Part shown: one piece after another, positions 1 through 51,075 of the stretch | Numbering within the stretch: position 1 is the stretch's first letter | Layout: each line of letters starts with the position of its first letter | Assembly (NCBI GenBank): GCA_003332265.1 | Contig: QPGA01000002.1 | Coordinates: 13,037 to 64,111 of the forward strand | Source of the DNA: Candidatus Accumulibacter meliphilus | Lineage (GTDB): Bacteria; Pseudomonadota; Gammaproteobacteria; Burkholderiales; Rhodocyclaceae | Direction: 5' to 3' | Length of the DNA stretch: 51,075 nucleotides | The notes under the pieces: model-generated | Told to the model about the DNA's origin: nothing | What the model saw: the letters and a program-made list of their open reading frames with translations, nothing else | Databases searched by the model: none | Translations under genes and position numbers: made by a program

Positions 1-135
1 GTGCTCGTCCGCACAATGCGGACAGCGAACACCCGCTGGCCAGCGCAGGTCCCGAACGACTTCGAAGCACTTGGCATCGTTGATAAGGTCTTGGATTTTA
101 ACCAGCCCAGTGCTGGCAGTGTGCGTCGTGTACAT
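1..135 (-). CDS. IS1595-like (ISXO2-type) transposase, N-terminal fragment running off the left edge
   Basis: Reading the minus strand from an ATG at 135-133 gives 45 open codons to the window edge. The peptide ends with RWPAGVRCPHCADEH, which matches the N-terminal zinc-ribbon entry of IS1595/ISXO2 transposases (an RWP-G-CP-C pattern). A strong ribosome site, AGGAGG, lies about 8 bases before the start. The rest of the protein, including the catalytic domain, is outside the window. I could not locate the terminal inverted repeat between this gene and dctM. The family call rests on one short motif, so a related zinc-ribbon transposase is possible. Confidence 0.6.
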   Translation of the reverse strand, partial: MYTTHTASTGLVKIQDLINDAKCFEVVRDLRWPAGVRCPHCADEH

Positions 136-277
136 GCCCCTTCCTCCTAGGTGTTCCTTCCCAGGAGAGCATACGGAATTCCTTGGGCGTTGTCTAGTGC
201 GCCTCTAGCCTCGCTTTCGTTGCGCACCAACCTGGAATCCATAATGAGCCAAAGATTAAACGACTAAGGAACCAAAG

Positions 278-1888
278 ATGAACTCTCTCTTTCTTTTTGC
301 GATGGTGCTTGGACTGCTGTTTATCGGTGTTCCGGTCGGCGTCTCGCTGGGCTTGTCGTCGATTCTTTTCGTCACCTTCTTTTCCCACGACTCCTTGTCG
401 TCGGTGGCGATTCAGCTTTTTGGCGCAGGGCAGAACTACACGCTGCTGGCCATTCCGTTCTTCATCCTGGCTTCGGCGTTCATGTCGACAGGGGGCGTGG
501 CGAAGCGACTGATCAATTTCGCGATCGCCAGTGTCGGGCATTTCCAGGGTGGACTGGCCATGGCCTCGGTGCTGGCCTGCATGATGTTTGCCGCGCTTTC
601 GGGTTCATCACCGGCGACAGTGGTGGCCATCGGTACCATCGCCATTGCCGGTATGCGCCAGGTGGGCTACTCGAAAGAGTTCGCGGCGGGCATCATCTGC
701 AACGCCGGGACGCTCGGCATCCTGATTCCACCGTCGATCGTGATGGTGGTCTACGCGGCGGCAACGGACGTGTCCGTCGGACGAATGTTCCTGGCCGGTG
801 TGATTCCGGGATTGGTCGCCGGTCTGATGCTGATGGGGGCCATCTACATCGTTGCCCGGATCAAGGGTCTGCCGAGAGAAGAGTGGAAGGGCTTCGGCGC
901 GATCCTGGACGGTGCCAAGGAAGCGGGCTGGGGCCTGTTTCTGGTGGTGATCATCATGGGTGGTATCTACGGCGGCGTGTTTACGCCGACAGAAGCCGCC
1001 GTCGTCGCCGCGGTGTACTCCATTCTGGTGGCGCTGTTTGTCTATCGCGACATGGGGCCGCTGAAGGAGACGCCCTGGGTTCTCGCCTCGGACCACGCGT
1101 CGGCCCGTATTGGTTTCAACGCCGGTGTCTACGCCGTGTCGTTCTTCATGGTCTGGATGATCCTGTCCTTCTTCGCCACTGACGGCATGGAAGCCACCGG
1201 GAAGATCCGGGCGGTGTGGGGCCTGGTCATGTCGCTGGCCATTTTCGTCGGCTATCTGGTCAAGGTGGGCCGCGAGCATGGCTCAGTCGGCAAGTGCCTG
1301 GCGGGTGGTATGGGCATCTGGCGTCGGAACCTGCTCTTGCTGGTCAAGAGCTTCTTCCCGGCGCTGTTTGGCAGCGAATCGCGCGCGACCATTCTGCACG
1401 CGACCCGTACCACGGTCATGCTGATGTTCATCATCGCCAACGCGCTGCTCTTTGCCCACACCCTGTCGGCGGAGCAAATTCCACAGGAAATTACTGCCTG
1501 GATGCTGCAAGCGGGTTTCACCTGGTTTACCTTCCTGATTGCAGTGAACATTCTGCTGCTTCTCGGTGGCCAGTTCATGGAGCCTTCCGGACTGCTGGTG
1601 ATCGTTGCGCCGGTGGTCTTTCCGATTGCCATGGAACTGGGCGTTGACCCGATCCATCTGGGTATCATCATGGTGGTGAACATGGAGATCGGCATGATTA
1701 CGCCGCCGATCGGCTTGAACCTGTTCGTGACCTCGGGCATCACCAACATGAGTCTGGCGTCGGTGGTCAAGGCGGCGATGCCTTTTGTCGGCGTGTTGAT
1801 GCTGTTCCTGGTCATGGTGACCTATATCCCGTGGATCTCCACCGCCTTGCCTTACGCCCTGATGGGACCGGAACTGGTCATCAAGTAG
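278..1888 (+). CDS. dctM: TRAP transporter large permease, DctM family, extended form
   Basis: Large membrane subunit of a tripartite ATP-independent periplasmic transporter, which carries the sodium-driven substrate path. It has 536 residues, against about 425-430 for the usual DctM and 427 for the second copy at 9379-10662. Family blocks are clear: the GVPVGVSLGL start, AIPFFILASAFM, SGSSPATVVAIG, LIPPSIVMV, FTPTEAA and the C-terminal GMITPPIGLNLF. Residues about 257-375 hold roughly 100 extra residues with additional hydrophobic segments that the second copy lacks. The ATG at 278 follows CTAAGGAACC. No dctP or dctQ lies next to it; the left neighbour is a transposase, so partner genes may be beyond the edge or lost. 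The substrate is not predictable from sequence alone. Confidence 0.9.
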   Translation: MNSLFLFAMVLGLLFIGVPVGVSLGLSSILFVTFFSHDSLSSVAIQLFGAGQNYTLLAIPFFILASAFMSTGGVAKRLINFAIASVGHFQGGLAMASVLACMMFAALSGSSPATVVAIGTIAIAGMRQVGYSKEFAAGIICNAGTLGILIPPSIVMVVYAAATDVSVGRMFLAGVIPGLVAGLMLMGAIYIVARIKGLPREEWKGFGAILDGAKEAGWGLFLVVIIMGGIYGGVFTPTEAAVVAAVYSILVALFVYRDMGPLKETPWVLASDHASARIGFNAGVYAVSFFMVWMILSFFATDGMEATGKIRAVWGLVMSLAIFVGYLVKVGREHGSVGKCLAGGMGIWRRNLLLLVKSFFPALFGSESRATILHATRTTVMLMFIIANALLFAHTLSAEQIPQEITAWMLQAGFTWFTFLIAVNILLLLGGQFMEPSGLLVIVAPVVFPIAMELGVDPIHLGIIMVVNMEIGMITPPIGLNLFVTSGITNMSLASVVKAAMPFVGVLMLFLVMVTYIPWISTALPYALMGPELVIK

Positions 1889-1960
1889 GCAAGTAGCCTC
1901 TCTGGGCGGAGTCACTGAATCACCGCTTGACGACTCGCACCGCCCGAACGCAGCATCCGT

Positions 1961-2001
1961 CCGCCGCTGACCTCATCGAGGCCAGCGGCGGCGTCTTTTT
2001 T
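1961..2001 (+). terminator. Rho-independent terminator downstream of the orphan dctM
   Basis: A perfect 9-bp stem (CCGCCGCTG at 1961-1969 with CAGCGGCGG at 1983-1991) is followed by a run of six T at 1996-2001. It lies 73 bases after the dctM stop and separates that gene from accA. Confidence 0.85.
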
Positions 2002-2087
2002 ATCACGGCCATTGTCACTGGCGTCCCTTTTTTCCTGGGTAGGGACCTTCTTGCCAGTGGGCCCGCCGCCCGGTGCGGCTTGCGGCC

Positions 2088-2114
2088 TTGCGGCGCGGTC
2101 TTTCGCGGTAGAAT
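2088..2114 (+). promoter_or_regulatory. Possible sigma-70 promoter for accA
   Basis: TAGAAT at 2109-2114 resembles a -10 box and TTGCGG at 2088-2093 a -35 box. The 15-base spacer is shorter than ideal. It sits between the dctM terminator and the accA start, where a promoter is expected. Confidence 0.3.
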
Positions 2115-2160
2115 TACGGGTTGTTGCAAACCCACATGTTTACCAATACGGTTGGGCCTG

Positions 2161-3129
2161 ATGAAAACCAGTTTCCTCGACTTTGAACAACCGATCGCCG
2201 ATCTCGAAGGCAAGATTGAAGCGCTGCGCTTTGCTCAGGACGACTCTGCGGTCGACATTTCTGACGAAATCAGTCGCCTCGAGAAGAAGAGCCAGACCCT
2301 GACCAAGGACACCTATGCCAAGCTTTCGGCCTGGCAGGTGTCGCAGGTGGCACGCCATCCGCAGCGCCCCTACACGCTGGATTACCTGTCGCTGATCTTC
2401 ACCGACTTCGAGGAGTTGCACGGTGATCGCGCTTTTGCCGACGACCATGCGATCATTGGTGGCCTGGCCCGCTTCGACGGTCAGCCGGTAATGGTGATTG
2501 GTCACCAGAAAGGGCGCGACACCAAGGAGAAAATTGCCCGCAACTTCGGTATGCCGCGTCCCGAGGGTTATCGCAAGGCCTTACGCCTGATGCGACTGGC
2601 CGAGAAGTTTCGTATTCCGGTGTTAACTTTCATAGATACTCCTGGCGCCTACCCGGGTATTGACGCCGAAGAGCGTGGGCAGTCCGAGGCGATCGGTCGC
2701 AATCTCTACGTGATGGCCGAGCTGAAAGTGCCGATCATCGTCACCGTCATCGGTGAAGGTGGTTCGGGCGGCGCGCTGGCCATCGGTGTTGGCGATGTGG
2801 TGCAGATGCTGGAGTACTCGACCTACTCGGTGATTTCGCCCGAGGGTTGCGCGACGATTCTCTGGAAGAGCGCCGAAAAAGCAAGCACTGCCGCAGAAAT
2901 CATGGGTATCACCGCGCCCCGTTTGCTGGCGCTGGGTTTGATCGACGGCATCGTCGAAGAGCCGACCGGTGGTGCGCATCGTGCGCATCAGGCGATGGCG
3001 AAAAACCTCAAGGAGGCCTTGCAGAATGCTTTGCAGAAATTGGCACCGGTGCCGACCCGCGACTTGCTCAAGACTCGCCTTGAGCGCCTGATGGCCTATG
3101 GCCGGGTCAAAGAGCTGGCCCGCCGCTAA
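2161..3129 (+). CDS. accA: Acetyl-CoA carboxylase carboxyltransferase, alpha subunit
   Basis: Cytoplasmic subunit that, with AccD, transfers the carboxyl group from biotin to acetyl-CoA to make malonyl-CoA, the first step of fatty acid synthesis. The 322 residues match the usual length of about 319. It begins [16 protein letters not shown] and carries the crotonase-fold carboxyltransferase core with [10 protein letters not shown] and the TPGAYPG segment. The ATG at 2161 is chosen because family members start at the same place; the frame is open further upstream, to about 1927, but that stretch crosses the dctM terminator. tilS follows, an adjacency common in betaproteobacteria. Confidence 0.97.
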
Positions 3130-3130
3130 C

Positions 3131-3174
3131 GGTCATGACATGTGGAGACACCCCGGATCATGAAAGTCATGACC
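3131..3174. other. Inverted repeat between accA and tilS
   Basis: GGTCATGAC at 3131-3139 is the exact reverse complement of GTCATGACC at 3166-3174, giving a 9-bp stem with a 26-base loop immediately after the accA stop. Each arm contains the palindrome GTCATGAC. It may act as a weak terminator or mRNA 3' stabiliser, but no T-run follows. Confidence 0.5.
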
Positions 3175-3178
3175 GTTT

Positions 3179-3252
3179 CCCTCTTCCCCTGACCCTTCTC
3201 CCGCAAGGGGAGACGGGAGTTTCGTGAGTCGCTTGCGCGACTTTCACATTAA
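3179..3252 (+). repeat. Interspersed repeat, copy A
   Basis: The stretch from CCCTCTTCCCCTGACC to the core GCTTGCGCGACTTTCACATT (core 3231-3252) recurs in inverted orientation at 28756-28829 with roughly 85-90 percent identity by eye. The 22-bp core also recurs exactly at 22294-22315. The CCCTTCTCCCGCAAGGGGAG section can fold. It overlaps the annotated start of tilS, so copy A is partly translated. Confidence 0.8.
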
Positions 3253-4651
3253 GACCAGCACGGCGCAGTCGGCAGCGCCGATTCTGCAGACGCTTGCGGC
3301 GTTTCTCGAAACGCGACTGCAGCCCGGATCTCGTCTGTGCGTCGGTCTATCGGGGGGCGTCGACTCGGTAGTATTGCTGCACGCGCTCGACTGCCTGCGT
3401 CGCTCCGGGCTGCCGGTCGATCTCTCGGCGGTGCACGTCGATCACGCTCTGAGCAGCAATGCCGGTGCCTGGGCAGCTTTCTGCGTCGATTTTTGTCAGC
3501 GTCTGCAGGTGCCGCTGGACATCCATCGCGTCGTGGTGCCGCGTGCCAGCGGTGAGGGCCTGGAAGCCGCCGCACGGCGCGTGCGTCATGCGGCGTTTGC
3601 CGTCTGTCGAGCCGAATGGTTGGCGCTGGCCCACCATCGCGATGATCAGGCCGAGACGGTTCTCTTCCGCTTGTTGCGCGGAGCGGGTGTTGCCGGCGCC
3701 GCTGGAATGCCTGCGGAGCGGCCGCAGCCAGGCGGCCCGCGCCTGATTCGCCCACTCCTCGATGTTTCGCGGTCGCTGATCCTGCGCTATGCCGAAATGC
3801 ATTCGCTGGCCTGGATCGAAGACGAAAGCAATGCCGATTGCCACTATCGCCGAAACCACTTGCGACGTGAAGTCATGCCGCGCATCGCGGTGCATTTTCC
3901 CGGCGCCGCTCAGGCACTGGCGCGTGCCGCGCGCCATTTTTCCGAGGCGGCCGAGCTTCTCGATGAACTGGCGCAGGCCGATCGGGCTGCCCTGATTGGT
4001 GAGGGTGGGCGGATTGATCTGGCGCGCTTCAACGCGCTTTCGCCAGCGCGAGCACGCAACCTGTTGCGATCGGAACTTCTGGCGAGCGGCTTTCGCGCCC
4101 CGGAGGCGCGCTGGCTTGACGAAGCCTTACGCCAGCTGAAGACAGCGGCGGCCGCTTCGCAGACCTGCATTGCCACTGCGGATGGTGAAGTGCATACCTA
4201 TCGGGGCGAGTTGTATATTTTTGCGCATCGCCGGGATCTTGCGGGTCTTGCCGTGAGCTGGACTGGCGAGCTGGCACTGCCCTGGGGCGACGGGCGGGTG
4301 TCCTTCGTTCGCCGTAGCGGAAAAGGTATCAGCCGCCGCCTGCTGGCTGCTGCGCCAGTTTTTTTGCGCGTCAGGCAAGGTGGTGAGCGCTTGCGGCCCG
4401 ACGCTCGGCGCCCCGCCAGGACTTTGCGCAATCTGTTGCAGGAAGCTGCTGTGCCCCCGTGGGAACGAGCGCGCCTGCCGCTGCTGTGCTGCGGCGAGCG
4501 CCTGGCCTGGGTTGCCGGACTCGGCGTTGACGCCGCTTTTGCCTGTGCCGCGGGGGAGGAGGGTGTCGAGCTGCTCTGGGAGAGAAGTGATGTCCACGCG
4601 CCTGCGGGCTTCGTGTTGGCGGAGAAGCGGCTGCCGCCATTGGCCAGGTGA
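3224..4651 (+). CDS. tilS: tRNA(Ile)-lysidine synthetase
   Basis: Cytoplasmic enzyme that uses ATP to attach lysine to the wobble cytidine of tRNA-Ile(CAU), changing its decoding from AUG to AUA. The 475 residues include the PP-loop ATP-binding motif SGGVDS at residues 43-48 and the usual TilS middle and C-terminal substrate-recognition domains. The GTG at 3224 lies inside interspersed repeat copy A, so residues 1-10 (MSRLRDFHIK) are repeat-encoded. I see no ATG in frame before the PP-loop, so this GTG or a rarer start must serve. It converges with dctR on the other strand. Confidence 0.93.
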   Translation: MSRLRDFHIKTSTAQSAAPILQTLAAFLETRLQPGSRLCVGLSGGVDSVVLLHALDCLRRSGLPVDLSAVHVDHALSSNAGAWAAFCVDFCQRLQVPLDIHRVVVPRASGEGLEAAARRVRHAAFAVCRAEWLALAHHRDDQAETVLFRLLRGAGVAGAAGMPAERPQPGGPRLIRPLLDVSRSLILRYAEMHSLAWIEDESNADCHYRRNHLRREVMPRIAVHFPGAAQALARAARHFSEAAELLDELAQADRAALIGEGGRIDLARFNALSPARARNLLRSELLASGFRAPEARWLDEALRQLKTAAAASQTCIATADGEVHTYRGELYIFAHRRDLAGLAVSWTGELALPWGDGRVSFVRRSGKGISRRLLAAAPVFLRVRQGGERLRPDARRPARTLRNLLQEAAVPPWERARLPLLCCGERLAWVAGLGVDAAFACAAGEEGVELLWERSDVHAPAGFVLAEKRLPPLAR

Positions 4652-4671
4652 AATGCTGACCGCGCCGCGGC

Positions 4672-5271
4672 TCAGCGCTTGCCAGCCAGGAGTTGCGCGA
4701 GTTCTACGGCTGTGCGGACGCCCATTTTTTCGAAAAGATTGGCCCGATGCACTTCGACGGTACGCATGCTGATCTGCAGTTCGTCAGCGATTACCTTGTT
4801 CAGGGTACCGGCCAGAACCCGTTCCATGACCTGTTTTTCGCGCGTCGTCAGGCGGTTGGTCAAGCTGTTGACCGAATCGCTGTCGGCGGCGGCGAGGCGC
4901 TGGTTTGCATCGAGCTGCAGGGCTTCGATGACGCGATTGACCAGCTCGTTGTCGTTGCATGGTTTTTCGACGAAGTCGAAAGCGCCTTGCTTGAGGGCCG
5001 AGACGGCCATTGGTACGTCGCCGTGGCCGGTGAGAAAGATCACCGGCAGTGTGCTGCCACGCTGGCCAAGCAGATCAAAAAGCTCTGGCCCGCTCATCCC
5101 GTCCATGCGGATGTCGAGCAGGATGCAGCCCGGCAGCGAGGGGTTCCAGGCGGCCAGGAAGTCTTCAGCCGAAGGATAGCTCAGGCAGGGTACGCCGCGC
5201 GATTCGAGCAACCAGCCGAGTGAGTCGCGGATGGCTTCGTCGTCGTCGACGAGGTAGGCGTGTGCATTCAT
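4672..5271 (-). CDS. dctR: Response regulator, FixJ/NarL type, probable dicarboxylate regulator DctR
   Basis: A 199-residue two-component regulator. The receiver domain (about residues 1-120) has the acidic pocket DDD at 9-11, the phosphorylation site Asp53 (LLDIRMDG), the TGHGD threonine and the KP lysine. A LuxR-type helix-turn-helix (about 135-195, LTTREKQVMERVLAG) follows. Its ATG overlaps the dctS stop by 4 bases, so the two are co-translated. Size, domain type and position beside dctPQM match DctR of the Rhodobacter capsulatus DctS/DctR system, which activates the TRAP operon; the specific role here is inferred from that. Confidence 0.88.
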   Translation of the reverse strand: MNAHAYLVDDDEAIRDSLGWLLESRGVPCLSYPSAEDFLAAWNPSLPGCILLDIRMDGMSGPELFDLLGQRGSTLPVIFLTGHGDVPMAVSALKQGAFDFVEKPCNDNELVNRVIEALQLDANQRLAAADSDSVNSLTNRLTTREKQVMERVLAGTLNKVIADELQISMRTVEVHRANLFEKMGVRTAVELAQLLAGKR

Positions 5272-7262
5272 TGCATGACAATCGGGAGGGTGATGATAAA
5301 AATCGAGCCGCCGTCCGGGTTCGCTTCAACCCACAGGCGGCCGTGGTGGACTTCGATGATCGAACGGCAGATGTTCAGGCCCATGCCCATGCCCTCGGCC
5401 TTGGTGGAGAACAAGGGGGTGAACAACTTGTTTTCGACTTCAGGAGGAATACCGGGGCCGTGATCAATGACCCGGATTTCCATTTGCTGCCTGTCGAGCT
5501 GGCTGAGCTTGACAAGCAGCCGCCGTCGCTCGGACGGGGTGTGGCGCATCGCTTCGATGCCGTTGCGCATCAGGTTGAGCAGCACTTGCTCGAGCATTAC
5601 CGGATCAGCCAGCAGTTCGGGGCGCATGCCCTGAATCTCGCGGACGATACGCACGCCGCGCGCCTTGGCTGCTCCGTCGATGAAGCCGACGCTGTCGTCG
5701 ATAACTTCCGCGAGATCGCAGGGCACTCGTTTGGGTTCGCTCTTGCGCACGAAGTCGTGTACGCGCCGGATGATGTGGCCGGCGCGCTGCGCCTGAACGG
5801 CGAGTTTCTCGAGCGCTTCCTTCAGCTCTTCAGTACTGAAGTTGCCTGATTCGAGCTTGTTCAGGCAGCCGGTGTTATAGCTGGTGATCGCTGCCAGCGG
5901 CTGATTGAGTTCGTGCGCCAAGGTCGAAGCCATCTCGCCCATGGTCACCAGGCGTGCCGTGACCTGCAGTTTCTCCTGCTGTTGCTGGGCGAGCTCCTCG
6001 GCGTGCTTGCGCGCCGTGACGTCGATGATCGACGCCATCCAGCCCGTCTGCTCGCCATCCGCGTCAATCAGAGGCGCTTCGTAGACGAGAGCGTCGAAGC
6101 GGCTGCCATCCCTGTGCATGAAGCGGATTTCGAATCCCTCGTGCGGAGCCTTTCCTTCGAGAACGTCATTGTGCAATTGCAGCGTTCTTTCCATTTCTTC
6201 CGGTGCCCAGTAGGGCATGGGTGGTGCCAGGCCGATCAGCTCGTCGGCAGTGAAGCCGACCATTTGCAGGAAAGCGGGGTTGACGTAACTTACCCGGCCT
6301 TCCATGTTGCGCGCGCGCATGCCGACCATCAACGAGTCTTCCATCGCCTTGCGGAAGGCGTACTCCGAGCGCAGGGCCTGTTCGGCGTCGAGGCGCCTGC
6401 GGATCAAGCCGCGCACCGCCCACAAACTCCAGAAAACGGCTGCTGCAAGAATGATTATCAGCGCAGCGATCAGCGTTTGCGCAAGATTTCCGGCACTGCG
6501 GTAAGCAGTGACCTGCAAGACCATGCCGTAGCCTGGAGGGTCGAAAATCACCGGGTAGCTGAGCTTGGTTGATGCAGCATCGATCTTCGACTTGCTGGCC
6601 AGGAGATTGCCATTGCCGTCGAGAACGCGTACTTGATACTTGGCAGCGAACCACCAGGGAACCTGCTGCTCGAGCAAGCGATTCAGCGAGTAGACGGCGA
6701 GCAGCGTGCCGCGGTGCTCGCCTTCCTCGAAAATGGGCACGTAGACTTCGAACTGCGCGGCGTCATCCACCCAGTAGGCATCGCTGTAGGTTGGCTTGCC
6801 AAGCTGGGCGAGTTCGATTGAGCGGTTGACCGGGTCCTGGCCCGAAGCGTCTTTGCCGTGTCGTGGCAAGCTTTGCGTTGGCATGCCGTGCACCGCTTCA
6901 GCCGCGGCATCAAGCCAGAGCAGCTGCAGGAGTTCCGAGTTATTCTTGAGAATGTGGCGAGCCCGCAGAACGAAGAGCGCGTCTCTATCTTTTGCCCGCG
7001 TCAAATCGAGGACCAGTTGCCGTATCTGCTCGGAGTTTCCCTCTAGGTGAAAGCGGACGCTCTGCTCGAGCCAGAGGACGTCGGCAATAAGGGTCGAGCG
7101 CTGTTCGTCAATGTCGTTCTGGCGTAGCAGCCAGAGCAAGGCGATGAGCAGTATCAGAAGCAGACCAACCGCCCCTTTCAGAATCGAGAGATACCACTGC
7201 GACCAGTTCAGCGACGCCGGCCGGCGTAGCGCATTCTGGTGCAGAAGGGGTGCGTCTTCCAT
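5268..7262 (-). CDS. dctS: Sensor histidine kinase with PAS domain, probable dicarboxylate sensor DctS
   Basis: An inner-membrane sensor kinase of 664 residues. An N-terminal membrane helix (about 20-45) is followed by a periplasmic sensing region, a second helix (about 265-290, LIAALIIILAAAVFWSL), a PAS domain (about 305-425), a HisKA domain with the phosphorylated His450 in LAHELNQPLAA, and an ATPase domain with N, G1 (DHGPGIP) and G2 (GMGMGLNICR) boxes. ATG 7262 is preferred over the upstream in-frame start at 7304 because it directly precedes the first helix and has GGAG just upstream. It forms an operon with dctR and is divergent from dctP. The DctS name follows architecture and location. 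Confidence 0.87.
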   Translation of the reverse strand: MEDAPLLHQNALRRPASLNWSQWYLSILKGAVGLLLILLIALLWLLRQNDIDEQRSTLIADVLWLEQSVRFHLEGNSEQIRQLVLDLTRAKDRDALFVLRARHILKNNSELLQLLWLDAAAEAVHGMPTQSLPRHGKDASGQDPVNRSIELAQLGKPTYSDAYWVDDAAQFEVYVPIFEEGEHRGTLLAVYSLNRLLEQQVPWWFAAKYQVRVLDGNGNLLASKSKIDAASTKLSYPVIFDPPGYGMVLQVTAYRSAGNLAQTLIAALIIILAAAVFWSLWAVRGLIRRRLDAEQALRSEYAFRKAMEDSLMVGMRARNMEGRVSYVNPAFLQMVGFTADELIGLAPPMPYWAPEEMERTLQLHNDVLEGKAPHEGFEIRFMHRDGSRFDALVYEAPLIDADGEQTGWMASIIDVTARKHAEELAQQQQEKLQVTARLVTMGEMASTLAHELNQPLAAITSYNTGCLNKLESGNFSTEELKEALEKLAVQAQRAGHIIRRVHDFVRKSEPKRVPCDLAEVIDDSVGFIDGAAKARGVRIVREIQGMRPELLADPVMLEQVLLNLMRNGIEAMRHTPSERRRLLVKLSQLDRQQMEIRVIDHGPGIPPEVENKLFTPLFSTKAEGMGMGLNICRSIIEVHHGRLWVEANPDGGSIFIITLPIVMQ

Positions 7263-7584
7263 GGCGCTCCATCTTACGCAAGTTATCGCCCGCGGGGTGT
7301 GCATAAATCCCTGTATTCGGGCCGGGCTGCACGCTCGCCGGGGGCCACATTGGCGACTGCAGTCTCGGTGATGGCGGTGTCGACTGCCGCTTCCTGGGGT
7401 CTATGACCATGCCGTGAATGGGCGGTTGGCGTTTGCTTCGGACAGGCTCGCCCGCGCCATCTTCGTCAGCCGCGGTGGGCTGTGGATTTCCACAATGTTC
7501 GTCGGCAGCAGTCCCTGTAATATCCGCCATCGCAACAGGCTAATAATTTTGTTAACAAAAAAGTTTTCATAAGGAGGAGAGACT
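7263..7584. other. Divergent intergenic region between dctS and dctP
   Basis: Some 322 bases must hold the promoters for dctSR (leftward) and dctPQM (rightward). The only striking sequence is the palindrome at 7547-7560. I looked for a sigma-54 GG/GC promoter and did not find a convincing one. An AT-rich stretch (TAATAT, TAATAA) at about 7518-7550 could contain a -10 box, but no -35 partner at good spacing is clear. Confidence 0.5.
7547..7560. promoter_or_regulatory. Perfect 14-bp palindrome, candidate operator for dctP
   Basis: TTTTGTTAACAAAA is identical on both strands and ends 24 bases before the dctP start codon, just ahead of the ribosome site AAGGAGGAG. A dimeric regulator site or a transcript-start overlap is possible. 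Whether DctR or another protein binds it is unknown. Confidence 0.4.
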
Positions 7585-8598
7585 GTGAAAGTTACGAATT
7601 TGCTGCTCGGAGTGATGGCCTTCGCCGTTTCGGCGACCCCACTGGCGGCCTTGGCCGAGGACCCGATCGTCATCAAATTCAGCCACGTCGTGGCCAACGA
7701 TACGCCCAAGGGGCTGAGTGCTGAATTCTTCGCCAAGCGCGCCGGCGAACTGACCAAGGGGAAGGTGAAGGTCGAGGTGTATGGCAATTCGACCCTGTAC
7801 AAGGACAAGGAGGAACTGGAAGCGCTGCAACTGGGGGCCGTGCAGATGCTTGCACCGTCGCTGGCCAAGTTCGGTCCGCTTGGCGTCAAGGAGTTCGAGG
7901 TCTTCGATCTGCCGTACATCTTCGACAACTACGCTGATCTGCATAAGGTAACGCAGGGCGATATCGGCAAGAGTCTGTTGAAAAAACTGGAGCCGAAGGG
8001 CGTCACGGGCCTGGCGTTCTGGGACAACGGCTTCAAATCGTTTTCGGCCAACACGCCAATCCTGATGCCGGAAGACCTGAAGGGCAAGAAGATGCGCATT
8101 CAGTCGTCCAAGGTGCTTGAAGCGCAGATGCGCGCGCTGAAAGCGATTCCCCAGGTGATGGCTTTCTCCGAGGTCTATCAGGCTTTGCAAACCGGCGTTG
8201 TCGATGGGACTGAGAACCCGATGTCCAACCTGTTTACCCAGAAGTTCTTTGAAGTCCAGAAGCATCTGGCGATTACCGATCACGGTTACCTGGGTTACGC
8301 GGTGATCGTCAACAAGAAGTTCTGGGATGGTCTGCCGGCGGACGTTCGCGGTCAGCTTGAAACAGCGATGAAGGAGTCTACCGACTACGCCAACAAGATC
8401 GCCAAGGAGCAGAACGACAAGGATCTGGAGGCAGTGAAGAAGAGCGGCAAGACCGCAGTGCACGTGCCGACGCCGGAACAGCGCAAGGCCTTCAAGAAAG
8501 CGCTGATACCGGTCCATGAAGAGATGGCATCCCGCATCGGCAAAGAGCTTCTCCAGTCCGTATACAAGGAGACCGGCTTCGATCCAAGCAAGCTCTGA
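7585..8598 (+). CDS. dctP: TRAP dicarboxylate transporter, periplasmic substrate-binding subunit
   Basis: Periplasmic solute receptor that delivers substrate, probably C4-dicarboxylates, to DctQM. The 337-residue precursor has a Sec signal peptide with cleavage after PLAALA (about residue 24), then EDPIVIKFSHVVANDTPKG, typical of DctP. The family arginine region (MRIQSSKV) and the NPMSNLFTQKF segment are present. The start is GTG at 7585 with a strong AAGGAGGAG site. It is first in the dctPQM operon; a hairpin after it probably gives more DctP than DctQM, as expected for a binding protein. Confidence 0.95.
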   Translation: MKVTNLLLGVMAFAVSATPLAALAEDPIVIKFSHVVANDTPKGLSAEFFAKRAGELTKGKVKVEVYGNSTLYKDKEELEALQLGAVQMLAPSLAKFGPLGVKEFEVFDLPYIFDNYADLHKVTQGDIGKSLLKKLEPKGVTGLAFWDNGFKSFSANTPILMPEDLKGKKMRIQSSKVLEAQMRALKAIPQVMAFSEVYQALQTGVVDGTENPMSNLFTQKFFEVQKHLAITDHGYLGYAVIVNKKFWDGLPADVRGQLETAMKESTDYANKIAKEQNDKDLEAVKKSGKTAVHVPTPEQRKAFKKALIPVHEEMASRIGKELLQSVYKETGFDPSKL

Positions 8599-8622
8599 GC
8601 GCAGCGCAAGCTGAAGGGATAG

Positions 8623-8655
8623 CCCGTTGGGACGCCTGGCCCAGCGGGTTTTTTT
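8623..8655 (+). terminator. Intercistronic terminator-like hairpin between dctP and dctQ
   Basis: CCCGTTGGG (8623-8631) pairs with CCCAGCGGG (8640-8648) with one G-T pair, and seven T follow. It lies only 24 bases after the dctP stop and 22 before dctQ, so it likely terminates part of the transcripts and protects the dctP message. Confidence 0.8.
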
Positions 8656-8677
8656 CAGGCAGTCGGGGGACTTGCGA

Positions 8678-9382
8678 ATGAGAATACTCGATCACCTGGA
8701 GGAATGGCTGATCACCTTCCTCATGGGGGCGGCAACGACGATCATCTTCATCTCGGTCGCGCATCGCTACGCGGCCGGTTACCAGATTCCAATCGTGCAG
8801 GACTGGCTGCTCGGGCTGAACGTCGGATGGGCACAGGAGCTGTGCATCATCATGTTCGTCTGGATGGCCAAGTTCGGCGCGGCCTATGGTGTGCGCACCG
8901 GTATCCACGTCGGTGTGGACGTGCTGATCAACAGCTTGAGCGAAGGAAACCGGGGCCGGTTCATTGTCTTCGGGATGTTGTCCGGGGCGCTGTTTACCGG
9001 CGTTGTCGGTTCGCTTGGGGCGGCTTTCGTGTGGGACAACGGTGCCCACTACGCGATCTTCCAGTTTCTCGGCATGGACACCACGGACATGTTTTCGGGG
9101 CCGACGACCCCCGATCTCGAGTGGCCTACCTGGGTTGTCTACAGTGCCATCCCGCTCGGTTCGTCGCTGATGTGTTTCCGCTTTCTGCAGGTCACGGTGA
9201 GTTTCCTCAAGACCGGCGAGTTGCCACACCACGACCACGGCCATGTTGACGGCATCGAAGAGGAAGAGATTCCGGACGAGATTCAGAGCGTTGCCATGGA
9301 AGACAAGCGGCATCCCCATGACCGGACTCACGAGAAGCGGCATCCGGAAGATCGTTCGGGCAACGGAGACCAGCAACCATGA
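8678..9382 (+). CDS. dctQ: TRAP transporter small permease subunit
   Basis: Small membrane subunit that pairs with DctM; 234 residues with four predicted helices and the family patterns around NVGWAQELCIIMFVWMAKFG and GVRTGIHVGVDV. ATG 8678 follows a GGGGGAC site; the open frame upstream of it runs into the intercistronic hairpin. After the fourth helix there is a charged tail of about 55 residues rich in His, Asp and Glu (HHDHGH, KRHPHDRTHEKRHPED), longer than I expect for DctQ. Its stop overlaps the dctM start by 4 bases (ATGA). Confidence 0.93.
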   Translation: MRILDHLEEWLITFLMGAATTIIFISVAHRYAAGYQIPIVQDWLLGLNVGWAQELCIIMFVWMAKFGAAYGVRTGIHVGVDVLINSLSEGNRGRFIVFGMLSGALFTGVVGSLGAAFVWDNGAHYAIFQFLGMDTTDMFSGPTTPDLEWPTWVVYSAIPLGSSLMCFRFLQVTVSFLKTGELPHHDHGHVDGIEEEEIPDEIQSVAMEDKRHPHDRTHEKRHPEDRSGNGDQQP

Positions 9383-10662
9383 ACGCCATCATCATTTTCA
9401 CGATTCTCCTGTGTCTGATGCTCACCGGCATGCCGATCTCGATTTCGCTCGGCCTGACGGTACTCAGCTTCCTGTTCCTATTTACTCAAGTGCCTTTGGA
9501 AGCCGTCGCTCTCAAGCTGTTCACCGGGATCGAGAAATTCGAGATCATGGCCATTCCGTTCTTCATCCTGGCCGGCAACTTTTTAACGCACGGCGGGGTG
9601 GCGCGACGAATGATCCGCTTCGCGACGAGCATGGTCGGGCATTGGTTCGGCGGCCTCGGCCTGGCCGGTGTTCTCGCCTGCGCGCTGTTCGCGGCTGTAT
9701 CGGGATCGTCGCCGGCGACCGTCGTGGCCATCGGCTCGATCCTCATGCCGGCCATGGTCAAGGCAGGTTTTCCGAAGAGATTCGGTGCGGGCGTCATCAC
9801 CACCTCCGGAGCATTGGGCATTCTGATCCCCCCGTCGATCGTCATGGTCATGTATTCGGTGGCCACCAACACCTCTGTTGGCGCCCTGTTCATGGCCGGC
9901 GTTATTCCGGGAATTGCTCTGGCCATGGTCCTCGGTGGCGTGACCTGGTATCGGGCGAAGAACAACAACTACCCGCGCATGGCCAAGGCATCCTTCGTCG
10001 AGCGCTTGAAGGCGTTCCGCGAATCAGCCTGGGGTTTGCTGTTGATCGTTATCGTCATGGGCGGTATCTACAGCGGCATGTTCACGCCGACCGAGGCTGC
10101 GGCGATGAGCGCGGTTTATGCCTTCATAGTCGCCGTCTTCGTCTACAAGGACCTGTCGTTGAGCGATGTGCCGCGGGTCTTGCTCAACTCGGCGAACATG
10201 TCGGCGATGCTGCTCTACATCATTACCAACGCCGTGCTCTTCTCGTTCATCATGACCAACGAGAACATCCCGCAAACCCTTGCTGACTGGATGTTGGGTC
10301 ACGGCCTGGGGGTGATCGCCTTCCTTCTGGCGGTAAACGTGATCCTGCTGCTGGCGGGCAACTTCATGGAGCCGTCGTCGATCGTGCTGATCTTCGCACC
10401 GATTCTCTTTCCGGTAGCGATGAAGCTGGGGATCGACCCGGTGCACTTCGGCATTCTCATGGTGGTCAACATGGAAGTGGGCATGTGTCATCCGCCGGTC
10501 GGCCTCAATCTCTACGTTGCTTCAGGGATCACCAAGATGGGGATCACCGAGCTCACCATCGCGGTTTGGCCATGGCTGTTGTCGATGCTGGCTTTCCTGG
10601 TTCTGATCACCTATGTGCCGATCATCTCGACCTGGTTGCCGACGAGGTTGGGCATGATGTAA
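9379..10662 (+). CDS. dctM: TRAP transporter large permease subunit
   Basis: Large membrane subunit forming the transport path with DctQ. It has 427 residues, the normal family length, with blocks GMPISISLGLTV, AIPFFILAGNFL, SGSSPATVVAIG, LIPPSIVMVMY, FTPTEAAAMS and GMCHPPVGLNLY. It closely parallels the longer DctM at 278-1888 but lacks that protein's middle insertion. The ATG overlaps the dctQ stop, so the two are translationally coupled. A strong double hairpin follows. Confidence 0.96.
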   Translation: MNAIIIFTILLCLMLTGMPISISLGLTVLSFLFLFTQVPLEAVALKLFTGIEKFEIMAIPFFILAGNFLTHGGVARRMIRFATSMVGHWFGGLGLAGVLACALFAAVSGSSPATVVAIGSILMPAMVKAGFPKRFGAGVITTSGALGILIPPSIVMVMYSVATNTSVGALFMAGVIPGIALAMVLGGVTWYRAKNNNYPRMAKASFVERLKAFRESAWGLLLIVIVMGGIYSGMFTPTEAAAMSAVYAFIVAVFVYKDLSLSDVPRVLLNSANMSAMLLYIITNAVLFSFIMTNENIPQTLADWMLGHGLGVIAFLLAVNVILLLAGNFMEPSSIVLIFAPILFPVAMKLGIDPVHFGILMVVNMEVGMCHPPVGLNLYVASGITKMGITELTIAVWPWLLSMLAFLVLITYVPIISTWLPTRLGMM

Positions 10663-10667
10663 GTGAG

Positions 10668-10732
10668 GCAACGGACGCTGGGCGTCCGTTGCGGGCGCGC
10701 GTACAGGCAATCTGTGCGCGCGCTTTTTTTTT
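10668..10732 (+). terminator. Terminator of the dctPQM operon, two tandem hairpins
   Basis: The first hairpin is GCAACGGACG (10668-10677) with CGTCCGTTGC (10683-10692). The second pairs GCGCGCGTACAG (10695-10706) with CTGTGCGCGCGC (about 10712-10723), with one wobble pair, and is followed by nine T. Confidence 0.92.
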
Positions 10733-11110
10733 GCCGAGCCTTGTCATCCCCTTGCGGTCCTTAATGGCGCTCACCAGGGGCGAGGCTGGCTGGCCGACGA
10801 TGATCGCTGTACGGAAATCGTGCACGTATGCCAAGGCGGACCGCGGTTTTCCACAACAATACTCGGCACCGCAGCTTTTTGTCATGTTGCCGTCGCCAAC
10901 AAGGCGATAGCCCGATTCCAGGACCGGTTCTGGGACGGAGGGGACGGGACTTGGCGACCACGCAGGCCGTGATATGCATGAACACCGAGCCTCTTGCAAA
11001 ACTGACACTGCAGGGCTGATTTTTTCGTCGCTGGGGGCGAAAACGGAGGACGCAGGCGGCCATTTCTGGCATGATGGGTTTGTCAAGACCAACATCATAA
11101 CGCCCGCAAA
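10733..11110. other. Gene-poor stretch before the transposase
   Basis: I see no protein with recognisable family features here. Its right part, from about 10990, probably belongs to the insertion sequence: the transposase start has only a weak ribosome site and a TTTTTCGTCGC...GGGGGCGAAAA hairpin lies at about 11020-11045. The exact element end could not be fixed. Confidence 0.4.
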
Positions 11111-12295
11111 ATGGATACTACCCAACGCGAACTGATCATGCAACGCTGGAACGTGATTCAGCACGAACTGCTGCCCGAGTTGAGGGTTGAAGGTCCGCTG
11201 ACACCGAAGTTGGAGAAGGTCGTGCACATCCTGGAATGGGTGCGCATTGAGGAATTCACGGGATCGAACTGGTGTGGCGTGGGGCGTCCGCCGGTAGAGC
11301 GGGCGTGGCTGGCGAACGCTTTCGTGGCTAAGTCGGTGTTGGGGCTCAATACCACGGTAGGGCTGATTGAGCGCCTGACGATAGACCGTGCGCTGCGACG
11401 TATCTGTGGCTTTCCTCTGTGCAAGAAACTGCCTTCTGAAGCCACCTTCTCGCGCGCCTTCGACGAGTTTTCTCAAGCGAATTTGGGCCAGCGGGTGCAT
11501 GAAGCCCTCGTCAAGGCCCATCTCGGGGATGAACTGATCGGACATATCAGCCGCGACGGTACGGCCATTGAAGCACGCGAACATCCGTCCCGGCGCGAGG
11601 CGGCCGTGGCCGAAGCGGTCCCAGCGGCACAGCCCTCGGTGCTCCCGAAGGAAGAGAGCCCTTCCGAAGCGAGTGCGCCAGTGCCAGAAACGCCACCAGC
11701 GGCGAAGAAACGTGGCCGCCCCCGGCGCGGCGAGACACGACCACCGGCGAAGGAGTCGCCGATGCAGCGCCAACGCGGGCAGACGTTGGCGCAAATGCTC
11801 GATGAGATTCCGACGGCGTGTGATCGCGGCACGAAGTGCAACGCCCAAGGCTACAAGGTCAGCTGGAACGGCTATAAGCTGCATCTCGACACCGCCGACT
11901 GTGGCGTGCCCATCGCGGCGCTGCTCTCAAGCGCCTCGATGCACGACAGCCGTGCCGCCATTCCGCTATCACTGATCAGTGCCGAGCGGGTGACCAACCT
12001 CTACGATGTCATGGATGCGGCCTATTGCAGCACCGAATTGCGTGAGCACTGCCGGAGTCTCGGCCACGTTCCGCTGATCGATCACAACCCGCGTCGCGGC
12101 GAAAAGATCGAATTCGCACCGGCCGAGGCCATTCGTTACAACGAACGTACCGTCGCCGAGCGCAGCAACGCGCGGCTCAAGGACGAATTCGGCGGCAACA
12201 CCATCATGGTCAAGGGCGACGCCAAGGTGATGGCGCACTTGATGTTCGGTATCCTGGCGCTGACCGCCGACCAGTTGATGCGATTACGAGAATGA
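11111..12295 (+). CDS. IS5/IS1182-like DDE transposase
   Basis: A 394-residue transposase. The N-terminal DUF772-type region (about 1-110: WVRIEEFTGSNWCGVGRPP, RICGFPLCKKLPSEATFSRAF) precedes an RNase H-like catalytic domain. Likely DDE residues are Asp in SRDGTAIEA (about residue 150), Asp in MDAAYCS (about 304) and Glu in RTVAERSNARLKDE (about 353). Between the first two lies a Pro/Ala-rich linker (about 165-230) with an AT-hook-like KKRGRPRRG. The frame is intact, so the element could be active. Terminal repeats were not identified, so the ends of the element are unknown. Confidence 0.85.
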   Translation: MDTTQRELIMQRWNVIQHELLPELRVEGPLTPKLEKVVHILEWVRIEEFTGSNWCGVGRPPVERAWLANAFVAKSVLGLNTTVGLIERLTIDRALRRICGFPLCKKLPSEATFSRAFDEFSQANLGQRVHEALVKAHLGDELIGHISRDGTAIEAREHPSRREAAVAEAVPAAQPSVLPKEESPSEASAPVPETPPAAKKRGRPRRGETRPPAKESPMQRQRGQTLAQMLDEIPTACDRGTKCNAQGYKVSWNGYKLHLDTADCGVPIAALLSSASMHDSRAAIPLSLISAERVTNLYDVMDAAYCSTELREHCRSLGHVPLIDHNPRRGEKIEFAPAEAIRYNERTVAERSNARLKDEFGGNTIMVKGDAKVMAHLMFGILALTADQLMRLRE

Positions 12296-12870
12296 CCGCC
12301 CGTGTTTCCTCTCCGACCGCTGTGCATCCGACGATGCAGGGCGGTCGTCGCCCCCCATGAGACAAATAATGCCATCAGGTTAGCCGTTCGGCCACGGCAA
12401 CTTTCCTCGCGACAAAAATCGCTCCCAGAGAGCGAATCCCGCGGCCCGGCAGTTCCCGTGGGGGAGTTTTGCAAGAGGCTCCACCGAGTAGGCCTCAAAA
12501 AGGGTGATGCGGAAGCCGATCCGGCGTTAATGCGGGGAAGGCCGTCGTCACAGGCGAATGCGAGCGAAACGCCGTCTGTGCTTCCTCCGAGGTATTGGTG
12601 ACGGCATGTGTGGAAGAGGAAGGCAGATGCAACACGGGAAGCCCCATCACCTGGAGCCGCTCGGCATCCGGATCGTCGGCACCCGTCAGCCGGGCGCGCA
12701 CCACCCTGCTGTCAGCCTTGGCTGACGATGCTGACCCTTTCCCAGCCCCTCAATTTCGTGCTCCGGCAATTTCGGATTTGCACCCGGGTGTTGGTATAAT
12801 ATGAGGTTGTGTTTCTAGCGATATGATTTGCTGTTGTTTTTTCTACTATCTTCCGTTTGGAGAATCATTT
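12296..12870. other. Long gap between the transposase and ndk
   Basis: This holds the right end of the insertion sequence (not delimited), a short inverted repeat GTCAGCC-TT-GGCTGAC at 12711-12726, and the ndk promoter near 12795. Short frames here have no family features and I regard them as noise. Confidence 0.5.
12792..12800 (+). promoter_or_regulatory. Extended -10 promoter for ndk
   Basis: TGGTATAAT combines the extended -10 TG with a perfect TATAAT (12795-12800). No good -35 box is visible, as is common for extended -10 promoters. The predicted transcript starts near 12807, giving a leader of about 65 bases before ndk. Confidence 0.7.
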
Positions 12871-13299
12871 ATGGCCATCGAACGTACTCTTTCCATCATC
12901 AAGCCGGACGCTGTCGCCAAGAACGTCATCGGCAAGATCTACTCCCGCTTTGAGACCAACGGCTTGAAGGTGATCGCTGCCAAGCTGGCCTGGCTGTCGC
13001 CGCAGGAAGCGGGCGCGTTCTACGCGGTGCATCAGGAGCGTCCGTTCTTCAAGGACCTGGTCTCGTTCATGATCTCCGGGCCGGTGATGATCCAGGTACT
13101 CGAAGGCGAGAGCGCCATTGCCAAGAACCGTGAGTTGATGGGCGCGACCGACCCGAAGAAGGCGGAGCCGGGAACGATCCGCGCTGATTTTGCCGAATCG
13201 ATCGACGCCAACGCCGTGCATGGTTCCGATGGCGAAGATACGGCGAAGAATGAAATCGCCTTCTTCTTCCCGGCCATGGCCGTCTACTCGGGTCGCTAG
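12871..13299 (+). CDS. ndk: Nucleoside diphosphate kinase
   Basis: Cytoplasmic enzyme that moves the terminal phosphate of ATP to other nucleoside diphosphates through a phospho-histidine. The 142 residues match the usual 141-143. It starts [15 protein letters not shown] and has the active-site His117 in [11 protein letters not shown] 12871 follows TTTGGAGA and matches family starts, rather than the in-frame ATG at 12823. It opens the conserved ndk-rlmN-pilF-rodZ-ispG-hisS-yfgM-bamB-der run. Confidence 0.97.
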
Positions 13300-13321
13300 T
13301 TCGCAGGTTTCTGCACCCACG

Positions 13322-14437
13322 ATGGTCAATCTGCTCGATCTCGATGCCGCCAGCCTGACGGCTTTTTTCGCCACGCACGGCGAGAAGCCTTTCCGCGCCA
13401 GGCAGGTGTTGCGCTGGATGCATCGTTTCGGGCAGGGTGATTTTGACGCCATGACCGACATCGCGCGAAGCTTGCGCGAAAAGCTCAAAGGGCTGGCCAC
13501 GGTGGCGCCGCCGACAGTCGTCGCCGATCGCCTTGCCGACGACGGTACGCGCAAGTTCCTCTTCGATGTCGGTGGCGGCAACGCCATCGAGGCGGTGTTT
13601 ATTCCCGAGGACGACCGCGGCACGCTGTGTATCTCGACGCAGGCCGGCTGCGCGCTTGATTGCTCTTTCTGTTCCACCGGCAAGCAGGGTTTCAATCGCA
13701 ACCTGACGGCGGCCGAGATCATCGGGCAGTTGTGGCAGGTACGGCATGCGCTTGGCGCTTACCAGGCAGCGGCAAACCCTGTCGAACGGGTGGTCAGCAA
13801 TGTTGTATTGATGGGCATGGGTGAACCGCTGGCCAACCTCGACAATACGGTGATGGCTTTGCGTCTGATGCTCGACGATAATGCTTATGGCTTATCGCGG
13901 CGTCGGGTCACGGTGTCCACCTCGGGTCTGGTGCCGGCGATGGACCGATTGCGTGACGAGTGTCCGGTGGCCTTGGCGGTTTCCCTGCACGCGCCGAATG
14001 ACCCGCTGCGCGATGAGCTGGTGCCAATCAACCGGAAATACCCTTTGCGTGAACTGATGCCGGCCTGTCTGCGCTACCTGGAAAAGGCGCCGCGTGATTT
14101 TGTGACTTTCGAGTATGTGATGCTGGACGCCATCAACGACTCTGAAGCGCATGCCCACGAGCTGCTGGCGCTGACCCGAGGCGTCCCCTGCAAGTTCAAC
14201 CTGATTCCCTTCAACCCTTTTCCGGGATCGCCGTATCGCCGCTCGCCAGCAGCGCGGATTCGGCGTTTCGCCGAGCTGCTGATGGCTGCGGGCGTGGTGA
14301 CCACGACCCGCAAGACGCGCGGTGACGACATCGATGCCGCCTGCGGTCAGCTCGCCGGCCAGGTTCTCGACCGCACGCAGCGCACGACCCGGCGAAGCTT
14401 TGTTCTGCACCAGAATCGTCATGAGGTTTGTGGATGA
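13322..14437 (+). CDS. rlmN: Dual-specificity 23S rRNA/tRNA adenosine-C2 methyltransferase
   Basis: Radical SAM enzyme that methylates A2503 of 23S rRNA and A37 of some tRNAs at C2. Of 371 residues, the iron-sulfur CX3CX2C motif is Cys110, Cys114 and Cys117 (CALDCSFC), and the C-terminal catalytic cysteine is probably Cys341 (DDIDAACGQ). GEPLANLDN and [11 protein letters not shown] are family blocks. ATG 13322 lies 22 bases after ndk and fits the family start MVNLLDLD. The stop overlaps the next gene's ATG. Confidence 0.97.
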
Positions 14438-15243
14438 GGCGAGCCATTCTCGGGATCATTGTCTTGCTGAGCGTCAGTGCCTGCTCGTCGGGACTCTTCT
14501 CGTCGTCGCCGAGCGCGCCGCAAAAGCCAGCCGAGGAAGAGCCGGACTCGCGACGGCAGACGCCACCGCGCGACAATCGCACGCGTGCCAAGTTGCATAC
14601 CGAGTTGGGCTCGCTCTATTTGCAGAGCCAGAATTTCTCTGTGGCACTCGAAGAGTTGACCATGGCCATCGTCGTCGATCCGGACTATGCGCCGGCGCAT
14701 GGCGCGCGTGGACTGGTGCTTTACAACATTCGCGAGATGGCGCTTGCCGACCGGGACTTTCAGCAGGCCCTGAATCTTGATCCGAACGATCCCGAGTTGA
14801 ACAACAACTATGGCTGGTTTCTCTGTCAGGTTGGTAGAGAGAAGGAAGCCATTCCGTACTTGCAACGAGCGATGAAAAACGCCTTGTACGAGACCCCGGA
14901 TCGGGCCTATCTGAACGCCGGTGCCTGTTACGTAAAACTCGGCGATCTGGATGCCGCCGAGGGTTTCGTACAGCACAGTCTGCTCATCCGGCCGAACAAT
15001 CCGCAGGCGCTCTTGCAGCTTGCGGAGATAAATTACCGACGCGGCCAGGTAGAGCTTGCCGGTCAGCAACTTTCGGATCTGCTGCTCAAAACCGAGCCCA
15101 ATGCTGAGGCTCTCTGGTTAGCCGTGCGAGTTGAGCGGAAGCTTGGCGATCGCCTGGCTGAAGCCCGCTATAGCGCCCAGTTGAAGCGAAAATTCCCGCT
15201 TTCACCCGAGGCTCAGGAACTGCTTAAAGGCAACTTCGAATGA
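14434..15243 (+). CDS. pilF: Type IV pilus biogenesis lipoprotein with TPR repeats (PilF/PilW)
   Basis: Outer-membrane-anchored pilotin that helps the PilQ secretin assemble. The 269 residues begin with a lipoprotein signal ending LLSVSAC (lipidated Cys17), a Ser/Pro-rich linker, then several TPR repeats (about residues 50-250). ATG 14434 overlaps the rlmN stop (ATGA) and is preferred to TTG 14428. The place between rlmN and rodZ is conserved in proteobacteria. Its product could serve pili or twitching; no other pilus genes are in view. Confidence 0.92.
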
Positions 15244-16277
15244 GTAAACAATCCGTGTTTTCAAATGATGGCGAGCCGAGTGTGCCAGGTGGGAACGCCT
15301 CGATGGAGGGCTCTGCCGATGCTGGTGGCGTCGGGCAGCAGCTGCGCTCTGCGCGCGAAGCCAGGAAACTTAGCGTGCCCGAAGTGGCGCAGTCTCTGAA
15401 GCTCGCCCCCAGGCAGGTGGCGGCGATCGAGAGCGAGGACTGGGGCGCCTTGCCCGGCAATACGATGATTCGCGGCTTTGTTCGCAACTACGCGCGCGTG
15501 CTCAATCTGGACGCCGACGCCCTGATGCGCGGGCTCGATGCGACGCGCATGCAACGGACTCTGCAACTTGAGGCTTCAGCCGGAACCAGCTCACACTTGC
15601 CACAGGCTGGCGATCAGGCGCAAAGGCGCGACTACCTGGCAGTGGTGGGTGGTCTGGTATTGCTGGTGCTGGCACTGCTGGCTTATTTTTATGTGCCACA
15701 GGACTTCTGGGGGGAGCAGTTGGCGGCGCTGACCGGTAGCGAAACCCCGCGCACTGCTGCTGAGCTGCAGCCAAGCGTTAGCGAGCCTGCCGCCACCGGA
15801 GTGGCTCCGCTGACGGTGCCGAGCACAGTGGCCCCGGCGCCGAGCGCTGCCGAAAAGCCTGGCGCAGCGACCGTCCCGAGCGCGACCGTGCCACTTAACG
15901 GGCGGACCCCGGTGGCCATGGTCGCTGATCCCGCGGCCAAGCCCAACGCCAAGGCCGAGGCCGAGGCGGAGCGCAAAGCCGAGACCACCTCAGCTAGCAC
16001 GCCGAAGTCGGCTGCGGAGCTCAAAACGGAAGCCACGCCAGCGAACGGCCTCAAGCTCATTTTTGCCCAGGCGGCGTGGGTGGAAGTGCGTGACGGGCGC
16101 GGTGAGGTCGTCGCTTTCGGCGTCAAGCCGGCCGGCAGTCAGCAGGAAATCAAGGGGCAGGCGCCGTTCTCGCTCGTGCTCGGCAACGCCAAGTACGTGG
16201 CGGTCGAGTACCAGGGAAAGCCCGTCGAGCTGGAGCCGCATATCAGCAAGGGCGTGGCGCGGCTCTCGATCAAATGA
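15240..16277 (+). CDS. rodZ: Cytoskeletal shape protein RodZ
   Basis: Membrane protein linking MreB to the cell-wall elongation machinery. The 345 residues comprise a Cro/CI-type helix-turn-helix (about 30-95, [20 protein letters not shown]), one membrane helix (about 131-151), a long Ala/Pro/Thr/Lys-rich periplasmic linker and a C-terminal DUF4115 beta domain (about 262-345, [11 protein letters not shown]). ATG 15240 overlaps the pilF stop by 4 bases. The location between pilF and ispG is the conserved one. Confidence 0.94.
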
Positions 16278-16302
16278 GCATCTGGCAAACGGTGGGCTTG
16301 CT

Positions 16303-17547
16303 ATGAGCAATTCGCTGCCCGTGGCAGCGCGGCGGCGAACGCGTGCGGTCAGTGTTGGCCAGGTCTCGGTCGGCGGTGACGCGCCGGTGGTCGTCCAGTC
16401 GATGACCAACACCGATACCGTTGACGTCGTGCGTACGGCAATCCAGTGTGCCGAGCTGGCGGGTGCCGGTTCGGAACTGGTGCGCATCACGGTCAACACG
16501 CCTGAGGCTGCGGCGGCGGTGCCAGCGATTCGGGCGCAGCTCGAGCGCATGGGGGTCGATGTGCCGCTGATCGGCGACTTCCACTATAACGGTCATCGCC
16601 TGCTCGCCGAGCAGCCGGATTGTGCGCGGCTGCTGGCCAAATATCGGATCAACCCGGGCAATGTCGGTCACGGCAGAAAGCGTGACGAACAGTTCGCGCA
16701 GATGATAGAGATGGCCTGCCGCTACGAGAAGCCGGTGCGTATCGGTGTTAACTGGGGCAGTCTCGATCAGGATCTGCTGGCCCGCATCATGGACCAGAAT
16801 GCTCGCCGCGCCGAGCCACACGACGCCATCGAGGTGATGCGTGAGGCCATGGTCGCCTCGGCCCTGGAGTCGGCCGCTCGCGCCGAAGAAATCGGTCTGC
16901 CCGGCGACCGGATCATTCTTTCGTGCAAAGTGTCCGGTGTGCAGGACCTGATCGCCATTTATCGCGAGCTGTCGCGGCGTTGCGATTACCCTTTGCATCT
17001 CGGTCTGACCGAGGCCGGTATGGGTTCCAAAGGCATCGTCGCGTCGACCGCAGCGATGGCGGTGCTGCTGCAGGAAGGCATTGGCGATACCATCCGCATT
17101 TCGCTGACACCGGAACCGGGTGGCAAGCGCACGCAGGAGGTGGTCGTCGCGCAGGAGATGTTGCAGACCATGGGCCTGCGCGCCTTCTCACCAATGGTCA
17201 TCGCCTGTCCCGGTTGCGGCCGTACGACCAGCACCTTCTTTCAGGAACTGGCGCAGTCGATTCAGGAGCATGTTCGTGAGCGCATGCCGCACTGGCGAAG
17301 CGAGTATGACGGCGTCGAGAACATGACCCTGGCGGTGATGGGTTGCGTGGTCAACGGACCGGGCGAGAGCAAGCATGCCAACATCGGCATCAGCCTGCCC
17401 GGTACGGGCGAAACACCGGTGGCGCCCGTATTCGAGGATGGAGCCAAGACGGTCACACTGCGCGGCGAGCATATTGCCGCAGAATTCACTGCCATTGTCG
17501 ATGCCTACGTGGCACGTAGCTATCAGAGGAAGCGTGCCGCCGAATGA
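16303..17547 (+). CDS. ispG: 4-hydroxy-3-methylbut-2-en-1-yl diphosphate synthase
   Basis: Iron-sulfur enzyme of the methylerythritol phosphate pathway; it converts cyclic MEcPP to HMBPP. In 414 residues the cluster ligands are Cys302 and Cys305 (ACPGCGRTT) and Cys348 ([12 protein letters not shown]). The TIM-barrel part opens [21 protein letters not shown] 16303 follows GGTGGG, 25 bases after rodZ; the frame stays open upstream inside rodZ, but that is read-through. The stop overlaps hisS. Confidence 0.97.
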
Positions 17548-18842
17548 TCAGTCAGAAGCTACAGTCCGTTCGCGGCATGAACGACATCCTGCCCGATGAA
17601 GCCGAATTCTGGGATTTGTTCGACGAGACCATTCGTTCCTGGCTGAAGAGCTACGGCTATCGTCCGCTGCGTTTGCCGATTGTCGAGCCGACGCCGCTTT
17701 TCAAGCGTGCCATCGGCGAGGTAACCGACATCGTCGAAAAGGAGATGTATTCCTTCGTCGATAGCCTCAATGGCGAGCCGCTGACGCTGCGCCCGGAGGG
17801 AACTGCCGGCTGTGTGCGCGCCGTCATCCAGCACAATCTGATTGCCCAGCAGCCGCAGCGGCTCTACTACATGGGCCAGATGTTTCGCCATGAAAGGCCA
17901 CAAAAGGGGCGTTATCGCCAGTTCCACCAGGTCGGTGTCGAAGCGCTCGGCTTCCCCGGGCCGGACATCGACGCCGAACATATCCTGATGGGTGCTCGCC
18001 TGTGGGACGACCTGGGGCTCGACGGCATCAGTCTGCAGCTCAACACCCTGGGACAAGCAGCGGAACGGGCCAGTCATCGTGCCGAACTGATCACCTACCT
18101 GGAGCAACACAGCGACCTGCTCGACGAAGACGCCAGGAGGCGCTTGCACAGCAACCCCTTGCGCATTCTCGACAGCAAGAATCCGGCGCTAGAGGAAGTG
18201 ATACTCGGCGCGCCGAAACTGATTGATCATCTGGGTAGCGAGTCAATGGCCCATTTTGAAGGCGTGCAGCAGGTCTTGCGCGATGCCGGACAGCCCTTCG
18301 CGATCAACCCGCAGCTGGTGCGCGGACTCGACTACTACAATCTTACCGTCTTCGAATGGGTGACCGATCGCCTGGGTGCGCAGGGGACGGTCTGCGCTGG
18401 CGGTCGCTACGATGGCCTGGTGCAACAGCTGGGCGGCAAGGCGGCGCCGGCCTGCGGTTTTGCGATGGGAGTCGAGCGGCTGATCGCACTGATTCGCGAC
18501 GCCGGCGGCGAGACCAGGGCGGCGGCGGTCGATGTCTATCTGGTGCACCAGGGCATTGCCGCTTCGCGCTTGGCCGCGCGGGTCGCCGAGGGCCTGCGCG
18601 ACCGTGGCATCGATGTGCTTTTCCATTGCGGTGGCGGCAGTTTCAAGGCGCAGATGAAGAAAGCCGACGCCTCGGGGGCGGGCTTTGCGGTGATTATCGG
18701 CGATGACGAGGCCGGCGCTGGCGAAGTGACGCTGAAGCCGCTGCGCGCGATCGGCGAACAAGCGAACCAACAGAAGCGGGTCAGCGTCGATGCTGTCGCC
18801 GACGAAATCATGAACTCCATTTTGGATTGGGACGAATCGTAA
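17544..18842 (+). CDS. hisS: Histidyl-tRNA synthetase
   Basis: Class II synthetase charging tRNA-His. The 432 residues begin [17 protein letters not shown] and show motif 2 ([20 protein letters not shown]), the histidine-binding loops LVRGLDYYN and CAGGRYDGL, motif 3 around AMGVERL, and a C-terminal anticodon-binding domain (about 330-430). ATG overlaps the ispG stop by 4 bases, and its TAA shares one base with the yfgM ATG. Confidence 0.97.
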
Positions 18843-19525
18843 TGGCTACCTACGACCTCGAAGAACAGGAACAGATCGCCGAGATCAAGGCCTGGTGGAA
18901 GCAGTATGGCAATCTGATGGTGGGCATTGTCACCGCCGTCTCGATCGGCGTTATCGCCTGGCAAGGCTGGAACTGGTATCAACGCGGGCAGGCGGCCAAG
19001 GCATCGATGGTCTACGGAGTGTTGCAGAAGGCGGTCGTTGAAGACGATTCGCAGCGCGTCAAGACGGCCAGCGGTGAATTGCTCGAGAAATTCGGTGGCA
19101 CGGCTTACGCGCCGCTGGCGGCGCTGTCGGCGGCCAAGATCATGGTCGACGCCGGGGATACGAAGACAGCCAAGTTGCAGTTGCTGTGGGTGATCGAAAA
19201 CGGCGAGCATGAGCTGCGCGATCTGGCGCGCTTGCGCCTGGCGGCCGTGCTGCTTGACGAAAAAGCCTACGACGAAGCGCTGCGCCAGCTTGACGGGGGT
19301 AGCGGTGCCGGCTTCTCGGCCCTGTACCTGAACATGCGTGGCGACGTGTTCAGCGCCGCGGGGAAAAAGACCGAGGCGCGTGAAGCCTACCAGGGCGCCC
19401 TGGCCAGGCTCGATCAAGGCGACCCGAGTGGCAAGGGAAGAAACACCCTGCAGGCTTCTCAGGCCAATGCCGCCTACCGCGAAGTGCTGCAGCTGAAGCT
19501 CGACGCGCTTGGGGAGAGCAGTTGA
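18842..19525 (+). CDS. yfgM: YfgM-family membrane protein, SecYEG-associated periplasmic chaperone
   Basis: A 227-residue inner-membrane protein with a cytoplasmic N-terminus ([19 protein letters not shown]), one membrane helix (about 25-45) and a periplasmic TPR-like helical domain. E. coli YfgM binds PpiD at the Sec translocon and assists secreted proteins. ATG 18842 (TAATG overlap with hisS) is chosen over the GTG-like start a few codons earlier. The gene order hisS-yfgM-bamB is conserved. Confidence 0.93.
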   Translation: MATYDLEEQEQIAEIKAWWKQYGNLMVGIVTAVSIGVIAWQGWNWYQRGQAAKASMVYGVLQKAVVEDDSQRVKTASGELLEKFGGTAYAPLAALSAAKIMVDAGDTKTAKLQLLWVIENGEHELRDLARLRLAAVLLDEKAYDEALRQLDGGSGAGFSALYLNMRGDVFSAAGKKTEAREAYQGALARLDQGDPSGKGRNTLQASQANAAYREVLQLKLDALGESS

Positions 19526-20676
19526 TGAGGCGTATGCTTGTCGCGACAGTGCTGCCGGTACTGCTGCCAGCGTTGCTGGCTGGCTGTTCGAGCTTCGATG
19601 CGCTGAATCCGTTTGCCAGTAGCGGACCGAAAATGGCCGAGTTGCAGCCAATCCAGGCGACAGCGCAGGCGCGAGTGGTCTGGCGGGACGATGTCGGCAA
19701 AGGCAAGCCCTATACCTTCGTTCCGGCGGTGGTCGGGTCCACCACCTACGCGGCAGCTCGCGACGGCACGGTTGTTCGTTTCGACGATGGCCGGCCAGTG
19801 TGGCGAATCAAGGCCGAAAAACAGCTCTCGGGGGGCGTTGGCGCCGATCAACGGCTGCTGGCGGTGGGCACCGTCAAGGGTGAGGTTCTGGCATTTGACG
19901 CCGCCGATGGCAAACTGCTGTGGGAAGCCAAGACCAGCAGCGAGGTATTGGCGCCGCCAGCGGTGGCTGGCGGGCTGGTGATCGTGCGCAGCGGCGATCA
20001 TCGCCTGACTGCCTACGGCGCCGTCGACGGAAGCCGCAAGTGGATCTACCAACGTCCGACGCCACCGCTTTCGGTGCGTGTGATGGCGGCTCCGGTGGTC
20101 GTCGACAAGTATGTTTTCGTCGGCTTTCCCGGCGGCAAACTGATTGCTGTCAACGCCGACAATGGTGCACCGCTCTGGGAGGGGACGGTCGCCTTGCCAA
20201 AAGGCGCCACCGAACTCGACCGCATCGCCGACGTCAGCAGCCTGCCGGTCATCGATGGACAAATGATTTGCGCGGTCGCTTTTCAGGGGCGCACTTCCTG
20301 TTTCGACCTTGGCACCGGGAACCTGATGTGGGGGCGCGACATTTCCAGTTCGGCGGGTTTGTCGATCGATAGTCGCTACGTGTACGTCTCCGACGACCAG
20401 GGGGCCGTGCATGCCCTCGACAAAGCGACCGGGTCGAGCATCTGGAAGCAGGACCAGCTCTTCCTGCGTCAGTTGACTTCGCCGCTGGCCAGCGAAGGTC
20501 TGGTCGCCGTCGCTGACGTTGAGGGAGTGGTGCACCTGCTCAATCGCGACGATGGTTCTTTCGCTGCGCGTCTTAGTACCGATGGCAGCCCGGTACGCGC
20601 ACCCCTGCAAAAGCTCGGTAACGAGTTGTTGTTGCAGACCCAGGGTGGTGGCATCTACGCGATTGGCGTCCAGTGA
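19525..20676 (+). CDS. bamB: Outer membrane beta-barrel assembly lipoprotein BamB
   Basis: Lipoprotein of the BAM complex that inserts outer-membrane proteins. The 383 residues start with a lipoprotein signal, LLPALLAGC (lipidated Cys21), then an eight-bladed PQQ-like propeller with repeats such as [17 protein letters not shown] and GAPLWEG. ATG 19525 overlaps the yfgM stop by one base. The frame also allows a TTG one codon earlier. Confidence 0.95.
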
Positions 20677-20737
20677 TCGAGAGACAATCCGCAGCACTGG
20701 CCTTGCCCGGCGCGCTTCCAGGTGCGGGCCGCTGCCA

Positions 20738-22195
20738 ATGAAGCCGAGCATCGTCCTTGTCGGGCGCCCGAATGTCGGCAAGTCCACCCTCTTCAATCGG
20801 CTGACCAGAACGCGTGACGCGCTGGTTGCCGACATACCGGGTCTTACCAGAGATCGCCACTACGGTCACGGAAGACTGGGCAGCAAGCCCTGTCTGGTGA
20901 TCGATACCGGTGGTTTCGAACCGCTTGCCAAGGACGGCATCATGCGCCAGATGGCGCGCCAGACCGAGCAGGCGATCGACGAGGCCGATGTGGTGATCCT
21001 GGTCGTCGACGGCCGCACCGGCATCACGCCGCTGGACAAGGAAATCTCCAGGCGGCTGCGCCAGTCGGGGGGGGCGGTTTTCGTGGCGGTCAACAAGGCC
21101 GAAGGAATGCAGCACGGTCTGGTGATCGCCGACTTTCATGAACTTGGCCTTGGCGAGCCGGTGGCCATCTCGGCGACCCACGGCGAGGGGGTGCGGGCGC
21201 TCCTCGACCTGGCGCTGGAGCCTTTTCCCGAGCCAGCGGACGACGAAGCAGAGAGTGACATCGTTCGGGTGGCCATCGTCGGCCGCCCGAACGTTGGCAA
21301 GAGCACGATGATCAACGCGCTGCTCGGCGAAGAGCGGGTCATCGCCTTCGACCAGCCGGGAACCACGCGCGATGCCATTCACGTCGATTTCGAGCGTGCC
21401 GGTAGAAAATATACGCTCATCGATACGGCCGGCCTGCGGCGCCGCGGCAAGGTTTTCGAGAGCATCGAAAAGTTCTCGGTGATCAAGACGCTGCAAGCCA
21501 TCGAGGAGGCACACGTGGTGGTCCTGGTTGTCGACGCACGCCAGGATATCGGTGAGCAGGATGCGCATATTGCTGGTTTCATCCGCGAATCGGGTCGTGC
21601 GCTGGTGCTTGCCGTGAACAAGTGGGATGGGCTGGACTCCTATGTTCGCGAACAGATCAAGGGGTCTCTGGAAAGCCAGCTGGCATTCATTGATTTCGCC
21701 CGTTTCCACTACGTTTCGGCATTGCAGGCGCAGGGGCTGGAAGGGCTTTTCCGTTCGGTCGATGCGGCCTACAAGGCGGCCATCGCCGATCTGCCGACGC
21801 CGCAATTGACCCGAACACTGATCGACGCGGTGGCCAGGCAAGCGCCACCGCGCGCCGGGCTGTTCCGGCCGAAGCTGCGCTACGCCCATCAGGGCGGCCG
21901 CAATCCGCCGCTGATCGTGATCCATGGCAATGCCCTCGACAAACTGCCGGAATCGTATCGCCGCTATCTCGAGCACATCTTTCGCGAGGTGTTCAAGTTG
22001 CAGGGGACGCCATTGCGCATCCAGTTCAATGTCTCCAGCAACCCCTTTGCCGACAAAAAGGCGCCTGATGAGGGGCGGAGGCAGCACAAATCTGTTGCCA
22101 AGCCCAAAGCCGCGGCGAGAAGTCCAGCCAGGCCCGGGTCTGTGCGCAAGGAAGCGGTCACCGCGAAGCCGAAGAGGCCGCCCGTCGCTCGCTGA
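20738..22195 (+). CDS. der: Ribosome-associated GTPase Der (EngA)
   Basis: Essential GTPase with two tandem G domains, needed for 50S subunit maturation. In 485 residues the Walker A motif GRPNVGKST occurs twice (about residues 8-16 and 184-192), with the second domain's NKWD at about 292-295, followed by a KH-like domain (about 355-440) and a basic tail rich in Lys, Arg, Ala and Pro. In the first domain the usual NKxD reads NKAE. ATG 20738 fits [14 protein letters not shown]. It ends the housekeeping run. Confidence 0.97.
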
Positions 22196-22545
22196 GCGGC
22201 ACTCGCCGCGGCTAAGCCGATCGGCGTCGCGGTATTGCCGACCGTCATTAGCCGCGCCTTGGCGATTTCCAGGGACCACGCGGCACGCTGGGTGCTTGCG
22301 CGACTTTCACATTAAATCCTTACAATCGCTGCACTCCGGTTGCGCTGACCGGCTTTTCAACGGATGATGAAGGCCACTGTGGTGCTGGGCGCGTGTCGTG
22401 TGCCAGCGGGCGGCGCGCAAGGAAGAAGGCGATTGCCGATGCAGTGGCGGGGCGGGGAGGGAAAAAATGGCCTGACACGCCCGTCCGGTGCCCACTTTTG
22501 GAGCTCAAACTTGGCCGAAAAACGAACGTATCTGGAAGATGCAAG
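22196..22545. other. Gap between der and the phosphatase gene
   Basis: The stretch contains repeat core copy B at 22294-22315. TTGCGC at 22296-22301 within it and TACAAT at 22321-22326 could act as a poor promoter (19-base spacer). No gene was recognised in the remainder; an upstream extension of the phosphatase frame has no family features. Confidence 0.45.
22294..22315 (+). repeat. Interspersed repeat, copy B (core only)
   Basis: Identical over 22 bases to the core of copy A (3231-3252) and one base different from copy C (28756-28777, inverted). The CCCTTCTCCC-type flank of copies A and C is absent here. Confidence 0.75.
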
Positions 22546-23076
22546 GTGATCAAGGTTCTATTTGTTTGCATGGGGAATATCTGCCGCTCGCCAACGGCCG
22601 AGGGCGTTGTTCGGCAGATGTTGCGTCGCAAGGAACTGGACGACAGAGTCGAGGTGGATTCGGCCGGAACGCACGGCTATCACGTTGGCGAGGCGCCGGA
22701 TCAACGCACCCAACGAGCGGCTGCCATTCGCACCTATGATCTATCCGACATGCGCGCGCGCAAGGTGGCGGCCCAGGACCTCGACTATTTTGATCTGATT
22801 CTGGCCATGGATCACAATAACCTCTCGGTTCTACAACGCATCTGCCCGCCCGAAAAGCACGATCGGCTGGGGCTGTTCATGAGTTATTCCAAGAACTTCG
22901 ACGACGACGAAGTGCCGGATCCTTACTACGGTCTTGGCCACGGTTTCGATCTGGTCCTGGACATGGTCGAGGATGCTGCCGATGGCTTGATCGAGAGCCT
23001 CGAGCAACGTTTGCGCGCTGAGGCCAACGCCGACAGCGAACAAGCGCTGCGGAATCACCACGACAGTACCGGCTGA
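22546..23076 (+). CDS. Low-molecular-weight protein tyrosine phosphatase
   Basis: Cytoplasmic phosphatase of the arsenate-reductase-like fold. The P-loop CMGNICRS (Cys8, Arg14) is near the N-terminus and the general acid is in VPDPYYG (Asp125). GTG 22546 with GGAAG 7 bases upstream is preferred; the frame is open back to 22393 but that part has no family similarity. At 176 residues it is slightly longer than typical, owing to a C-terminal tail. No exopolysaccharide or kinase partner lies beside it, so the target is unknown. Confidence 0.92.
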   Translation: MIKVLFVCMGNICRSPTAEGVVRQMLRRKELDDRVEVDSAGTHGYHVGEAPDQRTQRAAAIRTYDLSDMRARKVAAQDLDYFDLILAMDHNNLSVLQRICPPEKHDRLGLFMSYSKNFDDDEVPDPYYGLGHGFDLVLDMVEDAADGLIESLEQRLRAEANADSEQALRNHHDSTG

Positions 23077-23141
23077 CGGGTCCCATCCACCTGGCACGCT
23101 GATCTGGCGGGTCGCATCGAGCTGTCGCGCGGCGACATTGC

Positions 23142-23963
23142 TCAGGGCTGGGTCAGAGCGATCCTGAAGCCACTGCTGCGCGGCCGGTAGGCTGGTTCGA
23201 TGCGGCTACGGTTGGCCGAACGTGCGTAGCGGCCGGGGTCGCTCCAGGTGCCACCGCGCAGCACCCGTTGCTTGCCGTATTTTGCGCCGAGCGGGTCCAC
23301 CTGTCTTTCGCCCGGGTATTCGGCGTACCAGTCGGCACACCATTCCCAAACGTTGCCGTGCATCTCGAACAATCCCCACGGGTTTACCGGCAGCGAGGCG
23401 GCGGGAACCGTTTGCTCGCGATACGGCCCCTGTCGGCCATCGGCGTAGGGATAGCCGCCGTGGTAATTAACCTCTGCAGGGGTGATCTGCTGGCCGAATA
23501 CGAAGGGGGTCGTCGTGCCGGCGCGGCAGGCGTATTCCCATTCCGCTTCGCTTGGCAGGCGCGCCTGCAAGGTGGGCAATCGCCGGTTGAGCTCGCCGAT
23601 AAACCCTTGCGCATCGTGCCAGCTGATGTTCTCGACCGGATTGTCGGCGTGCTCCTGAAAACAGCTCGGGTTGACCGGCCACACAGCCAGCCAAAAGGCT
23701 TGTGTGCAGGCCGTGTCGGCGAGCCAGAAACCATGGCTCAACCTTACTTCGTGCAGCTTTTCGGCGTGCCCACGCTCGGCTTCGTCGGCCGGCGAACCCA
23801 TAAGAAACTCTCCCGCTTCGATCCAGCGAAAGACCTGGCGCGCGTGACCGACGCGCAACACCAGCGAGCGTCCGAACGAGTCTTCGACGAAGTCACTCGT
23901 CAACAGCGCGGGGCATGGGTCAGCGAGCAGGATTTCAGCGTTTTCGGGGCGGACAGCGGGCAT
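23142..23963 (-). CDS. SUMF1/formylglycine-generating-enzyme-fold protein
   Basis: A 273-residue protein, with an N-terminal stretch of about 45 residues followed by the SUMF1 fold: GEFLMGS, PVENISWHDA, LPSEAEWEYACRAG, FEMHGNVWEWCADWY, RVLRGGTWSD and SSGFRIA. The cysteines that bind copper in true formylglycine-generating enzymes, within the segment after RGG[ST]W, are missing (GGTWSDPGRYARSANRSR), so sulfatase activation is unlikely. A substrate- or ligand-binding role is more likely. ATG 23963 is used; TTG 23978 is possible. It converges with the phosphatase gene and is divergent from the OmpR regulator. Confidence 0.82.
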   Translation of the reverse strand: MPAVRPENAEILLADPCPALLTSDFVEDSFGRSLVLRVGHARQVFRWIEAGEFLMGSPADEAERGHAEKLHEVRLSHGFWLADTACTQAFWLAVWPVNPSCFQEHADNPVENISWHDAQGFIGELNRRLPTLQARLPSEAEWEYACRAGTTTPFVFGQQITPAEVNYHGGYPYADGRQGPYREQTVPAASLPVNPWGLFEMHGNVWEWCADWYAEYPGERQVDPLGAKYGKQRVLRGGTWSDPGRYARSANRSRIEPAYRPRSSGFRIALTQP

Positions 23964-24399
23964 CAAGAGCTTTCGCAAGAGTGACTGCTGGTACGGGCGA
24001 CGGCATGTGCAAGGTCACAGGCAGGGGGATCAGAGTCAGCAATATACCGCGAAGAACGGCGTTTCTGGTGTCATTTTCGTTAGGCTCGGCGCTCGCCCAG
24101 GGGCTGCCCGCTCGTCTCCTCGAGCGGCTGGCGATGGTGATAAGTGCTGCTGATGCCGCTTGAGTAATAAATTGCACATGCCGGATGGGCAAGGTAAGAT
24201 CACTGGCTAGAGGGGGAAAGGCGGAATACAAAGTGCGATTTGCACGTGAGAGAAGCGTTAGCGGCTTGTGACGTATGCGAATGCGCGGCTGCTTTTCGCT
24301 TCGGCGTCCTGCGCTCGCGCACAGAATGCGCCGTTGGCGCCCTTTCCAGAGTTTGTTGTCGGCGACGTGAGTTTTCGCCCCCTGGCCTGACTAGCTGCC
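23964..24399. other. Divergent intergenic region between the SUMF1 gene and the OmpR regulator
   Basis: These 436 bases contain a possible rightward promoter at 24172-24200 and a small inverted repeat GTGC-GATTT-GCAC at about 24234-24246. I did not recognise any gene; frames that overlap the regulator start have no family features. Confidence 0.45.
24172..24200 (+). promoter_or_regulatory. Possible promoter of the regulator-FecR-kinase operon
   Basis: TTGCAC (24172-24177) and TAAGAT (24195-24200) are separated by the ideal 17 bases. Both boxes are imperfect, and the leader to 24400 would be about 190 bases. Confidence 0.3.
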
Positions 24400-25101
24400 A
24401 TGAGAGTTGCTTTCCTGGAAGACGAGCCCGTTTTGGCTGCGACCGTCAGCATTTGGCTGCGCCAAGCTGGCTACGAAGTCGAGTGCTTCAGCAGCGGCGT
24501 GGCATGCGCGCGAGCGGTCGAGCGCGGCGGTTTCGACCTCTGCCTGCTGGACTGGATGGTGCCCGACCTGTCGGGACTGGAAGTGCTCGCTCGCTTGCAG
24601 ATAAAGCTGCGACATGCCATGCCGCCGGTGGTCTTCTGCACCGGTCGTGACCGTGAAGAGGATGTGGTGAGCGTGCTTGCCGCGGGTGCGGACGACTATA
24701 TCGTCAAGCCGCTTTCGCAACCCTTGCTGCTGGCGCGTTTGCAGGCTGTGACGCGCCGTCAGAAGGGCGGCACTAGGACCTCCTCACTGCAACAGGATTT
24801 CGGGCGCTTGACGGCTGATCATCGCCGACGACAGTTGGCTCTTGACGGTCGCGTGATCGAGCTGACCGAGCGTGAAACTGATCTGGCCCTGTATCTGCTC
24901 CAGAATATTGGTCATGCTTTCAGCCGCGAGTGTCTGATCCAGGTAGTCTGGGCGCTAACGCCCGACGTCAACACGCGAACGCTTGATGTCCACATCAGCA
25001 GTTTGCGCCGAAAGCTTGAGCTTAAGCCAGAATACGGTTGGCGCTTGCTTTCCATTTACGGCCACGGGTACCGCCTGCAGAGAGAAAGGAATTCCTCGTG
25101 A
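24400..25101 (+). CDS. OmpR/PhoB-family response regulator
   Basis: A 233-residue DNA-binding regulator. The receiver (about 1-118) has the acidic pair LEDE (residues 6-9), the phosphorylation site Asp51 (LLDWMVPD), Thr in FCTGRD and the KP lysine (IVKPL). A winged helix (about 135-230) has the usual ERETDLALYLL and TLDVHISSLRRKL. Its stop overlaps the GTG of the next gene. The kinase partner is probably the CHASE2 kinase two genes downstream. The target genes are unknown. Confidence 0.93.
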   Translation: MRVAFLEDEPVLAATVSIWLRQAGYEVECFSSGVACARAVERGGFDLCLLDWMVPDLSGLEVLARLQIKLRHAMPPVVFCTGRDREEDVVSVLAAGADDYIVKPLSQPLLLARLQAVTRRQKGGTRTSSLQQDFGRLTADHRRRQLALDGRVIELTERETDLALYLLQNIGHAFSRECLIQVVWALTPDVNTRTLDVHISSLRRKLELKPEYGWRLLSIYGHGYRLQRERNSS

Positions 25102-26747
25102 AGTCACGGGTTTGGCAGACGCTGTGGCTTGTCGTGTTGCTTGCCGTCGCCTTCGCGGGTGGCGCCAGGGCAGCCGATCAAGGCGAGGAGGTGCCGGTCT
25201 GGCGCTATACGGTGAGGCCGGCTGACACGTTGATCGGCATAGCCGAGCGCTACCTGAGCAAGCCCTGGCAGTGGCCGCTGTTACAGAGGGCCAATAAGGT
25301 CGATGATCCCTACCGGATGCTGCCGGGGACGGTGTTACGCATTCCGGCGACGATGTTGCGGCGTGCTCCCGCCGAGGCGACGATAGCCACCGTCAGCGGC
25401 GAGGCACGCTGGCGTGCTGCTGACGGCGAATGGCAGCCGGCGGTCAACGGCCAGCGACTGGCGTCGGGCAGCACCCTGGAGACACTCGACGACGCCAGCG
25501 TGCTCCTGCGGCTGGCCGATGGCAGCAAGCTGCTGCTCTCGCCAAACTCGCGGATGGTGCTGGATTCCTTGAGTGTGTATGCCGACGGTTTGATGGTCGA
25601 TGCACGCCTGCGTTTGCAGGGCGGCCAGACCGAGGTTACGGCTGATCCTGACCGGCGCAACAATCGGCATATTCAGATCCAGACGCCGTCGGCACAGGCG
25701 GTGGTGCGCGGTACGCGCTTTCGCGTCGGGGTCGAGGGTGATGTGAGCCGTGAGGAAACTCTGCGCGGGCGGGTCGGTGTCAGCGCCGCCGGACGGAGTG
25801 TCAGCGTGCGCCGTGGTCAGGGGACCATCGCTCGCCTCGGCGAGCCGCCAATCAAGCCTGTGCCTTTGCTGCCGGCCCCCGATGCCGCAAGCTTTCCGGC
25901 ACGTTTCGAGCAGTTGCCGTTGCGCTTTCCCGTCCCTCACTTGACGGGGGCGGTTGCGTGGTACGGCGAGATCGCGCCGGATCCCTCCTTCGACCGCCTG
26001 CTGCTCAGCAGAACGGCGCGTGGCGCGGCATTGACCTTCGCCGATCTGCCGAACGGTGAGTATGTTCTGCGCTTGCGTGCGGCCGACGTCAATGGCTTGC
26101 ACGGGCGCGAGGTGCGGCACCGCTTCGTGGTCTTCGCACGGCCGTTCTCGCCAGGGCTGAACAGCCCGGGTGACGCAGCCACGATACGCGTGGCACAGCC
26201 GGTGTTCGCCTGGAGCAAGCTTGTCGATGTCGCCCGCTATCGCCTGCAGCTTGCCAGCGAGCCGGAGTTTGCGCAGCCGCTGCACGATGCCAGCAGCGAG
26301 CAGAACACCTGGCAAGTGCCCATGGATTTGCCAGCTGGGCCACTCTACTGGCGGGTCGCCAGTATCGATAGCGCGGGTCAGCAGGGGCCATGGCGCCCCG
26401 CTGCCGGATTCACCTACAAGCCGGCTCCGGGGGCGGTTGATCTTGGCCGCTCGGCAATCGAAATTCTTGCCGAGACGATCGAGCTCAGGCTGCCGCAAGC
26501 GCCTGACGGGATGACCTACGAGGCCATCCTTTCTTCGGCGGCTGACCTGGTTCCGGTGCTGGCGCAGGCGCAAGCCAGTGATGGCGCATTGAGCCTGCCG
26601 CGTCCCGACGGTGGTTCGTACTACCTTGGTGTCCGCCTGGTGGATAGCGGCGACAACACACCGGGTCCGGCTACGGTACAAGAGCTGGATGTCCCGTATA
26701 GCCGCTTGTGGCTGCTACTCTTGCTGCTGCCTCTGGCGGTTCTTTGA
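25098..26747 (+). CDS. Secreted LysM and FecR-domain envelope protein
   Basis: A 549-residue exported protein. A signal peptide (about 1-27) ends AGGARA-ADQ. A LysM domain (about 36-80, YTVRPADTLIGIAERYL) suggests peptidoglycan binding, and a FecR beta domain (about 95-235, RLADGSKLLLSPNSR and VRGTRFRVGVEGD) follows. Two fibronectin-like segments come next, and the C-terminus is hydrophobic (RLWLLLLLLPLAVL). The GTG at 25098 overlaps the regulator stop and follows AAAGGA. Placed between a regulator and a sensor kinase, it may help sense envelope state. This is inference; no TonB receptor or sigma factor is nearby, so classic FecR signalling does not fit. Confidence 0.85.
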   Translation: MKSRVWQTLWLVVLLAVAFAGGARAADQGEEVPVWRYTVRPADTLIGIAERYLSKPWQWPLLQRANKVDDPYRMLPGTVLRIPATMLRRAPAEATIATVSGEARWRAADGEWQPAVNGQRLASGSTLETLDDASVLLRLADGSKLLLSPNSRMVLDSLSVYADGLMVDARLRLQGGQTEVTADPDRRNNRHIQIQTPSAQAVVRGTRFRVGVEGDVSREETLRGRVGVSAAGRSVSVRRGQGTIARLGEPPIKPVPLLPAPDAASFPARFEQLPLRFPVPHLTGAVAWYGEIAPDPSFDRLLLSRTARGAALTFADLPNGEYVLRLRAADVNGLHGREVRHRFVVFARPFSPGLNSPGDAATIRVAQPVFAWSKLVDVARYRLQLASEPEFAQPLHDASSEQNTWQVPMDLPAGPLYWRVASIDSAGQQGPWRPAAGFTYKPAPGAVDLGRSAIEILAETIELRLPQAPDGMTYEAILSSAADLVPVLAQAQASDGALSLPRPDGGSYYLGVRLVDSGDNTPGPATVQELDVPYSRLWLLLLLLPLAVL

Positions 26748-26752
26748 GGCAC

Positions 26753-28759
26753 GTGAATTCGCCAACCGGTCGCCGCCGTTCCGATGTCCGCCCACTGCGC
26801 TTGTCCGGCTGGCCTGCGCGAGAGACGTTGCTCGTCGCGCTACTGCTGGCAACCATTTCGCTGGCAATCACCGCTAGCGGCGTGCTGCTAAGGGTCGATC
26901 ATCTGCTTTTCGATCTCGGCCAGCGGATCAGCTGGCGTCAGGCTGCGGCCGACGTGTTGATCATTGCCATCGATGAGGAGAGCCTCGACCGCCTTGGCCG
27001 CTGGCCGTGGCCGCGCACGCGGCACGCTCGCCTGCTGGACATCGTCTGCGCTGGCAGGCCGGCAGCGATCGGGATCGATATTGCGTTCAGCGAGGATAGC
27101 GACGATAGCGGTGATCCGTCGGACGACGCCTTGCTCGCCGAGTCCATTGCGCGTTGCGGCAAGGTCGTACTGCCGTTGGTCATCGAATCGACACGTAGCG
27201 GTGGGCAGTTGCTCGAGTCGCCGCCGATAGCGCCGCTGCTTGCGGCAGCGGCCGGAATTGGCCGTATCGGCGTTCACCTCGACGAGGATGGAATCGCACG
27301 TTCCGTGTACCTTCGCGAAGGTATTGGTACCGCCGCATGGCCATTGTTGGCGGAGGAAGTGTTGCGCCTTGGCCAGCAACTGCCGACGGGAATACTCCTT
27401 GAGCCGGTCGCCACCGACCGTCGGGGAGCGCTCCATCAGTTGCTCCGCGAAAACGCGCGTCGCCTGGAATTCGTCGGCCCGCCGGGCAGCGTGCAACGCT
27501 TGTCGTACACCCGCGTTCTGGATGGCCTGATCGCAGCGGAGGCCTTTGCCGACAAAATCGTTCTGATCGGGGTCACGGCAGTTGGTTTGGGAGACTCCCT
27601 GCCGACGCCGGTCTCCGCGCTCGGTCATCCGATGCCCGGCGTCGAAGTTCAGGCCAACGTCCTGCTTTCGCTTCGCGATGGACGGCTGATCACCGAGTTG
27701 GCGCCGCTGCCGACGCTGCTCTTGGCGGCGCTGCTGGCCTGCGTGCCGCTACTCTGGTTGCCGCGTCTGATGGCCCTACCAGGTTTGCTGTGGAGCAGTT
27801 TGTGGGTGCTCACGCTGGGCGCAGCCTGCGCCTTGCTGCCGGTGCTCTGGCAGCTGTGGTTCGCGCCCGCTGGCGCGCTGCTCGCGGGCATGTTCGCCTA
27901 TCCGCTGTGGAGTTGGCGACGCCTCGAGGCGGCACGCGCCCACCTCGACCAGGAACTCCGCCAGCTGCGGCTCATGCTGCCTGAGTGCTCGACGGCGGTA
28001 GCCTTTCCGGCCAAGATCAAGCGCCTTGGATTCGAGCAGCGTATCACCTGGGTGCAGGCCGCACAGCGGACGATGGCCGAACTCGACGCCGGGTGCAAGG
28101 AGACCCTGGCATTCATTTCCCACGACCTGCGGGCACCCTTGGCAGCGGCGGTCGCTCAGCTCGAAAACGAAACACCGAGCGATCCGCAACACCTGCTGCC
28201 ACCGCTCAGGCGCGCGTTGAGCATGGTACAGACCTTTCTGTCGCTGGCTTATGCCGAGGCGCTCGATCCTGGTCGGCTGCCAGAGCTTGACCTCGGCGCA
28301 GTGCTGCATCAGGCGGCCGACGAAATGTTCGCGCTGGCCAGACTGAGGCATCGGCGAATTGTCCGCCAACTGCCCGAGCAGCCGCTGTGGGTCCAGGGCG
28401 ACTTCGAGTTGCTCGAGCGCTGCGCAATCAACCTGCTGGACAATGCGCTGCGCTATGCTCCGGCGTCAACGCTGATCAGCATCGGAATCGATCGGCGGCG
28501 GCGCGGCGAAGTCAGGTTCTGGGTCGAGAACGATGGCACGGCCTTGTCTGCAGAGGAAAAGGACAGACTGTTCCAACGTTTTAGTCGTGGTCGGCAGGGG
28601 AGGGCAAGTGGGTCTAGCACCGGCCTGGGCTTGTATTTTGTGCGTACGGTGGGCGAACGGCATGGCGGGGCAGTCGGCGTCGAATGCGTGGCCGGCAAGG
28701 TCCGTTTTTGGGTCAGTTTGCCTGGCGGTGAAAGCTCGGAGCCCGGCGCTTTGCCTTAA
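26753..28759 (+). CDS. CHASE2-domain sensor histidine kinase
   Basis: A 668-residue membrane kinase. One N-terminal helix (about 23-45) leads to an extracytoplasmic CHASE2 sensor (about 48-315: ADVLIIAIDEESL, GRWPWPRTRHARLL, PMPGVEVQANVLLSL). Three tightly spaced helices (about 325-390) come next, then HisKA with His457 (FISHDLRAPLAA) and an ATPase domain with NLLDNALRYAP and STGLGLYFVR. The start is uncertain: GTG 26753 is used; TTG 26744 would give a 4-base overlap with the preceding stop. It is the likely partner of the OmpR regulator at 24400. The ligand is unknown. Confidence 0.9.
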   Translation: MNSPTGRRRSDVRPLRLSGWPARETLLVALLLATISLAITASGVLLRVDHLLFDLGQRISWRQAAADVLIIAIDEESLDRLGRWPWPRTRHARLLDIVCAGRPAAIGIDIAFSEDSDDSGDPSDDALLAESIARCGKVVLPLVIESTRSGGQLLESPPIAPLLAAAAGIGRIGVHLDEDGIARSVYLREGIGTAAWPLLAEEVLRLGQQLPTGILLEPVATDRRGALHQLLRENARRLEFVGPPGSVQRLSYTRVLDGLIAAEAFADKIVLIGVTAVGLGDSLPTPVSALGHPMPGVEVQANVLLSLRDGRLITELAPLPTLLLAALLACVPLLWLPRLMALPGLLWSSLWVLTLGAACALLPVLWQLWFAPAGALLAGMFAYPLWSWRRLEAARAHLDQELRQLRLMLPECSTAVAFPAKIKRLGFEQRITWVQAAQRTMAELDAGCKETLAFISHDLRAPLAAAVAQLENETPSDPQHLLPPLRRALSMVQTFLSLAYAEALDPGRLPELDLGAVLHQAADEMFALARLRHRRIVRQLPEQPLWVQGDFELLERCAINLLDNALRYAPASTLISIGIDRRRRGEVRFWVENDGTALSAEEKDRLFQRFSRGRQGRASGSSTGLGLYFVRTVGERHGGAVGVECVAGKVRFWVSLPGGESSEPGALP

Positions 28760-28829
28760 TGCGAAAGTCGCGCAAGCGGCTCACGAATCTCCCTTCGCCC
28801 CTCGCGGGAGAAGGGTCGGGGAAGAGGGG
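28756..28829 (-). repeat. Interspersed repeat, copy C (inverted)
   Basis: The reverse complement of this segment matches copy A (3179-3252) from the CCCTCTTCCCC start through CCCTTCTCCCGC to the core GCTTGCGCGACTTTCGCATT, with a few substitutions. Its first four bases overlap the stop of the CHASE2 kinase gene. Confidence 0.8.
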
Positions 28830-29091
28830 CGTCGACTTACAAACGCCTCCCTTCGGCTGTCACCGGCTTGCCGATAGTGCGGCGATCGGGCTACGCTCGC
28901 GTGGGCGGTGCTTATTGCCGTGCCGGTGGCCGTCGCCGGTCGCGGCATGCGTGTGGCGACAGCATAATGAGCGTGCGGCGTCGCTGTGTTGGGGTGACAA
29001 GAACTTGATCTACCGCAAGCGATCATAAGGGCTGGCGAATAGACTCGGCTGTCAACTGGAGGCTGGTGGCGCACACTTCGAAGGGGGGGCG
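28760..29091. other. Gap before the GCS2 ligase gene
   Basis: The left third is repeat copy C. In the remainder I see no gene, terminator or clear promoter. Confidence 0.5.
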
Positions 29092-30513
29092 ATGGGCAAG
29101 GAGATTGGCAGCGACGGCTTTACGGCGGATGACTTCGCGCGCTTCGGCCAGCGCCTCGAGCAAGAGACCGCGCATGCCCACAAGACGTACAGGGCGGGAG
29201 GTTTCGCCAATGCCGGCCTGGTCGCGGGTTTCGAACTTGAGGCCTGGCTGATTGATGAGCATTTCTTTCCGGCGCCGCGCAACGTCTCTTTTCTGCAGCG
29301 CATGGGCAGCCCGCTGGTGGTGCCCGAGCTTTCTCTGTTCAACGTCGAGATCAACGGTACGCCGCAGGCTTTGAGGGCTACCGCGCTGTCACAGCTTGAA
29401 AGTGAGCTGACCGCGACCTGGCAGCGATGCCAGCAGGTGGCTGCAGACGAAGGGGTGGCACTGATCGCCATCGGGACCTTGCCGACATTGCGGGAGCGGG
29501 ATCTGTCGCTGAGCAGCATGTCGCCTTTCAAGCGCTACGCGGCTCTCAACGAGCAGGTCCTGCGGCGACGCGGTGGGCGGCCGTTGACGCTGGATATCGC
29601 CGGCATCGAAACGCTCACTGCGACCCACTCCGATGTGATGCTTGAGGCAGCGACCACCTCTTTTCAGGTACATCTGCAGACACCGGTCAGCGAGGTCGCG
29701 CGCACGTACAATGCGTCGCAGCTTCTCGCTGCACCCTTGGTTGCGCTGGCCGCCAATTCGCCATTCTTGTTCGGGCGAGCGCTCTGGCACGAAACGCGGA
29801 TACCCTTGTTCGAGCAGGCGGTCGATTGCCGCCAACCAGGCCATCCCGAGCATATGCGGGTAACCTTCGGTTCAGCTTATCTCGGCGAGGACCCGATGGC
29901 GTGTTTTGCCGAGAACCTGTCTTCGTATCCGGTGCTCTTGCCGTATGTAGAGGCGGGGCCGGTGAACTCGTATGCGCATCTGCGCCTGCACAACGGGACC
30001 ATCTGGCGTTGGAATCGGCTGCTGATCGGCCTCGAGAAAGACCAAGTACCGCATTTGCGCGTCGAGCAGCGGGTCATGCCTGCTGGTCCGAGCCTGATCG
30101 ACATGATTGCCAATGCTGCCTTGTACTATGGCGCGGTACGCTGTCTGGCCAGGCAGGCGGAAGCTCCTGAAGCCCGGCTGCCGTTTGCCGTTGCGCGCGA
30201 AAATTTCTACCGTGCCGCACGTTACGGTCTCGAGGCGCAGGTGGTGTGGCTCGATGGGCGCTGTCAAAATGTGGCCGAGCTTCTCTTGCGCGAACTGCTG
30301 CCGCTGGCTCGCGAAGGACTGGCCGAGCTCGATCTTGCCGCAGCCGACATCACGCGCTACCTCGACGTGATTAGCGCGCGCCTGCGCAACCGCCAGAACG
30401 GCGCCGCCTGGCAACTTGCCCATTATGCGAAGTACCAGGATTTCTTCCGGCTTACCGCCGATTATCTTGAGCATCAATGCCGTCTCGTGCCGGTGCACGA
30501 GTGGCCGATATGA
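29092..30513 (+). CDS. GCS2-family glutamate-cysteine ligase-like carboxylate-amine ligase
   Basis: A 473-residue cytoplasmic enzyme of the ATP-dependent carboxylate-amine ligase fold. GFELEAWLID near residue 45 holds the metal-binding Glu pair. VEINGTPQAL, SFQVHLQTP and NSPFLFGRALW are family-like blocks, and a basic GPVNSYAHLRLHNGTIWRW region follows. The closest families are glutamate-cysteine ligase GCS2/YbdK types, so gamma-glutamyl ligation is likely but the substrates are unknown. ATG 29092 follows a run of seven G. It is followed 10 bases later by an M14 deacylase, which suggests a shared pathway. Confidence 0.75.
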   Translation: MGKEIGSDGFTADDFARFGQRLEQETAHAHKTYRAGGFANAGLVAGFELEAWLIDEHFFPAPRNVSFLQRMGSPLVVPELSLFNVEINGTPQALRATALSQLESELTATWQRCQQVAADEGVALIAIGTLPTLRERDLSLSSMSPFKRYAALNEQVLRRRGGRPLTLDIAGIETLTATHSDVMLEAATTSFQVHLQTPVSEVARTYNASQLLAAPLVALAANSPFLFGRALWHETRIPLFEQAVDCRQPGHPEHMRVTFGSAYLGEDPMACFAENLSSYPVLLPYVEAGPVNSYAHLRLHNGTIWRWNRLLIGLEKDQVPHLRVEQRVMPAGPSLIDMIANAALYYGAVRCLARQAEAPEARLPFAVARENFYRAARYGLEAQVVWLDGRCQNVAELLLRELLPLAREGLAELDLAAADITRYLDVISARLRNRQNGAAWQLAHYAKYQDFFRLTADYLEHQCRLVPVHEWPI

Positions 30514-30523
30514 GTCCCTCTTC

Positions 30524-31567
30524 ATGCTGACCGTACTTGAATCCCTGCCCACGGGCTTTCTCGAAACCCCTGCCCGTGAACTGCATCGCCTGCTGGGCGG
30601 TCCGACCTTGATCCATCTGCCTGGACGACGCGAGGCTCCGCTCCTGGTTTCCGCCCTGCTGCACGGCAACGAAGACAGCGGCGTCGTCGCGCTGCAAAGC
30701 GTTTTGCGTGCTCACGCCGGTCGGCAACTGCCGCGGGCGCTGTCGATCCTGGTTGGCAATGTCGCGGCAGCGCGAGAAGGCCTGCGTCGACTCGATCATC
30801 AGCCTGATTACAACCGCGTCTGGCCGGGTACCGAGCTGCATGCCGGTTCCCCGGAGCATGCAGCGATGAGCGAGGTCCATCGCATCATGCGCGAGCGCGG
30901 CGTCTTCGCCAGTGTCGATGTCCACAACAACACTGGTCTCAATCCGCTCTACTGCGTGGTGAATAGCCTCGATCAGGCGGTTTTACATCTGGCCTTGCTG
31001 TTTTCGCGCACGGTGGTCTGGTTCCGTGGCCTGGCCGGCTCGCAGACGACGGCTTTTTCACCGCTGTGTCCGTCACTAACCCTGGAATGTGGCAAGCCCG
31101 GCAAAGCGGCGAACGAGGCGCACGCCGCGAGCTTTATCGATGCTTGCCTGCATCTGGCGCAGTTCCCGTCGCATGACGTCCACGAGCATGACATCGATCT
31201 TTATCACACGGTAGCGACGGTGCGGGTGCCTGGCGCGGTTTCCTTCGGTTTCGGCGATGCGCTGGCCGATGTCGATTTCGATCCGCGGCTCGATCACATG
31301 AACTTTCGGCAACTCGAGCCCGGCACGGCGTTTGGGCGCACACGCCTGGCCTTTCCGCTCGACGTCCGCGACGAGAGACGGCGTGACGTGAGCGAAGACT
31401 ATTTCGCCTGCAGCGACGGCACGATCACCCTGCGGCGAACCTCGACACCGGCCATGCTGACGCTCGATGCGCGTGCGGTGCGGCAGGACTGCCTTTGTTA
31501 TCTGATGGAGCGCATCCCTTTTCCACACTCGGCGACTGCTGCTCGCCACTGGTGCGCAAGCGTATAG
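30524..31567 (+). CDS. M14-type zinc deacylase (succinylglutamate desuccinylase/aspartoacylase family)
   Basis: A 347-residue metal-dependent amidohydrolase. The zinc ligands His47 and Glu50 are in LLHGNEDSG, and the third is His134 in VDVHNNTG; ECGKPGKAANEAHA is another family block. ATG 30524 is used. It lies 10 bases after the GCS2 ligase gene and likely shares its transcript. Members of the family cleave N-acyl amino acids. Its partner makes an amide, so the pair may form and break a common gamma-glutamyl or acyl-amino compound; that is inference. Confidence 0.82.
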   Translation: MLTVLESLPTGFLETPARELHRLLGGPTLIHLPGRREAPLLVSALLHGNEDSGVVALQSVLRAHAGRQLPRALSILVGNVAAAREGLRRLDHQPDYNRVWPGTELHAGSPEHAAMSEVHRIMRERGVFASVDVHNNTGLNPLYCVVNSLDQAVLHLALLFSRTVVWFRGLAGSQTTAFSPLCPSLTLECGKPGKAANEAHAASFIDACLHLAQFPSHDVHEHDIDLYHTVATVRVPGAVSFGFGDALADVDFDPRLDHMNFRQLEPGTAFGRTRLAFPLDVRDERRRDVSEDYFACSDGTITLRRTSTPAMLTLDARAVRQDCLCYLMERIPFPHSATAARHWCASV

Positions 31568-31663
31568 GCAAGGATGGCCCACTGTGGGCCTGGGGCGGAC
31601 GGCAAGGACCGCGCCTGATTACCCTCGGGCGCTCGTCACCTACGCGCCAGGCGAGCCATGAAC

Positions 31664-32122
31664 TCAGACGCGGGCGGAAAAATAGTGTTCGACGGCAGGC
31701 CCGTGGCTACTCGGAAGCGTGAAGTGTCGGCGTTGCTGCAGGGTGGCGACGAACCGCTGGTCGTCTTCCCTGATATGACGTTCAAACCAGAACTCGGCAT
31801 AACGCAGGAAGGAATGCGCGTCGTGTCCGCCGTTACGGACATCATCCAGCGCCTTGCGTAGCAGGCCAAGCGTGTCGCGGTGGATCTTGGCATGGGCAGT
31901 GAAATCCACCCCGGCTTCATCGGCCAGCCGCTCTTCGGTGGCGAAATGCAGCGCGAAGTAGTCGATCAAGCCTTGGAACTCGGCGATATCTACGTAGGTG
32001 TTTTCAAAACAGCCCGCCTTGAGCGACTCGATGCGGGTAAATACCTCCTCGTGCTGGGCGTCGATTTCTGGCAAATCGACCAACAGAGCCTCTGGCAGAA
32101 ACGGGGAAAGATCTATCTCCAT
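31664..32122 (-). CDS. Bacteriohemerythrin
   Basis: A 152-residue oxygen-binding di-iron protein. All expected ligands are visible: His24 (DAQHEEVF), His59 and Glu63 (HFATEE), His77 and His81 (HAKIH), His116 and Asp121 (HIREDD). ATG 32122 follows AGGAG by 7-8 bases. A good promoter lies just upstream. As a stand-alone domain it probably binds or delivers oxygen or senses it; no chemotaxis domain is attached. It is convergent with the M14 gene. Confidence 0.94.
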   Translation of the reverse strand: MEIDLSPFLPEALLVDLPEIDAQHEEVFTRIESLKAGCFENTYVDIAEFQGLIDYFALHFATEERLADEAGVDFTAHAKIHRDTLGLLRKALDDVRNGGHDAHSFLRYAEFWFERHIREDDQRFVATLQQRRHFTLPSSHGPAVEHYFSARV

Positions 32123-32168
32123 TACATGTCTCCTCTGGCAAGGTTCAAAGGTTTCTAGTTATCAGGGA

Positions 32169-32198
32169 AGTATAGGAGGACTTTGGGCAGAATGCCAA
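32169..32198 (-). promoter_or_regulatory. Sigma-70 promoter of the bacteriohemerythrin gene
   Basis: On the minus strand TTGGCA (32198-32193) and TATACT (32174-32169) are 18 bases apart, about 50 bases before the start codon. Confidence 0.7.
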
Positions 32199-32371
32199 GC
32201 AAATTTTCATTAACTCAGGTAAATATCCTCTCGACCCTGCTCTGGCGCTCGGCTGCCGGCCGGCGTGAGCGGCGATCCTGGGCTTGTGGTCTGCGCGGCG
32301 CTTGCCCGCTCGCGCAATGCGCCGTAGTGCGAACGATTGCTCGCTCGTTGCGAGGGAAAGGCGAAAGCAGT

Positions 32372-32401
32372 TTGCCGAGGACGCCGCCAGACCGTTATAA
32401 T
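32372..32401 (+). promoter_or_regulatory. Sigma-70 promoter of the rpsF operon
   Basis: TTGCCG (32372-32377) and a perfect TATAAT (32396-32401) with an 18-base spacer, 63 bases upstream of rpsF. The rest of the 342-base gap between hemerythrin and rpsF shows nothing else clear. Confidence 0.75.
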
Positions 32402-32464
32402 GCTCGGTTTTCCACCTTGCTCCACCGTTTGCATGGCGGGGGGCTTCAACCACAAGGAGTGTTC

Positions 32465-32866
32465 ATGCGTCATTACGAAATCGTCCTGATCATCCATCCG
32501 GATCAGAGTGAACAGGTGCCGGCGATGGTCGAGCGGTACAAGGCTGTGATCACCGCGCGTGCCGGGCAGATCCACCGTCTCGAAGACTGGGGACGTCGCC
32601 AGCTCGCTTACCCGATCCAGAAGCTGCACAAGGCACATTACCTGCTGTTGAACATCGAGTGCGATGACGCTACGTTAACCGAGCTCGAGCACGGTTTCAA
32701 ATTCACCGACGCGGTTCTTCGTCATCTGACGATCAAGACCAAGCGTGCGGTCAGTGGGCCGTCGCCGATGATGAAGGACGAGAAGTCCAAGTCGCTGCTG
32801 GAAGCACGCGAGCCTGCACCGGCTGAAGCGGCTGCTGAACAAGCGGCTGCAGAACCGGCCGCCTGA
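32465..32866 (+). CDS. rpsF: 30S ribosomal protein S6
   Basis: Ribosomal protein S6, which pairs with S18 in the platform of the small subunit. Its 133 residues start [18 protein letters not shown] and include the conserved [13 protein letters not shown]. The C-terminal tail is rich in Ala, Glu and Pro and longer than in many homologs. ATG 32465 follows AAGGAG. First gene of rpsF-priB-rpsR-rplI. Confidence 0.97.
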
Positions 32867-32880
32867 TTGTCGAGGCTCTG

Positions 32881-33210
32881 CTGAACCGCGTCGAGCTTGT
32901 TGGTGTCCTGATCGAGCGCAAGGCGCAACGTTTTACACCGGCCGGTGTGCCGGTAGTGGAATGCCTGATCGGGCATCAATCCGAGCAACTTGAAGCGGGC
33001 AGCCCACGGCGTGTCGAATGCGAAATCCAGGCCATCGCCCTGGGTGCAACGGCACAGTGGCTGCAAGCGGCAACTCCTGGCGCTGCTCTCCATCTGACGG
33101 GCTTTCTTGCCGCCAGGAGTCGCAACAGCAAGCAGCCGAGACTGCATGTAACTACGATCGAATTTGTCGAAGGAAAGCAAAATGGGAAGATTCTTCAAGA
33201 AGAAGGATGA
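32881..33210 (+). CDS. priB: Primosomal replication protein N, with apparent CTG start
   Basis: Single-stranded DNA-binding OB-fold protein of the restart primosome, which works with PriA and DnaB. The frame 32881-33210 encodes [30 protein letters not shown], an [12 protein letters not shown] strand and [18 protein letters not shown], the PriB pattern. Homologs typically begin MNR, which lines up with CTG 32881; GAGG lies 5 bases before it. Other in-frame options are CTG 32878, ATT 32866 and CTG 32863; no ATG, GTG or TTG precedes the conserved part. The 3' end overlaps rpsR by 29 bases. The place between rpsF and rpsR is the conserved priB location. Confidence 0.85.
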
Positions 33211-33457
33211 CAAGAACGTCAAGAAGCGTGGTGGTGGCCTATTCAAGCGGCGCAAGTTCTGCCGCTTCACCGCCGAGAAGATGGAAGAGATCGACTACAA
33301 GGACGTCGACCTGTTCAAGGAGTATGTTGCCGAGAACGGCAAGATCATGCCGGCTCGCCTGACCGGTACCAAGGCTGGTTATCAGCGCATGCTGTCGGTG
33401 GCCATCAAGCGTGCCCGCTTCCTGGCCTTGCTGCCGTACACCGACAATCACCAGTAA
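33182..33457 (+). CDS. rpsR: 30S ribosomal protein S18
   Basis: Ribosomal protein S18, neighbour of S6. The 91 residues start [18 protein letters not shown] and include the conserved [19 protein letters not shown] and [29 protein letters not shown] 33182 follows AAGGAAAGC; an in-frame TTG six codons earlier is less likely. Confidence 0.97.
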
Positions 33458-33471
33458 GCGAGGACAAGGAA

Positions 33472-33930
33472 ATGCAAGTAATTCTGATGGAAAAGGTTGG
33501 CAACCTCGGCAGCCTTGGTGATCTCGTCAACGTCAAGGCTGGCTATGCCCGTAATTTCCTGATTCCAACGGGTAAAGCCAAGCGTGCAACGCCGATGGCG
33601 CTGAAGGAATTCGAAGCCAAGCGCGCCGAACTCGAGGGCGCGGCAGCCGAGAAACTGGCGGTTGCGCAGGCCTATGCCGAGAAATTCGAAGGCGTGGTCG
33701 TGCGTATCGAACGCAAGGCCGGCGTCGATGGCCGTCTCTTTGGCTCGGTGAGCAACTTCGATATCGCCGATGGCTTGCGTGTCCTCGGGTTCAAGGTCGA
33801 GAAGTCCGACGTGCGCATGGCCGCGGGTCCGCTGAAGATGATTGGCGAAACCGAGTTGCAGGTCGCGCTGCATAGCGACGTTCTGGCGACGATCACGGTT
33901 TCAGTCGTTGCCGAACAGTTCAAAATCTAA
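33472..33930 (+). CDS. rplI: 50S ribosomal protein L9
   Basis: Ribosomal protein L9: an N-terminal 23S-binding domain ([25 protein letters not shown]), a long connecting helix and a C-terminal domain. Its 152 residues match the family length of about 150. ATG 33472 follows GGACAAGGA. A terminator follows. Confidence 0.97.
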
Positions 33931-33962
33931 GCCTGATCCGGCGCCGTTGGCTGGCGCCACGG

Positions 33963-33995
33963 AAAAAGCCTTGCCTCGGGGTAAGGCTTTTTTTT
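33963..33995 (+). terminator. Rho-independent terminator of the rpsF-rplI operon
   Basis: AAAAAGCCTTGCC pairs with GGTAAGGCTTTTT (one G-T pair) and runs directly into eight T. It lies 32 bases past the rplI stop. Confidence 0.92.
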
Positions 33996-34072
33996 CGTGC
34001 GGGCAACGGGAAAATTTCATCAGCGGGGTAAACTCGCTGCCTCGCTCGCCCCGTTTTTCTCACTGATCAGTC

Positions 34073-35539
34073 ATGGCCAAGTCCTTCGATTCAGATTCAT
34101 CGCCCTCGGAAAACTCTGAAGGCGCGCCACGCGCGAGCAGTCGCGGTGCGCGGCGAGACGGCGGCCGTAGCCCGCAGATTGACCCGGCCTTGTCTGCGCT
34201 GCGGGTGCCACCGCACTCGATAGAGGCCGAGCAATCGGTTCTTGGTGGCCTGTTGCTCGACAATGCCGCTTTCGACAAGATCGCCGACCTGATGGCCGAA
34301 GGCGACTTTTATCGCGACGAGCACAAGCGCATCTACCGCCAGATTTGCAAACTGTTGGAGCGTGGCAAGCCAGCCGACGCGGTGACCGTGGCCGAAAGCC
34401 TTGACCTGGCAGGCGAGGGCAAGGACACCGGCGGCCTGGCCTACCTTGGTGAGCTTGCCGCCAACACGCCGTCGGCGGCCAATATCCGCCGTTACGCGGA
34501 AATTGTTCGTGAGCGAGCGATTCTGCGGCAACTGGTGACTGCCGGTGACGAGATCGCCGGGAGCGCGCTCAATCCGCTCGGTCGTGATCCCAAGACCTTG
34601 CTCGATGAGGCGGAGAGGAAAGTCTTCGCCATCGCCGAAGGCGGCTTGCGCCACCAGACCGGCTTCCAGCACATCAACCCGCTGCTGACACAGGTCGTCG
34701 AGCGCATTCAGGAACTGCATGACCGCGACAATCCATCGGACATCACTGGCGTTCCCACCGGCTATCATGATCTCGACAGCAAGACTTCGGGTCTACAAGG
34801 CGGTGATCTGCTGATCGTCGCCGGGCGGCCGTCGATGGGCAAGACTTCGTTTGCGCTCAACATCGCCGAGCATGTCGCCATCGAGGTCGGCCTGCCGGTG
34901 GCGGTTTTTTCGATGGAGATGGGCGGCACGCAACTCGCCATGCGCATGCTTTCTTCAGTGGGCCGGCTCGACGCGCATCGCGTACGTACGGGTCGGCTCA
35001 ACGACGACGAGTGGTCACGCCTGTCGTTTGCGCTGGGCAAGATGCACGAAGCACCGATCTATATCGACGAAACGCCGGCGCTCAATCCGATCGATCTGCG
35101 CGCCCGCGCGCGTCGCCTGCGCCGCCAGTGCGGTCCGCTCGGCCTGATCGTCATCGACTATCTGCAGCTGATGTCCGCGACCGGCCATGGCGAGAACCGG
35201 GCGACCGAGATCTCGGAGATTTCGCGCTCGCTGAAGAGCCTGGCAAAAGAACTGAATGTTCCCCTGATGGCTCTCTCGCAGTTGAACCGCTCGCTCGAAC
35301 AACGTCCGAACAAGCGCCCCGTGATGTCCGACCTGCGCGAATCGGGCGCCATCGAACAGGATGCTGATGTGATCATGTTCATCTATCGCGACGAGGTCTA
35401 TAACCAGGATACGGCCGAGAAAGGCGTTGCCGAGATCATCATCGGCAAGCAGCGGAACGGTCCGATCGGTACCGTTCGCCTCACCTTTCTGGGTGAATAC
35501 ACGCGTTTCGAGAATTTCGCCACCCCAGGTTCGTACTGA
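34073..35539 (+). CDS. dnaB: Replicative DNA helicase DnaB
   Basis: Hexameric fork helicase. The 488 residues have a low-complexity N-terminal tail of about 40, the DnaB N domain (about 43-145, VPPHSIEAEQSVLGGLLL) and the RecA-like C domain with Walker A GRPSMGKTSF (about 254-263), Walker B LIVIDYLQLM and the ALSQLNRSLEQRPNKRP region. ATG 34073. It sits beside the rpsF operon, as is common. No intein is present. Confidence 0.97.
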   Translation: MAKSFDSDSSPSENSEGAPRASSRGARRDGGRSPQIDPALSALRVPPHSIEAEQSVLGGLLLDNAAFDKIADLMAEGDFYRDEHKRIYRQICKLLERGKPADAVTVAESLDLAGEGKDTGGLAYLGELAANTPSAANIRRYAEIVRERAILRQLVTAGDEIAGSALNPLGRDPKTLLDEAERKVFAIAEGGLRHQTGFQHINPLLTQVVERIQELHDRDNPSDITGVPTGYHDLDSKTSGLQGGDLLIVAGRPSMGKTSFALNIAEHVAIEVGLPVAVFSMEMGGTQLAMRMLSSVGRLDAHRVRTGRLNDDEWSRLSFALGKMHEAPIYIDETPALNPIDLRARARRLRRQCGPLGLIVIDYLQLMSATGHGENRATEISEISRSLKSLAKELNVPLMALSQLNRSLEQRPNKRPVMSDLRESGAIEQDADVIMFIYRDEVYNQDTAEKGVAEIIIGKQRNGPIGTVRLTFLGEYTRFENFATPGSY

Positions 35540-35575
35540 CTGCCTGCCAAGGAGCAGCCTTTTCAGGCGATGGCC

Positions 35576-36796
35576 TTAGCCTTCGACGCTGCTGGCGTGC
35601 ACGGTATAGCTGAAGCGCTTGGTATCCAGGCTGTCGAAGCGGTTTGCAGCCACTTCTGCTTGCGGCAAGACCAGAAAAGGTAGCGCCTTGCCGTTGCCGC
35701 CGCGCAGCCTGACATCCAGGGCGCTGTTGAAAGCGACCCAGTTCATCTCCCAGAAACCAAACAGCAGCTTGCTGAGGACGACCAGTTTCGGGTCGTTACT
35801 GCTCAGGTGCTCGTCGTGGATTGCCTTGCGCACGTCGGCCGGATTGACCGGAATCCAGCCGTAGCCCGGCGTATAGAATTCGGCGCGGCACTGCTGTTCC
35901 GTGCTGAGGTTGTCTGTCGCGCCGAGGCCAGAGAACAATCGTGAGCTGTCGATGCGCTGCCCGAAAAACGGACGCGCAGGAATGCCAATGGCACGACACA
36001 GGGCGACGAAGAGCAGCGTGATATCGGCACTTTTTCCGCTCAACTGGCCGCTATCGAGCATGGCTTCGATATCACCTCGACCGATACCGGGCAGCGACGG
36101 ATCGTAAGTGGTGTTTTCCAGCACCCAGTCGTAAATCGCCTTGCCGCGTGCCAGCGGGTCCTGGATGCGACCGACGGCGCGTTCGGCGGTGCGCCGTACG
36201 AGTCCATCGGTGGGGACCAAATGGCTGGCGTGCAGGTTCTGGCGCAGCACTTCGCTGCGCTCAGCGGCGTTGCCGCGTCGGGTAATGTCGAAATGACGGT
36301 CTCGTTTGGCGACCTGGCTGCTGATTTGCAACTGCGGAGCATCGACCCCCTCGTTCCAATCGGCGTAGAACACCACTATGGTCTCGGCCGGGTCGCGGTA
36401 GATGCCGGCATTCGTGAAATTACCTTGCCAGCTCTGGCCCAGCGAACGCTGCCAGGGCGTGTCCTTGTGCAGCGCCAGCGGCAACCACAGCCGCAGCTTG
36501 CCCTTGACCTCCTTGAGGGCAATGGTCGAAGTGATGTCGTAGATTCGCCAGGGCGTCGCTGGTTCATCGGGTAGGCCGGTGGCGTCGGGCTGCTCGGCGC
36601 CTGGCTGCGGCGAACTGGCCGCGGCAGGCGCTTCCGGCTTTGCGGCGGCGGCTGGCGCGCTGTGCCGGCTGCTCTTTTTCGTGCTGCTTCTACGCGTTGC
36701 TTTGGCGCTTGTCTTGCTCTTTTTTGCGGCCAACACCGACGTCGGCGCCAGTAGCGAAAGAAGTGCCGAAGCAGCAAGGAAATTGCGTCGTTTCAA
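35576..36796 (-). CDS. Transglutaminase-fold exported protein lacking catalytic Cys and His
   Basis: A 406-residue protein starting at TTG 36796 after GGAGAG. A twin-arginine-like signal (KRRNFLAAS, cleavage near VLAA) is followed by a Lys/Ala/Pro-rich linker (24-80) and an N-terminal beta domain. The transglutaminase core is at about 205-325. Where active relatives read GKCAD and HCRAEFY, this protein has GKSAD (Ser256) and QCRAEFY (Gln302); the aspartate of VNPADVRK (Asp321) is kept. The fold is intact but the protein is probably not an enzyme. It is downstream of phoH on the same strand and separated from it by a hairpin. Confidence 0.82.
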   Translation of the reverse strand: MKRRNFLAASALLSLLAPTSVLAAKKSKTSAKATRRSSTKKSSRHSAPAAAAKPEAPAAASSPQPGAEQPDATGLPDEPATPWRIYDITSTIALKEVKGKLRLWLPLALHKDTPWQRSLGQSWQGNFTNAGIYRDPAETIVVFYADWNEGVDAPQLQISSQVAKRDRHFDITRRGNAAERSEVLRQNLHASHLVPTDGLVRRTAERAVGRIQDPLARGKAIYDWVLENTTYDPSLPGIGRGDIEAMLDSGQLSGKSADITLLFVALCRAIGIPARPFFGQRIDSSRLFSGLGATDNLSTEQQCRAEFYTPGYGWIPVNPADVRKAIHDEHLSSNDPKLVVLSKLLFGFWEMNWVAFNSALDVRLRGGNGKALPFLVLPQAEVAANRFDSLDTKRFSYTVHASSVEG

Positions 36797-36866
36797 TCGA
36801 CTCTCCGGTAAGCGCGGGATCCTGGTCGTACGGAGCAGGTAGCGCGGATCGGTGGCTACAAACGAC

Positions 36867-36891
36867 CGGGCCGTGTCCTAGACACGGCCCG
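36867..36891. terminator. Strong hairpin between phoH and the transglutaminase-fold gene
   Basis: CGGGCCGTGTC (36867-36877) and GACACGGCCCG (36881-36891) form a perfect 11-bp stem with a 3-base loop. It is 15 bases past the phoH stop. No clear T-run follows on the minus strand, so it may be a partial terminator or mRNA 3' stabiliser. Confidence 0.6.
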
Positions 36892-36905
36892 CCAATGTCA
36901 GAAAA

Positions 36906-38333
36906 TTATAGCACCTCGGCCGCGTAGTCGGCGAGGCGGGAGCGTTCGCCGCGTTGCAAGGTGATATGCCCGGCGTGTGCCCATCCCTTGAAGCGATCGA
37001 CGACGTAGGCGAGGCCGGAACTGCCTTCGGTAAGATAGGGCGTATCGATCTGGGCGATGTTGCCGAGGCAGATCACTTTCGTCAATGGTCCGGCACGGGT
37101 AATCAGCGTCTTCATCTGCTTCGGAGTCAGATTCTGCGCTTCGTCGATAATCAGGAACTTGTTGAGGAAAGTTCGACCGCGCATGAAATTGAGTGACTTG
37201 ATCTTGATGCGGTTGCGAATCAGGTCGTGGGTGGCTGCACGCCCCCAGTCGCCAGCGTCTTCATCGCTCTGGTTGAGAACTTCGAGGTTGTCTTCAAGGG
37301 CGCCCATCCACGGACCCATCTTCTCTTCTTCGGTGCCTGGCAAAAAACCGATGTCCTCACCGACCGGCACGGTGACCCGGGTGATGATGATTTCGCTGTA
37401 GCGCCTGCTTTCGAGCACCTGGGTGAGTCCAGCGGCGAGCGTGAGCAGCGTCTTGCCGGTACCCGCCTGGCCGAGCAGGGTGACAAAATCGATTTCCGGA
37501 TTCATTAGTAGATTGAACGCAAAGTTCTGCTCGCGGTTGCGCGCGGTGATTCCCCAGACGCTGTTCCTGCTGTGCGTATAGTCGGTCAGGGTGGCAATCT
37601 CGGCGCTCATTGCGGAGGCGTCGCGGACGATCGCATGCAGCGGGCTCTCTCCGTCCTGGATGAGGAACTGGTTGGCTAGAAATTGCGCGCACAGCGGGCC
37701 CTGGAGGCGGTACAGCGTGTGACCGTCCTGCTGCCAGGACTCCATCCCCTGCGCATGCTGGTCCCAGAAATCCGAGCCCAGTTCGCGGATGCCGGTGTAC
37801 AGGAGGTCGGTGTCTTCGAGCACCTTGTCGTTGAAGTAATCCTGCGCTTGCAGGCCGAGCGTGCGGGCCTTGATGCGCATGTTGATGTCTTTGGAGACGA
37901 GGATCACCGAACGCTCGGGATGCTGGCGTTGCAGGTGGATGACAACCGCCAGAATCTGGTTGTCGGCCTTGGCCGTCGGTAGCCCTGCCGGGAGCTCGCT
38001 GGCGATCGCCTCGGTCTGCAGAAAAAGACGGCCGCTGGCCAGTCCGCGCGAAGCTTCGTCGAGTTCGATGCCCTGGTCGATGGCGTCGTCCATACTGCTG
38101 ACGATTTCATCGAGCGTTCGTGTCACCTGGCGAGCATTGCGAGCGATCTCCGACATCCCCTTCTTGTGATTGTCCAGTTCTTCCAGGGTCATGATCGGCA
38201 GGAAGACGTCGTGCTCCTGGAAACGGTAAACACTGCTCGGGTCGTGCATCAGGACATTGGTGTCGAGGACGAACAGTTTGCTCGGCTTGGCAGCAGCGTC
38301 GCGGGCGACGGTGGCGGCAGGTGGGTGGATCAT
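36906..38333 (-). CDS. phoH: PhoH-family ATPase with N-terminal PIN domain
   Basis: A 475-residue PIN-PhoH protein. The PIN nuclease domain (about 20-150) starts FVLDTNVLMHDP, and the ATPase (about 235-470) has Walker A GQAGTGKTLL and the FLIIDEAQNLTPKQM Walker B. PIN-PhoH2 proteins have been linked to RNA unwinding and cleavage in mycobacteria, so a role in RNA metabolism is plausible. ATG 38333. It shares strand and direction with bcp upstream. Confidence 0.93.
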   Translation of the reverse strand: MIHPPAATVARDAAAKPSKLFVLDTNVLMHDPSSVYRFQEHDVFLPIMTLEELDNHKKGMSEIARNARQVTRTLDEIVSSMDDAIDQGIELDEASRGLASGRLFLQTEAIASELPAGLPTAKADNQILAVVIHLQRQHPERSVILVSKDINMRIKARTLGLQAQDYFNDKVLEDTDLLYTGIRELGSDFWDQHAQGMESWQQDGHTLYRLQGPLCAQFLANQFLIQDGESPLHAIVRDASAMSAEIATLTDYTHSRNSVWGITARNREQNFAFNLLMNPEIDFVTLLGQAGTGKTLLTLAAGLTQVLESRRYSEIIITRVTVPVGEDIGFLPGTEEEKMGPWMGALEDNLEVLNQSDEDAGDWGRAATHDLIRNRIKIKSLNFMRGRTFLNKFLIIDEAQNLTPKQMKTLITRAGPLTKVICLGNIAQIDTPYLTEGSSGLAYVVDRFKGWAHAGHITLQRGERSRLADYAAEVL

Positions 38334-38376
38334 GCGCAGGTCTTCCGGATGAGGGTTTGTCGGTCAGGCTTGGTGA

Positions 38377-38832
38377 TCAGAGCTGAACGACGAAATCCAG
38401 CACTTGCTGCGCATGGCCGGCTACTTTCAGAGCGCGCCATTCGCGCCGCAATACGCCCTTGCCATCGATGACAAAAGTACTGCGCTCGATACCGCGGACC
38501 TGCTTTCCGTACATCGATTTCATTTTGATCACCGAGAAGCGAGTGCACAGCAATTCGTCGGCATCGGAGAGCAGGGCGAAGGGCAGGTCCTGCTTGGCCT
38601 TGAAGTTCTCGTGCGAGCGGATGCTGTCGCGTGATACACCGACGACGATGGCGCCGGCCTCGACGAACTGCGGGTGGAGATCGCGGAATTCCTGGGCTTC
38701 GGTGGTGCACCCCGGCGTGCTGTCCTTGGGGTAGAAGTAGAGTACGACAGTGCTGCCCTGGCAGGCCGACAGCGTGAAGGTCTGGCCGCCGGTAGCCGGC
38801 AGGCTGAAGTCGGCGACGGTTTGGTCGATCAT
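38377..38832 (-). CDS. bcp: Thioredoxin-dependent peroxiredoxin, Bcp/PrxQ type
   Basis: A 151-residue cytoplasmic peroxidase that reduces hydrogen peroxide and organic peroxides. The peroxidatic cysteine is Cys42 in DSTPGCTTEAQEF. The usual second cysteine five residues later is replaced (CTTEAQ), so it is a one-Cys-like form unless another Cys resolves. ATG 38832. It lies 44 bases ahead of phoH. Confidence 0.94.
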   Translation of the reverse strand: MIDQTVADFSLPATGGQTFTLSACQGSTVVLYFYPKDSTPGCTTEAQEFRDLHPQFVEAGAIVVGVSRDSIRSHENFKAKQDLPFALLSDADELLCTRFSVIKMKSMYGKQVRGIERSTFVIDGKGVLRREWRALKVAGHAQQVLDFVVQL

Positions 38833-38904
38833 GGCTTTCTTTCGCGGAAAGATTTCAATGGAAGAGGAAGAGGGCAGCGGAAGAGGGCCGCGGAACGAGT
38901 ACCG

Positions 38905-39495
38905 TCACATGATACGGAACTGCATCATCACGCGCTCATCGTTCCAGATGTCGTCCGGGCTGATCGACTTGCGGTGGAACCTGAACGCGACCTCCGCCTT
39001 GCGAAAAGCCTCGTAGACCAGTTCCGAGCAGATGTACTTGCGGTCTCGGTTCTTGCGGCCGCGCCTGAAAAGAATCCGCATCGCGATACGGCAGATCTCC
39101 CAATTGTCGTAAGGCCTGGTGAGTTCGTCCATGCCGAAGCTGATCACCGACTTCAGTTTCTCGTCGTCCGGCCCGGGGGTGATGCGGGCGATCACCATGC
39201 GTCCTTTGTAGGGCTTGTTGCGGCCGTGGTAATCGCGCAGATACTTGGACAAGGGAGCGAGGCGGACCCCGATGGCGGTTTCGCTCTCGAGCACGAAGAT
39301 GCGCTGCAGATTGTCGTCGCGATAGATGATGCCGACATGGCTCCAGACGGATCGCGTGAACCACCGGATGGCCTGCGAGAAGAAGTAGGTGCCAGAGCAA
39401 AAGACGATGTCGCCGGTACGCAGCTGATCGCGAACCTGATCGTAGTCGAGGATGGGGAGTCTGGCGATTGCTTTGCTGCCAAGGCCATCGGCCAT
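38905..39495 (-). CDS. YiiX-like permuted papain-fold (NlpC/P60 superfamily) protein
   Basis: A 196-residue protein. LRTGDIVFCSG opens the fold; SHVGIIY carries the likely catalytic His and YICSELVYEAF the likely catalytic Cys, in the permuted order of YiiX/YebB and LRAT-like hydrolases. Members cleave amide or thioester bonds in cell wall or lipid-linked substrates; the substrate here is unknown. ATG 39495 with AAGGGAG upstream is preferred over the open frame from 39537. No signal peptide is evident. Confidence 0.85.
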   Translation of the reverse strand: MADGLGSKAIARLPILDYDQVRDQLRTGDIVFCSGTYFFSQAIRWFTRSVWSHVGIIYRDDNLQRIFVLESETAIGVRLAPLSKYLRDYHGRNKPYKGRMVIARITPGPDDEKLKSVISFGMDELTRPYDNWEICRIAMRILFRRGRKNRDRKYICSELVYEAFRKAEVAFRFHRKSISPDDIWNDERVMMQFRIM

Positions 39496-39855
39496 GCGTG
39501 GCTCCCTTAAAGGGGCAGGTGTAAGGGCTGAGATCATTATGCACCGCCTGCCGACTCCGTACGAAAATGTTCTACGGTGGCCAAGGGGCTACGAAACAAT
39601 GCTGCACGGCGACACGGAGGACGGCCAAGAGCACTGAGCCTGTCGGACAATGCGAGCGGATGAGTCGCGGCCGGCCGCCTAGCGCCTGATTGGGGCGAGA
39701 ACTCGCTGCACAATAATTAGTTGGGCATTAATTCAATGCGCCTGCTATAGTTTTCCATGTTGTCGTAGTGGAAACGCCGTGCTGAGTACCCCAACGGTCG
39801 CCTACGCTACAACCCACGCCAAGAGCCACTGAAGACCGGCCGGGGCCATGCGAAC
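39496..39855. other. Divergent region upstream of the injection-system cluster
   Basis: Contains the 5' leader of the YiiX-like gene and, on the plus strand, a locally AT-rich patch (about 39705-39755) that stands out from the GC-rich surroundings. A possible promoter lies within that patch. No gene was recognised. Confidence 0.5.
39743..39751 (+). promoter_or_regulatory. Possible extended -10 promoter of the contractile injection cluster
   Basis: TGCTATAGT has the extended -10 TG and a near-consensus box TATAGT (39746-39751). A weak -35 TTGGGC at 39721-39726 is 19 bases away. An imperfect inverted repeat (GGGCATT and AATGCGCC) covers the spacer and could be an operator. It lies about 105 bases before the first gene. 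Confidence 0.4.
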
Positions 39856-40497
39856 ATGGCGCCGAAACGAGCCATAACAGAAGGACTTTTGATCAGCCTG
39901 CTTGCCATCATGATTGCCGAGGCCATCAAATTTCTGCGGGGTCGCCTGAACGCCACCCTGCCTCGAGAATCCTCCGGCGTACCGGTCGAAGACCTCTTCG
40001 TCTATGCCGGTACCGGCAACGACGAGAGGGTGGTTTTCAAGGCAGACGCAGTGTCCCTCGCGTTGGTCAGAATCGGTGAGGAGACGGCGCTTCGTCAGCC
40101 CGACCACTATGCCACTGTGTCCGCCGACGGCGTACGCCAAAGAGTCGAACCCGAAATCAGGTTGAATTTGTTCGTATTGTTCGTCGCTCGCTTTCCCGAC
40201 GACTACAGCCTGTCTTTGCACCATCTGTCGCGGGTGATTCGCTACTTCCAGAATCACCGCGTCTTCAATCATCAGAACTCGCCGGATCTTCATCCAGATA
40301 TCCCGCAGCTTGTCCTGGAACTCGTGGCGCCGTCATTCTCCGAGCAGAACGAGATTTGGGGCGCTTTGCGCACGGCTTATCAGCCCAGCGCCCTGTACAA
40401 GCTCAGGCTGGTCGTCTTCCGGGACCAAGATGCCCAGCCCCTGGCGACGATCGAGGAAGTGCTGCCGACGACAGTTGGGACGGTGTCCTCCCCATGA
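39856..40497 (+). CDS. Contractile injection system cap protein, DUF4255 (Pvc16/Afp16-like)
   Basis: A 213-residue protein resembling the DUF4255 N-terminal domain of Pvc16/Afp16, which caps the distal end of the tube and sheath. IAEAIKFLRGRLN, VRQRVEPEIRLNLFVLFVARFPDDY, LHHLSRVIRYFQNHRVF and LWGALRTAYQPSALYKLRLV-like segments fit the family. The start is uncertain: ATG 39856 is used, while TTG 39889 (after AGAAGGA) and ATG 39910 (MIAEAI, closer to family starts) are alternatives. First gene of the cluster; its stop overlaps the next ATG. Confidence 0.8.
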   Translation: MAPKRAITEGLLISLLAIMIAEAIKFLRGRLNATLPRESSGVPVEDLFVYAGTGNDERVVFKADAVSLALVRIGEETALRQPDHYATVSADGVRQRVEPEIRLNLFVLFVARFPDDYSLSLHHLSRVIRYFQNHRVFNHQNSPDLHPDIPQLVLELVAPSFSEQNEIWGALRTAYQPSALYKLRLVVFRDQDAQPLATIEEVLPTTVGTVSSP

Positions 40498-41591
40498 AAT
40501 TCGTCCCCTTGTTCGGTCTTCGCGTCAGACACGATTACCATGGCGCCGCCACGTGTCGCGACCTCGCTTGCGAGCCGACACCAGAGACACTGCGTCTTAT
40601 CGAGCGTTATCGCCTGCGGATCAGGGAAATTCCCGGCGGGCTGACGGTGCTCGCGGCGCTCGCTGCCGACGGCCAGACGCCGCTGGTCGGGTTGCCCCGC
40701 GACGAAATCTTCGCCTTCCACCTCCGGGTGTGCAACACCGATTTCGCGCTGTTCACTGATCTTCAGGAACTGAGCGGCAAGACCGATCCGGTCTTTTCGA
40801 ACGCAGCTCTCTCCGGATCCGATCGTCGGACGCTCGATCTGACCGAGCGCCAGTCGTGGAACATGGAAAGCTTCGTCGCCACCCAGGGAGACACCAAGCG
40901 ACAGTTCTCCCTCGCCGGAAATCCGCTGTCCCTGGACGGCGATCCGCTCAAGCCAGCACAGGCTGCTGACTTCAGCCTCGTGTCGCCCGCTGGAACGGCG
41001 CAAATCACCGTCTACGATGCCGCCACCAAGGTACTCACGCTGCAGTTGGGCGCAGCGCAGCCCGATCTGACGGTCCGCTATCGCGTGCGGCCGAATCGGG
41101 ACCGGCGCTTCCTCGCCGATGTCGAGTTGCGTTATGACCAGTCGATGCCTGCTCCGGGAGCAAGCGACGCGTCGTTCGAGATTCCCTTCAAGGTCCGAAC
41201 CGGGCGCTGGGCCTACTACCTGATCACCAACCAGAAAGGGGATTTTTCGATCGTCGACACGAGTGCGGCAAGCCCGTCGATCAGCTTCAGCGCCGCCAAC
41301 CGGACGACGCTGAATGATTTGCCCGACGATCCCGATCCCGATCCCCTGGCGAGCCTGCTCTCCCGGCAATACCCCGATTTGCAGCGCGTCCGATTCCTGT
41401 CGGACGAGGCTGTACCGTGTTCGCTCGCGACGCGCAACGGAATCGAGCTGCGGCTCAGCAACCAGACCCTTCTCCGCCCACTGCCCAATCCAGCGCTCCA
41501 GCACCTGTCGAGGATCAGACAAAAGGCGGGAGCGGGATTTAAGGAGCAGGACATCTTTCACCAGGTCGTCAAGTACCTTCCAACCCACTAG
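40494..41591 (+). CDS. Unrecognised protein of the contractile injection cluster
   Basis: A 365-residue protein that I cannot assign to a family. It is soluble-looking, with no signal peptide or membrane segment. Residues about 1-105 have short beta-like runs (MKFVPLFGLRVRHDY, IFAFHLRVCN), and the middle (about 195-270) reads like beta-sandwich (AQITVYDAATKVLTLQLG, EIPFKVRTGRWAYYLI). The C-terminal third includes YLITNQKGDFSIVD and PDLQRVRFLSDEAVP. The ATG overlaps the DUF4255 stop and the sheath gene follows after 24 bases, so it is surely part of the operon. A structural or assembly part is likely. Confidence 0.7.
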   Translation: MKFVPLFGLRVRHDYHGAATCRDLACEPTPETLRLIERYRLRIREIPGGLTVLAALAADGQTPLVGLPRDEIFAFHLRVCNTDFALFTDLQELSGKTDPVFSNAALSGSDRRTLDLTERQSWNMESFVATQGDTKRQFSLAGNPLSLDGDPLKPAQAADFSLVSPAGTAQITVYDAATKVLTLQLGAAQPDLTVRYRVRPNRDRRFLADVELRYDQSMPAPGASDASFEIPFKVRTGRWAYYLITNQKGDFSIVDTSAASPSISFSAANRTTLNDLPDDPDPDPLASLLSRQYPDLQRVRFLSDEAVPCSLATRNGIELRLSNQTLLRPLPNPALQHLSRIRQKAGAGFKEQDIFHQVVKYLPTH

Positions 41592-41615
41592 GAACTCAAC
41601 CAGGGGACTCATCAC

Positions 41616-43265
41616 ATGGACACTTACAGAACACCCGGCGTATATGTCGAAGAGAAATCAACATTGCCGCCGTCGGTCGCCGAGGTGGCGACCGCGGTGC
41701 CGGCATTTATTGGCTACACGAGTGTCGGACCGGCGGACACGGCCACGCCGAGCGTCGCCCGCATCGCGACGCTGCTCGAATTCGTGACCGCTTTCGGCGG
41801 CGCGCAGCCGGCCACGTTTAAGGTAACCGAGCTGGCCAATCCGGCCGGCGCTGTGGCGGTCGAGCTGACGCCTCCCACCCATCCGTTCTCGCTGTATTAC
41901 GCGCTGAGCCTCTATTTTCTTAACGGGGGTGGACCGTGCTATGTCGTTTCGGTCGGCAACTACGCTTCGACGCCAAGCTTTGCACGCTTCACGACGGGCC
42001 TTGATGCGCTGGAAAAAGAGGACGAACCGACGCTGATCGTGCTCACCGATGCCGCGTGCGTCTTGACGGCCAGCGACTACTACGAGGTGTGCGGACAGGC
42101 CTTGAAGCAGTGTGCCAAGCTGGGTGACCGCTTCACCATCCTCGATGTGATTGGCGGCCAGGTGAAAGAATTCAGAGACGCCCCCAACCTGTCGGCCAAT
42201 CTCAAGTACGGCGCTGCCTATCATCCCTACCTGAAAACATCGCTCAACTACGACTACGACGACAGCGGGGTTTCCGTCACGCTTGCCGAGGTTGCGGTTG
42301 AGGGAACACACAAGCTGGGCGGTGCCAAGGGGATAGCCGTCAGCTTCACCGGTCCTCCCGGCAGTACGCCCAAGGTGGCGGTAAGCACGGCAGGGGACCC
42401 TCTGAGCTTCTCGATCACCGATGGCACGCTGACCATCAAGGGCGCAAAGGACAAGACCGGGACGGATATCGCCGCGGCGTGGAGCACCTGGAAGCAGTCC
42501 AACCAGCCTTTGGGCTTCGATGTCGTCAGCAGTGGCGACGGATCGGGGGTGGTCGCGAGTGCCGATGTGCCGATTACCGCCATCGTTGTCGTCGGAAAGA
42601 GCACAGGCGTGACCCTGGTGAGCATCATGAGCAGCAAGACCGCGCTCTACAACAAGACCAAGGCGGCGCTCGCCGAGCAACGTGTCGTTCTGCCGCCCAG
42701 TTCGGCGATCGCCGGCATTTACGCCCGCGTGGACCGCGAGCAGGGCGTCTGGAAGGCGCCTGCCAACGTCGGCGTGCTCTCCGTTCTCGGGCCCGACGTC
42801 AGGATTACGGATGCACAACAGGAGGATCTCAACGTCGATGCGACTGCCGGCAAGTCGATCAACGCGATCCGCAGCTTCACCGGCAAAGGCACGCTGGTGT
42901 GGGGCGCCCGCACTCTCGCCGGAAACGACAACGAATGGCGTTACGTCCCCGTCCGCCGCTTGTTCATCGTCATCGAGGAATCGGTCAAGAAGGCGAGCGC
43001 GTTTGCCGTCTTCGAGCCGAACGATCAAACCACCTGGCTCAAGGTGCGAGCGATGATCGAGAGCTATCTCTACGGCCTCTGGCAACAGGGGGCACTCGCC
43101 GGGTCGAAGCCGGAAGCCGCGTACTACGTGCGCGTCGGTCTGGGCACGACGATGACGCCGCAGGACGTGCTCGAAGGCCGGATGATCGTCGAGACCGGTA
43201 TCGCCGCAGTCCGACCGGCCGAATTCATCATCCTCCGCTTCTCCCACATGATGCAGACCGCCTGA
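41616..43265 (+). CDS. Contractile tail sheath protein (Pvc2-4/Afp2-4-like)
   Basis: A 549-residue sheath subunit whose contraction drives the tube. The N-terminus DTYRTPGVYVEEKSTLP and VPAFIGYTS is the classic sheath entry. The variable middle (about 200-340) is beta-rich. The C-terminal core includes VWGARTLAGNDNEWRYVPVRRLF, EESVKKASAFAVFEPND and ETGIAAVRPAEFIILRFSH, containing the linker arms. ATG 41616 is 24 bases after the previous gene. Only one sheath gene is in view, whereas PVC and Afp carry three. Confidence 0.93.
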   Translation: MDTYRTPGVYVEEKSTLPPSVAEVATAVPAFIGYTSVGPADTATPSVARIATLLEFVTAFGGAQPATFKVTELANPAGAVAVELTPPTHPFSLYYALSLYFLNGGGPCYVVSVGNYASTPSFARFTTGLDALEKEDEPTLIVLTDAACVLTASDYYEVCGQALKQCAKLGDRFTILDVIGGQVKEFRDAPNLSANLKYGAAYHPYLKTSLNYDYDDSGVSVTLAEVAVEGTHKLGGAKGIAVSFTGPPGSTPKVAVSTAGDPLSFSITDGTLTIKGAKDKTGTDIAAAWSTWKQSNQPLGFDVVSSGDGSGVVASADVPITAIVVVGKSTGVTLVSIMSSKTALYNKTKAALAEQRVVLPPSSAIAGIYARVDREQGVWKAPANVGVLSVLGPDVRITDAQQEDLNVDATAGKSINAIRSFTGKGTLVWGARTLAGNDNEWRYVPVRRLFIVIEESVKKASAFAVFEPNDQTTWLKVRAMIESYLYGLWQQGALAGSKPEAAYYVRVGLGTTMTPQDVLEGRMIVETGIAAVRPAEFIILRFSHMMQTA

Positions 43266-43330
43266 GCGCAGCCGCCACCCACCCGCCACGCCTTTGCCGC
43301 CAACCCAGACACTACGAGGCCTCGACCACC

Positions 43331-43798
43331 ATGGCACTGACCAAAGACGAAATCAGGACTACCTACCCGCTGCCCGTGTACAACTACAAGGTCGAAATCG
43401 ACGGCAAGGCCGTCGCTTTCTCCGAAGTATCGGGCTTGAGCATGGCCTACGAAACCAGCACCTATGTCGAGAGCCCGACCAGCGGCGTCGGCCCACGCCG
43501 GATGTACATGCCCAGCCAGCGAAAATCGGCGACCATCACCATGAAGAAAGGGATGGTCGCCGGCGTCAGCGTACCGGCGCTCTTCGGCTGGATCAGTTCG
43601 ATTCAACTCAATCGCGTTGACAAGAAGGACATTTATGTCCGCCTTTGCGACGAGAGTGGTGCCACGGTGGTCAGTTGGAAAGTGATCAACGCCTTCCCGA
43701 CCAAGCTCGACGCGCCCACCTTCACCGCGAACTCGAACGACGTCGCGATCGAAAGCATGGAACTGATGGCCGACGGCGTCGTCGTCGAGCCGGCCTGA
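43331..43798 (+). CDS. Tail tube protein 1 (Pvc1/Afp1-like, T4 gp19 family)
   Basis: A 155-residue tube subunit: PLPVYNYKVEIDGKAVAFSEVSG and RKSATITMKKGMVAG are the family signatures, followed by the ESMELMADGV close. ATG 43331 follows the sheath gene by 65 bases. Its order and sequence suggest that it builds the main inner tube. Confidence 0.9.
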   Translation: MALTKDEIRTTYPLPVYNYKVEIDGKAVAFSEVSGLSMAYETSTYVESPTSGVGPRRMYMPSQRKSATITMKKGMVAGVSVPALFGWISSIQLNRVDKKDIYVRLCDESGATVVSWKVINAFPTKLDAPTFTANSNDVAIESMELMADGVVVEPA

Positions 43799-43815
43799 AA
43801 CCGGACGGTCCCTCA

Positions 43816-44259
43816 ATGTCGGAAACCGCGGCGAGCCAGCGGGCGCAGTATCCACTGGCGGCCTACAACTTTCGCGTCACCGTCGGCGAGGCGGTGATGA
43901 GCTTCACCGAAGTGTCGGGACTGGCTCGGGAGTACCAGACGCTCACCTACAAGCATGGGCTGAGCTTCTGGGAGGGCGAGTCGATCAGCAGGTTCCGCTA
44001 CGACAAATACGTGCAGCTGACGCTGAAGAAAGGCGTGATCGCCGGCCTTACCGAGATCTACGAGTGGCTGGACAGCGCGGACAGGCTAAGCTTGAGTATC
44101 AGCCTGTGCGATGAGAAGGGAGATGCCGTGGTGACCTGGCAGATCAGGAAGGCGCTGATCGTCAAGCTCGAAGCGCCGCCGCTGCAGGCCAGCGGCAACG
44201 AGGCGGCGATCGAGACGCTGACACTGATGGTGTCCGGGATCGCGGTCGAGCACCACTGA
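43816..44259 (+). CDS. Tail tube protein 2 (gp19 family)
   Basis: A 147-residue paralog of the preceding tube protein: YPLAAYNFRVTVGEAVMSFTEVSG and LTLKKGVIAG, ending EAAIETLTLMVSG. ATG 43816 is 17 bases after it. In PVC-like particles a second tube protein (Pvc5) joins the tube to the spike or baseplate; this or the next gene may do so. Confidence 0.88.
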   Translation: MSETAASQRAQYPLAAYNFRVTVGEAVMSFTEVSGLAREYQTLTYKHGLSFWEGESISRFRYDKYVQLTLKKGVIAGLTEIYEWLDSADRLSLSISLCDEKGDAVVTWQIRKALIVKLEAPPLQASGNEAAIETLTLMVSGIAVEHH

Positions 44260-44283
44260 CACCACCAGACAAGGAGCCCGACA

Positions 44284-44727
44284 ATGAGCGATCCGATCCT
44301 CGGCATGCGGTTCAGCGTACTGTTTCTCGCTGGGGGAGCCGTGCCCAATCCGCTCGACATCCGCTTCCAGAGGGTATCGGGGCTGTCGGCCGAGGTCGAG
44401 ACCGAGGCGGTGAGCGAAGGTGGGCAGAACCTCTACACACAGAAACTGCCGAGAGGCATCAAGTACAACAACCTGGTTCTCGAACGCGGCATGGTCATCG
44501 GTTCGCCGCTCAATCTGGAGTTCAACGCCGCCATGTCCCTGTTCAAGTTTGCCACCTCGAATGTGCTGGTGACGCTGCTCGGCGAGGACAGGCAGCCGCT
44601 TGCCGCCTGGCTGTTTCTCAAGGCCTACCCGGTCAAGTGGTCGACTTCGGATCTCAGCGCCGAGCCCGCGCTGGTGATCGACACGCTTGAGCTTGCGTAT
44701 ACCCGCATGCAGGCCATGCGAGTCTGA
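44284..44727 (+). CDS. Tail tube protein 3 (Pvc5/Afp5-like, gp19 family)
   Basis: A 147-residue gp19-family protein that is more divergent: GMRFSVLFLAGG, RFQRVSGLSAEVETE, IKYNNLVLERGMV and PALVIDTLELAY. It lies directly before the DUF5908 and LysM genes, which is where Pvc5/Afp5 sits, so a tube-initiator role at the baseplate is likely. ATG 44284 after AAGGAG. Confidence 0.87.
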   Translation: MSDPILGMRFSVLFLAGGAVPNPLDIRFQRVSGLSAEVETEAVSEGGQNLYTQKLPRGIKYNNLVLERGMVIGSPLNLEFNAAMSLFKFATSNVLVTLLGEDRQPLAAWLFLKAYPVKWSTSDLSAEPALVIDTLELAYTRMQAMRV

Positions 44728-44729
44728 TC

Positions 44730-44921
44730 ATGCCGGTCGAGATCAAGGAACTGGTCATACGCGTCGTGGTTGGCGACGACCGCGGCGGCGCAGGCAGAGA
44801 GGGGAAGGAGTCCCTCTCCGCCGCGTCGAAGGGCAGATTGGCTACCGCCAACAGCGAAGAAATCGTCCAGGAGTGCGTGCGCCAGGTCCTGCGCATCCTC
44901 GCCAAAGAAAAGGAGCGATGA
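44730..44921 (+). CDS. DUF5908 small protein (Pvc6/Afp6-like)
   Basis: A 63-residue protein starting MPVEIKELVIRVVV, typical of DUF5908, with a variable Gly/Ser middle and a helical C-terminus (IVQECVRQVLRILAKEKER). It lies 2 bases after the tube gene and 1 base before the LysM gene. Its role is not firmly known; in Afp/PVC clusters it is in the same place. Confidence 0.85.
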   Translation: MPVEIKELVIRVVVGDDRGGAGREGKESLSAASKGRLATANSEEIVQECVRQVLRILAKEKER

Positions 44922-44922
44922 A

Positions 44923-45654
44923 ATGGGGCTGGGGAATCTATTCAAGCTGGAAAAGCTGCGGATCGAGGCTTTCAAGGACGCAAAGCGGGAACCCTCCGCA
45001 AATACGCCCTGCATGGAAGTCATGTTCAATCCCACCAGCTACAAGCGAAAGTACGAGGTCGCGTTCTCTTCTCCGCAGCCCATCAACTCGGACAGCAAGC
45101 CTGCAGGCTACAGCTTCACCCCTCCGGGCGAACTGGCCTTCCAGTTCGTTTTTGACGGAACCGGCGTGGCGTATTCCGGCGTCGAGCAGGCGGCGCGCGC
45201 CTTGCGCGGCGAGAGCGTCAAGAAGCAGATCGAGAGGTTCGAAAAGCTTTGCCTGGACATGAACAGCGACAGCCACCAGCCCAACTTTCTCCGCATCTCC
45301 TGGGGGGATCACCTGAAGTTTGACGCGCGGCTGCGCTCGCTCGACATCACCTACAAACTGTTCGACGAGGGCGGCGACCCGCTGCGTGCGGAAATAGACG
45401 CCAGCTTCATTGACGACCGGACCGCCGAAACGATCGCCCGCACCGCCGGCAAGGAGTCTCCCGACCTGACGCATGTCCGAATGGTCAAGAGCGGTGACAC
45501 CTTGCCCTTGCTGTGCAAGGAGATCTACGGATCGTCCGCGCATTACCTGCGCGTAGCGGCCGATAACGGACTCGACGATTTTCGTCGTCTCGTCCCCGGA
45601 CAGACGCTCCGCTTCGCGCCGCTGAAGAGCGGCGAGCGCGCGACCAGAACCTGA
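44923..45654 (+). CDS. Baseplate-tube adaptor with LysM domain (Pvc7/Afp7-like)
   Basis: A 243-residue protein. The N-terminal part (about 30-180) has MEVMFNPTSYKRKYEV and LSWGD-like FLRISWGDHLKFDARLRSLDITY segments of the CIS tube-adaptor family; the C-terminal LysM (about 190-237) reads VKSGDTLPLLCKEIYG and RRLVPGQTLRFAPL. ATG 44923. It joins the spike and tube in related particles. Confidence 0.9.
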   Translation: MGLGNLFKLEKLRIEAFKDAKREPSANTPCMEVMFNPTSYKRKYEVAFSSPQPINSDSKPAGYSFTPPGELAFQFVFDGTGVAYSGVEQAARALRGESVKKQIERFEKLCLDMNSDSHQPNFLRISWGDHLKFDARLRSLDITYKLFDEGGDPLRAEIDASFIDDRTAETIARTAGKESPDLTHVRMVKSGDTLPLLCKEIYGSSAHYLRVAADNGLDDFRRLVPGQTLRFAPLKSGERATRT

Positions 45655-45675
45655 TCATCCCCCGGCCAACCGATC

Positions 45676-47316
45676 ATGAGCGTCGTCACTGCCACCATCC
45701 TGAGCGAGCAAAAGCAGATCGATGAGGTCTATCAGTTGCTTGCGATCGACATTCGTCGCGAGGTGAACCGTATCCCCTGCGCAACCCTCGTGCTGGTCGA
45801 CGGCGACGCTGCGAAGCGGGAATTCGCCCTCAGCAATGACCAGGTTTTCGAGCCGGGAAAGGAAATCGAGATCGTCCTGCGCTACGAAGCGGAGACCGAA
45901 GACGCAACGCTGTTCAAAGGCCGGGTGATCACGCACGGTGTCGAGGCGAGCGCCCGTGGCTCACTGCTCAGGGTCGAGATCAAGGACGCCGCCGTCAAGT
46001 TGACGCAGACGAGGAAGAGCGCGGTGTTTATCGACCAGTCCGATGATGAAGTGATCAAGAAGATCATCGAGGACGGCAAACTCAAGGCCGGGACGGTGGA
46101 AGTGACCCAGCCCAAACATCCGCAGATCGTCCAGTACGGCTGCTCGGACTGGGATTTCCTCGTCTCGCGTGCCGACATCCAGGGGCTGCTCACCGTCGTT
46201 GAAGACGGGGAGATTTCGGTGCGCAAGGCGGACGCGAGCGCGAAGCCCAAGCACCGCTTCGATTACGGCATCGACGAGATCTACGATTTCGAATTCCAGG
46301 TGGACGCCGGCAACCAGTACCCGAGCGTCAAGAGCAGTGGTTGGGATCTCAAGCAGGCCGCGCCCACCGACCCGGCGGACGCCAAGGCATTCTCCCTGTC
46401 GCAGGGCGACCTCGACGGCGCCAAGCTGGCCGACGCCGTCGGCTTCGAACCCTGCCTGCTGTCGCATCCGGTGCCGGTGGCGCAGGAGGAACTGCAAGCC
46501 TGGGCGGATGCGCGCATGATGCGCAGCCGCATGTCGATGATCCGCGGCCGCCTGGCAACCCGCGGACTCGCCGAGCTCAAGCTCCTGGATGTCATCGAGA
46601 TCGACGGCGTCGGCATGCGCTTCAACGGCAAGACCCTGATTACCGGGATCTGTCATCGCGTCGATAGGGACGGTTGGCGCAGCGATATCCAGTTCGGTCT
46701 GTCGCCGCGCGCTTTCTGCCGCGAGGAAGGCGTCGCCGATGTGCCCGCCGCCGGGCTGCTGCCCGGAGTAAGCGGCCTGCAGATCGGCGTTGTCGACAAA
46801 TTCGTCGAGGACCCGGACAAGGAGTTGCGCGTCAAGGTCGTTCTTGCGGGAATCGGCGCCAAGACCGAAGCGCTGTGGGCGCGGCTGGCGGCGCCCGATG
46901 CCGGCAAGGATCGAGGGTGCTTCTTCCGTCCCGAGGAGGGCGACGAAGTCGTCGTCGGCTTCTTCAACCAGGATCCCCGACAACCGGTGATCCTCGGCGC
47001 GCTCTACGGCTCGAAAAACACCGCGCCGCCGGACTGCGCCGAAATCACCAAGGACAACCTCAAGAAAGGCTTCGTCACCAGGGCCGGCACGAAAATCCTG
47101 TTCAACGACGACAAGAAGGCTTCGCTGACGCTCGAAACCGCGTCCGAGAACAAACTCCGTCTGGACGACGACAAGGAAACGATCGAGATTTCCGACCAGC
47201 ACGGCAACAAGATCACCCTCGACAAGGATGGCATCACGATCGAGAGCGCCAAGGATCTCAAGTTCAAGGCAAGCGGCAACGTCGAGATCCAGGGCGCGAA
47301 GGTGGACGTGAAATGA
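45676..47316 (+). CDS. VgrG-like spike protein (Pvc8/Afp8-like)
   Basis: A 546-residue trimeric spike candidate. Residues about 1-345 are a phage GpD/gp27-like base, about 365-460 a gp5 OB-fold (LRVKVVLAGIG, EGDEVVVGFFNQDPRQPVILGALYG), and about 475-546 a beta-prism needle with repeated short strands (HGNKITLDKDGITIES, VEIQGAKVDVK). No effector domain is fused. ATG 45676, 21 bases after the LysM gene. Confidence 0.93.
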   Translation: MSVVTATILSEQKQIDEVYQLLAIDIRREVNRIPCATLVLVDGDAAKREFALSNDQVFEPGKEIEIVLRYEAETEDATLFKGRVITHGVEASARGSLLRVEIKDAAVKLTQTRKSAVFIDQSDDEVIKKIIEDGKLKAGTVEVTQPKHPQIVQYGCSDWDFLVSRADIQGLLTVVEDGEISVRKADASAKPKHRFDYGIDEIYDFEFQVDAGNQYPSVKSSGWDLKQAAPTDPADAKAFSLSQGDLDGAKLADAVGFEPCLLSHPVPVAQEELQAWADARMMRSRMSMIRGRLATRGLAELKLLDVIEIDGVGMRFNGKTLITGICHRVDRDGWRSDIQFGLSPRAFCREEGVADVPAAGLLPGVSGLQIGVVDKFVEDPDKELRVKVVLAGIGAKTEALWARLAAPDAGKDRGCFFRPEEGDEVVVGFFNQDPRQPVILGALYGSKNTAPPDCAEITKDNLKKGFVTRAGTKILFNDDKKASLTLETASENKLRLDDDKETIEISDQHGNKITLDKDGITIESAKDLKFKASGNVEIQGAKVDVK

Positions 47317-47376
47317 CCGCGCAAACCGACCATGGGCCGATGCGGCGGCCCGACGACAACCATTGAAAGGACTACC

Positions 47377-47565
47377 ATGCAGGAAATCAAGCTGGAGCTG
47401 GCGATCGAAGACGCCAACCTGATCCTCGAGGCGCTGGGGAGTCTTCCCTTCGCCAGGGTCTACACGCTGATCGGAAAAATCCAGCAACAGGCCGCGCAGC
47501 AGCTTCAGGAGAGCGGCGCCGCGACGGCTGACGCCGGTCCACCGATGGCCCACACGCTGGAATGA
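47377..47565 (+). CDS. Small protein of the injection cluster
   Basis: A 62-residue protein from ATG 47377 after GAAAGGA: two predicted helices (EDANLILEALGSLPF, VYTLIGKIQQQAAQQLQ) and an Ala-rich tail. It lies between the VgrG-like and gp25 genes and is likely translated. I recall short proteins of this look in tail clusters of phages, but cannot name a function. Confidence 0.65.
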   Translation: MQEIKLELAIEDANLILEALGSLPFARVYTLIGKIQQQAAQQLQESGAATADAGPPMAHTLE

Positions 47566-47569
47566 AGCG

Positions 47570-47986
47570 ATGAGCAGCGACAGCTCCTTTCTCGGCACGG
47601 GGTGGAGCTTTCCGCCGAGCTTTGCCGCGGCGGGAAGCGATGTGCACATGGTTTCGGCGGCCGAAGACATCGAACAGAGCCTGGCGATCCTGCTCACGAC
47701 GCGGCGCGGCGAGCGTGTGATGCAGGAGGACTTCGGTTGCGACCTGAGCGAATTCCAGTTCGCCGAGGTCAGCCAGGGGCTGATCGGCCGCATACGCAGC
47801 TTCATTGCGGACGGCCTGCTTCATCACGAGCCGCGGATCAAGCTGAACGACGTCGACGTTTCGCTGAGTGGCGCCCAGGAGGGGCTGCTCTTGATCACCA
47901 TCGACTACACGGTACGTGCCACCAATTCGCGTTACAACATGGTCTACCCGTTCTACCTGAACGAGGCGACCTCACCGGCCCGTTGA
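47570..47986 (+). CDS. Baseplate protein, gpW/gp25 family (Pvc9/Afp9-like)
   Basis: A 138-residue baseplate wedge part that nucleates the sheath. FLGTGWSFPPSF, EDIEQSLAILLTTRRGERVM and EDFGCDLSEFQF are the family hallmarks. ATG 47570, 4 bases after the small protein. Confidence 0.94.
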   Translation: MSSDSSFLGTGWSFPPSFAAAGSDVHMVSAAEDIEQSLAILLTTRRGERVMQEDFGCDLSEFQFAEVSQGLIGRIRSFIADGLLHHEPRIKLNDVDVSLSGAQEGLLLITIDYTVRATNSRYNMVYPFYLNEATSPAR

Positions 47987-47994
47987 CTGCCATC

Positions 47995-48429
47995 ATGTCC
48001 GATTCCATCCTCATCGAAGGCGATCAGGTCATCTTCCTCCCTGCTTTTTCGCCGGCGATCGTGGTCGTGCAACCCGGCAACCTCGAAGGCAGCGGTCCGG
48101 CGACGATTGGTGGCAAGAAGATCTGCGTAGACGGCGACGAAGCGAAGGTCTCCGTCGCCGGCTGCGCCTACATGACCCCGCAGTATTCGATCCCCGGTAC
48201 CGGGACCTTGAAGATTTCGGCGCTTGCCGGCGACCAGAAGGCCAAAAAGACGCAGACCGGTGGCAAGCCGGTGCTCCTCAAGGGCGGCAACTTCACCGCC
48301 AAGTTCGAGGTCCAGAGCCCGGCGCAGCAGCCGCCTCCCGGGCCGGGAGCGCCGCTACCGGATTCGGCGACCGACTACAGCGGCAAGGGCATGTTCGTCA
48401 CCACCAACAGCAAGTTCATGGGCGACTAG
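47995..48429 (+). CDS. Candidate spike-tip (PAAR-like, Pvc10/Afp10-position) protein
   Basis: A 144-residue protein with beta-rich, Gly-rich strands (KKICVDGDEAKVSVAGCAYM, PGTGTLKISAL) and a Pro-rich linker (PPPGPGAPLP) near the end. Its place between the gp25 and baseplate-J genes is that of Pvc10, the tip of the spike. Sequence similarity to PAAR is not certain by eye. Confidence 0.65.
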   Translation: MSDSILIEGDQVIFLPAFSPAIVVVQPGNLEGSGPATIGGKKICVDGDEAKVSVAGCAYMTPQYSIPGTGTLKISALAGDQKAKKTQTGGKPVLLKGGNFTAKFEVQSPAQQPPPGPGAPLPDSATDYSGKGMFVTTNSKFMGD

Positions 48430-48444
48430 GAAACGAGGAGCGGC

Positions 48445-51075
48445 ATGGCAAACGACCCGAAGGCGACGCTCCCACAAGTGCGCGACGGCACCAGCCAGTC
48501 GGGCAGGATTCTGCCTGAGCTCGATCCGCAGCATGTCCGGGTCGACGAACGCACGACGCGTGACCTGCTGGCTTTCGTGCAAGCCTACGCGCGCGAGCTA
48601 AAGTATTTCGGCATCGACGATCCCGATCAGGCACAGGGAGACTGGAGCGGCTTCGTCGGCTCCATCGACCTCGACCTTGCCGCACGCTATACGGACGAGC
48701 CGGAGAAATTTTCGCCGGAGGCTGCGAGCGCGTACGCGCGGCCGCACTTTGCCCTGTTGCTCACTTTTCTCAAGCTGCTCGAGAACACGCGCGCGCAACT
48801 CAACACCCTGACCGGGCGGCATCTTGAATTCTTCTACCGCGACGTCCTGCGGATGATCCGCAAGCGCGCTGTTCCCGACCAGGTCCATGTGCTGGTCGAA
48901 CTCGACGGCCGCACCGATGCCCTGCAACTGCCTCCGGGAACGGCACTGCGCGCCGGCAAGGACCGCCTGGGCAGGGACCTCCATTACCGCACCAGGAACG
49001 AGCTGATCGCCAGTCAGGTGCAGGTGGCGCAAGTCAGCTCGCTGCATACCGAGATCCGGCGCATCGGCATTCGGGAGGCGAGCCCCCACCAGTATCTGGT
49101 ACGCGGCACTTTCGAGGCAGCGTTCGTGGCGATGCTGAGAATCGCACTCGGTCAGCCGAATCCCGGCGATCCGCTGCCGGTGCCGATCTATGCGGGTGTG
49201 CCGCCCGCCAAGTCGGACGTGCGCTTCGAAAACCTCGTTACGGCCCGCGATCTGATCGCTATCGTCGACAGCGGGCTGGGCATGTCGATCTTCGCGGACT
49301 TCCGCGAGCTGATGCGCTTGAAGCAGCTGCGCGCGAAGAGCGATGCGGGGGACTGGCAGAGCATCAACGGTTATCTTACCGAAGCTGGCGGGAGGCACGA
49401 CCGGGCCTTCGAGATCGATCCGATGGATTCGAGCAACTTCGAGGCCAACCTGGCGGCAGCGCTGAACAAGAAGCTGGCAACGCTGTTCGATGGCTTGCCC
49501 GATGTCGATACGGTGGAGGAGGCATACACCGCGTACCGCGATCGCCCCGAAGACGTGAAAGCATTTCTTGAGACAGCGCTGAGCCCGCTGACGCTGGCCG
49601 ATTTCAAGGCCATGATGGACGTCAAGGTGCTCAAGGTTGACAACCAATGGGAAGCGATCAATCAACTACTGGAAGCGGCCGGCCAGCGCAAGCGCAATGA
49701 TTCCGCGTTCCGGCTGCCCCCCGCCGAACGCCAAGCGCACGATTTCAACCGCAAGCTGGAAGCCGCTGTCGCGAGCGTCGATGAGAAAAAATTCGACTTC
49801 CCCGGTGGCATCGATGCCTATTTCGAAGCGTTTCTCGCCGTCGAGAGCTACTTCTTCATGTCGGCAGAGAACTTCATGTTCATCATGTCCGTTGCCGCTC
49901 CGCAGAACGCCTGGACGACGGCGGAAGATCGGGATTGGCAGAAGGTCTACGAGATCGTCGGCGCGGCACACCGGGAAATGATCTACGCAAGGCGGCGCAA
50001 GGTGCTCGAGAAAGATGGCAAACGGGCTTTGCACGACCTGCTGCTCAAGGTGCTCGGCCTCGACACGATCGAGGATGATGACCAGGCCCTCGCAGGGCTT
50101 GGCGCACTCGGTCTGACCAAAGCTGACCAGCAGGACCTCGCCGACGTCGCCAGGACGATCGAGCCGACCGATTGGGGTCGCGTTTACCGGATACTCGAAA
50201 TCGCCCAGCGCAACCGCGAGAACTTCAAAGACCCCGTCGCCGAGAAAGTCGAATGGCGCAATCTCTATGCCGCCGCCGATGCCAGGGCGGTGCTCCCACA
50301 GCCAGCGCAGGCGGAGCCTGAGGCTTTGCCACGCTGGAAGACCTTCGGCTGCGGCGAGCAGCGCTGCGCCGCGCTGCCCGTTCCGGCGCCGGTATTCGGC
50401 TGGGCGATGTCGTCGCCGCTGCTGGCCCTTGCCGAGGGAAAGCGGACGATCAACCTGACGCTCGGCTTCACCGCCGATCCGCAGTGCTTCGATATCGAGA
50501 AAATCCGGGAGTTGCTCGCGCCGACGGACACAGCCCCAAGCGTCCCGGCCTGCAACCCCTTCCAGGTGCAGATGAGTACCGCCAAGGGCTGGATCGAACC
50601 ACAGTCGGTGGAGATCACCTGGAACGAACCGGCGATGCACTATCCGCCGCCGCCCGATGTGGACATCACCAAGCTGCGCGCGTTGATGTTCCGTGTCGTC
50701 CTGTCGGAGGACCAACCGCCGCTCGTTCCGCCAACGCTCGCAGTGCACGGCATCGAAACGCCCGTGCCGGTTCTGCGCCTGATGCTCAGGCCGATCTGGA
50801 ACGAAGAAGATTCCTGCTACGTCACCCGTTACCAGCCTTTGAGCAAACTGACGCTGATCCGCGCCCGCCTGGTCGTCGACGTCAAAGGACTCGCCGGTCT
50901 GTCCATTCGCAACGACCAGAGTAACTCCTCAATAACCCCGGGCATTCGTGCATGCGCTTGGGTCGGAGCCGGAAGGCTGCGGTCACTCGCAGAGCACGCG
51001 CCTGAAGTTTCGGTCGAGGGGATAGACCCAGACGGTTTTGATGGGCAGCAAGGCTTGGTGGTGGACATCGAGCTT
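48445..51075 (+). CDS. Baseplate J-like protein (Pvc11/Afp11-like), 3' end disrupted
   Basis: From ATG 48445 (after GAGGAG) the frame is open for 877 codons to the window edge. The first approx 826 codons look like Pvc11/Afp11: LDPQHVRVDERTTRDLLAF, HLEFFYRDVLRM, VHVLVELDGRTDALQLPPGT, then a long helical middle and VDVKGLAGLSIRNDQ. In relatives, that last motif is followed by a KPFxPFG block, but here the sequence turns into SNSSITPGIRAC, unrelated. Foreign DNA therefore seems to enter near 50920-50930 and the remaining open frame is chance read-through. Without an intact copy elsewhere the baseplate would not assemble. Confidence 0.82.
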   Translation, partial: MANDPKATLPQVRDGTSQSGRILPELDPQHVRVDERTTRDLLAFVQAYARELKYFGIDDPDQAQGDWSGFVGSIDLDLAARYTDEPEKFSPEAASAYARPHFALLLTFLKLLENTRAQLNTLTGRHLEFFYRDVLRMIRKRAVPDQVHVLVELDGRTDALQLPPGTALRAGKDRLGRDLHYRTRNELIASQVQVAQVSSLHTEIRRIGIREASPHQYLVRGTFEAAFVAMLRIALGQPNPGDPLPVPIYAGVPPAKSDVRFENLVTARDLIAIVDSGLGMSIFADFRELMRLKQLRAKSDAGDWQSINGYLTEAGGRHDRAFEIDPMDSSNFEANLAAALNKKLATLFDGLPDVDTVEEAYTAYRDRPEDVKAFLETALSPLTLADFKAMMDVKVLKVDNQWEAINQLLEAAGQRKRNDSAFRLPPAERQAHDFNRKLEAAVASVDEKKFDFPGGIDAYFEAFLAVESYFFMSAENFMFIMSVAAPQNAWTTAEDRDWQKVYEIVGAAHREMIYARRRKVLEKDGKRALHDLLLKVLGLDTIEDDDQALAGLGALGLTKADQQDLADVARTIEPTDWGRVYRILEIAQRNRENFKDPVAEKVEWRNLYAAADARAVLPQPAQAEPEALPRWKTFGCGEQRCAALPVPAPVFGWAMSSPLLALAEGKRTINLTLGFTADPQCFDIEKIRELLAPTDTAPSVPACNPFQVQMSTAKGWIEPQSVEITWNEPAMHYPPPPDVDITKLRALMFRVVLSEDQPPLVPPTLAVHGIETPVPVLRLMLRPIWNEEDSCYVTRYQPLSKLTLIRARLVVDVKGLAGLSIRNDQSNSSITPGIRACAWVGAGRLRSLAEHAPEVSVEGIDPDGFDGQQGLVVDIEL
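50923..51075 (-). mobile_element. Probable inserted element interrupting the baseplate-J gene (partial)
   Basis: The baseplate-J similarity stops at about 50922 in a well-conserved motif, and a minus-strand reading frame ending at 50983 begins soon after, as for an insertion whose gene faces left and ends near its tip. The boundary is estimated; the far side is beyond the window. An assembly chimera is the alternative. Confidence 0.5.
50983..51075 (-). CDS. C-terminal fragment of an unidentified protein at the right edge
   Basis: On the minus strand 30 codons run from the window edge to a TGA at 50985-50983: the end of the peptide is KTVWVYPLDRNFRRVLCE. I do not recognise it. Given its location in the insertion it may be the end of a transposase or other element-borne protein. 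Confidence 0.35.
   Translation of the reverse strand, partial: KLDVHHQALLPIKTVWVYPLDRNFRRVLCE

What the first reader, a model, noticed from the sequence alone, without database searches (positions are those of the whole stretch)
39856..51075. Extracellular contractile injection system (eCIS) cluster in a betaproteobacterial chromosome
Thirteen tightly spaced plus-strand genes include a DUF4255 cap, a sheath, three gp19-type tube proteins, DUF5908, a LysM adaptor, VgrG-like spike, gp25 and baseplate-J, in nearly the order of Photorhabdus PVC pvc5-pvc11. The cap gene, normally last, is first here. No capsid, portal, terminase, integrase or T6SS membrane genes are present. Such particles can deliver toxins or trigger metamorphosis; here the target and cargo are unknown and no effector gene is seen in the window.
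Basis: partly seen in the sequence, partly recalled or inferred. Interest (0 to 1): 0.85.

Follow-up and report, generated by a model that had tools for sequence, protein, structure and literature searches.

The report
Transposon-broken injection-particle operon in Accumulibacter
A sewage-treatment bacterium carries the genes for a syringe-like protein particle of a known kind, with a probable swappable cargo gene just beyond the window, but in this genome a jumping element has cut one of the particle's baseplate genes in two.

Summary
The finding is real: window 39856-51075 is the first 11 kb of a 28.6 kb eCIS operon in a Candidatus Accumulibacter genome, and all 13 genes are there.

Corrections. 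(1) The nearest solved systems are AlgoCIS and Anabaena tCIS, not PVC; gene 2 is the cap adaptor. (2) Cap-first order is normal: 69 of 69 relatives whose sequence reaches that far. (3) The baseplate-J gene is interrupted at window 50921 by an IS66-type element that fills the scaffold gap past the window; it is intact in A. necessarius, so this copy is probably silent. (4) A candidate cargo gene ends the operon (C2:79214-81463).

Most interesting: the cargo's first ~45 residues recur at 11 places in six genomes with related operons, ahead of differing C-termini, suggesting a loading tag with swappable payloads. The genome holds four eCIS loci, the most among 199 family genomes by cap count. New member of a known kind.

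The parts
39856..40497 (+). Cap protein (DUF4255/Pvc16_N; Alg16A/Cis16A-like, short form, 213 aa)
   Evidence: PF14065 E 1e-28; AlgoCIS cap 'Algo1' 4.9e-14, Anabaena All3327 2.5e-13
40494..41591 (+). Cap adaptor (Alg16B/Cis16B homologue), 365 aa, no Pfam family
41616..43265 (+). Contractile sheath
   Evidence: PF17482, PF04984; AlgoCIS sheath 5e-130
43331..43798 (+). Tube protein 1 (gp19)
   Evidence: PF06841 7.5e-34
43816..44259 (+). Tube protein 2 (gp19)
   Evidence: PF06841 5e-23
44284..44727 (+). Tube protein 3 (gp19)
   Evidence: PF06841 9e-26
44730..44921 (+). DUF5908 small protein
   Evidence: PF19265 4e-19
44923..45654 (+). CIS_tube/LysM protein (Afp7/Alg7-like)
   Evidence: PF19266 1e-47; All3321 1.7e-44
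45676..47316 (+). VgrG-like spike (Afp8/Alg8-like)
   Evidence: PF04717, PF05954; AlgoCIS spike 6.6e-128
47377..47565 (+). 62-aa conserved small protein, unknown
   Evidence: no Pfam or NCBIfam hit; detected in 7 of 80 named relatives
47570..47986 (+). gp25 baseplate wedge
   Evidence: PF04965 1.5e-23
47995..48429 (+). CIS spike tip
   Evidence: PF19267 7e-54
48445..50919 (+). Baseplate J, first 825 codons only; gene interrupted after this point
   Evidence: aligns to A. necessarius J residues 1-833 of 1477; the rest of the gene lies beyond the element
50913..50920 (.). 8-bp target-site duplication, repeated at C2:66316-66323 on the far side of the element
50921..51075 (.). Left end of an IS66-type transposable element that continues through the scaffold gap C2:64112-66009 to C2:66315
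   Evidence: ~25-bp inverted repeat shared with L026 head; an 86% relative at C68 carries a PF03050 transposase

Best explanation
This is the 5' part of a clade-Ib (AlgoCIS/tCIS-like) extracellular contractile injection operon, C2:52892-81463, in a Candidatus Accumulibacter genome. Design of the system: cap and cap adaptor close a sheath-tube tail; J, gp25, spike and tip form the baseplate; a fibre with a variable outer part would pick the target; an AAA ATPase would thread the last gene's product, recognised by its ~45-residue N-terminal leader, into the tube for injection. Payload and outer fibre differ between species while the particle genes stay conserved. In this genome an IS66-type element has split the J gene, so this locus is most likely a recently silenced copy. 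Shown: gene identities, order, the downstream genes, the insertion, leader conservation, differing payloads. Inferred: fibre role, loading by AAA, release from the cell, injection, loss of function, and the target.
For: Pfam matches of 10 of 13 window genes, J by its part beyond the gap, and the cap adaptor by profile and fold. Downstream on the same scaffold: J C-terminal part (PF04865), a repeat-rich 855-aa protein with a weak match to a protein of solved structure named bd2133 (8ond, 1.9e-4; probable fibre), tape measure (PF19268 8e-29), AAA (PF00004 8e-28), candidate cargo. Insertion: inverted repeats, 8-bp duplication, halves that adjoin exactly on the intact J of A. necessarius (1-833 and 834-1477), further copies of the element end in this genome. 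Cargo: leader 83% identical to A. necessarius over 47 aa and then unrelated; the A. necessarius payload carries Ntox4, the A. iunctus payload carries eCIS_core. Other operon proteins are 73-97% identical to A. necessarius (best local match; sheath over 338 of 549 residues), while the fibre matches well only in its N-terminal ~130 residues (81%).
Against: The assembly is a draft with an unread 1,898-N gap at the insertion, so the element's interior was not seen; a mixed population with intact cells is not excluded. The split J could in principle be made as two chains. No expression, particle, loading or injection data exist. The own payload has no recognisable toxin domain. The tape-measure gene has a single N at C2:77149 where the frame changes, so its intactness is unknown.
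Confidence: 0.8

Rival explanations
1. The locus still works: J is made as two polypeptides, or the element is carried by only part of the population, and particles are assembled.
For: The probable fibre, 709-aa, 707-aa, AAA and cargo genes downstream are all open frames, so decay is not advanced; the 3' part of J keeps a 621-codon frame with its own possible start.
Against: Both contig ends run into the element with matching inverted repeats and an 8-bp duplication; the one intact J seen in the genus is a single 1477-aa chain (A. necessarius; A. iunctus has it only as pieces at contig ends); the cut falls inside the chain ahead of the Baseplate_J domain.
Confidence: 0.15
2. The shared cargo leader is only a recombination boundary next to the AAA gene, not a loading signal.
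For: The leader follows the AAA gene directly and similarity breaks soon after it; in G061 two further cargo genes are preceded by AAA 3'-end remnants. In A. iunctus only residues 1-40 match.
Against: The motif persists at 31-47% identity across genera, in four cargo genes of G061 and in two G063 places that were not in the model, one of them on another contig. N-terminal leaders with AAA-dependent loading are shown for PVC (PMC11495950; abstract, passages and section 3.1 read).
Confidence: 0.25
3. A membrane-anchored or cytoplasmic CIS (T6SS-iv, tCIS or Streptomyces type) rather than a released particle.
For: Clade Ib holds released and anchored systems (PMC8894135, PMC8894136, passages read); tCIS is among the closest solved relatives.
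Against: A probable fibre gene with a variable outer part is present and no TssM is found; no search for transmembrane anchors was made.
Confidence: 0.15
4. Prophage or tailocin remnant.
For: All contractile tails share sheath, tube and J.
Against: No spike match in 50,697 phage records at E 1e-5; cap, CIS_tube, spike tip, tape measure and AAA families of eCIS; upstream genes look like housekeeping genes by eye.
Confidence: 0.02

Closest known systems
AlgoCIS of Algoriphagus machipongonensis (clade Ib eCIS)
   Same: Cap plus separate cap adaptor, depositor names Algo1 and Algo2 fitting a cap-first order; cargo with shared N-terminus and different C-termini (PMC8894135, passages and section 8 read)
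   Different: Three gp19 tubes and a separate PF19267 spike-tip gene (not compared gene by gene with AlgoCIS), cargo without eCIS_core in this genome, J interrupted
tCIS of Anabaena PCC 7120
   Same: Chain names give cap All3327, cap adaptor All3326, sheath All3325, CIS_tube All3321, spike All3320, i.e. our order if read downwards (the reading direction is inferred)
   Different: Anchored in thylakoids through tail-fibre and baseplate extensions (PMC8894136, passages read); such anchors were not looked for here
Photorhabdus PVC / Serratia Afp (clade Ia)
   Same: Homologous sheath, CIS_tube and spike; AAA and cargo genes downstream
   Different: Much weaker similarity (spike Pvc8 5e-51, CIS_tube Pvc7 1e-18); longer cap and no cap adaptor (PMC8894135 section 8)
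eCIS-associated toxins with N-terminal signal peptides and DUF4157
   Same: Candidate cargo gene last in the operon with a conserved N-terminal leader
   Different: Leader conserved across genera; the PVC study reports rare homology among signal peptides (PMC11495950 section 3.1 read)

Membership tests
eCIS | Cap protein with DUF4255/Pvc16_N | tested here: met
   PF14065 1e-28
eCIS | At least ten core genes in one cluster, one of them eCIS-specific (criterion of PMC8213781, section 18 read) | tested here: met
   cap, sheath, three tubes, CIS_tube, spike, gp25, tip, J, tape measure, AAA by Pfam; the authors' own HMMs were not used
eCIS | Tape measure and AAA ATPase downstream | tested here: met
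   PF19268 8e-29, PF00004 8e-28 on the same scaffold
eCIS | No T6SS membrane complex | tested here: met
   no PF06761 (TssM) match in the genome, control rings in E. coli; TssJ, TssL and ClpV not searched
eCIS | No phage head genes nearby | tested here: inconclusive
   neighbouring frames read by eye only
eCIS | Complete set of intact structural genes | tested here: not met
   J split by an IS66-type element
eCIS | Released contractile particle that injects cargo | not testable with these tools
   needs microscopy
Clade Ib (AlgoCIS/tCIS type) | Separate cap adaptor protein | tested here: met
Clade Ib (AlgoCIS/tCIS type) | Best similarity to clade Ib structures over clade Ia | tested here: met
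   no tree with named Ib and Ia reference systems was built
Clade Ib (AlgoCIS/tCIS type) | Spike-cage extension of J | not tested
   J is 1477 aa in A. necessarius, but the domain was not modelled
eCIS cargo (EAT) | eCIS_core/DUF4157 domain | tested here: not met
   absent from the own candidate cargo; present in the A. iunctus gene at the same place
eCIS cargo (EAT) | N-terminal leader shared with other cargo, next to the AAA gene | tested here: met
IS66 family element | Inverted repeats and 8-bp target duplication | tested here: met
   that 8 bp is typical of IS66 is recalled
IS66 family element | DDE_Tnp_IS66 transposase | tested here: inconclusive
   found in an 86% related copy at C68; the interior of this copy is N

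The most novel reading that the evidence does not exclude
In a proteobacterial sub-lineage of clade-Ib eCIS (Accumulibacter, Rubrivivax, Acidiferrobacterales), payloads carry one portable ~45-residue address tag cognate to the operon's AAA loader, and are exchanged as [AAA 3' end - leader - payload] cassettes that can also pile up in tandem, in the manner of polymorphic-toxin cassettes. Accumulibacter keeps an arsenal of up to four different eCIS and turns copies off by transposon insertion.
Probability: 0.45. Interest if true: 0.62.

Novelty: new member of a known kind. Interest (0 to 1): 0.45.

Why it matters
Candidatus Accumulibacter drives biological phosphorus removal (recalled), and no paper holding both 'Accumulibacter' and 'contractile injection system' was found in the library. 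Four eCIS loci in one genome suggest such particles matter in sludge communities, against bacteria, protists or both. The conserved leader ahead of differing payloads gives a compact, testable candidate loading tag, where the PVC study reports rare homology among signal peptides. The broken J gene warns that an operon that looks complete in a draft genome may be silent.

Tried and rejected
Prophage, tailocin and canonical T6SS readings were rejected. 'Cap-first is unusual' was rejected. 'Scaffold gap is only missing sequence' was rejected once both edges proved to be ends of a repeated element. Searches for the payload's function gave nothing useful: Pfam, NCBIfam, PDB (best PDB hit a chance-level stomatin match, E 0.84). 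The outer fibre gave only a sub-threshold H-type lectin hint (E 0.17). The promoter scan found one weak site at 39722-39751, not interpreted. The 62-aa gene stayed unexplained. Pfam and NCBIfam gave nothing for gene 2; PDB searches and the fold placed it. The VIA-align list showed no further cap families; that absence is not evidence.
Full report
WHERE IT IS. The window is G000:C2:13037-64111 of a 4.7 Mb draft genome, 120 contigs, 91% complete. Its nearest orthologues lie in named Accumulibacter records (L042-L044, 87-91% identity for the CIS_tube protein). A. necessarius (G022 = L044), A. iunctus (G023 = L043) and MAG-199 (G003 = L042) are listed as same genus (the equations rest on equal contig lengths). 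So the host is a Candidatus Accumulibacter.

OBSERVATION. The 13 genes are confirmed one by one. Gaps never exceed 65 bp and the first two genes overlap by 4 bp. Ten genes match their Pfam family. J matches only through its part beyond the window. The 365-aa second gene and the 62-aa gene match none.

CAP-FIRST IS NORMAL. Of 80 named relatives fetched through the CIS_tube protein (the best 80 of 102), profiles made here found the cap in 69, and it was the first gene of the set in all 69. The other 11 have no sheath detected (L042) or a sheath within 233 bp of the locus edge. Gene 2 was detected in 54 of 80. The seven nearest (L042-L048) have a spike-tip gene like ours by our profile (7 of 7; none of the other 73), and six of six whose contig reaches have three tubes. 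A quick spike tree of 80 rows puts own cluster 1 with those seven (SH-aLRT 100) and own cluster 2 elsewhere, so the two appear to be separate lineages (L048 is a long branch, and the tool warns of long branches meeting).

BEYOND THE WINDOW. After a run of 1,898 N come the C-terminal part of J (PF04865), an 855-aa repeat-rich protein taken as the fibre (no Pfam; weak PDB match 1.9e-4), a 709-aa and a 707-aa protein of unknown role, the tape measure (PF19268), an AAA ATPase (PF00004) and a 749-aa last gene. The operon spans C2:52892-81463. The tape measure varies in length: 519 aa in A. necessarius, 748 in A. iunctus, here 600+227 around one N, with internal repeats.

THE J GENE IS BROKEN. The window's J frame leaves the homology after codon 825. 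J residues 1-825 align with A. necessarius J 1-833 and the downstream part with 834-1477, exactly adjoining. Between them lies sequence whose outer ends are inverted repeats of about 25 bp, flanked by the same 8 bp (window 50913-50920; C2:66316-66323). The 306-bp right end has 10 matches in this genome, two of them the ends of this insertion itself; of the other eight, two cover the whole 306 bp (C34 100%, C68 86%), three are partial (99-158 bp, 99-100%) and three are 25 bp only. It matches in 8 of 28 genus genomes, three of these by short weak hits; only 26 candidates or fewer were scored per genome, so these are lower bounds. The C68 copy encodes an IS66 transposase (PF03050, 6e-20) and a DruA-like protein. 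I conclude that an IS66-type insertion, 2,359 bp by the assembly's own gap length, interrupts J; the G013 copy, by its two end hits, is about 2.65 kb. A. iunctus J lies at contig edges and cannot show intactness; A. necessarius is the one intact genus example seen.

CARGO. The last gene's first 47 residues are 83% identical to those of the A. necessarius gene in the same place, then similarity ends. In 28 genus genomes the leader was found in G000, G022 and G023 (here over residues 1-40), plus a weak hit in G015 (E 0.036, 108-codon frame). Those three are three of the four carriers of this operon type seen; the fourth, G003, is 72% complete. Payloads differ: A. necessarius ends in Ntox4 (2e-7), A. 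iunctus has eCIS_core (2e-32) and another C-terminus, ours has no known domain. Own and A. iunctus share a further stretch (124 aa, 68%), so the genes are mosaics. Among the nine proteins compared similarity lies mainly in the N-terminal parts (up to ~250 residues between the eCIS_core genes of G061); the G063 protein there is cut by its contig end. In Acidiferrobacterales G061, four cargo genes in a row carry the leader, and remnants of the AAA 3' end precede two of them. A 9-row leader profile (A5) found 11 places in six of seven genomes with related operons (nine by construction; two new in G063, one just behind its AAA gene) and none in G064, whose AAA is only 55% identical. In 399 genomes of the order it found our own plus two weak hits (E 1e-4 and 6e-4) in open frames of 75 and 21 residues, probably chance; but there only 17 or fewer first-look candidates per genome were scored, so this negative is soft. 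Other operon proteins are 73-97% identical to A. necessarius, while the fibre keeps its N-terminal ~130 residues at 81% and then diverges. Fibre and payload thus look like the exchanged parts.

HOW IT LIKELY WORKS. By analogy with AlgoCIS and PVC, and as inference: the AAA protein takes the leader and loads the payload into the tube; the fibre binds a target; the baseplate triggers sheath contraction. PVC loading by signal peptide and Pvc15 is from PMC11495950 (abstract, passages, section 3.1). With J split, assembly of this copy probably fails.

FOUR LOCI. The genome has four Pvc16_N and four CIS_tube loci: this one, C31:22330-49573 (sheath, PAAR, tape measure, eCIS_core, AAA), C2:119300-141688 (two sheaths, J, eCIS_core, AAA) and C44 from 24284 (sheath, J). 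eCIS_core occurs five times, none of them in cluster 1. Of 199 family genomes drawn, 49 have Pvc16_N; ours has 4, A. necessarius 3, the other 47 one each. By CIS_tube, 24 of 28 genus genomes have at least one and none but ours more than two. The two markers disagree for A. necessarius (3 caps, 1 CIS_tube), so locus counts depend on the marker. Genomes with two to five eCIS are on record (PMC8213781, passage), so four is high but not unprecedented.

LITERATURE. No paper held both 'Accumulibacter' and 'contractile injection system'. A looser search matched 2,442 papers; of the 12 listed, none was about eCIS in Accumulibacter by title and abstract start. PMC12923769 (abstract, sections 6-7 read) and PMC12210884 (passages) do not hold the word Accumulibacter. 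PMC8213781 was read in sections 6, 10 and 18 and passages; PMC11297309 and PMC8894136 in passages. The library lacks most subscription journals.

VERDICT. An ordinary kind of system in a noteworthy host, with a broken baseplate gene and a testable cargo leader.

Noticed in passing
G000:C2:154267-171107 (L031): Minus-strand tail-like cluster (sheath, Baseplate_J, Phage_base_V) outside the Pvc16_N and CIS_tube hits; a tailocin or tail-only phage remnant.
   Followed up: partly
L026:9338-11823 (C2:75347-77832): Tape-measure protein with internal repeats; length differs between Accumulibacter species (519, 748, at least 827 aa), which might change particle length.
   Followed up: partly
L147 (G061 C96:183662-189659): Four tandem cargo genes with the same leader and AAA 3'-end remnants in an Acidiferrobacterales genome, with a transposase-like frame (by eye) among them.
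   Followed up: yes
L026:5065-9321; G022:C1:85433-89698: The 709-aa and 707-aa genes here are one 1421-codon frame in A. necessarius.
   Followed up: no
G063:C300:11666-11791: Leader-like N-terminus on a contig other than the operon's; possible orphan cargo.
   Followed up: no
G000:C47:30575-30808: An eCIS_core domain protein on a contig with none of the four eCIS loci; possible orphan cargo.
   Followed up: no
C2:81615-83196: PIN-type toxin-antitoxin genes directly after the operon (by eye).
   Followed up: no
window 11111-12295: IS5-like transposase frame (by eye).
   Followed up: no
L163 (G000 C68:24300-27784): IS66-type element carrying a DruA-like second gene (PF14236, 3e-41).
   Followed up: no
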